Translations under genes and position numbers: made by a program
Notes under the pieces: model-generated
Databases searched by the model: none
The model's input: only the letters and a program-made list of their open reading frames with translations
Told to the model about the DNA's origin: nothing
Part shown: positions 1 to 64,000 of the stretch, one piece after another
Layout: the number at the start of each line of letters is the position of its first letter
Position numbering within the stretch: the stretch's first letter is position 1
Assembly: GCA_010015805.1 (NCBI GenBank)
Contig: ML978141.1
Span: forward strand, 211,078 to 275,077
Direction of reading: 5' to 3'
Length of the DNA stretch: 64,000 bases
Source: Rhizodiscina lignyota
Taxonomy: Eukaryota; Ascomycota; Dothideomycetes; Aulographales; Rhizodiscinaceae

Positions 1-966
1 CTCGAAGTTGAAATGAGCTTCGCTCTTGGCCGTCCCGATACTCTTGGAATGGATGACTACCACAATCGAGCGATGCCCCCAGTTGACGAATCGGAATTCT
101 CTATAATTCCATGCATGTTGCCAATGGCCAGGATCATGCGCGAAGTCTCTATTGGCATTTACTTGACAAAGGACAACATGCAACAGAAGATTGCGAAGGC
201 GATTCGCCTGGAGAAGGAATTGGATGCATGGCTCAACACTTTACCCCAAAAGATTCGCCCGAATATGGATCAAGATGTCTTTTCGAGCCGCCCACTGAGC
301 CCTGAGATTTGGCCCAAGCTTCAGGCTCTTGTGTTGAAGATACGTTATCTCAATGTTCGGATGATTCTGCTCCGACCATTTCTCCTTCACGCAGCCAAGA
401 AGCCTCAAGCTCAACCACTTGAATCCGAGCTTGCATCGGCCATTAATCGCTGCGTGTCTGCTGCCGCACAAACCGTGGAAATCATCCACGCCACTTACCA
501 TGCCCACGCGTTCTTCCGGACTTGGTGGTATAACGTAACATATGTTACGTTTGCAGCCTCCATTCTGCTCTTCTACGCGGCTCAGAGCTCGTTTGAGAAC
601 TACGCGCCACTGGATTGCTTGGCATCTGTGGATAAAGCACTCGAGATACTCGACGTCATGGAGGATGGCATCGTTGCGCGGAAGATTGCAATTTTCATCC
701 GCCCGATTGTAGATCGTTTGCGTGAGCGGAGAACTGCCCCTGCGGTCACCGAAGCCGGTCCGAAAGCAAGCGCACCTCTCGACTTGCCTTTTCTTGGAGT
801 TCCCGGATTCGATGCAAGCTGGAACGGGAATGCCGTGGACTTGGACTTCTTCCGCTCAGGCATGAGCTTCCTTGAAGGAGGCCTTTGGGACCTTGACGCC
901 GGCTTCGATGAGGCTTATCACGGCGAGACCGTCGGTGCTGTGAGGAATGCATATGCGCCACCTTGA
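1..966 (+). CDS. Fungal-specific transcription factor, C-terminal part (5' end outside window)
   Basis: The frame is open from base 1 (four codons before the first ATG at 13), so this is the 3' end of a larger gene. The start, LGRPDTLGMDDYHNRAMPP, matches the conserved 'LGRP..l.d.d...pp' segment of the fungal_trans regulatory domain of Zn2Cys6 transcription factors. It is followed by the helical, leucine-rich stretch typical of that domain, with a hydrophobic helix at about residues 175-195. The C-terminal tail from about residue 255 is Gly/Phe/Asp-rich and may be an activation region. The zinc cluster would lie upstream of the window. The family regulates transcription of metabolic or biosynthetic genes in the nucleus; the targets cannot be told from here. 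No intron is needed in the visible part. Confidence 0.8.
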   Translation, partial: LEVEMSFALGRPDTLGMDDYHNRAMPPVDESEFSIIPCMLPMARIMREVSIGIYLTKDNMQQKIAKAIRLEKELDAWLNTLPQKIRPNMDQDVFSSRPLSPEIWPKLQALVLKIRYLNVRMILLRPFLLHAAKKPQAQPLESELASAINRCVSAAAQTVEIIHATYHAHAFFRTWWYNVTYVTFAASILLFYAAQSSFENYAPLDCLASVDKALEILDVMEDGIVARKIAIFIRPIVDRLRERRTAPAVTEAGPKASAPLDLPFLGVPGFDASWNGNAVDLDFFRSGMSFLEGGLWDLDAGFDEAYHGETVGAVRNAYAPP

Positions 967-1479
967 AGATATCTACTTCTTACTGCCATTACCACCTCCT
1001 GGAAACCTGAACTATGTAGTCATATACTTTGCCGCCGGATGTTCCAAGTCCCAAGGCTCCGCTTCGGTAGAGGTGTGCTCATGCCCAAGCACTCCGATGA
1101 ATACCTAACGGGAACCAGCTTTACTCAGCCAGTCGCGCACGCTCCACATATATGAAGCCTGTATAACGATCTCAGGCGAAGGCGGACGGGTGCCATGAAA
1201 CTCGACCCTTCGTTGTTTTGAGCAATGATGTCGAGATCAAGAGTCTTACTCACTACCATTGGGCGACATCCCTGACTCACACCATCACTACTAAATGGGG
1301 AATGCATGGAAGAACGATCAATGTACCATAGTAGATCTGGAGGTTTCGGATCTATCTTCGCTGTACATCTTATATTAAGAAACTGCCTTGTTACCCTGTA
1401 CTTTCCGCGCGCACTCACAATCCAAAGTGCCTTAGTCCGACTTTGCCTTCAGTACGAACTCCTGCATGAACGGACAACA
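967..1479. other. Intergenic, convergent
   Basis: About 510 bp between the 3' ends of the transcription factor (+) and the small secreted protein (-). The short open frames here overlap each other and show no family resemblance. I see no RNA gene or repeat. Confidence 0.5.
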
Positions 1480-1826
1480 CTACCAATCATTCGGCACGCA
1501 CAGAACCTGTCCTGGGAAAGCCGCACATTTCTCCCCCTTTGCCTCGCATTGTTCCGTCTGCGCATCCGTGCACGGAACTGCTGATCCGTTAGAATGGCTC
1601 ACTCCTCAGTATTGATTCACTTACGTTCGATCTCACATTGTCCAGAGAAGGGGTTGCAGACGTGGTCAGAAGGGCATGATTCGGGGTGGAAGCCGCAATT
1701 GTCGCTTGGCGAGAGTGTCGAAAGCGGCCCTGCTGTGGAGGTGGAGGTGGAGACATCCAACCGTCTTGCTGGACTGGCGAGGGCCATGGAGGCGAAAAGA
1801 ATGGCCAAGAGACTGAAGGGCTGCAT
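1480..1826 (-). CDS. Small secreted cysteine-rich protein (100 aa, two exons)
   Basis: Exon 1 is 1826-1625, a 44-bp intron is 1624-1581 (GTAAGT donor, CTAAC branch, CAG acceptor) and exon 2 is 1580-1480. Without splicing the frame stops after about 69 codons; with it the protein is 100 aa. The ATG at 1826 was chosen because a signal peptide follows at once (MQPFSLLAILFASMALA); an upstream in-frame ATG at 1979 would bury it. A Ser/Thr-rich spacer leads to a C-terminal module with eight cysteines at about residues 44, 51, 57, 64, 71, 79, 86 and 95, an even number that could form four disulfides. The size, signal peptide and cysteine content fit a candidate effector or apoplastic protein, but no named family is recognised. 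An alternative acceptor 3 nt downstream would change only one or two residues. Confidence 0.65.
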
Positions 1827-2578
1827 TTTAAACTGGCGTGGGGGATGGGAGACGAGGGTGTTGAATTTGTGCATGTGCTGTTGATAAGAATGCCAACTGC
1901 ATGAACATTGATTGTTTATATAGTCTTCTTCGAATCTGTATTTAGTTACAAATGTTGCATTCGGAGACAGAGCTCGCAAATAGTGTCGATGACGTTGGAA
2001 GCCGCCCCATTGGCGAAGCGTCGTTGTTGTTGGCTCTTTCGCTCCAGTTCAATATTAGGATGAGCATATATGACGATAAGCGGAAAGATTCAAGGCTTAT
2101 CCACCACTCCTGATATGACTCAAGCATTGTGAAGTACGAGTCGAAAGAAGAGTGGTTTCACATGGCCTGGACATCTCGTGAAAACAGACTCGGGGTAAGC
2201 GACATCCTTCTGAAAAGCCACCCCCTTTCTCACAGCCATACGGAGACTTTCTAGTTTAAGCAATCAATAACAAGGCACCCGTAAACTTTTCAGAAGGGGC
2301 AGGTCTCACTAGTCATATTGTTCGTGAGGGCGCGACGCGGTGCTCCCTTTTAAACATCAAACGAACGCCCCAATGATCAATCCTCCAAGACAACTTTCTC
2401 ATTCGAGATGGGCATTCAAACTCGTATTGGTACAATGGCGAGCTAATTTATTAAACAAGCTTGAGCAACGTTCTGTAGCCTTAGCGCCAAGGCCCATTTC
2501 AACAAGTGGCCTCTAGCAGTTCCGAGAAGGCTGCTCAGACGGACCATTACAACGTTGATCCTGAGACAGTCTCATTAG
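1827..2578. other. Intergenic, divergent promoters
   Basis: About 750 bp between the divergent small secreted protein (-) and HET gene (+), so both promoters should lie here. Apart from a TATA-like element on the minus strand at 1915-1922, no coding sequence, repeat or RNA is supported. Confidence 0.5.
1915..1922 (-). promoter_or_regulatory. TATA-like box of the small secreted protein gene
   Basis: On the minus strand this reads TATATAAA, about 90 bp upstream of the ATG at 1826, a normal distance for a TATA element in a strongly regulated fungal gene. Confidence 0.4.
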
Positions 2579-4786
2579 ATGGATGACTATTCTGAGTATA
2601 CTGGAATATTCTTCCCTCCAAAAGTCAAAAGACATCTTCGACCGTTCTATCCGTATCTCGAGAAAGAGGGCAGCACCCATGCCCTCGAGCATCGAGCGCC
2701 GGAAGTACCTCACGGTATCAACCTCGAGACACTCAAGACTTGGATTAAGACTTGCATGAACACACATGGTAATCACTGCAGCAACCGGAATGCCTCGGCG
2801 TTTGGGAAACCAGTGTGGCTCATTGATGTTGTGCGCGCATGTCTCGTGCCCGCCGACACTCACTGCTATCTTGCCTTGAGCTACGTATGGGGCGCGGTTG
2901 AATGTGCATCGCTCACACTGGACACGCTTGAAGCTCTCCAGGGGCATGAATCTCTTGCTAAAGTCTCCATACCTCGAACTATCAGAGACGCCATAGATTT
3001 GACACATCGATTGGGGCACCGGTACCTTTGGGTCGATAAACTCTGCATAATTCAAGATGACATGGAGGAGAAGAAGTCTCAAATCCAGGCCATGAGGGGA
3101 GTCTACGCCGGAGCTTATTTGACGATAATTGCAGCGCAAGGCTCTGATGCATCACAACCGCTCTACCCTGACCAACTTGACACCACGGATGCTGAGGTAA
3201 TATGCGTACAGCAGCAACTTCAATACGGGAGAAAGAAACAGCTGTTCGGGTCTAAGTGCGATCAAACTGGAGATCATCATGGAGAAGATTCTCAAATGCA
3301 ATCTGTCGAGGATATGATCACAGATGTCACCGGAAGTGACTTTGAGACCGCTTTTACCGAGAATCGAGGAATGGTCGACGATCTCATCGGCGGCATGAGT
3401 TGGGAAGAAGATTGCTACTCCCCTAGGGGCAATACACCGCCGGACTACGAAAACACCAATGAGCTGAAGGCAGCACTTGACAGATTTGGCCCGCAGACGT
3501 GGCAGCGGCTTATCAGTGAAGGCATCATACAGCGTCTGGCCGTGGAACTAACACAGTCGACGTGGTATTCCAGAGGATGGACATTTCAAGAGTACCTCTT
3601 TTCCCCAAGACGCCTTGTATTCAACGGAAATACGGTAAATTGGGAATGCCATTGCGCCGCGTGGCACGAGAACCAACAACACATCACAGCGAGGCAGTGC
3701 TACCACAATGGTACGAACGACGTCTTGGGCGTGGACACGACTGCCTGGCCGAATCTCTATCGATTGGTGCGAATAATTTGCCTGTTCAACCGCCGCTTCC
3801 TGACGCGTCCGGAAGACGTCCTGGATGCTTTTGAAGGGCCGCTGCTTTCGTTCCGCTCCGTCTTTTATAGTGGCTTCATTGCTGGACTGCCCCAGATGTT
3901 CTTCGATGCGGCGCTTCTGTGGCAGCCTTACTCCTCGCTCACCAGACGGAAACATTATGAAGAATCGTCTACTCCTGACACCGCCCTTCCATCCTGGTCG
4001 TGGATTGGGTGGCAAGGAAATCTGCATTCGGAGAGCTGGCTGGCATGTTTCGACTACGCCATACAAGTCAACAACTGGAGTGGTGCCATAGTCCCTTCAT
4101 CGACTAGATCGACCGTGACATGGTCTTGGTCAACGTCGACGAATGGCCCAGCACAACCAGTCATCGTGTCCGCAGACGAGTTCCGAAAGAAGTACTCGGA
4201 TAGGCATGAGCCATTGCCTGAAGGTTGGTCACATTCCGGAGACAACCATTTCCTGTGGCATAACCCGGACAAGTTCGAACCATTTCAATACTCACTTCCT
4301 AATAACTATCAACCATTTAAATATCCAATTCCGATGATGGATTCCAATTCACAGCTCTCGCCTTCAATTCGCGCAGGCTTCCTTCATTGTCGTACGCGCT
4401 GTACCATCCTGAAAGTCGGGAATCTGCTAAGGGACATTCCGTCGGTACGGCACGGATGTGTGACAGCGATACTCGTGCGTGGTGATGCCGTCAACACCTC
4501 CGTCGGATACCTGAGGTTAAATGAAGACCCGGACGCTGCCGAAACTCAGGTTGGAGACGTCTGCGAGCTGATCGAACTCTCTTCAGGCGAGCAGGAAAAT
4601 GGGCTTCGGCATGCTCAAACACTTGACTGGGAAGGGGGAAAGAGTTTTCTTGATATGGAGAGCTTCTTCAATGTCATGTGGATTGAGTGGAAAGACAATG
4701 TAGCATACAGGAAGGCCGTCGGGCGCGTAAGGGAGAGCGTTTGGCGAGACGTTGAGACAGAGGAGGTTGATATTACGCTAGGCTGA
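2579..4786 (+). CDS. HET-domain (heterokaryon incompatibility) protein, 735 aa
   Basis: A single-exon frame with all hallmarks of a HET domain. ALSYVWG is at about residues 99-105, YLWVDKLCIIQD at 149-160, and a Y..A.LTIIAAQGSDA block at about 177-191. Ahead of it is the usual 'W...C...H..C' segment (residues 55-67). Further in come the WYSRGWTFQEYLFSPR segment and an ALPSWSWIGW motif, both common downstream of HET domains. HET proteins trigger cell death when genetically different hyphae fuse; the domain is related to TIR-like folds. Partner and allelic status cannot be told. It lies convergent with the 805-aa gene (184 bp apart). The length is typical of large stand-alone HET proteins, and nothing suggests truncation. 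Confidence 0.9.
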   Translation: MDDYSEYTGIFFPPKVKRHLRPFYPYLEKEGSTHALEHRAPEVPHGINLETLKTWIKTCMNTHGNHCSNRNASAFGKPVWLIDVVRACLVPADTHCYLALSYVWGAVECASLTLDTLEALQGHESLAKVSIPRTIRDAIDLTHRLGHRYLWVDKLCIIQDDMEEKKSQIQAMRGVYAGAYLTIIAAQGSDASQPLYPDQLDTTDAEVICVQQQLQYGRKKQLFGSKCDQTGDHHGEDSQMQSVEDMITDVTGSDFETAFTENRGMVDDLIGGMSWEEDCYSPRGNTPPDYENTNELKAALDRFGPQTWQRLISEGIIQRLAVELTQSTWYSRGWTFQEYLFSPRRLVFNGNTVNWECHCAAWHENQQHITARQCYHNGTNDVLGVDTTAWPNLYRLVRIICLFNRRFLTRPEDVLDAFEGPLLSFRSVFYSGFIAGLPQMFFDAALLWQPYSSLTRRKHYEESSTPDTALPSWSWIGWQGNLHSESWLACFDYAIQVNNWSGAIVPSSTRSTVTWSWSTSTNGPAQPVIVSADEFRKKYSDRHEPLPEGWSHSGDNHFLWHNPDKFEPFQYSLPNNYQPFKYPIPMMDSNSQLSPSIRAGFLHCRTRCTILKVGNLLRDIPSVRHGCVTAILVRGDAVNTSVGYLRLNEDPDAAETQVGDVCELIELSSGEQENGLRHAQTLDWEGGKSFLDMESFFNVMWIEWKDNVAYRKAVGRVRESVWRDVETEEVDITLG

Positions 4787-4970
4787 ATCGTTTGATCGAA
4801 CAGTTCGATTATGACTGCATATTAGTCTCAGGATTAGAGAACCCGGATTAGTTTTGATGAGCCTGCCAAAGACTTATCAATACATTTTTGACCAACCGTG
4901 TAAAGGGTATATCAAGAATCCTGCCAAGCCCCGATCAGTCTGTCACTTGAAAACCATTACGCCCAGTTCC

Positions 4971-7490
4971 TCAAAGCCCAGTCCGCTCAACCTCCTCATT
5001 CCTGAAACCCTGAGTGAGAATAACCACGCTCACACACGCCGCGTACGCCTCTCGAATCGCGCAAGCCATGCACGTCTCCCCAATTCTCGCGACCACTGCA
5101 CTAACGCCCGAATGCGCACACCAAGCGCGGGCGAGGACCTCATTGTCGCTCACGCCGAGCGCTTCTATTGCAAGTACTTGCTCGAGACCCGAATATGCAG
5201 GTTGAAGTGGTGCTGAGAGGGCCATCTCATCGTCACCGTCCGTACTGTGGGGCTCGGGGTCTCGAGGGAGGTATGACGTCTCTGTGGGTGAACTTCTCCC
5301 ACCGCTTCTGCCATCACCGTCACGCCCAGACGCAGAGCCGGAAGCTGTGGAAGCTGACGAGTGTCTGTGGGAGCGCGGACAATTGCGGCGACCCCAGTCT
5401 TTGATTTCCATGAGCCCATCGTCAACCTTGACGCATTTGTACGCGTAATCCCAGAATAGGACGTGAGGCCCCTGATGGCACGGAAACGCCGCGATGAAAT
5501 CAACGTCATATCGGAGAGAGAGCGGGTAGCTCACACTCGGCTCGTACGGTCTGCTGAATGCGAAGACGATGGAAGCATCCCATGTCAGAGGTCTTTGGAA
5601 GTCACCGCGCGAGGGTGACGGTGGTGCTTGTTGGTCCTTGATCGGTTTGAAGCAGAGCCTCTCTACGCGAATTACATCGGTGACCTCGTCGAGCTCTGGC
5701 ATGAGGATATCGTAGTCGCTGACGGGATACTCGTCTGCTGTTGGGCCAAGAGGTACGGTTCGCTCGCTCATTGTTTGAATATCGGTTGGAAGAATACGGG
5801 CGTCCAGCGAGGGTTTTTGGCGAATGATGGCACATTCAGTGCGTTTGAGGTCTAGGGAAGAATTACATGGTCCAATCCAGCCCGCAACTTGGTTAACTCC
5901 ACGAGCTGCACCAAGCACTTTGCCGACGATGCATTTGTACGACCAGTATGTGTTGGCACGGTACTGGAATCCGGACGAAGGCCGCATATGGGTCAGAAAG
6001 TTGAGCACATCGCCAGAGCCCTCATCGCAATCAATGAGAGAGTTCATCAGTAACCACGGAAGTGTCGGACCGGGCAAGACGACGCCAGTAAACCAGGACA
6101 TGGCATCTGCAGACCGCTCTTCGACTCGCTTCTGCGAGCGATCTCTTTCGTCCAGAGTATGAAGGACATCTTCCATGTTTGGCCACTTGAGTATTCGAGC
6201 GAAAGTTTTCAGTGCCTCTTTTTGACGGTCCTTGCTGCGGAGCTCAAAGCTAAACGACTTTCCTTTCCCTGACGCTGCATCGCGTAATTTAGATATCGAC
6301 ATGTTCTCTAGCCAACGCTCGGCAACAGCCATATCCCACCCAATCTTTGGCGGCAGAGCGAGAAGAAGTTGGCGTTTTGCTGACTCATGGTGCTGGCTCG
6401 CATGAATGCGCAGGTGTAGCTCGATGGAAAGTAGTAATTGATGAAAGAAATGCTTCTTGCGATCTTGGTCTTGACTGTCGAAGAATTTGGCCACGACATG
6501 GTTCGCCGGCTTGCTGAAATCGATCCATTCAGGATTACTGAGTACAGCGATCAAATCTACTATCTGTCGCTCTAGTCCGTAATGTGGGTCGCTATGTTCC
6601 TCGGGATCATAAATCAATTTGCCATATAGCGAGTTGTAGAGCTCGTCAACATCCTGATTAGTGGTTAGATAAAGTCCTTTGCAAGTCCAATTAAACTTAC
6701 ATCTTCGTCAAGACCAATTTCCAATTGCCGCAGCCTTTCGAGAATAGCTGCTAGCTTCATCTTCCTTGGCTTTACACTCGATCCGACTTGCAGCTTCGGG
6801 CTGAGGCTGCCAAACTTGCTCACACGATGTGTGGCCGTCGTAGTTCCAGGTATTCTTCCAAACGCAAAAAGCATCGCTGGCTGTTCCAAAGCCATCCAAG
6901 GAAACGCGTTGTCCACAGCACCCGTGATGCTTAGAGAAATGTGTTTGAATGCATCTGACTGAAATGGCGCAGCATCCGTTCGTCTGTAGTGCTCCGACTC
7001 CATGACAACGAAGAACCTGTGATGTCCTGGGGCATTACGTATCTCATCCCAATATCCCTTGAACGTAGATGCTCCAGAGACTATCACGTCCTCGGCCTCT
7101 CTCGGCGTAAGAACCGCATCGGACTTGAGCCCGCGAGGTGGCCATTTCCTCCTGGTTCTGAACTCCTCCAAGGACGTAACTTGAGCGTGGGAATTTCGTC
7201 TCGGTGGGGTGTATGTCGGATGAGGAAAGGAATGTGGGCCATCCCTGGATGTGGGTCGGCTGTGGCCGCTGTAGGCACTGAGTGATGGACGTGGGGGAGC
7301 TGGATTGGAATACGTGCGAGGAAACGGTCGAAACTAATCAATGTCAACACACTGTATTTCCTCATTGCGTCTGGTCATCGAGTCGTACTGGAAGCTCTCG
7401 CGGCTCAGCCCATCGCGCATCGAGCTCTCTTCGTCGTCTTTCCCACCAACCGAAGTCGTTGTTCATTCCTCTTGCGGGTTGTGTCAGCAT
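4971..7490 (-). CDS. Conserved fungal protein of unknown function, 805 aa, three exons
   Basis: Exons are 7490-7389, 7333-6701 and 6653-4971. Introns are 55 bp (GTACGA donor, TTAG acceptor) and 47 bp (GTAAGT, CTAATCAG), both in phase 0. The start ATG at 7490 opens a short Trp/Arg-rich exon (GWWERRRRELDARW). Next is a Pro/Ser/Arg-rich, probably disordered segment to about residue 80, then a folded-looking central part with aromatic clusters such as GPTLPWLLMNSLIDCDEGSG. The C-terminal quarter has a Ser/Gly-rich linker and a hydrophobic last 60 residues with several cysteines. I recognise no catalytic motif and do not assign a function. The clean frame over 805 codons and good splice sites argue strongly for a real gene. 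Confidence 0.75.
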
Positions 7491-8290
7491 TTTATTGAGG
7501 ATGAGAAATAAACAGGAAGAGGATCAGGCTGAAATATAAGACGCCAGCCTTATGGCCGTCGAAAGACTTGTAACCATGCCGGTGTGATTTCCTTCTTAGT
7601 CGCTATTCGACTTACACATTCAGGGCATATCATGAAAACTGAAAGCTTCCGATGAAGCTCCGACGAAGCTAGCTCGACTTAATCACTCCGTCACTCACTG
7701 CTGCAAGTGAGGCCGGGACAGCGTGTCACGACGCGGCGTTTGGTGTTTCGGTGAAGGCAGTTGCTGTCCTGCATCCCACGAACGAGACTCGACGCGAGTT
7801 TGAATGAAGGCGACACTGAGCTCTGAAGCAGATGAGCAAGAGAGATGTCCTGATGCATCGAGGTTGAGTCCGTCTTGTCCAGGCAACGACGCGTCGAGGG
7901 CCCACGTTGCACTCCACACGTGAGCTCCATCCGCGAATCAATTGCGGGTCGGACGGCTTCATCTCAACCCTAACCCTCATAGGGCTGGGAATTCTTTGGG
8001 CATCAGAAGAGAGTCGGACTCATTTTCTCGTATCATCCAATTAGATACTAGAGATAATCTTACCCTGGTTCTTAACGGAGTCTCTCATTATCAAGCGAAC
8101 CAGATCAATACAGCGGAGAAGGTAGGTGAAGCTCCGTACGATCGACATTCATCGTATCGCGATATGTCGTAAACCTGGACCTGGTAGGATTGTTTGATTA
8201 AGAATCTCTGTCCTCTTTTGGGTAATTTCATCCTTCATCAATTGACTTCCATTTCCATAATAAATAATAAGGGCATCGCTCTTCGAAGAG
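7491..8290. other. Intergenic, divergent promoters
   Basis: About 800 bp between the divergent 805-aa gene (-) and the O-methyltransferase (+). The open frames here are short and overlap. Two CCCTAA-like units at about 7966-7977 are too few to be an interstitial telomere tract. Confidence 0.5.
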
Positions 8291-9680
8291 ATGAGTCGGC
8301 TCAACGACCTCGCAGCAGAAATCGCAAAGAGCACGGAGGAAGTCAGCGAATACTTTTCGACCAACAACCTCCCTCAGCCCTCATTCGAAATCAGCGCTCC
8401 AATTGATGCATTCGCCACAGCTCCAAGCGACATTCAAAATGCAAGAACAAAAGCAATCGAAGCCTCAATCGAACTCCAACAACTCCTCAACGGGAATGTC
8501 AACGTGATGATTCCAGACGTATCAAACCCGGCTTCCCACCATCCGAACCAAACACTGACCCGAAATAGACGAATGCTTCAAGCATGCGAGCAATATACCG
8601 CTTCAAAATAGCCAACCAATTCCCAATCGGCGAAGAGATTTCCTACTCCGAGCTCGCCGACCGTTGCGATCTGTATGAACATGATCTCCGCCGCCTCATC
8701 AGATACGCCATCGTCCGGTACCGCGTCTTCAAGGAAGCTCGAAAGGGCTACATCCAGCACACTGCAGCATCCAAACTACTAGCCGAGAGCACGAGCATCC
8801 AGAACGTTATGGCTCTCATCTTCGAAGAGACGTGGCCCGCAAATGCGAAGAGTGTAGATGCGCTGAGCAAGTTTGGCAAGAGCCAGGAACCAAATGCCAC
8901 TGCAAGTCACTCCCCTAAATATTAACCTCTAAATTGAAAGGACCGATGAGACTGAAATAATCAAAGGGCTACTCCCTCGCAAATGATACCCCCCTCTCCA
9001 TCTACTCCTTCCTGGCATCTCACCCCGACCGCGCAAAGCGCTTCTCTTCCTCTATGGCCACAACCTCTGAGTCTGGCATGGCCGCCCTTGCCAAACTGTA
9101 TGACTGGTCGGCCCTCTCGCCCGGCAGCACAGTCGTCGACGTCGGCGGGGCGCGCGGTCATGTCAGCGCGTACCTTGCACAGCGCTTCCCGCATCTCAAC
9201 TTCGTAGTGCAGGACCTGCCCGCTGTGGTCGCTGGGTCCGAGATGAGCGGCGAGGACGATGCAGTGTACTACGTCCCCTCAGACGTGATAGATCGCGTGA
9301 CGCTTCAGGCCCACGACTTTTTCACTCCGCAACCGATCATCGGCGCAGCGGTATATCTAATCCGATACACGCTGCACAACTGGTCCGACGCGTACGCCGC
9401 GAAGATGCTGCGGTATCTAGTGCACGCGATGGCACCGAGGGGCCAGATCGTGGTGCAGGATCATATGCTGCCGGAGCCGGGAACGCTGTCGCTGCTGAGG
9501 GAGAGGGAGATACGGGGGATGGATTTAATCATGTTGAGCTTGTTCAATTCGAGAGAGAGGGAGGAGGCGGATTGGGCAGGGTTATTTGACATGGCGGACG
9601 AGAGGTTGAAATTGATGAGTGCGAAGAGGCTGGAAGAAGGTTCTGCTTCTGCGGTTATTGTGGCGGCGTTAGAGGGTTGA
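8291..9680 (+). CDS. SAM-dependent O-methyltransferase (COMT-like, Methyltransf_2 family), 424 aa
   Basis: Exons are 8291-8518, 8569-8901 and 8967-9680. Intron 1 is 50 bp (GTATCA...AATAG). Intron 2 is 65 bp with a GC-AG pair (GCAAGT donor). Joined, they give 424 aa, the usual length of fungal O-methyltransferases. The N-terminal half is the winged-helix dimerisation region (AIYRFKIANQFPIG...ELADRC). The SAM-binding loop VVDVGGARGH is at about residues 243-252, followed by NFVVQDLPAVV, and LHNWSD at about 323-328, where the histidine is the expected catalytic base. Such enzymes methylate hydroxyls of polyketides and other secondary metabolites in the cytosol. No polyketide synthase or other biosynthetic gene is adjacent, so the substrate is unknown. 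Confidence 0.85.
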
Positions 9681-10047
9681 GTGTGGTGCTGGCTTCGAGC
9701 CGAGTCCGACTTGTCACAAAACCAGACAGAACAAGTGGTGAGATACTTTTAGGTATGCATTTGCATCTCATCGAGGTAATGAAACTGCAAACAGCTATTT
9801 GAAACAGCTGTTAACAAAATCTAATCGTCCCAAACTCATCGCCACCCCAATGCATCAGTGTCTCAAAGTCAAACCATCATAAAAGAGAAGAAGAAGAACC
9901 GTGACCATGCCTATCAGCGCTAAGTTCAGGGCCGCATCGCAAAGCCCAGCAACCCACCAAAGCCCAAAAGCATCGCAAAGCATGCAATCCCAAAAATTCT
10001 GAGAAGGAAGGAAAAGGAAAAAGGAGAGCATCATCATTCCGCGTAGC
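9681..10047. other. Intergenic, convergent
   Basis: About 370 bp between the 3' ends of the O-methyltransferase (+) and hda1 (-). Nothing beyond presumed 3' untranslated sequence is seen. Confidence 0.5.
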
Positions 10048-13000
10048 TCAGTAAGGACGCTTGGCAGGGCTTCTCAACGGGCTCGTAATCTCGAAAGTAC
10101 CCTTCGGCGGCAGCTTCGGCAACGCGGGCACCAGACCAGTTCCAGCTCGCACACCAGTTTGATACTCCACTCCCTCCAATGCGTCGAGTCCAGGAGGCAC
10201 CTTCTTCGTCGGAGAAATCCTATCGCCACCATTCGCAGCCACCGAGCTCGCGGCAAGCTGTGCACGCTTTTTGGCCTCTCGTGCCTCACGCTCCTCTCGT
10301 GCCTTCTCCTCTCGGGCCTTCTTCTCCTGGGCCTTCTTCTCCTCACGCCACTTCGCCGTATGCTCGAACATGTTGGAAAACACCTGTATTTTGTGCTCTG
10401 CGAGCATAGCATTGAGGTTTACTTGTGGTGACTGCACCAACGAGCCGTACTTCTTTCGCTTCTTGACGGCGCGCGCCGGATCCCATGCTGCGTGGTTGTT
10501 CGCCACGAAGATGAGGGAGTGCTTTGTTTCCTGTGAGAACCATAGGATCCATCCACACAGAGGTGGATTGTAAAGGGGGGGGATAGAGAGACTTACTCTA
10601 AAATACCATTCAGGGAGGAGGTCGTCCGGATCGGGGCGCTTGACGGATTGGATGACGTTGCCCGCGACGAAGCCGAAGATGAAGTCGATGAAGTCTTCAA
10701 CGCGTCCTTTCTCTATGTGAGTAACACTATGCTGCTGCATCTGGGACCAGGGGGAGACTCACGGTTGTTGTCATTGAGAAGATGGACCAGACCCGAATAG
10801 GCATCGCCAATGCCAACGACGAAGAGATGAGTAGCTAAGCTTGTGCTGTACGGGACGAATTAGCACAGATAAAGGCAATGCCGGCTATATACATACTAGA
10901 TGTAGTTGTCCCACAGGTAAGTCGCGATCTCTCGCGTGTTCGCTACACGAGTGTTGTGATCTGCAGTGGCTCGATCTTCCCATTGGTCCTGCAGCCGGTA
11001 AGCACTTTCTTCGCCACGAAGCAGGAGGAGACGCATACCTCATATACTCCAGAAACTGTGGGGATGTTGACATCAATGACGCCAAAGCCCTGTTTCACGG
11101 CCCACTCGACGTATGTCTTCGAATCATCAGCCTTCGATACTAGTCAGCCCAAAGTGGTGTTAGTGGATCTCATATCATACCAGCCATGCATTATCTAGTT
11201 CGACTTTACCCGTTCGCATGTTTGGACCAGCACTGATCATCTCCGGGGGGTCGTGGAATATGAGAAGAACAGGGACTTTCTCATCGTAGTTCGGACTATT
11301 TCTGGGTGAGCTTCTGTAAATAAGGCAGGGGCGGACTACTCACGTTACTAGGACTTGGCCTTCATAAGATCTTGACAATCCATCTCGAATGATGGGCAAG
11401 GGTCGCATCTTGAACTCATCCCACATCTTATCTTTCTTCCAGCCACTGACAATCTCACTGACCTTGGTAGGAGTGGCAGGCAACGCCTTAAGGCTAGCAA
11501 GTTGGCCAGCCAGGTCGCCGTCAGACAAGTGTGCCAATGAGTCGAAGCGCTCTTTCAAGATCGCGCCAGCGCCTGGTTGGTAGAGTCGTTTCCAGAACCG
11601 TGATTGCTGCACAATAACCGACTGGATGTCATCGATAGCGGCGTCGGTGGGGTCGATGTCGAGAATACGGTCCGGAGGCTCGCCCATCAGTGTTCGTGTC
11701 ACAGCAAGAGCTGACTTGGAGATTGAACGCAGATTATAGCCTCCTTCAAGAACGACAGCCACCTTGCCTTTTGCGAGGGACATGAGCATGTGTGTCATAT
11801 GCGCGTATCCTGCGGGAGATATGTGGCATTGTCCAAGAGTGTCACCCTCGGCCGCGTCGAATCCAGCCGCAATGATGACCAGATCGGGGTCGAATTCCCT
11901 GGCAATCGGCATGACGACTTTCTGAAACGCCAAAAGATAGTCTGCATCCGTCTTGCCATGTGATGACCAAGGAATGTTGACGTTGTAACCAAGACCTTCG
12001 CCCTCGCCGCAGTGCTTGTGGTCTCCAAACGGACCTGGTGGGTAGAAATTGCCGTCGCAGTGGACATGAAGCGAGATGTACAGGACGTTCGGGTCCTTGT
12101 AGAAGGCTTCCTGGACCCCATTGCCGTGATGGACATCCCAATCTAGAACGAAAACCTTTCGACACTTGTCGGGAAAGTCGCGCTGGCAGACCCTGGCAGC
12201 GACGCCTACATTATCGAAGAAGCAGAAACCGCTAGCCTCATCTGACTCGGCGTGATGTCCAGGTGGCCGAATAACAGCTATGGAATTCTTGACATGGCCA
12301 GCTACAACGGCACGGCAGGCTTCAATGGCTCCACCGCAAGAGAGCTTTGCGCAGAAAAAGGTCATTTTATGCAGGTAGATGGACTCGTGCCTCCTTTCCT
12401 CTTCAATGAGTTCATTGTTGCTCATGTTTGGGAGACCTTCAGCCCATCCGTAGTGCTCGGAGGTGTGTACCAGACATATTTCCGCTGGTGTGGCCTCGCG
12501 CGCTCTAATCCGCCAAAGCTTATAGTGGTCCTCGGGGCTTGGGTCGGCAAGCTCATCGACAACTAAGCCAGCTTTGCTGAGCTCCGTGAAGATCTCATGG
12601 GTTCGCCTTGGATCCTCAGGGTGGTAATCGTTACCGATCTTGTCGTAGTGGATGAGTTCAGTGTGAAACCGCATCCGCACGTCGTACACGAGTCCTGACT
12701 GGTTCGAAGAGTAAGGGAGAGCGAGAGTCTTTGGCTGCGGGATCACCACCTGCACAGAGGTGTTGCCATCAGGAGCGGTCGTGTCGAACTTGTCGTACGG
12801 TACTGGGCTGTCGTCGCCAATCGAGCTGAGTTCTGATGAGGCGTCGCTATTCGAAGAAACGTCCCGGATCGGTGCGATCTCGGGGCGCATTTGGGGTTGT
12901 GGCAGGGTTGACTCATCGACATTATCGAAGAGAGTGGAGGATGGCGCAGCTAGAGTCTCAGTTTCGAGGACGAAGACTGCCGGATTGACAGTTCCAGTTG

Positions 13001-13067
13001 CGTTATCCACGTCCAAATCTTTCATCATCACGTCATCACCTCCAACGGCATCCATGATGCCCTCCAT
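10048..13067 (-). CDS. hda1: Class II histone deacetylase Hda1 with C-terminal Arb2-like domain, 899 aa
   Basis: There are seven exons: 13067-11344, 11295-11181, 11131-11039, 10988-10897, 10845-10763, 10706-10597 and 10530-10048. The introns are 48-66 bp, all GT-AG, and every phase closes. An acidic, Ser/Thr-rich N-terminus (about 1-125) precedes the deacetylase domain (about 130-460). It carries RPPGHHAE (HH at about 271-272), DWDVHHGNG (zinc ligands D311 and H313) and GFDAAEGD (D404), so the active site looks intact. The small exons encode an Arb2-like region (VLLIFHDPPEM, GFGVIDVNIP, LFVVGIGDAYSG), the accessory domain known from Hda1/Clr3. The last about 110 residues are charged, with a Lys/Glu/Arg/Ala helix. 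It removes acetyl groups from histone H3/H2B in repressive nuclear complexes, which matters for silencing of subtelomeric and secondary-metabolite genes. Confidence 0.93.
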
Positions 13068-15294
<2,227 letters not shown>

Positions 15295-16771
15295 TTTGCT
15301 ATGTGCGAGAGGGTGATTTCTGCGGCAATCGAGTGTTGGCGAAGAGGATGAAGAGAGGAAGAAGCGTTGCGGTGTGACAGAAGTGCTGTTGGGCAAAAAA
15401 TTCGGCACGGATGGTGGGGTGATGGCGCAGGCGGGCAGCAGCTCAGCTTAGCTCCCTCTTCTTATACGCAATGGCGTCACTAGCCGTGCTTTGTTTTCAG
15501 TTGCTCGACTGAATTTCGATCCCGCGAGGCGTGAGCTTGTTATACGTCTGCTCCCGTACTTCATTATCCGGCACTTCTCGTCGCCTTTTCGCGCCGTCTC
15601 CCTCATTCCCTCCGGCCGCGGAAGAGAAGGCTGCGATCCCGCAAGTCCCCGATACATCGTGGACAGCGAGGTATAACATGACATTCGGCCTTGAAGTCGA
15701 TGAATTCAGACCATACTCACCTCAAGACGCCCTCGCTCATACCATCGCCGCCAGCGCGGGACAGAATACGCTCTCCTCTGTAGTGGCGGCGGCTGCCGGT
15801 GCTTAGCAATGGTTTGACTCAACGCTGCCTCTCCTCCAAACTCTTCAGTCCACACGACCGCGTTTACGAGCACTCCCAGACGAGCGTAACATAACCGATT
15901 AGCCAGCTATCTTTACCTTACGAAGGACCTGGAGCTGTTTCGGGCCCGGCTTGGTGGTAGAGTGGCTCGACTCCTTGGAAATGGACATTTCGGTCGTCTC
16001 AGGGTGAAGTCGATTGGATGCGGATGCGAAAAGCAGCGGTATACTCACGGGTTCGCGGATGCTGACTCGCCGCCGATCACTTTGCTGTTCTTATTAATAC
16101 CTTCTTACGCCTCTACAGTTCTCGATGGCTGAGTTGACTCTCCTGGGCGGCTCTCGGTCTGCTCGGCGACATTCCCCCATATATCGATGCCGCTGATGCC
16201 GCACAGGAGCTGCTTGAGTATATGGAAGCTCCTGGCCACCTCAATGTTGCCCATAAGAAGGATGTTCCTGCCGACATACCCAGTAAGTATAAGATGACGT
16301 GTCAAATAGCCCTCCTGAACCATTCAGGAGATATTCTGCTTTAAAGATGGAGAATTTCCGCTGTGGGTACTACGGATATCCACGCACGTGCGATGGAGTT
16401 GAAAGGCTATCTGTCCAAGTAGGTCCGTCGAGAGCGTACAGTGCCGTATGGTCAGTGATAGGAGCTACTTAAGCATACAAATGAACATATTTCCCTGCAT
16501 GGAGATATTCTCCCAGGCGATCATCTTCTCTCCCTGAACCTGAATTCTGCAAAATCGTTGCGCTGTGATTGGACGTCGCGGGCAGCGGCTAGTTCCGGGC
16601 AGCGAAGCTCTTCGCTCGTTCCTCGAAACTTCAGCAACATCCGTCACACCACCAACATCCAGCACTACCACGACTCAATTGGCGCTCCGCAGGCCGCTCC
16701 CGGAGTCCCTCACGTCCTCCTTGAGCTGCCCGCACAAACAACTCTCCACTCCAACCGCACAACAACTCGCC
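15295..16771. other. Intergenic, divergent promoters of gpd and cox5
   Basis: About 1.48 kb between two highly expressed divergent genes. On the minus strand a TATAAG element lies at 15461-15466, about 170 bp upstream of the gpd ATG. A 91-codon frame at 15531-15806 (+) has no family match I recognise and is left out. No RNA gene is seen. Confidence 0.5.
15461..15466 (-). promoter_or_regulatory. gpd: TATA-like element upstream of gpd
   Basis: This reads TATAAG on the minus strand, about 170 bp before the gpd start codon, at a plausible distance if the 5' leader is about 130 bp. Supported only by sequence and position. Confidence 0.3.
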
Positions 16772-17526
16772 ATGCTCTTCCGTACCTCTATCGCGCGAGC
16801 TTCGCAGCTCTCCGCGTCCGCCAGCCGGCACGCTCACACCAGCCTCCTGCGCTCGCCGGCACCTCTGGCTGCATGCAAATTTCAGCAGAAGAGGTTCAAT
16901 GCAGGCCATGCCATCTCCAACCCGACCCTGGCGGACATTGAGAGACGGTGGGAGTCGATGCCGCCTCAGGAGCAAGCCGATCTGTGGATGGCGCTGAGGG
17001 ACAGGATGAAGAAGGATTGGAATGAGATGACGACGCAGGAGAAGAAGGCTGGTATGTGCTATACACCTACCCTCTTTTGAATCCTGGAATATGCACTCTT
17101 AAGGTGATATCCCTTGGTGCGAATACTTCGGCTAACGTTGTCAAAAAGCATACTGGATCGCGTTTGGCCCCCATGGCCCTCGTGCTGAGCCTCCTCCAGG
17201 TGAAGGCTGGAAGGTCTTCCGCTACACCATGTACGGTCTGGTTGTTTCGAGCATCGTGTTCGCCATCACACGTTACTTTGCTCGTCCGCCGCCAAGGACA
17301 ATGACCAAGGAGTGGCAGGAGGCGTCGAACGAGTACATGAAGGTATGTCCTCCAACCAAAAATCTATTAATCAATGAAGTATGTGCTTGAGAGCAGTGCT
17401 AATATATTACAGTCACAAAACATCAACCCCATCACCGGTATTTCCTCCGAAGGCTACAAGGGCAGGGGCATGGTACAGAGCCGGACAGCGAAAGAGCAGG
17501 GCATCAGTCTGGAGCCAGAAGAGTAA
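16772..17526 (+). CDS. cox5: Cytochrome c oxidase subunit 5 (COX IV family), 195 aa, three exons
   Basis: Exons are 16772-17051, 17149-17342 and 17413-17526; introns are 97 and 70 bp. The ATG at 16772 starts a typical mitochondrial presequence (MLFRTSIARASQLSASASRH), rich in Arg and Ser and free of acid residues. The mature part begins near AISNPTLADIERRWESM and contains the conserved YWIAFGPHGPR segment and one membrane helix (about YGLVVSSIVFAITRYF), followed by the matrix or intermembrane tail. It is a nuclear-encoded subunit of respiratory complex IV in the inner mitochondrial membrane. Length and exon layout fit fungal orthologues. Longer in-frame starts upstream would hide the presequence and were not used. 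Confidence 0.95.
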
Positions 17527-18174
17527 AAGTCTCTCCTCTTTTTCTCTTAAATCTTGCGTGTCGTCATTCGAGCATCGCTGGATTGCTTCGCTGTTTCCCG
17601 CCTCGTAAATCGCAATTGTATCTGTTTAATCGCGTCAAGGTGGGCAACGTCGCAGTCCACGTGAGCTTTGAAGTGGGCAGAAGATGATATCGTCCGTCCT
17701 TGTTGTAGCAGTATTTCCTTGTGCCATTGTACAGAAAATTAGAGGCATATCTCCCGACAACCATTGATTTTCTTGTGTCATATCTGGTACTCCATTTGGC
17801 CGAGGTGCCATTCAACCTTTATGCATCGTGAACGTCATGCACTAATGACATTAACCAACCCGTTTGCAAGTATGGAATTAAGGGTTTTGAGACTGAACTA
17901 TGAAGCCGTGAATCTTGATTTCGTTAAAGCATAAGTCTTTTGGTATATACCGTTGATTATCTGCCAGCCAGTGCAACATTAAGCATGAATCTTCCGGGTA
18001 CGACCCGGTTTTCTTTACCATTTATTAGCAAGCTATCAGTCCTAGTCGTAACCATCTTTCGTAATCGTGAAAATAAAATATCCGAACTTTTAGCCAGACA
18101 GCCATGACTCTCACCACAGCGCAGTCAACATCGAGTGTCTCTCGCTCATTCCCAACATTGGGCCTCTCACTCAT
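17527..18174. other. Intergenic, convergent
   Basis: About 650 bp between the 3' ends of cox5 (+) and rnh1 (-), AT-richer than the neighbouring genes. No gene, RNA or repeat is supported. Confidence 0.5.
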
Positions 18175-19860
18175 TCAATCATCACCCGCCGCCGCCTCAG
18201 CAGCCTCAGCAGCAGCCTCCGCCCTCCGCTGATCCCTCCCCTGCTTCGCCCCGTTTACAGCCAACGCATCAGCAGCAACATTTCCCGGATCGTTCGCATG
18301 TCCCTTCAGCCACTTGAAATCCGTGGTCACTCCACTCTCCGTTCTTACATCGATTCTCTCAACAATCGCTTCCACGATGTCTTTGTTTTCGACGGGCTTC
18401 TTGGCAGATGTCACCCATCCGTTGTTGCGCCACGTCTTGTGCCAGATTGTCGCGCAGTTGATTGCGTAGTTTGAGTCGCTGTAGATGGTGCACGGGCGGT
18501 CGAGAGGGGTGAGGTCGAGTGCGCGTTGGATGGCGGTGAGTTCGGCGCGTTGGTTGGTTTGGCGCGGGCCGGAGAGGGGGGCGGATATGTTTCTGTCATT
18601 TACCTTTAGACTTGGGTTGTCGTATAGGACGAAATAGGTTACGAGAATGCATATACGTACCGTGAGTCACCAGGACCGAAGAACACGCCAATTCCAGCGA
18701 CTGAGCCCAGCTGGCCATTGCCAAGAGAGCTGCCGTCGGTGTAGATGTTCAACATGCCGGTAGCTGGTGGTGCTTTCGGCATGAGCTTTGTTGCGTTCAT
18801 AATCTTCTCGCTCTTGTACTCAATCTTACCAGTCTCAGGGTTCATGATGACGCGTGGATCGAAACCATCTTCTGCATCTGCAGGCAGTGGACCTTCGCCA
18901 GGGTCGTACGCGACGTCCTCATCGTCTGGAGCTTGGGCAGTAGCAACGCTTGCGTCGTCGTTCTTCCTCAGTTTCTTTGTGGCTGGAGTTTCGCTCTTGA
19001 CTTTCTGGCCAGAACCTTTCTTCGACATGTCCACGCTGTCTGCTTGACCGAATGTGACCGTGACGTTGGACAATCCTTGACCGTCGGACTTGCCTGCCTT
19101 CACGAACGCATCTGCTTCCGACCTTGTAGCAAAGCTCTTGTGCTTTGGTTTGGTCCAGCCTGTTATTTGTGCTTGCGCCGTTGGCCAATCGGTGTACACG
19201 CCTGGGGTTCTGCCATTCTGTACTGCGTAGTACTTCGTAGGCATGGAAGAGGATGTGGGAGACTTTGAGGGGGTATTGTTCATGTAGGCTTCTGCGTCGG
19301 TGAGGGAGGTGAATGACTTGACTGTGTAGACTAGCAGTTGGTCGATTGTTCACTGACGTGACTCAGGACGCTGTGTCCATATTGAAAACTCACATTCTGC
19401 CTTTTTGAAGCCCTTTATTTGCGACAGACAATCGTTCCAACTGTGATAAATGCCAGGTTCCTTGCCTATCCTGACAGCGTAGAACTTTGGACCAGCTTCT
19501 CTCTTGCGTTTCGTGCCCGAAGACGTGCTCGTTCTTTCCGATTTAGCTGATTTGGTGTCGTCCGCGTCTGGGAGAGATACATTTGGGGAAGCCATGACTG
19601 GTTGATAGGGGTTGGCGACGGCGTCCTTGAGGATGGATTTGTCGAACGTAGTTCGTCGAAATGAGATGGACTGGAGTAATCGAGATGTGAAAGTCGCACC
19701 TGCCACGGTTTTGATGGCCCTGGGGTTCGGAAATGACGCTACACAATTTAACGGTGGGGCTCTTGACGCTGTACGCAGAATTGTCTAGACAGAGTTCAGG
19801 AATTAGCAAAACGCGTCCAATGGTATCTCGTACAGGGCGAATGAGAAGTCTCCGATGCAT
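18175..19860 (-). CDS. rnh1: Ribonuclease H1 with two N-terminal hybrid-binding domains; predicted mitochondrial long form and nuclear short form
   Basis: Exons are 19860-19834, 19784-19394, 19330-18661 and 18592-18175, with introns of 49 (GTACGA...TCTAG), 63 and 68 bp. The product is 501 aa. An internal ATG at 19595 (residue 73) would give a 429-aa form. Residues 1-72 are Arg/Ser-rich with few acids (MHRRLLIRP, then TFTSRLLQSISFRRTTF), like a mitochondrial targeting sequence. Then come two RNase H1 N-terminal (viroplasmin-like) domains (KFYAVRIGKEPGIYHSW and KYYAVQNGRTPGVYTDW). A charged linker leads to the catalytic domain with YTDGSS, QRAEL, YSDSNY and the final GNVAADALA, so all catalytic acids are present. 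It cleaves RNA in RNA:DNA hybrids. The last 20 residues are an Ala/Glu-rich tail. Confidence 0.88.
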
Positions 19861-20861
19861 CTGGAGTCAGCGAGTGCTAGTATGGCACTCTACCAACCCA
19901 TTGCGAGGATATATCCAAGCTCAAGATGATCGGACTGTTTTCAGTTGATGTCATTTAACTTTTTTTATACTCACTGAGAAACGGACCTGATAAAGTCAAT
20001 TGGATTTTGATGCTGCCATCCGGACAGTGTGAGAAGAGAGGAGCAGAGATGAGGGCTGGACTGCAAGGAAACAGGAGAGTGGGTGGGTGGTCGGCCGAAC
20101 CTTGGAAGAGGAGAGAGGGGGTGCCATCACACAGGACATGGAGGTACCAAGTTACATTGTCGAGCAGCCATGCCTCTTTCGTCATAGCCGGATTTAGGAT
20201 ATTCTGCCCGCAGCGCACGACAAAGAAATCCATCACTTCATTCACCAAGTTGAAGGCATCTTTCCCCTTATTTAATTTCCACTGTATTTGCTTGCACAAG
20301 ATGGTGACGCTTTTTCTTCGCAAAACCCATTAAAATGTCTTGCTGGCGTTGATTGCTGGATTGCTTTGCTTGAGGTTCACTATGCGCTGTCTCGACACTT
20401 TAGACACTGCCGGGTATGAGCAGAGTGGGGAGGAGGTTGAGTCCAGGGCTTTGGGCCGCCAGGTACCTTTTTCTTTACTCCGTAATTTCTTTTTAAACTA
20501 TTGTTCCGTCGAACGCAGCTTCCACTGCTCCAGGAAGGCTCGAACACCTCTGCACTATCCTAGATACTGCCTCTATCTAACCGCATGTTGCGCGTCTAGC
20601 CTTCCTTCGAACCTCATAGCGTTGGTGGGCACGTGGGGTGGGAGGCTTCCAGTGCAAAAGAGAACATGTTCGAGGTATGAAATCACAGCTAAATCGAATA
20701 TTGAACTGGGAGTCTTCTCATTCAGATATCTCAATTCTCTCGTGTTCTGTTTGCCAAAATTCGAGCATATGGGTTTTCGTTTTTGACACTATTCCGTTAT
20801 CACCGCCATCCGACCTTCATTTCGTCCTCAAAGCTCGTGATTCTCTCCTCGATTATTTACC
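19861..20861. other. Intergenic
   Basis: About 1 kb holding the promoter of rnh1 (-) and the 5' region of the DUF202-like gene (+), including whatever upstream exon supplies its start codon. Frames at 19955-20323 (-) and 20340-20786 (+) show no recognisable domain. Confidence 0.4.
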
Positions 20862-21311
20862 TTGAAACTCGTGATCATCTCCTCACAACATCCACAGGGC
20901 CGACATGCAGCAGATCGCTATCGTCTTCGCCTCCACAGGGCACGCTCTGTGATTCTCACACCAGCAGAGCTCGTTGAAATACGCGCGGCTCAACGAACTT
21001 TCGAAGGAGCATACATTCGTACAGCACTGGGCCAATTCTCCTTTGCGCTCGTTGTGCTCAAGATTTTTACGTCCGAATTCTACAGTATTGGGGCACTCTT
21101 TGCGGTGTATGGCGCCGGTGTACTGTTCACGAGCTTGTTCAGACGATGGCAAGGCAACAAGCAGTTTTTTACTGAAGTGGGAGAGGATGGACTTCACCGC
21201 CAGAGATTCAGGACGAGTGGGAATGTGGTCACGGTCTTGACGGCGTTGAGCGTGGCAGCGTACATTTCTCTGCTTGTTCTGACATTGAGACTCGGTACTT
21301 CAGTCCAATAG
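20862..21311 (+). CDS. DUF202-like small membrane protein (start codon unresolved)
   Basis: The frame contains the family's core: LTPAELVEIRAAQRTFEGAY, then RTALGQFSFALVVLKIF. There are three hydrophobic helices (about residues 57-72, 75-93 and 122-142). This matches the DUF202/YidH-like group of small three-helix membrane proteins; in fungi these are integral membrane proteins of unknown function. There is no ATG in this frame upstream of the domain: the frame starts after a stop near 20,838 and reads TTG at 20,862. A 5' exon spliced to an acceptor such as the CACAG just before 20,897 is likely. The 3' end (stop at 21,309-21,311) is firm; the 5' end is not. Confidence 0.6.
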   Translation: MKLVIISSQHPQGRHAADRYRLRLHRARSVILTPAELVEIRAAQRTFEGAYIRTALGQFSFALVVLKIFTSEFYSIGALFAVYGAGVLFTSLFRRWQGNKQFFTEVGEDGLHRQRFRTSGNVVTVLTALSVAAYISLLVLTLRLGTSVQ

Positions 21312-22444
21312 CATCTTGCTCAATCAATCATTAGGCACCTCATCATGTCTAAGCGCCATTGTTGTTGCATGCTGGTGATAGCTTCCTTTAAGAAGGTATC
21401 ACTATTCATCATCTTGCCACAGAAATTCCATCATTTTCAACATGCAAAAGCACATTCAAACACTTTCTCATCAGGATCAAGACGACCGACGTCTCCCGGG
21501 GAGGCGGAATTACACGCATTCGTAATACCAAGGCGGCTCTCGTGATGCGGCTCCTTCGGATGTCGCAGTCATCGGACTTTTATATCAAATGATCTTCGAG
21601 CCCTGCATTCTCGCACGATAGACCCTTTCACGGCGATCCATGGGCCAGTACCGAAACAGTGCTGGAGAAGTGAGAAGCTGCTTATTCTGGCAGGACTCGT
21701 GTCCCCTGATGCGTATTTTCGCCGCATCGCAGACCAGTTGCGGCTCTCCAGGTCGTGATCGGCACCGAAAGCCATCTCCGAGACATGGAGTGAGGCACCA
21801 CGACGGCCTGAGCATGTGCCTACCTGGCGTTCAGCATCACGGCGCAGATAAGCGTACAGAGTCCCTGCAGGGACTGTGGATTCTTAAGCATGCAGAGCAC
21901 AGCTCACCCCAGCGTCGCTCGACTCCGCAGGCGGCATGCTCGAACCATTGGCGAGAATGCATGCGATCGAGAGTGAGAGGCGACCTCTAGACCTTCTGTG
22001 CCCTGTGTACACTGCAACTGTGCTCCGTAACGCGCGTGGGGCGTGCAGGAAGCGCGCGTCGCCCAAGTGCGAGGGCCAGGAGCGATGAGCTAGGCGCCGG
22101 TGAAGCCTCAGTGATCGATAAGTTGGTTTATAGCATCTCGTACACTCGTGGCGGAGGAGCCGTTTGTAGTGTCGGCGCACCCACTTTATCCTGACACGAT
22201 GGCGGACGGCTCCATCAACAATTTTTCCAACGGCGCTGCTGATTTCACCCGCCGCGACTGACTCACTGAGAACTCCTCTCACCTCATCTCCTCCACGTCT
22301 GCCCTCCTCTCCATCCACCGAACCCATCTGCAATCAACAGACAATCGCATCTGGAGCGGTGTGCAGGCCCAAGACCACCAGGCTATTTACCCGCTCGGCG
22401 TGGCAGGTCAGCCCTACGGAGTTAGCCACGCCAGCAAGCACATA
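21312..22444. other. Intergenic / 5' leader of the PFK-2 gene
   Basis: About 1.13 kb between two + strand genes. An ATG at 22199 opens a 20-codon frame with no usable splice donor, so it is at most a short upstream ORF of the kinase gene. No other feature is supported. Confidence 0.4.
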
Positions 22445-24752
22445 ATGCCGATGATTCAAGCTCCAATACCGCCCTCGCCTGCGCCCTCACCAGCACATCA
22501 AGCCTCTACTCCGACTTCTCCTCAGAAGCAGCCGGCGCGCAGACAGAGCCAGCATTCCGATATCGCGCGATCCGCATTGATGAACAGGCGCGCCTCGCTC
22601 GAGCTCTGCAAACCGCCTCCAACTTCTGCGCCTCGAGAACATGCGCTCAAGTTTGCGACTCCACAGCAGCCTATGACGAACATTACAGCAGAAATAAACA
22701 GAGAATTGCGGCCTGCCTCTATAGTGAATGGCAGGCGATTGTCTAAAGATGGTGTGGGAGCTGCGCTGACCGATACTCCCCTTCCCACAGCTCCCAACAG
22801 TCCTAGAATGTGAGTTGCGCATTGGGTATCACGTTCATTTCAATGGCTGATTGCTCAATAGTCCTCCAAATCGACAGAATTCAGCCTCCTCTACTCCTCG
22901 AATACGTCCTACCACCCTCGACATCCCTGGCCTTACCAAGTCCAAGGTCTCCCCAGATGGCAAAATTGCGCAGCGAGATGTGGGATCGAAGCTCATCATC
23001 GTCATGGTCGGTTTGCCAGCGCGTGGCAAGAGCTACATCACCAAGAAGATGACGCGCTACCTGAATTGGTTGCAGCATGACACAAAGATATTTAATGTGG
23101 GTGAACGGCGAAGGGTTGCAGCCGGCGCGCTGGAGACACCAGCATCCGCAGAGCCAATCCAGCCTGAGCGCATTGCTGCGGAGATTCTGATGAATGGACC
23201 TCCGACGCCGGACTCTCATTCGCAGCATCAAATACCGACGCTCAATCTACCAGACTCTGCTACAGCAGCTGCAAACGGATCTATTGGAGTCATTGGAGTT
23301 CCACCTTCGCCACGACCCAGTCCCGCCGCAAGTGAAGATGAGAGCCATTTAGATGTGCAAATACCGGCGCTTGATCCTCCCAAAGCAGCTCAAGATCAGA
23401 CCCAGTCTCCACCGTCTCACAGCATGGACCAGTCGGCGAACTTTTTCGATCCAGCAAACAGGCGTGCAGCCCTCATCCGCGAAAAGGCCGCAATGGATAC
23501 TCTCGATGATCTTTTGGACTATATCTTGAACAAAGGAGGATCTGTTGGCATCTTCGATGCTACCAACAGCACGATGGAGCGTCGCAAGTGGGTTATGGAC
23601 ATGATTCGCCAAAAGGCTGGCCCAGATATCAATGTCCTCTTCATCGAGAGCGTGTGCAAGAATGAGAATATTCTCGAAAGCAACATGCGATTAAAGTTGT
23701 CAGGACCGGATTACAAGGGCATGGATCCGGTCAAGGCGCTTGAGGACTTTAAGAAGCGCGTCGCCATCTACGAGAAGAACTACGTCCCTCTTGGCGACTA
23801 TGAGGAAGAGCACAACATGCCATATGTCAAGATTATCGATGTCGGTCGCAAGATTATCACACACCAGCTCAACGGTTTCCTCTCTGGGCAGGCCGTTTAC
23901 TATCTGCTCAACTTTAACCTCGCCCCTCGTCAAATCTGGATCACCAGGCACGGCGAGTCGGAAGACAATGTCGCAGGCAAAATCGGTGGCGATTCGGACC
24001 TCACTGCGAATGGTCGCAAGTATGGTGAAGCTCTTGCCAAGTTTCTGGATTACCAGAAGAAAGAATGGGAGATTAAACAACGCGACAAGGCAGCAAACAC
24101 CCACTGGCCTCCACATCCTGGCGATCACACACCACCGAATCCATACTACTCTGCGGAGCTTGGCGATCCACCACCAAAGAACTTTTGCGTCTGGACTTCC
24201 ATGCTCAAGCGGAGTGTCCAAAGTGCGGAGCCTTTTGAGCAGTACGAGGACGACTTTGAAGTCAAGCAGATGCGCATGCTGGATGAGTTGTATGCCGGAG
24301 AAATGGAAGGCATGACGTACGAAGAGATCCGGACCAAGCACGCGGATGAATTCGAGCGCCGCAAGCACGACAAGATGCAGTATCGATATCCTGGTCCTGG
24401 CGGCGAAGGCTACTTGGATGTCATCCATCGCCTGAGGCCTGTCATTGTTGAGCTCGAGCGAATGACGGACCACTGCTTGCTCATTACGCATCGCTCTGTT
24501 GCCAGAGTGCTGTTGGCGTACTTTAAAGGCCTTAAGAGGGACGATGTGGCGGATTTGGATTGTCCGCTTGGTATGCTCTACATGCTTGAGCCGGTAATTT
24601 CCATTCACCATATAGTATTGTTCCTCGGATAAGCTAACATGAAACAGAAACCATACGGTGTCGAGTTTAAGGCCTACAAGTACAACGCCGACAAGGACTG
24701 GTTCGATGAACAGCCTAACTTTGAGCTCCGTCGCTCGTCGAATTATCACTAA
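22445..24752 (+). CDS. 6-phosphofructo-2-kinase / fructose-2,6-bisphosphatase, 733 aa, three exons
   Basis: Exons are 22445-22809, 22862-24593 and 24648-24752; introns are 52 and 54 bp. A Pro/Ser/Thr-rich N-terminus (about 1-135) likely carries phosphorylation sites. The kinase domain starts with the P-loop GLPARGKSY and KIFNVGERRR. A low-complexity insert of about 110 residues separates this from SANFFDPANRRAALIREKAA and the rest of the kinase. The phosphatase domain has the phosphohistidine motif ITRHGESEDN and a second LLITHRSVARVL, so both activities look possible. The enzyme makes and removes fructose-2,6-bisphosphate, the signal that switches between glycolysis and gluconeogenesis. The frame stays open upstream of the chosen ATG, so a longer N-terminus through an unseen 5' exon cannot be excluded. 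Confidence 0.92.
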
Positions 24753-35526: not shown

Positions 35527-36772
35527 TCATCTTTCACCTTTTCGTGCTGGCAGCCGCATCGGCAACTGGATCTTTCCAAACTCTCTTATGCCCTCCGCAC
35601 CAACTCTTCGCACTTCTGCAACTGCGTCACCGAGTAGCACTCGTATCGCTCCTTCTAAGCGTCGGTCTTGTTTCCGCCGCATCCAAAGCAGCGCGACGCA
35701 TAGTGCCAGGATATTAAAGCCAATAAACTTGACCAAGCCCCATAAAACCCAACTGAACCATCCATATATCGAATACCTTCGGCCACGGCTGAATAACCTT
35801 CGTGATTCAAGCTGTTCGCGTAAAGCTGAGACCTCGGCAGTAAGCTTGATAAGATTGGCTTCCACTCTCTTTCGCCATTTCTGGTCATTCGAGTCGCGTC
35901 GTGTGGGAGGTGGTCGATCTGATGACCTCTGCCGGCTTACGTCCTCGCATCCTTTGTCCTTTCCTACCCTCGCAGGTGGTTCTATAGGTGATGGTGATGT
36001 AGCGTTGTATTGTGAGTCTGGAGCGTCCACGAATTCGGCATTCTCGTCTTCATCATCATCGTCCAAATCTTCCTCCTGCGATTCCGACATTGGACTCAGG
36101 ACTCTCATTGGTGCATCGTCCTTCCTCCCCGATGACCTCCCCTCTCTTGACTGTCCTGTGTCGTCCAAAGTTGCATAACTCGGCGCATCTTGTAGCCCCA
36201 CACCGGTCCCCATTGTCTGTAGTGGGCTGCTACTTGAGCTGCTCGGCACGTTGCTCTTTATCTGGTCCCACACAAATTCTAATTCGCTGACCAATTCTCG
36301 AGCGTCTGGAGTCGGTGCAGCATACTTGTGCATAGTATCAATCAACGTCGAGATGTATCGGCGCTTCGCTTCTGTCCGCGACAGACCGGCTTGCGCTTGC
36401 CAGGCATCGTACTTCTCTCGCGCGCGTTTCGCTGCGTCTGAATCGCCTGAGGGTCGGGGGAGGATGCCGTCTACGTCGCCTTCTGTAAAACTGTCAATAA
36501 TCCTTCGAGGACATGCATGCGCGGAGGCTCGAAGCGGGGGAGGTGCGCCTTCCGACGGAGGGGAGAGACGTACCCATTGCTTGCTTGTACAGCCCGTACA
36601 GCTTGAGCCGCATCGCCGCAGGTGGCTTCTCAGAGCCTGTTCGTATCTTGTTGACAGTATTGAGGGCATGGCTGAATACGCGGTCTGGAGAATAAATTTT
36701 GCAAGCTCAGCATGTGAAGTTTGCAATGGAATGACGAAGTGGTGTAGCTCGCTTACCTACGGAGTCTGACAT
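35527..36772 (-). CDS. Acyl-CoA-binding protein with C-terminal membrane anchor (ACBD5/Atg37-like), 360 aa
   Basis: Exons are 36772-36757 (five codons), 36684-36574 and 36482-35527; introns are 72 and 91 bp. The two short exons, invisible as long frames, complete the ACB domain: VFSHALNTVNKIRTGSEKPP, LKLYGLYKQAMEGDV and REKYDAWQAQAGLSRTEAKRRY (about residues 8-97), the last with the conserved acyl-CoA-contacting Tyr and Lys/Arg positions. A long acidic, Ser-rich linker follows, then a short coiled coil (about 245-272) and a membrane helix (about 284-310) with a basic tail. This layout is that of human ACBD5 and fungal Atg37, tail-anchored peroxisomal proteins used in lipid transfer and pexophagy. 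Function assigned by architecture. Confidence 0.88.
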
Positions 36773-38528
36773 GTCTTCACGACGGTGTGATTGCTGCGGC
36801 AAGGCGCGGCGCTCTAACCGACGAGCCTAATAAAAGAAAAGTGATTAAGGATGGGCGCGACTTGAATATAGATTGCATTGCTGATACCCATGTTGTGGCC
36901 GATGGATGATGCGGGCACGCGAGCTTGGAGATGGATTTGCCGCGGCATTGCTCGCCGAGCGCGGAAGTCTGTCCGCTATATATAAACATTTTGATATCAC
37001 TCTCGCTGTATATCGGTTCAATTAAATAGTCTGATCTACCATAACTTACAGGATAAGTTCACATTTAATTATCAACTGTGCGACTGTGCGAGAGTGGATA
37101 TGCATTTCGAGAAATGACACTATCGTACCTCCCTTGGGCCGATCTACATATTCATACAACAGGACAATGGAGACTTTCACTATGGAAATCACTCACTTAA
37201 TACAACAGGAATTGGACCTCTTTCTCAGTTCTTGAGAAGAGTGAACGTGAAGATTAATGCTCGAACATGAGTGCCGCCGTTGAGTGCGATACTCGAATCT
37301 ATGTTTCTATCGGATGCTCGCCAGCATGAGCTCGTGAAGATACAAACAAATAGTCCATTAAAACAGATATATGATGATGTTTCAGCAGTCGAGGCGCAAG
37401 TGTGGTTGTCCATGATGCGCAAAGTACGTTGGCAGCGCTTCGACTGAATAGGAACGTAATGGCGTCGATCTGCCAGAGGCTTCCCCCCAAGAAGCCCTCG
37501 TTTCCACGTCGGTGTCACCTAATGGCTTGGCTACTGAACTGCAGCGGCTGCTGGCTAAGTCGGATGTTGGTGTTCTGAATTGACAGCAGCAGTCTTGCTG
37601 GCGAGTCGTGGATTGGTGACTCATTGCGGTACATGCAGAGTTCGTTTGAATCTCTGGCTCGCATGCCTCAGGTCCTCAAACCTCTCCCGCTGTGCCTCGC
37701 CGCGTGCTTCGCCCTCATTCTATTTCCTCGCTAACCGCAATCCTTCGTTGTTGACAGTCAGAGAATGCTCAGGGCCCGCAGTCGTGGCAAACAATTAAGT
37801 TCCACTAGTTACCGGTTTGTGGAAGAACTGATTTTCTCGATAGCGCTGTGGTCCCCGTCTCTTAAGCCTGGTGCTGACCAGAGCGACTGACTGTGATGTT
37901 GCAAATCACTGTGTCTCCCTGGAACGTGCCAAGTCTGCGTACTGAGCAATTTTGAAGCCTTTGAGAGACGGGCCTTTGCTGAATTGTATCTGAAGAGGAT
38001 ATGACACGTTTGTAACCGGTCCACTAGGATAAAAGAATTTACCGAACATTGGATCCGAAGCTGGGCGATGAAGGCGGCAACTGTGATAGGAGTCCGCGCT
38101 CCAACCAAAACAATGCAGATTCAAGAGAGAGCGCATGAGACGAGGAAGGTCCACTAAGATGAGATTGATTGAAAAGCGTAGGTAGTGAAGCCAATGGGAA
38201 CCGACAGGATAAAACCTTGTCATGAAGCCAGTTCGACATTCGCATAGCCCTAAATCAACTTGAAAAGCGGACTGACTTCTCCAGATGTCGCTCATGTAAG
38301 CGTATACTGATGCCAGATCCAGGAACAGAAGTGTAGATTCTTTTCAAGGACGACTTGGTGAAAGCCAAAGCGTGCTTGTCTTGACTGATACTTCCAGTGT
38401 TCTGATCAAGCGGTCGTTGACTCTGAAGCTTCCAAGAATCAATGTTTATGACCATTTACACTCTTGCATTAAGCCCGAGTAAGTTGATAGTCTATGATTG
38501 ATATTGAAATGCATCAAAAATCGTCTTA
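36773..38528. other. Long intergenic stretch
   Basis: About 1.75 kb with the promoter of the acyl-CoA-binding protein gene (-) and the 3' flank of the GFA gene (-). A 129-codon frame at 37906-38295 (-) is the longest, but it shows no domain and no splice-linked neighbour. Just upstream of 36,790 a minus-strand patch resembles a tRNA D-arm, but no T-arm or acceptor stem follows. Possibly a decayed gene; nothing is firm. Confidence 0.4.
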
Positions 38529-39047
38529 CTAGGAGTTCGTGATGCTTTCGTGCGAGTTTCCTTCGGAAGGCGCTTCATACGCGGGATCATTTCTTCCCAT
38601 CTGGGCTGAGTAGCGTTTAAGAACGCCGAGGAATTCCTCATCAAACTCTTCGTACCGGGGCAAGCCATCATCTGGAATCGAATACCATGCGGGTTTCGAC
38701 TTGACAAAGATGTGCATTCCCACTTTCGGTAAGAGTTCTGAACCTTTGGTAATCGTTCCAGCCGCTACGTGAGTCTTGTTGGGATAGCAGTCGTACTGAA
38801 TTACCAGAGTGCCTCCACACTGCACACAGAGCGATCGAGTAGCAATGTTGCTCACTCTGTACTTCGCCGTCGGTCCTTCCCAGACGATGGTGTCTCGTTT
38901 GATTCCGGTCCACGCTCCAAAAGGAGCGCCAGTGACTTGTTGGCAAGTTGTACAGTAGCAAAAGTCGAGATGCTGCGGAAAGCCTGAGCTCTGGAAAGTC
39001 ACTTCGCCACAAGCACAGCGGCCTTTGATGATGATGGGTGCTGCCAT
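38529..39047 (-). CDS. GFA-domain (glutathione-dependent formaldehyde-activating/CENP-V-like) protein, 172 aa
   Basis: A single-exon protein filled by a GFA domain. It has the zinc-binding pairs CACGEV (residues 11-16) and CYCTTCQQVTGAPFG (about 30-44), and a third pair in RSLCVQCGGTL. Together these give the pattern of Cys ligands for two structural/catalytic zinc ions. The domain ends with the AGTITKGSELLPKVGMHIFVKSKPAWYSIPDDGLPRY region that is characteristic of fungal members (quoted parts are contiguous at about 97-132). The last 25 residues are Ser/Glu-rich and probably disordered. Family members bind glutathione or related thiols; the substrate of fungal paralogues is usually unknown. 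The start ATG at 39047 directly precedes the domain. Confidence 0.88.
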   Translation of the reverse strand: MAAPIIIKGRCACGEVTFQSSGFPQHLDFCYCTTCQQVTGAPFGAWTGIKRDTIVWEGPTAKYRVSNIATRSLCVQCGGTLVIQYDCYPNKTHVAAGTITKGSELLPKVGMHIFVKSKPAWYSIPDDGLPRYEEFDEEFLGVLKRYSAQMGRNDPAYEAPSEGNSHESITNS

Positions 39048-40170
39048 GACTGTATCGCGTGTACGGGGTGGTTCGAAACTCTGTGCGAGAGAGACGTGAA
39101 GAAGTTGGAAGCGCCAAGATGAACTAACCGTTTTAAGTTGCTAGCCTCCCTGGTCACTTTTAAGGAACGTTCCCCTTCAACTCTCTTTTGATCTGTTAGC
39201 CACACTTTGCAAACACCCCACGACCTTGGATTCGCTTCTTCAACCCGTATAGTGCATGCTGCACATCAACCTGGGCGGTGCAATGCACCTTTGACCGCCC
39301 ACGGGGAGCTGAGACCCCGACGATGTCTTCACCGCCCTATCTGCGGCGGCGCGGCCTGTGCATCACTCAGCAGCCACATCTGTGGCTTGTCCAAGGAGCA
39401 TCGTGTTCGAGCCTCCCAAGGGCCTCGAATCTTCATCTACAATTAAGCTTCTTCGAAAGAACGCTTATGATTGCTTGAAAGACTATCAAGCCGATGCAGG
39501 CGACAGTCAGCAGAATCGCCCACGCGCAACAGTTCCGTGATTCAGCAACACATGGGTCAGTGGCCATGAGCTGAAGCAACTGTGCGTTCGACCCGAGAGA
39601 TATCCTCCACTTGGAATACGCCGTGGCCATGAATTTACGGCCAGCCAAGCGAAAGAAGCCTCATCGAGGCATCTATTCCCAAGGCTGCATATCCGCTCTG
39701 TACGATAGGGCGGAGAGCATGTACTTGAAGGTGGCGCCTGTTAGTGGCACAATCTTCATGACGGTCGTTCTGCCCAAGTTAAGACGGTCAAACAAGCAGC
39801 TAATTCTCTAGCGTGCGATGAAAAGCTATCAGTTGGAGCTCGATGTTCGGCACTGCCACTCGCCCTCTATCACGGACAATGACTGTGGTGGTGAACCCTT
39901 TACCGCGAGGGGCTTTCTTAACGACGCCACTGTTGCGAACAGCCGCATCGTGCAGGTGTCTTCCAACTCCTGCGAATACTTAAATCGCGTCGCGTCTTGC
40001 CGAAGATGTTGCCCAAGCACAATCATTTCAGTCTCTTTCCTTTCGGTCTCGATTTTCTTCGTCTCCTTGTTTCCTTGATCCATTTTCATTATCGTTTGTC
40101 TCTCACCATTTAATCTCAATCCCTAATCCTCTCATTTGGAACGATCTTGCTTTCAAACTCAGACTGAAAC
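39048..40170. other. Intergenic, divergent promoters
   Basis: About 1.1 kb between the GFA gene (-) and the secreted-protein gene (+). The stretch 40,030-40,110 is rich in TTTC/TCTC and is probably the 5' leader of the latter. No gene or RNA supported. Confidence 0.45.
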
Positions 40171-42299
40171 ATGTACATGCCCAGTCAAGATACTGCGCTT
40201 CTCGCAGCGCTGGCACTGACCACATTCATTGGGAATGCTGCCGCTGGACCGCTCATTCAAACAGCACAGTTTTATCCCAGGAATGCGACAAATGCTACAC
40301 ACATAACGACCCCAACTCAATCTGGCATCTCCAACCTTGTTCCGATCCATCCGTCAAGGTCTGGATCTCAACTCAATGTCGCATTGACCAATTCGCAGAC
40401 ATGGCAATGGGGATACACTGCGAGTATGTTGCTGCCCCTTTATAGATCTACATTGATTTCTGTTACTGACGCAAGTTTCAAGATTCCCCTCCGATGGCGA
40501 ATGTCACTGGTCACACGAAGAGCCACAACGAGCGTTACCTCTCTTTGGAGCACTTCGACGGCGCTGTCCACAGCGCAAAGTGTTCAGACTCTGGAATCCA
40601 CATTCGCTTCGAGGATAAAGACGCATATCATGAGGCAATGTCATCGTGGGAATGGGTTAACCACTCTGAAGAGCGAAAGATTTACTTTGTCCTCAACGAG
40701 CCTGGTTGTGGCCCTGACGATCTGGACAGACATCCGTATATCGCTTCAAACGTCATGTTTGGCGACGATTTGTCTGTTCAGATTAGTGCAGCAGAATCGA
40801 AGTGGACAGAGATCCTTGGGAACTATGACATCAGGTACACGACCATGCCAGTCAAGCCATCGCAGTCTTCCGGAATTGGACCGAATTTCTCAAACAGCAC
40901 GCGTCACAACTTATCCAACAGCACACATCAGAACTCCCGCCGTGAGTTTGGAGACATAGCAACTTTCAACGCCAACCCCAGCCTCGCTCATGACTTGACC
41001 CACAATATTATTCCCGCGACGGACATTGGCGGCGGAGTCACTTTGGAACTGGATTGCGATCCTTGTAGCACGAGTGGAGAACTTGCCATTGAAATCATCG
41101 CTAATCCTTTCGATACTCGTGCGACAATCACTCAGACTCAGCAAATCGGCGCCGACATTAATCTCAAGCTTTCTGCCAAAGGTGCTCTGACTGATGCACT
41201 CAGCAAGAGCTTCCCAATTCTCGACATCAGCCTCGATCCTATCCCAGCAGTCGGCGGTATTCTCCAGATTGGGCCCGCCATCATCTTCCAGGCGAATGTT
41301 GACATTACCGAGATTGAGGCTGAAGTGGATGTCATTGTCGGTGGCACCGTCTCCATCGATCCCAACTCGAATGCACAGATCAAATTCCCCAACGTCGGCG
41401 CGAGTACCTTTACCGGCTGGGCTCCGAGCTTCCAGGCTAATACGCCTTCAATCGATGGGTCTGTCTCTGTCCAAGGCGATATTTCTCCGCAAGTCTCCCT
41501 CGAATTGGACTTTACGATCCTCGGTAACGGCCTGGCTGCTGGCATTGCCCTGATTGCTCCCGATCTTCACGTTGAGGCAAGCGTTGCTGCCAGTACTGCT
41601 GGAGACGGAAGTGTTTGTGGCATTCAAGGTGCCACAGTAGGTGCAAGCCTGGAAGTTGGTGTCCAGGGTGAACTCGATCTCTTTGGCGGCGTCAAGAGCG
41701 GAGCCTTTGATCAGAACAACTTGCCAAACAAGAAGCAACTATTCAGCACTTCAACACAGCTTTTTTCAACCTGCCTGACGGTTGCTGGCTCCCAGTCTAC
41801 CGATGCTCCAGCTACGACTACCGGCAGCGACTCATCGGCCACAACCACGGCATCCGCTGCTCCTCTATCGACGCCGCAAATCACTATCACCACATTCGAC
41901 AATACCTGCTGCAACGGGGCCGGTGATGCAGTTAGTGGCGCCGACGTCACCTGCGATCCAAGCCAGAACTCGACGAACTCTGTGCCATTCAATGAGGGCC
42001 AATGCACGCCAGTCGGTGCTCCAAATGGCAGCGGCAACCTCAATTCGGGTTCAATGCTCTTCCAAGGTTTCGATACACCAGACCAGAACACCTGCGTCAC
42101 TCGCTACTACAGCGACAGCGGATGCACCACATTCGCCGGTATTTCGCTCGGCGGCGCACAGGTCAATCTCGACCAAGTCTGCGTTCAAGGACCAGACTTT
42201 TCGGATGAAGGCTCGGATACTCAATTCTTTATTACTAGATGCTTCAGCGGCAATCAGCTCCCAGATGTATCTCAGCTGGGCTTCCCAGTATCAAACTAA
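40171..42299 (+). CDS. Large secreted protein, DUF7029/DUF7223-like, 689 aa
   Basis: Exon 1 is 40171-40423 and exon 2 is 40483-42299 (59-bp intron). The N-terminus is a signal peptide (LLAALALTTFIGNAAAG after a short polar start). The next about 150 residues include ERYLSLEHFDGAVHSAKCS, a pattern I associate with fungal DUF7029. The middle (about 240-490) is a beta-rich region with repeated hydrophobic/Gly stretches and few lysines, ending with STCLTVAGSQ. A Thr/Ser/Ala-rich linker, likely O-glycosylated, separates it from a cysteine-rich C-terminal module of about 130 residues (TFDNTCCNGAGDA, CDPSQ, QCTPVG, NTCVTRYYSDSGC, VCVQG, RCFSG). N-glycosylation sequons are frequent. There is no GPI-type hydrophobic tail. 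An extracellular or wall-associated role is likely; enzymatic activity is not evident. Confidence 0.82.
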
Positions 42300-42732
42300 T
42301 CGCCAGCTGGCTGGCATGGATTTTCAGTGCAGGCGAGAAAGCTGGGCATGTCACGATTCCTTTCACTTTCTCACATTCTTTTCTTCCCATTGCCTTCCTC
42401 TTTCCGTCTTGATTCCCACGTCCATACCACTCTTTACTGTACCAGCATTCTCAGCATTTCTCAGCGTTCATGCATTGCTAGGCGTTGCGCTTGTAATCAT
42501 AGATCTTTGTAATTTATACTGTATCCATTGCTCATGCTTCCGCTTGTCGCTCGCCAAACATGCCCAAAGTACACTGGTACACCAGCCCGCCTGATTCGCG
42601 TCAATGAGCCTGTCTAATCATATAGCAAATGCATCAATAATTCATGAAAACCCATTCCCATGAATACTCCTTCGCCATCTAGTACGTACAGATTCAATGA
42701 TGCCAATCAACGCTATGCAAGCCCGTCTCGTC
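42300..42732. other. Intergenic, convergent
   Basis: About 430 bp between the secreted-protein gene (+) and the small charged protein (-). T/C-rich 3' untranslated-type sequence; no other feature. Confidence 0.45.
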
Positions 42733-43128
42733 TCATTTCTGCTGCCCTTTCTCGGAATTGTGACCCAGCTTATCGCTCATCCATCTGAGCACACTGTGCG
42801 ATTCTTTCGGTTCCGATATTCCCGTACCTGCCTTCCTGACAGCATCGATGTCGCCAGCGTCCTCCTTCTCCGCCACAAAGTCCATCAACATTGCCATCCG
42901 CTCCTCCTGTGTCATCTCATGCTTCTTCTTTTCTTTCGGAGCCTTTGGCTTGGGCGGCTGTTTGTGATGCGTACTCGAGTGCATGTCCTTCGACGCGGAT
43001 GCGAAGGTCACGGCAGGCGACGGGAGCGCAGGAATGGCATCGCTGGAGCCGGGAGCATCTTCGGAGATGGACTCGAGGGGAGATGATCGATATGAGGGTC
43101 CTGAGCGATGGGATGGTGTCTGTGGCAT
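42733..43128 (-). CDS. Small charged hypothetical protein, 131 aa
   Basis: An intronless frame with ATG at 43128. The first half is Ser/Pro-rich and disordered; a Lys/Pro block (HHKQPPKPKAPKEKKKHEM) follows; then a predicted helix TQEERMAMLMDFVAEKEDAG and a polar tail. No signal peptide, membrane helix or known domain. The helix with regularly spaced hydrophobics after a basic linker looks like a protein-interaction segment and is the reason I accept the gene. Codon use resembles neighbouring genes. Function unknown. Confidence 0.55.
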   Translation of the reverse strand: MPQTPSHRSGPSYRSSPLESISEDAPGSSDAIPALPSPAVTFASASKDMHSSTHHKQPPKPKAPKEKKKHEMTQEERMAMLMDFVAEKEDAGDIDAVRKAGTGISEPKESHSVLRWMSDKLGHNSEKGQQK

Positions 43129-43971
43129 TGTGGAATGGCTAGGCCATATGCCGTGATCGATCGTGTGCTCTGTTATCCAGACTGACGGGAGAAAAGTAGA
43201 CAGGAAGAAGCTAGCATTTCATGCCGCTAGCAGCTAGTAGCAGGGTGGAGTGCTAGTGTCCGCCGAGCGGTTAAGCTTTCTATGAGCGATGCTTATAAGT
43301 ATCAGAGGACTCCTGGACTTTCTCGCCAGCAGCGGCATCATCGCGGAGGCGTCCGGCGAGGGGCAAAGGCTGTGCGAAAATCTGGGATCGAAATCTTCGG
43401 ACCCTGCGGGATGTGCTGCACCCATCCCACAACCCCATGTGGGCATGCCGCAACGCCGCAATCGTGGATGCTTCTCATACGTCGCATTCTCTTGTCATTG
43501 TGTACCTCGAGGGTACAGTGGAGGCTCGAAAATGGGGTTCAAGGCGTCCCTTTTTCGACCGTCGTGTTGGAGTTTCCAATGGCTGTCTGTCTCCCGCGAC
43601 GTTGGTACTTACGATCTGCGCCTCCAAGATGGACGCCGAAATTTGTTTCTTCTGAACCAATGAGCTTTAGGGACCACAAAATCCCATCCAGAAGACAAGG
43701 CTGAAGGACAAGGCTGAGGCTGTATGCGGCACCAAGGCTGCCAACTTCATCTTCATTAATCGCAATTCATCTCTCAAGCTTTTCTTCAGCAACTGAGTTT
43801 TCTACAGTCTCGGCCATGGAAACAGGTTGATTCGGACTCCGCAGGGCTCTGATCGACGTCGACGTCTTGTCTGTGTCCCTTGTGAAGAAGCTTGTTCCTC
43901 TTTGCAAAGCCCCGAGACTATCAAAGGCAAACCGCCGCAAGGCTACGTCTTCCCGTTGAATCGATCGAGAA
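43129..43971. other. Intergenic
   Basis: About 840 bp holding the promoter of the small protein (-) and of the NACHT gene (+). Overlapping frames at 43,282-43,704 disagree in every frame and look like non-coding GC-rich sequence. Confidence 0.45.
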
Positions 43972-46762
43972 ATGGAGGCTATTGCAATCGGCGCAAGCAT
44001 TATTGCGTTTATCCAGATCACTGAAAGCGTAATCAAGGTCTGCAAGTACTACATCAGCACATGTGAAGATGCCCCCAGCGACATACGAGGTATTCTGGTC
44101 GAACTCAGCTCCCTCAAGGCTGTTTTGGAGAATCTCGAGTTCCTTTCAACCTCTCACAAGGAGCCTGCGAAGCCGCTCCAGGAGCTCAAGCGTCCTAATG
44201 GAGTCCTTGATGAATGCTTACATTGTGTCGGAGAGCTTGAGGGTCTTCTGCACACTGAGCAGACCGAGGGTCTACGACGGAAACGGCAGAAGCTTCAACA
44301 GGCTTTGGCTTGGCCGCTGAAAGAGCAAAAAGCTCGGAAATTGCTTGCCCGCATTTCAAACTACAAGTCGATGATCACATTGGCCATATCAGGTGATATT
44401 GCGTGAGTCTTCCACTTCCGGCTGTATGGGCCAACAGAAAGTAACTCAACTAAAATCATGGCGTCTTTAGTCGCGACATTAAGGAGATCAAAACCTCCGT
44501 TCGAGAAGTAGAGTCCAGCCTGAGCGATGCCAAGAAGCAAGAGATCATGAAATGGCTCGAGCATACCAATCCTTCAACACTTCACACTCGCGCATGTAAA
44601 CTCCGTGAGGAGCACACAGGGCTCTGGGTGCGACGCTCCACCGAGTGGTCACAATGGATTCATGGTACCTCCGACCGTCGCTTGTTGTGGATCCGTGGTA
44701 TCCCCGGAGCTGGAAAAACGGTACTCGCATCGTTCCTGATTGAGGAGGTGAGACAGTATTGCAATAGGCGTCAGAAGTGCTGCCTTGTGTACTATTACTG
44801 CCACTTTACCCACAACCAGGATGATGCCGAACCATTCCTCCGATGGGTCCTTAATCTTGTATGCCGATACAACTGGACAATCCCGGACTCGATCCGGAAG
44901 CTTTGGGATATGAGTCAAGAGCCGACGATACCTGAGCTGTTGTCAGCTTTAGAGCGAATGCTTACGAATGTTGATGCCGTGTATATCGTCGTTGACGCGC
45001 TTGATGAAAGCATTCCTCGTGCGGAACTTCTTAAAGTCCTCAAAATTCTAACGATCGACCCACGATTTACGAAAATCAGACTCTTAGCAACAAGTCGCGA
45101 ATATCTGGATATTGAGACTGCATTTTTGAATATTAGTACATCAATATCCATGTCCAACCCTCTCGTACAAGAAGATATTCGAGTTTATGTGCGTTCCACG
45201 ATAAGGACATCTCGACGATTCTCGCATTGGCCAGAATCCCTCTTAGGTGAAATTGAGGACGCATTGGCTATTGGTGCCAAAGGGATGTGAGTACAGAAAG
45301 CTAAATATCCGAGGGAGTCTATCCGCTTACTGCAAACAGGTTCCGTTGGGCAGTATGCCAAATCAACATATTAGAGAAGCTCTACCGACCAAGCCGCATC
45401 CGGGAGGCTTTGAAGGAGCTGCCAGAGGACCTGGACGAAACGTATGAGAGGATCTTCTTGACAATACCACAAGCACAGAGAGAGTTCGTGTTTCGTACCC
45501 TCGCGATTATTTGCGGACACGAAGTACTTAAGGCACCTCTAATTAAGCTACCTCTAACCGCTCCCGTCCTTCTCAGCGCCGTACGATTTTCGTATAATAA
45601 TCACCAGACCGACGGAGAAGAGGACTTGTACAACTTCCACATCCTGAGAGATCTCTGTGGATGCCTCGTAACTGTGAACGAAGATTTTACAGATTACCTT
45701 TTCAAGTCTGTAATTGATGAAGACGACCCAAACATGACCGTCGATTTGGCTCACTACACTGTCCGAGAGTTTCTCTTTTCACCACGGATTGCGAATGGCC
45801 CGGCTGCATGCTTCGCGCTCTCTGATACTAGCGTTTCGAGGATATTTGTGGAGATGGTCCTCCGGAAAGCAATGGATGATTTTGACAGTAAGCCAGAGCC
45901 ATCAGCATGGAATCTCGAGGAATACTGTCGGCGTCACTGGTTTGATACCCTGAGGACATGGGAGTCAATAATAGCGACTTTAGCGAGAGACTCAGCTCTC
46001 CAAGCACTCGTCTGGGATTTCCTCGACCCTTCTAAGCAGACTGAGCCACGTTATTATAGCGCCATTCAACTGGGATTGATATCCTCCGATGTACCATACT
46101 GCTTCAGAGTGGCAAAAGGATATCGTGGGAATGGTCAAAGTTCAAAGATTGCCTGTCTTGTGAACTTATTCAATTGGGAACTCAGCCTCCTGGCAAAGGG
46201 CTTCTTCGAGACGGTTCTACAAGAAATTAGCGTTTCAGAGTTGTTGGCACTACGGCTAGACTTTTATTACCAAGGCCACCCCGTGGCCCACGCTATGCCA
46301 TTGCTGCACACGTTCGACAGTCACCACTCTCCAATTTTGAGAGAAGTGATAAGAGTGATCAGGCCAAAGTCAAACGTGATAGAGATACTCTACCTGATGC
46401 TTACTGGTATTTTCTACGACTGGCACCATGAATTCGAATCGTATTCGTCTACGTTTAAGCTTTTTGTTTCGAACCTTCGGGTTGAAGAGCTTTTGGACAA
46501 TGATTCGTATCACAAAACGCTGCTACAAGTCGCTGTCGAGGAAGGACTGCCGGAGGCTGTGGAAACTCTTTTACTTGCAGGTGCCGACCCTAATACAGTT
46601 GGTTCTGTACATGGCAAAATGATGGAGGGTATGAAGAAAGGGTGGGGAACTGCGAGTCCATTGTATATTTGCCAAAATGTCGCGCGAAGTGTCTCCGAAG
46701 ATGGGCGAAATCAGATGGAGAAATCACTTCTTGCACATGGTGCGAGAGAATTCTTAGCATAA
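43972..46762 (+). CDS. NACHT-domain NLR-like (STAND) protein with ankyrin-type C-terminus, 889 aa
   Basis: Exons are 43972-44402, 44471-45286 and 45340-46762; introns are 68 and 53 bp. The N-terminal about 140 residues (AIAIGASIIAFIQITESVIKV, then a helix rich in Leu and Lys) resemble the HeLo-like/Fungal_N effector domains found on fungal STAND proteins. The NACHT domain has a Walker A RGIPGAGKT at about 219-227, a Walker B VYIVVDALDE at about 314-323, and a LLATSRE sensor motif. After the winged-helix region (ALKELPEDLDETYERIF, then HYTVREFLFS) a long helical region ends in one clear ankyrin unit (LLQVAVEEGLPEAVETLLLAGADPN spans about 25 residues near 840). Such proteins sense ligands and can trigger incompatibility or defence death. 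The short repeat region suggests a degenerate sensor. Confidence 0.88.
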
Positions 46763-46931
46763 CGTAACCTCCGTGATGGATGGACAGGAGAAGGAAGTAT
46801 ACACAGCGCTTAACAGGCTATACCTGCCTCTAACAGGCTACAGTGTTGGAAAAAGATTTGTACTTTTCGAATAGTCTGACTAATGAGACGATATCGATCA
46901 TTTCTATGACTACAAGAGACCATTCGAACCC

Positions 46932-48359
46932 TCAGTGTACGCAGTTCTTGAAGAAGTCCTGCCCCGGCTTGTCATAAATCAGACCGATCCACAGGAACGA
47001 ATTGAGGATATCTCGCATCTGATCCCACGAGGAAATGCTACACAATTTTATAGTCCGGCGTAGCCAGGTCTTGAGCCACGCAATGTCATCGGGTTCATGA
47101 AAGATTGAGGTACCGCCAATCATCATTAACCACAGGAACGCTCCTGGTGTTGCGCCGCACCGTAGAGCGTTGAGGCCGGCCAAGGACTTTCGATAGTTGT
47201 GAGCGAGACTTGGATCAACGAGCTTGATATTTTGCCATTGAAGGAAGATCGGACTGCAAAAGGCCACAAGGGCGAGCCGTACAGTTTCATCAAGACTGCC
47301 GGCCTTGAATCTGAAGTGGAGGAGGCGGTACATGATTGACCCCATACTGCTCAGAAAGACCTGATCTACGATCAGATGCATGTCCCTCTCAACTGCGTCA
47401 TTGACCAGCGAGCAGAATTGCGACATTGCGGTCCAGACTGCCGCCAGCTGTGAGTCAAGCCCGTCCAAGAAGATTTGGGTGTCGATTTGGAAATCGTTCG
47501 TGATCTTCATTTCGTGGAGTGGTAAGACGGCTTCCCTTGCTGACGCCAATTTCCAAGGGACGTTATCTGGTGTGAAGAAGATGGGCTTCGAGCTTGTTTG
47601 GAGTGCCAACGCAAGGTCACATCTGTGGTGCTTCTGCATCAGTGACCATGTTTCACGACGACTGGAAATGAGCGCACCGTAATATCAAAATCAGCAGTAA
47701 AGAGTTATTCAAGAAGTAGGATATGCCTCGCAGAGTGACGATCTTAAGAAGGCCGGTGAGGTGGAGGTGCGCTAATTTATATTCGCCGGTTAATTGCGCG
47801 TGGTTGGCCAAATGCATGACAGTCATGACCGTGGAGTTTGACAGCTTTGCCTCTTCATCGTCGCGCTCAAGTCTCAATCGTAAGTTCCGAACTGCTTTCG
47901 AGTATGAAATGAATGCACTTTGCTGTTTTGTGGAGCTTTGACTTCTTTCGTAAGCAGCGTCATAGTATGTCGATACCATTAGACAAGTTGCGTGGAGGTA
48001 CGCCGCATCGAATAGCAAGGGCTCAAAAAATGGTCGTATTCTCCTGTTCGACTCAACTGCAATATACTGGTCCAGTAAGGTCATGGCCCTTGGGAGAGAA
48101 GACACAACTAGCGGCGAACATTGTTAGCTGGAGCTACTAAGCCTTGATTGGATGACCTCTCACATGGCAAGACGTCGGCAATGCTGGCCGTGTCTACTTC
48201 ATCAGCGTAAGGCACCACCGAAGCTTTCGTCCAGACTGATTTTGGAATGATGGCGGCGTAATCGCATCTCGTCGTAGTCGAAGCTTGACCCTGCGGCATA
48301 CCTCCAACTGGGACATTTCGCAATCTTCCTCGCGTTTTGACCCGATTTTTGCCCCGCAT
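46932..48359 (-). CDS. Fungal-specific transcription-factor-domain protein (fungal_trans_2 type), 438 aa, zinc cluster not found
   Basis: Exons are 48359-48164, 48107-47678 and 47622-46932; introns are 56 bp (GTGAGA, GCTAAC, CTAG) and 55 bp. The domain is recognised by PRAMTLLDQYIAVESNRRIR, FDAAYLHATCLMVSTYYDAA, LAHLHLTGLLKIVTLRGIS and the RCDLALALQTSSKPIFF joint formed across the second intron. These segments are typical of fungal_trans_2 regulators. The usual Zn2Cys6 cluster is not visible in the first exon or in any frame up to the repeat border at about 48.69 kb. Either a further 5' exon has been lost to the adjacent repeat-rich DNA or the protein lacks DNA-binding. ATG at 48359 is the best visible start. 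Confidence 0.7.
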
Positions 48360-48694
48360 GACATGGCTTCTATCAGCTTGCGGGTTTTGGGATCTTGTTC
48401 TTGCCGGTCTGTCGATATGATGAAGGGCAATGTGGCTGTTAGAGGGGATGTAAGATGCAATGCATACGCAAGGGAGTTTAATACTATAGAATGCTCTTCT
48501 ATGGCTCGGATTCGGCTTAGGGCTCAGGCGCGCGGCGGGCCCGGACGGGGGAAAAAAAAGAGCGGGACGGCGAGCGGCGGGCGCAGGCAGCAGAGGGTAG
48601 GTCTTATTTACCGAATAGCTCGCGGCGTGGTAGTATAGTAAGTATGGCAAAGTTGGAGAGGTCGCCGGCGGAGAGGGCGAGGGCGGTAGGGGTG
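48360..48694. other. Transition between gene-rich DNA and RIP-mutated repeats
   Basis: The base composition changes here from GC-rich (about 48,510-48,700, with G/C runs) to TA-saturated sequence. No gene is supported, and the transcription-factor promoter must lie here. Confidence 0.5.
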
Positions 48695-49143
48695 AATTAT
48701 AATACCTACGTGACTACGAGCTAGGGGTCGAGACGAGAGTACAGCTCGCTGCGCGCGCGCGCGCGCGCGAGAGAGATAGTATATACTATATAATAATTAG
48801 AGAGAAGAGTAGAGGAGGGTATTAGAGTAGCTACGTATACCTCTTTAATTCTTACTTTATTTAAGGCCTTATACTATTTAGTACTACTTTTAAAGTAAAA
48901 GTCTAGTACTAAATTATAATACCTATATAACTATAAGCTAGAGTTAAGAGTATAGCTTACTACGCGCGCGCGCGCGTAAGAGAGAGATAGTATATACTAT
49001 ATAATAATTAAAGAGAAGAGTAAAAAGTAGGGAAAGGTATAAAGTAGCTATATATACCTTTAAATTTTACTCTATTTAAGGCCTTATACTACCTAACGCT
49101 ACTTTCGCTACTTATAGAGTAAAAGGGTAGAAGGCTAGTACTA
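48695..49143. repeat. Two tandem units of about 217 and 232 bp
   Basis: Unit 1 is 48695-48911 and unit 2 is 48912-49143; a third copy starts at 49144 and fades within about 20 bp. Both begin AATTATAATACCT, carry a CG-dinucleotide run, then a GAGAGATAGTATATACTATA segment with a palindrome (AGTATATACT), and close with AAGGCCTTATACTA. Unit 2 is more AT-rich by C-to-T and G-to-A changes, so both were RIP-mutated unevenly. It may be the remnant of a terminal or promoter repeat of the neighbouring element. Confidence 0.7.
48751..48769. repeat. (CG)n microsatellite
   Basis: An uninterrupted alternating GC run inside tandem unit 1; the equivalent run in unit 2 is at 48,963-48,976. It survives in DNA otherwise stripped of C and G. 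Confidence 0.85.
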
Positions 49144-49400
49144 AATTATAACGCCTACGTAATAAGCGCTATAGTAAAGCGTAAAGTCTTACTAGTACGC
49201 GCGTATAGCGTTAATAAAGCGGAAATAAAGGCGTAAGTAGCTACTCTACGCCTTTTTCTAATACCTAGGTTCGTACTAGTTATAGTAAAACTAGCTTTTT
49301 TTTTAGTATAGGCGGGGGTCGCTAGTACGGGCTACCTCCCTTAAAACTAGCTTTTTAGATCTCTAGTAAAACTAGCATTACTTAAAAAAAACGCGTATTT
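49144..49400. other. AT-rich spacer with short repeats
   Basis: TAAAACTAGC occurs three times (about 49,285, 49,342 and 49,367), probably part of the untranslated leader of the following helicase relic. No gene seen. Confidence 0.4.
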
Positions 49401-52264
49401 ATATCTATAATAACAAGTACGTATATTATAACTATTAGCGATAATAGCAACGATAATAGCACGCTTAGTCTATTGCCCTTCTTATAGTTTATAGAGCTAT
49501 ATAAGGTAGTTGTATGTATAGAGTATAGTAGCTACTATACCCTTATAACTCTTAACTAGTACCTATAAGACCTATACTACGTCTTAAAGAAGGATAGAAA
49601 CTACTTTACCTAGTATCTTAGGGCTTAGGGCTTAGTAAGCTACAATATTAACACTATCTAGCTAGAAGACGGAGCGCTACTAGTACCTAGTCTACTAGTA
49701 TATAAGGGCTATTAATACTTATAGTACTACTTTCGCTCTATTAATATTACTAATATATGTAAGTACTACTTTAAGGCGTATAAAGCGAAGCTAAGCCGCG
49801 GCTGTCGCTATTAGGATAATAAGCAGTTATAGTAATAGCTATATAAGCGCGTTATACTATAGACCTTATAGGTAAAACGGAATTATATCGTCTATTTTAA
49901 GGTTTCCGCCTATTATAGCCGTATTAACAATAATAGTACTACTAATAATAGTATTAGCCTTAATAGCCCTAGTAATAGTAGTAGCAACTAGGATAGTATT
50001 ATTATAAGATACTAACAAGCCTAGTAGAAATAGCTTAAGTAGTATAGTAAGGCGCTATAGAAGTAAGAGTATATATTAGAAGTAACGCTATAGCTAAAGG
50101 TAATAGGGTATTATAGCTATCTTTAAAGGCTACTAATTAACAAGCTACTAGCGTTATACAAGCTAGCTAGTATAGTAGTAAAGCTAGAGCTAGCTATAGT
50201 ATATAATAGTATTAATAGGCTGCTAAGGTAAGGCCTTAACCTCTTTAAGGGTAGTAGCTAAGAGTAGTAGTAGCTAACTAAGCTTAATACTAGGCTACTA
50301 AATACCTTCTATACGGTAGAAATCCTATAGGATCCTATTACGCTACTATAGAATAAGTAGTTAAGGTAGTACTATATAAGTATATAGTAAAAGCTTACCT
50401 ACTACTTCTATAGGGTAATTAAAGACGGGTAGCTAGTAATAGTAAAGGTAGTAAGGGTAAAAAGAGTTATTAAGAGTAAAAAGAAGAGTAGAATTAAAAG
50501 TAAGACTAAAAGTAAAGATAAAAGTAAGAGTAAAAGTAAGAGTAAGAGTAAAAGTAAGAGAGGAGAGCTACTATTTACTACTATATAATAGTAGTAGTAG
50601 TATTTTAAAAGGGCTTAGGAAGGCGTATAGTAAGTACTATTATTTAATATAAAAGTAAAGGGTAAGGAGAAAGAGAAGGATAAGAGTAGGAAGGTAAAGG
50701 GAAAAAGGTAGTAGTAACAAGAGATAAAAGAAGAGGAGTATATAAAGGTAGCGCTTAATAACGCCGTACTCGACTTTAGTATCTTACTAATATAGTAGTA
50801 CCTTAAGTAGCACGTCTTTAACTTAGCTATAGTCTTATTTACAGCTATTATCACCTAGAATAGGGGCTAAAAGGCGTAGATAAGAGTTAGTAACTATATA
50901 AGCTACCTCTTATAGCTTATCTATAATAGCTAGCTACTTATACTACTATACTATATATAGCTTATCGACCTAGGCGTTCTAGGCAGCTTTAGTAGTTAGA
51001 TTATCGCCTTCTAAGACGAGTAGCTACTTAATAACACGCCTAGGCTAGTTAAGGAGCTAAGCTTAATATAGCTACTTAGGTTTAAGATTACGCGTAATAC
51101 TATTAACTAGGCGTAGGTACGCTAGTACGCTAATAAAGAGATAATCGTCTATAAGGATATATAGCTTTAGATAGGATAGATTAAGGCGCTAATTAGGTAT
51201 AAGCTAGTAGTAGTAAGCGTAGTACTATATAAAGACCTCTACTTTAGGCTAGTAGAAGAGGAGGCTAAGGCTAAAGCTAGTATTATTCCTAAAATAGGCG
51301 AGCTAGTTAACAACTAGGATACTACTTCTTTTAGGGTATTATTCCTTACTAATATAAGGAATAAGACGCTACTATAGACTATATAGTACCTTCTACTTAA
51401 GTAGCTAAGGGTCTAGCCTAAAAAGATAAGACTACTATTTTATATAACTATAGGCAATAGCCCTAAGCCCTAGCGGCTAGATAGCGCTACTATAACATAG
51501 TATAAGGATATAGTATAGCGCTTCCTTAAGTATATTCTTATCCTCTTTTATATTAGGTCTAGCTAGCTAGTAAGGCGGCTAGAGCTACTTAAGCTACGCT
51601 AGTATAATTAGTAGGCGGATAAGTACAACCTATTTATATACGATAGCTACCTAGTCTTTATACTAACCTACTATAAGTTACTTAATATAACTAATACCTT
51701 AAGGTTCTTAGCGCGCTTCCTACTACTATAGGCTAGTAAGCTACTTCTACGCTTCCTTACGCTAGTATAGCTATTTAGGAGGTAGCTATTAGCTAAGACT
51801 AGAATACTACTAGTAGTAAGTAAGTATCTCTAGTATAGTAGGTAGTTATACTAGTCTAAAGAGAGGATAATAAAGGTACTCGCTATAGAGTTACTATAAG
51901 TAATTAGAGTAGGGCTAATAGTATAGGCCTAAAGGTAGCTAGTAGTAGGCATTATAATTAAGAAGTTCGCTAGCTAGGGCTACTAGCTTAATATTAACTA
52001 GGTAAGTAACAAGTAGGCTAGTACTAAGTATAAGAGCGCTAGAAGTGTAAGTAAAGCTAGTATATTTAAGGCGCTCTACTAGTAGGCCTTATATACGCTA
52101 TAAACAGGTAATAGTACTTATAGTAGTATAGTTAACTTCTAGACAGGCCTAACTAATACTAGCCTATAAGAGTACCTTAAGGCAAGCTAGATATAGTATA
52201 CTCTAGTACTTAGTAGAGGCGTAGGGGCGGTAGGAGGAGCTATAGACGTTACTACTATAGGTAT

Positions 52265-52314
<50 letters not shown>

Positions 52315-53648
52315 TAGGCTAAAAGCAGGCTAAGTAGTACTCTATAAACGACTAGCTACCTTTTACAAAGCGAATCGCACTATATAGAGGGTAAGAGCTA
52401 AGGCGGAATGCTACTAGTAGCTATAAAAGGGTCTAAAGCGAATAGAAGGCGCTTTAAGTACTACAATAGATATATAGGCCTTATACTAGCTACTAGTTAA
52501 AGGTATAGGCGGTAGTAATACGCGTAGTCGTTAATAATAGGCTAGAGGTCGTTACGGTCCTTAGGATAAGAGAGGGGAAGAGCCTACTATTTATACTACT
52601 AGTATACCTACCTAAGGCTAGTATAATAGTACTAGTAGTACCTCTTATCGCGCTAAAGTATAACGTTATATAGTAGTATAAGCTAATAGGGGTCGAGTAT
52701 AACGTGTAGGCTAGGGCTTAAAGAGAGTCTCTTAAGCCTAGCTACCTACTAGTTATAGTATTCTTAGACTAGGCTATACTTAAGCCCTTTCTTACGTACG
52801 TATACTATATTAACGCTAAGAGTAGCCTTAGTTAGGTAGTACTAAATAAGGCCTACTTAGTTTATATAGTAGCTAACTATAAGAAGAAGATAAGGCTAGT
52901 AAAGTAGCTATAAGCGTTATAGTACTAGCTTATATGTCTATTAGCTATACTACTACTAGTAATAGAAGGTAACCTAGCTAAGGCGCTACTACTATAGTAG
53001 CTAATAGTTATAAGGTTAGTAATAGTAAGAAAGGACTTAGAGTACTATATTATTAAGCTAGACAGCTTATAAGGGTTAGTAGTAGCTAGTAAAGGTAGTC
53101 TAATAGTAAGTATAGTAGTATAGATTAAGGTAGTACTAGGGTAAAACTAGTTTAATAAGGGCGGGCGTAGGCTAGTATAAGCGATTATATACTATAGGAC
53201 CTAAGGTAAGGCTAATAGGGTAGTAGAAGCGATTAGCTATCTAGTATACTACTTAGACTCTAGTATAGAAGAAGAGAAGGCGGCTATCCTTAAAGACTAG
53301 TTAAAGGGCTATTAGTTAGTAGTACTAGTAGTAATAAGCACTTTTAAGGCTAGTATTAACTATAGCTACGTACAAGTAGTCTTCTATATTAGCAAGCTGT
53401 ATAGTATAGTAGAGTTTACGTAGGAGGTTAGTAGGGTAGGTAGGAATAGTAGTAGTAGAGTTTATACTATCTTTCTTATAGTAGGATAGTAGTAGTAGGT
53501 ATAGTAGGCGTAGTAGGTATAGTAAGAGGGTAGTAGTAGTAGTAGTAGTAGTAGATATTTAGTAGAGGAGCTAGTACTAAAAGGCGTAAAGGCGATAGCT
53601 TACTATCTAAACTAGCTATAGTACTAGCTAGTAGTACTAAGTAAGTTC
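49401..53648 (+). pseudogene. Heavily RIP-mutated RecQ-type helicase relic, lineage 1 (telomere-linked-helicase-like)
   Basis: Stops interrupt every frame, but reading through them on the + strand recovers the architecture of fungal TLH-type proteins. Near 49,510-49,660 there is a zinc-finger-like segment (VVCIEYSS, then Y/H-type residues, VLKKDR). A second at about 49,700-49,800 reads FRSINITNICKYYFKA. A long degenerate middle follows. The helicase domain begins with REGKSLLF at 52,569-52,592 (Walker A, first G changed), then VVPLIALKYN. A DEAH-type motif II reads NKAY near 52,845. Later segments (QAIIYCRT, about 53,185; FTQEVSRVGRN, about 53,415-53,445) correspond to motifs IV-VI. Substitutions are of the C-to-T / G-to-A kind expected from RIP. 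It is not a functional gene. The start is approximate; the end is set by the next element. Confidence 0.75.
52264..52313. repeat. (ACT)n trinucleotide tract
   Basis: About 50 bp of perfect ACT/TAC repeats in the helicase relic. It probably encoded a low-complexity linker before decay. Confidence 0.8.
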
Positions 53649-53930
53649 CTAACTCGTACTATACGACTAGTTCAAGTCGAACTAATTTGAACCTGCTAAC
53701 AAATTTAGCGCCGGTAGGATAAGGAGGGGTTCGGACCGATTTAGGGTTTAGAGTCGAACCCGATTTGCGAGAAAGCAGCAAAGTAGCGCCTAGGGGCGGG
53801 TTTTAAGCGTATAGAAATATAGTCCTAGCCGCGCCTGACCTAGCTATACAGTTAGAACTATTAGGGTTATAGTACGTTGTTACGTTGTAGCCATAGTCTG
53901 CCCGCGGTATGCAGGAGTTTTTGTATTCGC

Positions 53931-53942
53931 GGTCACGTGATC
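53931..53942. promoter_or_regulatory. GGTCACGTGATC palindromic element, copy A
   Basis: A CACGTG (E-box / Cbf1-CDEI type) core flanked by T and A. It is identical in copy B (57,415-57,426), although it contains CA and TG, the prime RIP targets. A binding role is inferred only. Confidence 0.35.
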
Positions 53943-54138
53943 TGAGTAGGATTAGTAGTTTAGCGTAGTACGTAGTAAGTAAAATAAGTCGCGGTCGGAC
54001 GTAGTAGGCAGGTAGGATAGTAGGTAGTATATTGTAGTTAAAGGCGGGTAAGCTATAGTTAAATATAGTAGGTTAATAGGGTAGTACGCGCCTGTTTCCG
54101 TAGTACGAAAGTAGTTTTGTAGTCGTATGTTTTAAGTA

Positions 54139-54153
54139 GGGCGGGCGGGCGGG
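54139..54153 (+). other. G-quadruplex-type motif, copy A
   Basis: GGGCGGGCGGGCGGG, four G3 runs with single-base loops, in the 5' non-coding part of the element. It is the same in copy B at 57,623-57,637. Confidence 0.6.
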
Positions 54154-55970
54154 CGTGCGCGCGTAGCGCGGCTAGGGGCTAAAGCGTCGAAGCTACGAAA
54201 TAAGAAAAGAGGGAGAAGATTAGGGATTTAAGTAGATAATAAAACGTATTATTAAGTTTAGAAGACTATTTAATAGTTGCCCTAGTTATTAGTTAAGGAA
54301 GAACCTATAGTAGAACTAAGGAGGGAGGGAGATTAAAAGATTAGGGGAGAGATAGTAGGTTTTAGCGATTATTTTAAGCATTTACTATAGTATAAGGCGA
54401 TTATTTGCAGGAGGTATAGGTACACTATTATTAGGAGTAGTATAGGTTTATATTTAAGCTAGAAGCATAAGAGCAAGTTAATAGTAGACGCGTATAGGGC
54501 GATTATAGTGGAGGTAAGTAGTATCGTAGTAGAAGACATCGTAGTTACACGCGAGGAGGTCTAGTATCTAGAGCCTATATTAGTACTATTAGCCGGTTTA
54601 TAGTTATAGGACGATAGTTATTAGTATAACGAGTGCGAATATATACACTACACACGGAAGGATATATAGAAGTATTATAGGTAAGAGTATAGGTAGGCGA
54701 ATAGGCGTAGCTATAGTAGGGCGACGAGGTTAGCTATTATAGAGGCGTAAGAGTACGAGATATAGACGGTAGGTATATATTACTAGCAGTTTTTTAGGAT
54801 GAGAGGGTAGTAGTAGTTATTTAAGGTAACGGCGAGGCTAGGGGGTAAGGGTAAGGGAGATAAAGGAGAAAGTATAGTTAATAGGGATAAGTAGACATAG
54901 TACGTTATGAGGCGGTAGATAGAGAGGGTTTTTATATTAGTAGATAAGTAGTTAAAGCGAGAGGCTAAGGAGAAGAGGGCGATAGTCTAGGCTAATACGA
55001 ATAGATACGTACTATAGACGTAGTTAAGGAGGGTAGGATAGGTAAGGTATTTAGAGGGGTTTAACTATAGGTAGTTAGTTAAGATAGCGGAGATGCTAGT
55101 AGATAGAGATAGGAGCGATAGTAATAGTAATAGTAGTAGTAGCGATAATAGTAGTAATAATAGTAGTAGCGAAAGTAGTAATAGCGAAAGTAATAGCGAA
55201 AGTAATAGCGAAAGTAGTAGTATAATAGATGCGAGAAGAGAGTAGGAGTTAGTTAGGGTGTATAATATAGTATAGATAGTTATTTAGGAGGCGTAAAAGG
55301 TAGTATAGCTAGAAGTTGTAGGTTTTACAGCTGTATATTATGTAAATAGGAGAGAGACGGGCAAGATATCGAATAAGAAGCTGTTAAACGTGAGGTAGTA
55401 GGGTAAGACGATTAAAAGGTACGCTAAGGTTTAGTATAAGGTAGTTTATTATATTTAGAGGATATAGGGTTTACTAGAGGCGATAAAAGGGGGGAGGGGG
55501 GGGAGGAGTAGTAGGAGTAGTAGTAGTAGCGACAGTAATAGCGGGTTAGGGGACGCGTTAATAGGGCTAGTAGAAGAGGATTTAGAGGAAGATTTAGAAA
55601 GGGATTTAGGGTTAGATAAGGAGATGCGTATAGAGATCGAAAGGGCTAGGCGAGAAGGAAAAAGGCGAGGAGGGAGGGACAGGAGAGAAAAAGTAGAAAA
55701 TAGTATTAGGTAGAAAAGACTACCGTATAGATTGACTAGTAGACAGGTTAGAGTATTAATATAGGTTAGACAGGCTATTAAGCGTAAAGAGGAGCAGGGT
55801 AAGAAGGTATAGGGGCGGGGGCAAGAGTAGGAGTAAGAGTAAGAGTAAAGAGAGGAAGAGAAGGAAGGAGATAAAGAAGATAGTAAGGTAGAAGTAGCGA
55901 TATTAGAGTTTTTAATCGTATTATTAGACTATAATATATAAGACGACGTATATATAAATAGTATTATTAG

Positions 55971-56090
55971 CGGATTGGCGGTTTTAGGGTTGGATGAGGA
56001 TTGCGCGTGGAAAGGGCCGTCCAGGGCGACGCGAGCATTGTCAGCGGTCGTCACAGTCGCCAGGATGTTGGTTTTATACCGCGCGAAGTT
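55971..56090 (+). other. Island with little RIP damage in copy A
   Basis: Here copy A keeps CA, TG and CG where copy B (about 59,464-59,583) has TA. The frame is open (VLGLDEDCAWKGPSRATRAL) while the flanks are full of stops. It lies in the middle domain of the helicase element. Confidence 0.7.
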
Positions 56091-57414
56091 AATAAGGGAA
56101 GTAGTAATTAAAGAGATAAGGGAAGAGCAAGGTTTTAGCCGGGTAGAGGCATTAAAAAAGGCGCCGACCCATTTCTAGTTAGCGTAGGAGATAGTACACA
56201 GGTTTATAATATTAACTGTATTTAGCGGTAAGCTAACGCCGATAAATTAGGTTTTAATGTTAAGGACGTACGGGTTAAAGGTATATTATAGTATAGTAGC
56301 AGATGGAGTAGTAGATTAGGTCGGCGACAGGTTATTATATAGCTATATTAGTTTTAGTATACTAGATTTACGGGCGATAATCTATAGGTTAGTATACGCG
56401 TTATAGTTAAGGTTTAAGAGGAGGTTGTTATTATTACATGTCAACGACGAGGGCCGGCCTAATAGCGCGGATACGACGATACGGTTACTACTAGTAAAGA
56501 TAGACTAGATAGTAGATAATATAGCGGAGATAAGGGTCGGGTAGAGTTTCGTAGACGATAGGCGGAATAGAGAGGCGTTTAGCGGCGTCGACGGTAGTAA
56601 GTAGATAGTAGACAGAGTTATAAGGGAGTAGTAGTTACGCGAGGAGTTTGTCGATACTAAGGCTACATACGATATAATCTATAGAAGCTAGTAGTAGTAG
56701 CGGCGGTAGTAGTAGTAGAATAGTAGCGATCCGGTTATATAGAAGAAAGACAGGATCTAGTAGTATAAGAAGGATTTAGACGTGTATAGGCAGGATTTAT
56801 TAGTATTAATATATATAACGAGAGGATAGCCGGCTAGGGGCATAGAGATCGTCATAGTACGGTATAAGAATAGCGCGGACAGCGCGGGTAGAGGCATTTT
56901 CGTAGAGGATAGGATAGTAGTATATATAGTATAGTACTATAAGGGCGTAGGGTTTAGCGGTAGAAAGAAGGTAATCTACTAGTATTTGCTACATAAGGTC
57001 GGGTCGTTGTTATTATACGATTTATAGTTGGTAAGGCCGTTTTAAGATAGGTTAGAGAGTGTTTCTACCGTTGTATTAATAGTAGTAGCGGTAGCGGCAG
57101 CGGCAGAGGTCGAAGGAGATAGTAGTAGCAATATCGCTAACTCGTACTATACGACTAGTTCGAGTCGAACCGATTTAAACCTGCTAACAAATTTAGCGCT
57201 AGTAGGATAAGGAGGGGGTCGGACCGATTTAGGGTTTAGAGTCGAACCCGATTTGCGAGAAAGTAGCAAAGTAGCGCCTAGAGGCGGGTTTTAAGCGTGT
57301 AGAAATATAGTCCTAGCCGCGCCTAACCTAGCTATATAGTTAGAACTATTAGGGTCACAGTACGTTATTGCGTTATAGCCGTAGTCCGCGGTATATAGGA
57401 GTTTTCGTGTTCGC

Positions 57415-57426
57415 GGTCACGTGATC
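57415..57426. promoter_or_regulatory. GGTCACGTGATC palindromic element, copy B
   Basis: Identical to the element at 53,931-53,942 in copy A and at the same place relative to the unit start, despite heavy mutation around it. Confidence 0.35.
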
Positions 57427-57622
57427 CGAGTAGGATTAGCAGTTTAGCGTAGTATATAGTGAGTAAAACAAGTCGCGGTCGGATGTAGCAGGTAGGTAGG
57501 ATAGTAAGTAGTATATTATAGTTAAAGGTAGGTAAGCTATAGTTAAATATAGTAGGTTAATAGGGTAGTACGCGCCTATTTCCGTAGTACGAAAGTAGTT
57601 TTGCAGTCGTGTGTTTTGAGTA

Positions 57623-57637
57623 GGGCGGGCGGGCGGG
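57623..57637 (+). other. G-quadruplex-type motif, copy B
   Basis: The same four-run G tract as in copy A, in the 5' non-coding part about 490 bp after the unit start. Confidence 0.6.
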
Positions 57638-59775
57638 CGTGCGCGCGTAGTACGGCTAGGGGCTAAAGCGTCGAAGCTATAAAATAAGAAAAGGGGGAGA
57701 AGATTAGGGATTTAAGTAGATAATAAGACGTATTATTAAGTTTAGAAGGCTATTTAATAGTTGCCCTAGTCGTTAGTTAAAAAAGAACCTATAGTAGAAC
57801 TAAGGAGGGAGGGAGATTAAAAGATTAGGGGAGAGATAGTAGGTTTTAGCGATTATTTCGAGTATTTACTATAGTACAAGGTAATTATTTATAGGAAGTA
57901 TAGGTACGCTGTTATTAGGAGTAGTATAGGTTTATATTTAAGCTAGAAGCATAAGAGTAAGTTAATAGTAGACGCGCGTAGGGCGATTGTAGCGGAGGCG
58001 AGTAGTATTATAGTAGAAGATATCGTAGTTACGCGCGAGGAGGTCTAGTATCTAGAGCCTACGTTAGCGCTATTAGCTAGTTTATAGTTATAGGACGATA
58101 GTTATTAGTATAATAAGTGCGGACATATACACCGTACACGGGAGGATATATAGAAGCATTATAGGTAAGAGTATAAGTAGGTGAACAGGCGCGGCCGCGG
58201 TAGGGCGACGAGGTTAGCTATTATAGAGGCGTAAGAGCATGAGATGTAGACAGTAGGTATACATTACTAGTAGTTTTTTAGGATAGGAGGGTAGTAGTAG
58301 TTATTTAAGGTAATAGTAAGGCTAGGGGGTAAGGGTAAGGGAGATAAAGGAGAAAGTATAGTTAATAGGGATAAGTAGATATAGCGTATTACGAGGTAGT
58401 AGATAGAGAGGGTTTTTATGTCGGTAGATAAGCGGTTAAAGCGAGAGGCTAAGGAGGAGAGGGCGATAGTCTAGGCTAACACGAATAGATACGTGCTATA
58501 GACGTAGTTAAGGAGGGTAGGATAGGCGAGGCATTTAGAGGGGTTTAACCGTAGGTAGTTAGTTAAGATAGCGGAGATGCTAGTAGATAGAGATAGGAGC
58601 GATAGCGATAGTAATAGTAGTAGTAGCGATAATAGTAGCGACGATAGTAGTAGCGAAAGTAGTAATAGCGAAAGTAATAGCGAAAGTAATAGTAAAAGCA
58701 ATAGCGAAAGTAGTAGTATAATAAATACGAGAAGAGAGTAGGAGTTAGTTAGGGTGTATAATATAGTATAGATAGTTATTTAAGAGGTGTAAAAGGCAGT
58801 ATAGCTAGAAGTTATAGGTTTTATAGCTGTATATTATATAAATAGGAGAGAGACAGGCGAGATATCGAATAAAAAGCCGTTAAATGTAAGGTAGTAGGGT
58901 AAGATAATTAAGAGGTACGCTAAGGTTTAGTATAAAGTAGTTTGTTATATTTAGAGGACGTAGGGTTTACTAGAGGCGATAAAAGGGGGGAGGGGGAGGA
59001 GGAGTAGTAGGAGTAGTAGTAGTAGCGACGGTAATAGTAGGTTAGAGGACGCGTTAATAGGGCTAGTAGAAGAGGATTTAGAAGAAGATTTAGAAAGGGA
59101 TTCGGGGTTAGATAAGGAGATGCGTATAGAGATCGAAAGGGCTAGGTAAGAGGGAAGAAGGTGAGGAGGGAGGGATAGGAGAAAAGAGGTAGAAAATAGT
59201 ATTAAGTAGAAAAGACTACTATATAGATTGACTAGTAGACAGGTTAGAGTATTAATACAGGTTAAACAGGCTATTAAGCATGAAGAGGAGTAGGGTAAGA
59301 AGGTATAGGGGCGGGGGTAAGAGTAGGAGTAAGAGTAGAAGTAAGGAGAGGAAGAGAGAGGAGGAGATAAAGAAGATAGTAAGGTAGAAGCGGCGATATT
59401 AGAGTTTTTAATCGTATTATTAGACTACGACGTGTAGGATAACGTATATACAAACGGTATCGTTAGCGGATTGGCGGTTTTAGGGTTAGATAAGGATTAT
59501 ACGTAGAAAGGGCCGTCTAGGGCGACGCAAGCATTGTTAGCAGTCGTTATAGTTACTAGGATGTTAGTTTTATACTATGCGAAGTTAATAAGGGAAGTAG
59601 CAATTAAAGAGATAAGGGAAGAGCAAGGTTTTAGCTAGGTAGAGGCATTAAAGAAGGCGCCGACCCATTTCTAGTTAGCGTAGGAGATAGTACACAGGTT
59701 TATAACGTTAACTATATTTAGCAGTAAGCTAACGCTAATAAATTAGGTTTTAATGTTAAGGACGTACGGGTTAAA

Positions 59776-59990
59776 GGTGCATTATGGCACGGCGGCAGAC
59801 GGAGTGGTGGATTGGGTCGGCGACAGGTTGTTGTACGGCCACATCAGTTTCAGCATGCCGGATTTGCGGGCGATGATCCACGGGTTGGTGCACGCGTCGT
59901 GGTTGAGGTTCAAGAGGAGGTTGTTGTTGTTGCATGTCGACGACGAGGGCCGGCCCAACAGCGCGGATACGACGACGCGGTTGCCGCTAG
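59776..59990 (+). other. Island with little RIP damage in copy B
   Basis: About 215 bp rich in CA, TG and CG with an open frame (HGLVHASWLRFKRRLLLLHV). The aligned part of copy A (about 56,290-56,505) is mutated at nearly every such site. Both edges are abrupt. Confidence 0.8.
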
Positions 59991-62223
59991 TAAAGATAGA
60001 CTAGATAGTAGATAATATAGTAGAGATAAGGGTTAGGTAAAGTTTCGTAGACGACAAGCGGAATAGAGAGGCGTTTAGTAGCGTTAATAGTAGTAAGTAG
60101 ATAGTAGACAGAGTTATAGGGGAGCGGCAGTTACGCGAGGAGTTTATTAATACTAAGGCTACGTACGATATAATCCGCAGAAGCTAGTAGTAGTAGCGGC
60201 GGCGGCGGTAGCAGAATAGTAGCAATCTAGTTATATAGAAGAAAGATAGGATCTAGTAGTATAAGAAGGATTTAGACGCGTATAGGCAGGATTTATTGGT
60301 ATTAATACATATAATAGGAGGACAGCTAGCTAGGGGCATAGAGATCGTCATAGTACAGTATAAGAACAGCGCGGATAGCGCGGGCAGAGGCATTTTCGTA
60401 GAGGATAGGATAGTAGTATATATAGTATAGTACTATAAGGGCGTAGGGTTTAGCGGTAGGAAGAAGGTAATCTACTAGTATTTGCTACACGAGGTCGGGT
60501 CGTTATTATTATACGATTTATAGTTAGTAAGGCCGTTTTAGGACAGGTTAGAGAGTATTTCCACCGTCGTATCAATAGTAGCGGCGGTAGCGGCGGCGGT
60601 AGAGGTTAAAGAAGATAGTAGCGGTAATATCGCCGGTAACAACAGTAGAAATATCGCTAGTAGTAGTAGAAGCAGCTGCAGCCTGTTTTTATAGGAGCTA
60701 AAGCTAGAACAGGCGTAGTAGGGCCTAAAGATAAGAGGGAGAAGACGGCGAGAAGGAGGAGGAGGAGGAGGAGAAAGGGATAATAGAGAGGATAGATAGT
60801 AGCCGCTATCGATAAAGACGGTGTATTAGGACACGGACAGGGTTAGAAAGGCGATCTAGAAGGCTAGCATAACATATTTAGGGGTAAGGATAAACATTAT
60901 ATATTAGAGGTATAGTAGCAAGGCGATTTATAGGTAGTATATTAATAATAAGGCTATTATCTAAGCTATTACGAGAGGAGATAAGGACGGTAGGTAGTAA
61001 GGAGAGGACAAGGGGGGGGAGGGGCAGCATGTTAATAGGTTTAATTAAAGAGAGGTCGGATTCTATTTGTAGACAGGCTACAGCGCGTAGATAAGAGAGG
61101 GTATATATAGTAGGGGCGTCGATAAGTCGCTATTCTATACTATAGCGTAGCGGGTCATGTTTTAGAAGGTTAGTAAGGAGTAGCATAAGTTTTTAATATT
61201 CGAATCGGCGTTGTAGGAGCCGGCTAAGTAGGGTTTAGTAGCGGCCCGTAAGAGGTAGCAGGCGGAGGAAGAAGAGTTTAGGAGGTAGGTAGTAATATAA
61301 AAGATAGACATAAGGAAGTAGTTGTAGAAGTTGGTTAGGCTAGACGCAGAGTTTAGAGGGTTATAGGAGCTAGCGATTAAGGTGATTATATAGTAGAAAA
61401 GCCTAGTAGTAGCGATTATAGCGACAGGAGAGGGTAAGAGTTTGTTATTTATATTACTAGCGTTTTATTCTACGGGCATAATAGTAGTAGTAGTACCGTT
61501 AATTATGTTAAGGCAGGATATAGCGGCTAGATGTAAGGTAGTAGGGATAGAGTGCGTAGAGTAGAGTAGCGCGAGGCCGTACGAGTAGGCGTCGATCGTG
61601 TTCGTAACGCCGGAGTTAGCGGTAAGTATAGTATTTAGCTAGTTTTTAAACAGGTAGAGGGCGATAGGCTAGTTAGATTAAGTAGTAATTAACGAGTGCT
61701 ACGTAGTATTAGATTCGAGTGAGGGGGGCGGGTAGAGGAGTTAGGTTTTGCGGTTAAGGGAGTTAATCGGGGTAGAGATACAGATAGTATTTTTAATAGT
61801 GATATTACTACCGGCGGACGAGCTAGAGTTTAAAAGATTAATAGGGTTTAGCGGTAGTAATAGTAAGAAGAGAGGCGGTAGTAGCGGTAGCGGTAGTAGG
61901 GAGAGCAATAGTAGTAGTAATAGAGAGAGTAGTAGTAGTAGTAAAAGAGAGAGTATAGAAGGAGAGGGAGAGGGAGAGAAAGAGGGAGAGAGAGAGTATT
62001 AGTTTAAGGCGCCGACTATAAAGAAGAATATTAAATACTAGGTAATTTTTCATAGCTAGGCGGAAGAGGAGGAGACAGTAGTTAGATTAGTAGAAGAGAA
62101 GAGGGTATAGTATGTGATACTAAGCTAGATTATAGTATATTACGATACAGTCAAGAAGATAGAGAGGTTAGTAAAGGTTTTAGGGTATAAGTATTTCTAT
62201 AGAGTAGTAGGCGGTAAAGAAGA

Positions 62224-62364
62224 AAAGGCGAAGTTGTTACAGGTGTTGAAAGAAGGCACGGAGCAGGTTTTCACGGCGACAAACGCGTTGGGATTGGGGG
62301 TTGATGCGCCGACGATTAGGGTGGTCATACACGTGGGCAGGGTGAGGAAGTTGAGGAGTTTCGT
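62224..62364 (+). other. Island with little RIP damage at helicase motifs V-VI
   Basis: Open frame EQVFTATNALGLGVDAPT with normal base composition. The flanks on both sides are TA-saturated and stop-filled. Confidence 0.7.
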
Positions 62365-62884
62365 ATAGGAGAGTAGTAGGGCGGGCAGGGATAGGAGGGT
62401 ATATAAGTCGATTGTATTATAGGCGGTTAAGGTCGATTAGAGGACGGGCAAGGTTATATAGGAGGATAAGAGCTAGTAGGGGATAGAGGATAATATAATA
62501 GAGTTTGTAGATTCGTAGGGCAATAGCTAGTATAGGAGGGCGGTATTAGATAGGGTAATAGACGGTAAGAGGGATAGGAAGGGGTGTAAGGAGGGAGAGA
62601 AGGCGTGTAACGTGTGTTATAGGAGGCGATTGCAGGAGGGAGAAGGGTAGTTATAGGGGGAGGGATTGTAGTAGCAGATAGGATTGTAGTAGGTAGAGGG
62701 ATTGTAGTAGTAGAAGGGATTGTAGCAGGCAGAGGGATTGTAGCAGGCGGAATTACAGCAGGTAGAATTGTAGTAGGCGTACATATACAGCTAGAGTAGG
62801 CAGAGTAAGAGGAGAGGGAGAAAGAGGGTTATTAATAAGAATAGTAATAATAGTAGGGATAGAAGTAGGGACGAGAGGGAAAGG

Positions 62885-62975
62885 CAAGAGTTAAGGATAG
62901 AGTTCAACAGGGAGATGACAAGGCGCAGGGCCAGAGCAAAGGGCGAGAGGGTATCACAACAAGAACAGATGATTG
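62885..62975 (+). other. Island with little RIP damage in the C-terminal region
   Basis: Keeps many CA and TG dinucleotides and an open frame (IEFNREMTRRRARAKGERVS), unlike neighbouring DNA. Confidence 0.55.
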
Positions 62976-63587
62976 TAGAGCAGAGGTTAGAGGATATATT
63001 AGAGGAGTAGCGCGCGGGTTATGTATATTGTCATGCGATAGGCGATAGGGCGTACGCAGGGCACGAGTTTAAGGAGTGTTTAAGGGTAGGAAGTAAGGTC
63101 GACGTAGAGATATTTAGAGAGGTAGTTAGAGAGGTTAAAGAGGGCGTTAAGTAGCAGAGGTTTACGGGTTATTAGGGTTGTAGGGTACTATAGGGGGTTT
63201 ACAGGATGTAGGAGTTAAATAAGGTAAACAGTAGGTAGAAGTAGCGAAGGCAAAGGGTTTTCTAGTACTAGTATAGGAAAGGAGTATTAATTAAGGCGGT
63301 AGTAGCGTTATAGTACGTAAAAGGGGAAGAGTTTAAGGGGTAGGTAAGAGGGGAGAGGGGGTGGGAGCGGGAGTTTTTTAACAACAAAGGTAGGAGGGGT
63401 AAGGATATAGATATTAAGGTTAGCAATAATGACGATTTAGGGGGGTTTAAGAGGTTGTTAGTCAAGTAGTTAGGGTTTAAGGAGATAGTAGGCGGGTTCG
63501 AGAGTAACAACGCGTGCAAGGTGTTAATTCGATTCGAGTAGCAGCGTTTGTTTGTTTATTAATTGTCAGATTAAGCGGGCGAATTCA

Positions 63588-64000
63588 AGGCGATTCTAAG
63601 GCAGTTTTCAAGCATGAATTCGAGACAGCGCTAGTTGCGTAGGGAGTATTAGCGGTAGGAGAGAAGGGGGCGATCCGATAGGTATTTGCCGCGCAAGGTA
63701 GGCGAGTTGTTATAGTACGATTTAAGGTTAGTAAGGCCGTTTATAGGGTTTAAGTTAGAGGAGGTTTTTATAGCGATCGCGTCGACGGATTTAGATAGTA
63801 GCAGTAGGATTAGTAGCAGTAGGGACAGTAGTAGTAGGAGAGGTGATTAGTACGACCGTAACCGCCCCCGTTTTTAAATAGTTAGGACGATTTAAGGTTA
63901 GTAAGGCTGTTTATAGGGTTTAAGTTAGAGGGGCAAGTTTAGAGATGTTTTAGGGTAGTTTTCGAGGCGATTTCAGAGTAGTTTTCAAGTAGGAATTCTA
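63588..64000 (+). repeat. Third-copy fragment and nested direct repeats at the right edge
   Basis: After the helicase tail, 63,680-63,760 again resembles the end of the middle domain (a GELLQYDLRLVRPF reading through a stop), matching about 60,490-60,545 of copy B, so it is a fragment of another copy. A 45-bp repeat occurs at 63,717-63,761 and 63,887-63,931. A 34-bp repeat (AGGCGATT...TTTTCAAG..GAATTC) occurs at 63,588-63,621 and 63,965-63,998. The repeats are nested, suggesting serial insertion or slippage. The element runs out of the window. Confidence 0.6.

What the first reader, a model, noticed from the sequence alone, without database searches (positions are those of the whole stretch)
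49401..64000. Array of decayed telomere-linked-type RecQ helicases beside a gene-rich arm
At least two full helicase relics and two partial ones lie in one orientation across nearly 15 kb, with readable Walker A, motif V/VI and N-terminal zinc-finger-like segments. TLH-type helicases are known from subtelomeres of several fungi; an array with such complete RIP decay suggests this is the inner edge of a subtelomere or an internalised former chromosome end.
Basis: partly seen in the sequence, partly recalled or inferred. Interest (0 to 1): 0.75.

Follow-up and report, generated by a model that had tools for sequence, protein, structure and literature searches.

The report
Chromosome-end helicase genes with hidden recombinase
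The end of this fungal chromosome is a pile of mutation-killed copies of a mobile element that joins on at one fixed point, and its protein, until now filed as a helicase, also appears to carry a DNA-cutting-and-joining recombinase that could explain how such elements spread among chromosome ends.

The parts
48492..49257 (+). relic of another subtelomeric repeat ('X'), cut at its 3' side by the diverged TLH
   Evidence: 80% over 769 nt to the C10 end, 84% over about 480 nt to C6R; RIP-like composition
49258..53648 (+). TLH family II relic (divergent recombinase + RecQ helicase), 3' end lost at the junction with the next copy
   Evidence: 85% DNA identity to C1:4058313-4062728, 91% to C2:6206-9193; protein alignment 49296-53651; the C1R copy has R..E, K, R, H-9-Y and TGEGKS, EVGRAGRD motifs
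53649..57136 (+). TLH family I copy B, truncated at element position 3488: N-terminal part and first half of the recombinase domain, no helicase
   Evidence: 85-90% to copy C and nine other long copies near contig ends; P0002 35-388 at 54337-55464 and P0001 383-825 at 55696-57063; keeps R, E and K of the recombinase
53649..53696 (+). fixed 5' terminus of copy B (CTAAC..., two inverted repeats)
57137..64000 (+). TLH family I copy C, near complete, running to the contig end
   Evidence: 87-91% to C12, C28, C20 and C2 copies; tblastn hits 57821-58960, 59192-63535; 141 stops
57137..57184 (+). fixed 5' terminus of copy C (CTAAC...), joined to copy B where other copies read CTA or CCG
57821..58960 (+). 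N-terminal region of copy C (holds the OrsD zinc finger in intact relatives)
   Evidence: P0002 35-388 aligns here at 36%; OrsD is P0002 46-151
59717..61324 (+). recombinase-like domain of copy C used for the fold: R 60332, E 60341, K 60437, R 60908, H now Y 61079, Y 61106
61373..62630 (+). RecQ helicase motor of copy C: Walker K 61436, DECH decayed from 61691, PF00271 62126-62392, motif VI R 62387
62885..63535 (+). C-terminal cysteine-rich region of copy C
   Evidence: P0001 1609-1810 aligns here at 34%

Best explanation
The array is a chromosome end built by successive additions of telomere-linked elements whose single large protein is a zinc finger (OrsD) + tyrosine recombinase + RecQ helicase. 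Shown: each copy starts at the same base; it follows DNA that is cut at a different place each time; the cut nearly always lies at a CTA that the element end also carries; all copies found point outward; inner copies of arrays lack their 3' ends. Inferred: the recombinase domain recognises the inverted repeats just inside the 5' end and joins the element, at a CTA core, to a CTA near the end of another chromosome. The outer side is the telomere side, so the recipient's old distal DNA is replaced (single crossover between two ends) or later lost (after insertion of a circle). Further rounds give head-to-tail arrays of truncated copies. Also inferred: the helicase unwinds or extends the joined DNA; RIP then kills the repeated copies, as seen here; broken ends are healed by telomerase, as the C2 left end suggests, where TTAGGG starts inside the gene.
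Against: Foldseek alone gave no significant match for the domain (best E 3.5, a potassium channel), and VIA-align only re-examines Foldseek's 33 best chains. Profile comparison with single XerD and Int sequences was at shuffle level. Pfam at E up to 10 in five homologues and PHROGs at E up to 1 in three list no recombinase. The histidine of HxxR is missing in 35 of 35. C2R and one family-II start (C2L) show no CTA in their relatives of 71-77%; C10a has CTA in three relatives but not in three others of 74-77%, and C21R_B rests on one relative of 76%. The C10 junction of repeat X has no CTA. The product 1.8e-15 used, for three of ten junctions, relatives chosen because they read CTA. No copy read has an identified 3' end or an intact frame, so activity, reciprocal products and circles were not seen. 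Breakpoints come from one assembly of unknown read type.
Confidence: 0.68

Rival explanations
1. Standard view: TLH genes are host or passenger genes of subtelomeres, copied between chromosome ends by homologous or break-induced recombination, then mutated by RIP.
For: The copies found are near contig ends and outward; repair-driven copying between chromosome ends is documented in Pyricularia (PMC8381367, passages).
Against: Such copying carries shared flanks and shared breakpoints along; here the 5' base is fixed in 17 of 17 and flanks related by descent are cut at different points. It predicts no CTA rule.
Confidence: 0.15
2. Microhomology end joining: the inverted repeats at the 5' end make the element break there, and broken ends are joined by short microhomology without any recombinase.
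For: Two inverted repeats begin 5 and 19 nt inside the start; junctions share 1-4 nt, mostly 3.
Against: Hairpin breakage should scatter by some bases; 17 of 17 starts are at one base. It leaves the invariant recombinase residues and fold unexplained.
Confidence: 0.12
3. End-primed reverse transcription of an antisense TLH RNA: a chromosome 3' end in CTA anneals to the RNA's 3' end and is extended, as telomeric retroelements do in mirror image.
For: Fixed inner end and truncated outer end, 3-nt priming match, and a 47-nt restart at the C2L 5' end bounded by GCTAAC.
Against: No reverse-transcriptase family hit in the five homologues scanned; it leaves the recombinase domain unexplained.
Confidence: 0.05

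Closest known systems
Fungal telomere-linked RecQ helicases (Magnaporthe, Fusarium oxysporum TLHcr, Ustilago, Metarhizium, M. graminicola subtelomeric RecQ)
   Same: RecQ-type helicase genes, multi-copy at chromosome ends, full and truncated copies (PMC12857005, PMC4522978 and PMC11893274, passages seen); Fusarium proteins P0032 and P0034 are among the 35 homologues aligned
   Different: The recombinase domain, the fixed 5' base and the CTA junction are not in the passages seen; junction rules were not tested in those species
Crypton and other tyrosine-recombinase DNA transposons
   Same: Recombinase without reverse transcriptase; short identity between element end and target (4-6 bp terminal direct repeats in Cryptons, PMC3212892, passages seen)
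   Different: Fused to a RecQ motor, found only near contig ends, outward only, 3' end not seen; no GCR1_C hit; the word helicase does not occur in that paper's main text
Starship captains (DUF3435)
   Same: Tyrosine recombinase of Pezizomycotina mobile elements (search listing only)
   Different: No DUF3435 hit in five homologues, no large cargo seen, terminal position
Yeast Y' elements
   Same: Helicase-encoding repeats amplified at chromosome ends (passage in PMC4522978)
   Different: Y' junctions with telomere tracts (recalled); here no exact TTAGGG x3 between copies
MoTeR / FoTeR telomeric retrotransposons
   Same: Full and truncated copies at fungal chromosome ends; RIP in FoTeRs (PMC12857005, PMC8381367, passages seen)
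   Different: They encode reverse transcriptase and are bordered by telomere repeats

Membership tests
Telomere-linked helicase (TLH) | RecQ-type helicase motor | tested here: met
   PF00271 at 62126-62392, 37.2 bits vs cut-off 23.5; TLH proteins align; P0001 matches RecQ structures in the PDB by sequence
Telomere-linked helicase (TLH) | N-terminal OrsD (DUF3505) zinc finger | tested here: met
   PF12013 over cut-off, with stops, inside main-family copies at C12:901768-901968 and C5:4924-5223; the homologous stretch is 57821-58960 in the window, where PF12013 itself was not reported
Telomere-linked helicase (TLH) | repeated at chromosome ends, pointing to the telomere | tested here: met
   17 starts at 13 contig ends, all outward, none interior among 21 places found; C2 and C10 begin with TTAGGG; most other contig ends are not proven chromosome ends
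Tyrosine recombinase | catalytic R, K, R, H/W and nucleophile Y | tested here: met
   35 of 35 homologues, H-Y spacing 9
Tyrosine recombinase | H of HxxR in box II | tested here: not met
   S 14, M 9, A 6, L 4, Q 1, K 1 of 35; the RKHRH pentad is given in PMC8138268 (passages)
Tyrosine recombinase | catalytic-domain fold | tested here: met
Tyrosine recombinase | strand cleavage and joining activity | not testable with these tools
   no experiment possible
[quoted passage not shown]
   5' CTA found; no 3' end of an element identified in the loci read
Crypton | GCR1_C DNA-binding domain (CryptonF) | tested here: not met
   not among Pfam hits at E up to 10 in five homologues
Starship | DUF3435 captain | tested here: not met
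   not among Pfam hits at E up to 10 in five homologues
Helitron | HUH Rep domain and fixed A/T target (recalled) | tested here: not met
   no Rep family among Pfam hits of five homologues; bases before the start vary and the target continues CTA
Telomeric non-LTR / Penelope-like element | reverse transcriptase and telomere repeats at element borders | tested here: not met
   no RT family among Pfam hits of five homologues; exact TTAGGG x3 only at the starts of C2 and C10; shorter or mutated tracts not searched

The most novel reading that the evidence does not exclude
Telomere-linked helicases across fungi are the recombinases of a previously unrecognised class of tyrosine-recombinase mobile elements that live by capturing chromosome ends: a CTA-core recombination between the element's 5' site and any chromosome end replaces that end with the element and its telomere, so fungal subtelomeres are built and swapped by a site-specific recombinase and held in check by RIP.
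Probability: 0.4. Interest if true: 0.92.

Novelty: new variant of a known kind. Interest (0 to 1): 0.84.

Why it matters
TLH genes sit at chromosome ends of several fungi and their function is called unclear in print (PMC11893274, passage). If they are recombinases with a helicase attached, an open question becomes testable: how subtelomeres, which in several microbes carry fast-changing gene families (PMC8381367, passage), are duplicated and exchanged. It would also add a chromosome-end-specific class to the tyrosine-recombinase elements and give a simple sequence rule (CTA core, fixed 5' end) to look for in any fungal genome.

Tried and rejected
Pfam scan of the region with stops as X: nothing, in two of three forward frames. 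An open Helicase_C frame near the C1 start turned out to be an ordinary SNF2/Rad54-like gene, not an intact TLH (named by eye). The strong strand skew of the array (G about 0.33, C about 0.09) looked like one-strand mutation; between copies C-to-T and G-to-A changes are similar in number (246 and 272, C12 to copy C), and the skew is that of a purine-rich coding strand. A second mutation context (C preceded by a pyrimidine) suggested ultraviolet damage, but CC-to-TT doublets are not in clear excess (17 seen, about 15 expected by my hand calculation for family I; 10 and 2 against about 8 and 2 for the two strands of family II). Helitron, telomeric retrotransposon and Starship readings: see the membership rows. 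Profile comparison with single XerD and lambda Int sequences, Pfam and PHROGs gave no recombinase; Foldseek on the whole model and its VIA second look list only helicases in the rows shown, and Foldseek on the domain is not significant. Repeat X also has a nearly constant start (CTATGG), but its one testable junction (C10) shows no CTA. Literature: in the listed results of searches no paper joins TLHs with a tyrosine recombinase (one search listed 25 of 611, 15 of 87, the others all they found); Gao 2002, Rehmeyer 2006 and Salimi 2024 are not held. This is absence from these searches only.
Full report
WHERE IT IS. The window is G000:C21:211078-275077 and C21 has 275077 bases, so the window's last base is the contig's last base. 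The genome has 33.4 Mb in 29 contigs. A phosphofructokinase-type protein of the window is 100% identical over 97% to one listed under '[Rhizodiscina lig...' on a contig of 275077 bases; the genus is Dothideomycetes, Aulographales, with R. lignyota among its species (epithet completed from the cut name). Exact TTAGGG x3 occurs only at the starts of C2 and C10.

WHAT IS IN THE ARRAY. Composition turns RIP-like at about 48.5 kb. Three relics follow a short repeat (48492-49257): a diverged TLH (49258-53648), a truncated TLH of the main family (53649-57136) and a near-complete one (57137-64000). The two main-family copies are 90% identical at 3.5-kb spacing. Intact relatives (P0001, P0002) show the architecture: OrsD, a middle region, DEAD and Helicase_C, then a long C-terminus with conserved cysteines. 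Copy C aligns to them from 57821 to 63535. The main-family copies translated all carry many stops: 141 of 1905 codons (copy C), 68 of 909 (B), 105 of 1899 (C12R), 136 of 1898 (C28R), 111 of 1592 (C2L). Helicase_C matches at six of these ends each contain 1-4 TAG. I found no intact copy in the assembly.

WHERE THE COPIES ARE. A genome-wide DNA search with copy B lists 21 places, a lower bound. Seventeen reach the element's 5' end, at 13 of 58 contig ends (C1R, C2L, C2R, C4R, C5L x3, C10L x2, C12R, C19R, C20L, C21R x2, C25L, C27L, C28R), about 50 to 13400 bases from the contig end, all pointing outward. The other four are a diverged relic at C6R (two pieces) and two short matches in C10. Six contigs (C1R, C2R, C4R, C19R, C25L, C27L) stop about 50-105 bases into the element; five of these starts are identical over 48 bases and look un-RIPed, and the sixth differs by one step. 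I read this as assembly collapse of recent near-identical copies, which is inference.

FIXED START, VARIABLE BREAKPOINTS. All 17 starts read CTAAC at the same base; they were listed with a pattern, but the pattern-free search agrees within 3 bases for 14 of 16 non-self matches. What lies before differs. Where flanks are related, they are cut at different points: C12R, C20L and C28R share one flank sequence cut at three places; C2R and C25L share one, C5a and C27L another; C21R copy B and C1R share the diverged TLH; C21R copy C, C5b, C5c and C10b sit on main-family copies cut at about 3490, 3290, 4197 and 5330. Plain copying of chromosome ends would share breakpoints. At C2L the element runs straight into TTAGGG at about position 6066, inside the gene.

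THE CTA RULE. For 14 of 17 starts some sequence in hand continues the flank beyond the cut; C28R, C5a and C1R have none. In 13 of 14 at least one relative continues CTA, the element's own first three bases. Nine are not contradicted by any relative of 80% or more: C21R_B (its only relative is 76% alike), C2L, C12R, C20L, C10a (three relatives of 74-77% differ), C10b, C19R, C25L, C27L. In four (C21R_C, C5b, C5c, C4R) some copies read CCG or CCA, which RIP converts to CTG- or CTA-type, so the target state at joining is unknown (C4R's CCG seen by eye in the window's X copy). C2R does not fit; its relatives are 71-74% alike. Local CTA frequencies are 0.9-6.6%; the product for seven unmixed junctions is about 1.5e-10 by my multiplication (the script's 1.8e-15 for ten includes three relatives chosen for reading CTA). 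One diverged-TLH start (window 49258) also sits at CTA in its C6 relative; another (C2L) does not, with relatives of 75-77% and an uncertain start. Just inside the main-family start are two inverted repeats; all 17 copies keep them up to single RIP-type steps, and C5b/C5c carry a C-G for G-C exchange of one pair. The un-RIPed first 60 bases fold better than 99% of 500 mononucleotide shuffles.

HOW IT MOST LIKELY WORKS. Shown: TLH identity, terminal and outward placement of the copies found, one fixed start, independent breakpoints, CTA at most junctions, recombinase residues and fold. Inferred: that this domain makes the junctions; that the partner is a CTA near another chromosome end; that single crossover replaces the distal end. 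The two ends that reach TTAGGG (C2L, C10L) show no remainder of the interrupted element beyond the newcomer, apart from two matches of 66-84 bases in C10. This fits end replacement, or insertion followed by terminal loss. Copy gain could come from replicative repair or from meiotic segregation of exchanged ends; neither was tested.

WHAT IS KNOWN. TLHs at fungal ends, full and truncated, are known, in Dothideomycetes too (PMC12857005, PMC4522978, PMC8381367: passages seen). Crypton recombination through 4-6 bp repeats and circles is proposed in print (PMC3212892, passages). I found no paper joining the two in the results listed by searches; key TLH papers are not held. I file the elements as TLHs by sequence, and as working like tyrosine-recombinase elements, not as Cryptons, Starships or Helitrons.

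Noticed in passing
window 49258-64000 and sister copies at other chromosome ends: Beyond C-to-T at CpA and CpG there is a second context: C preceded by a pyrimidine. Main family, minus strand: YCY 200 of 1053 sites variable vs RCY 6 of 697; plus strand 1 of 41 vs 1 of 127, so not seen there. Diverged family, both strands: YCY 161 of 582 vs RCY 16 of 816, summed by me. No clear excess of CC-to-TT, so it may be a property of RIP here.
   Followed up: partly
L068 (C12, flank before the TLH start) and L015 (C28:33804-33980): The flank shared by C12R, C20L and C28R holds its own OrsD match with stops (C12:900706-900984, over cut-off; C28, below it), so it may be a third TLH-like relic that was itself cut by the main family.
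   Followed up: no
window 59700-60000: Part of copy C that reads much less mutated than its surroundings (protein stretch ADGVVDWVGDRLLYGHISFSMPDLRAMIHGLVHASW), perhaps a local conversion from a less mutated copy.
   Followed up: no
L010 (C2:1-10000), start of the TLH at the C2 left end: The first 47 bases of the element are tandemly doubled, bounded by GCTAAC.
   Followed up: partly
L068 (C12:900226-908225), about 7700-7900: Beyond the part shared with the window the element runs into short tandem repeats containing GGGTTAGGGA, telomere-like, near its presumed 3' end.
   Followed up: no
window 48492-49257; C10, C6, C20, C5, C27 ends: Another subtelomeric repeat with a nearly constant start (CTATGGCTCGG... 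with a TTAGGG motif nearby); in C10 it caps a truncated TLH without a CTA match.
   Followed up: partly
window 2579-4786 and 33590-35407: Two HET-domain (heterokaryon incompatibility) genes in the gene-rich arm, besides a histone deacetylase and a phosphofructokinase-type gene.
   Followed up: no
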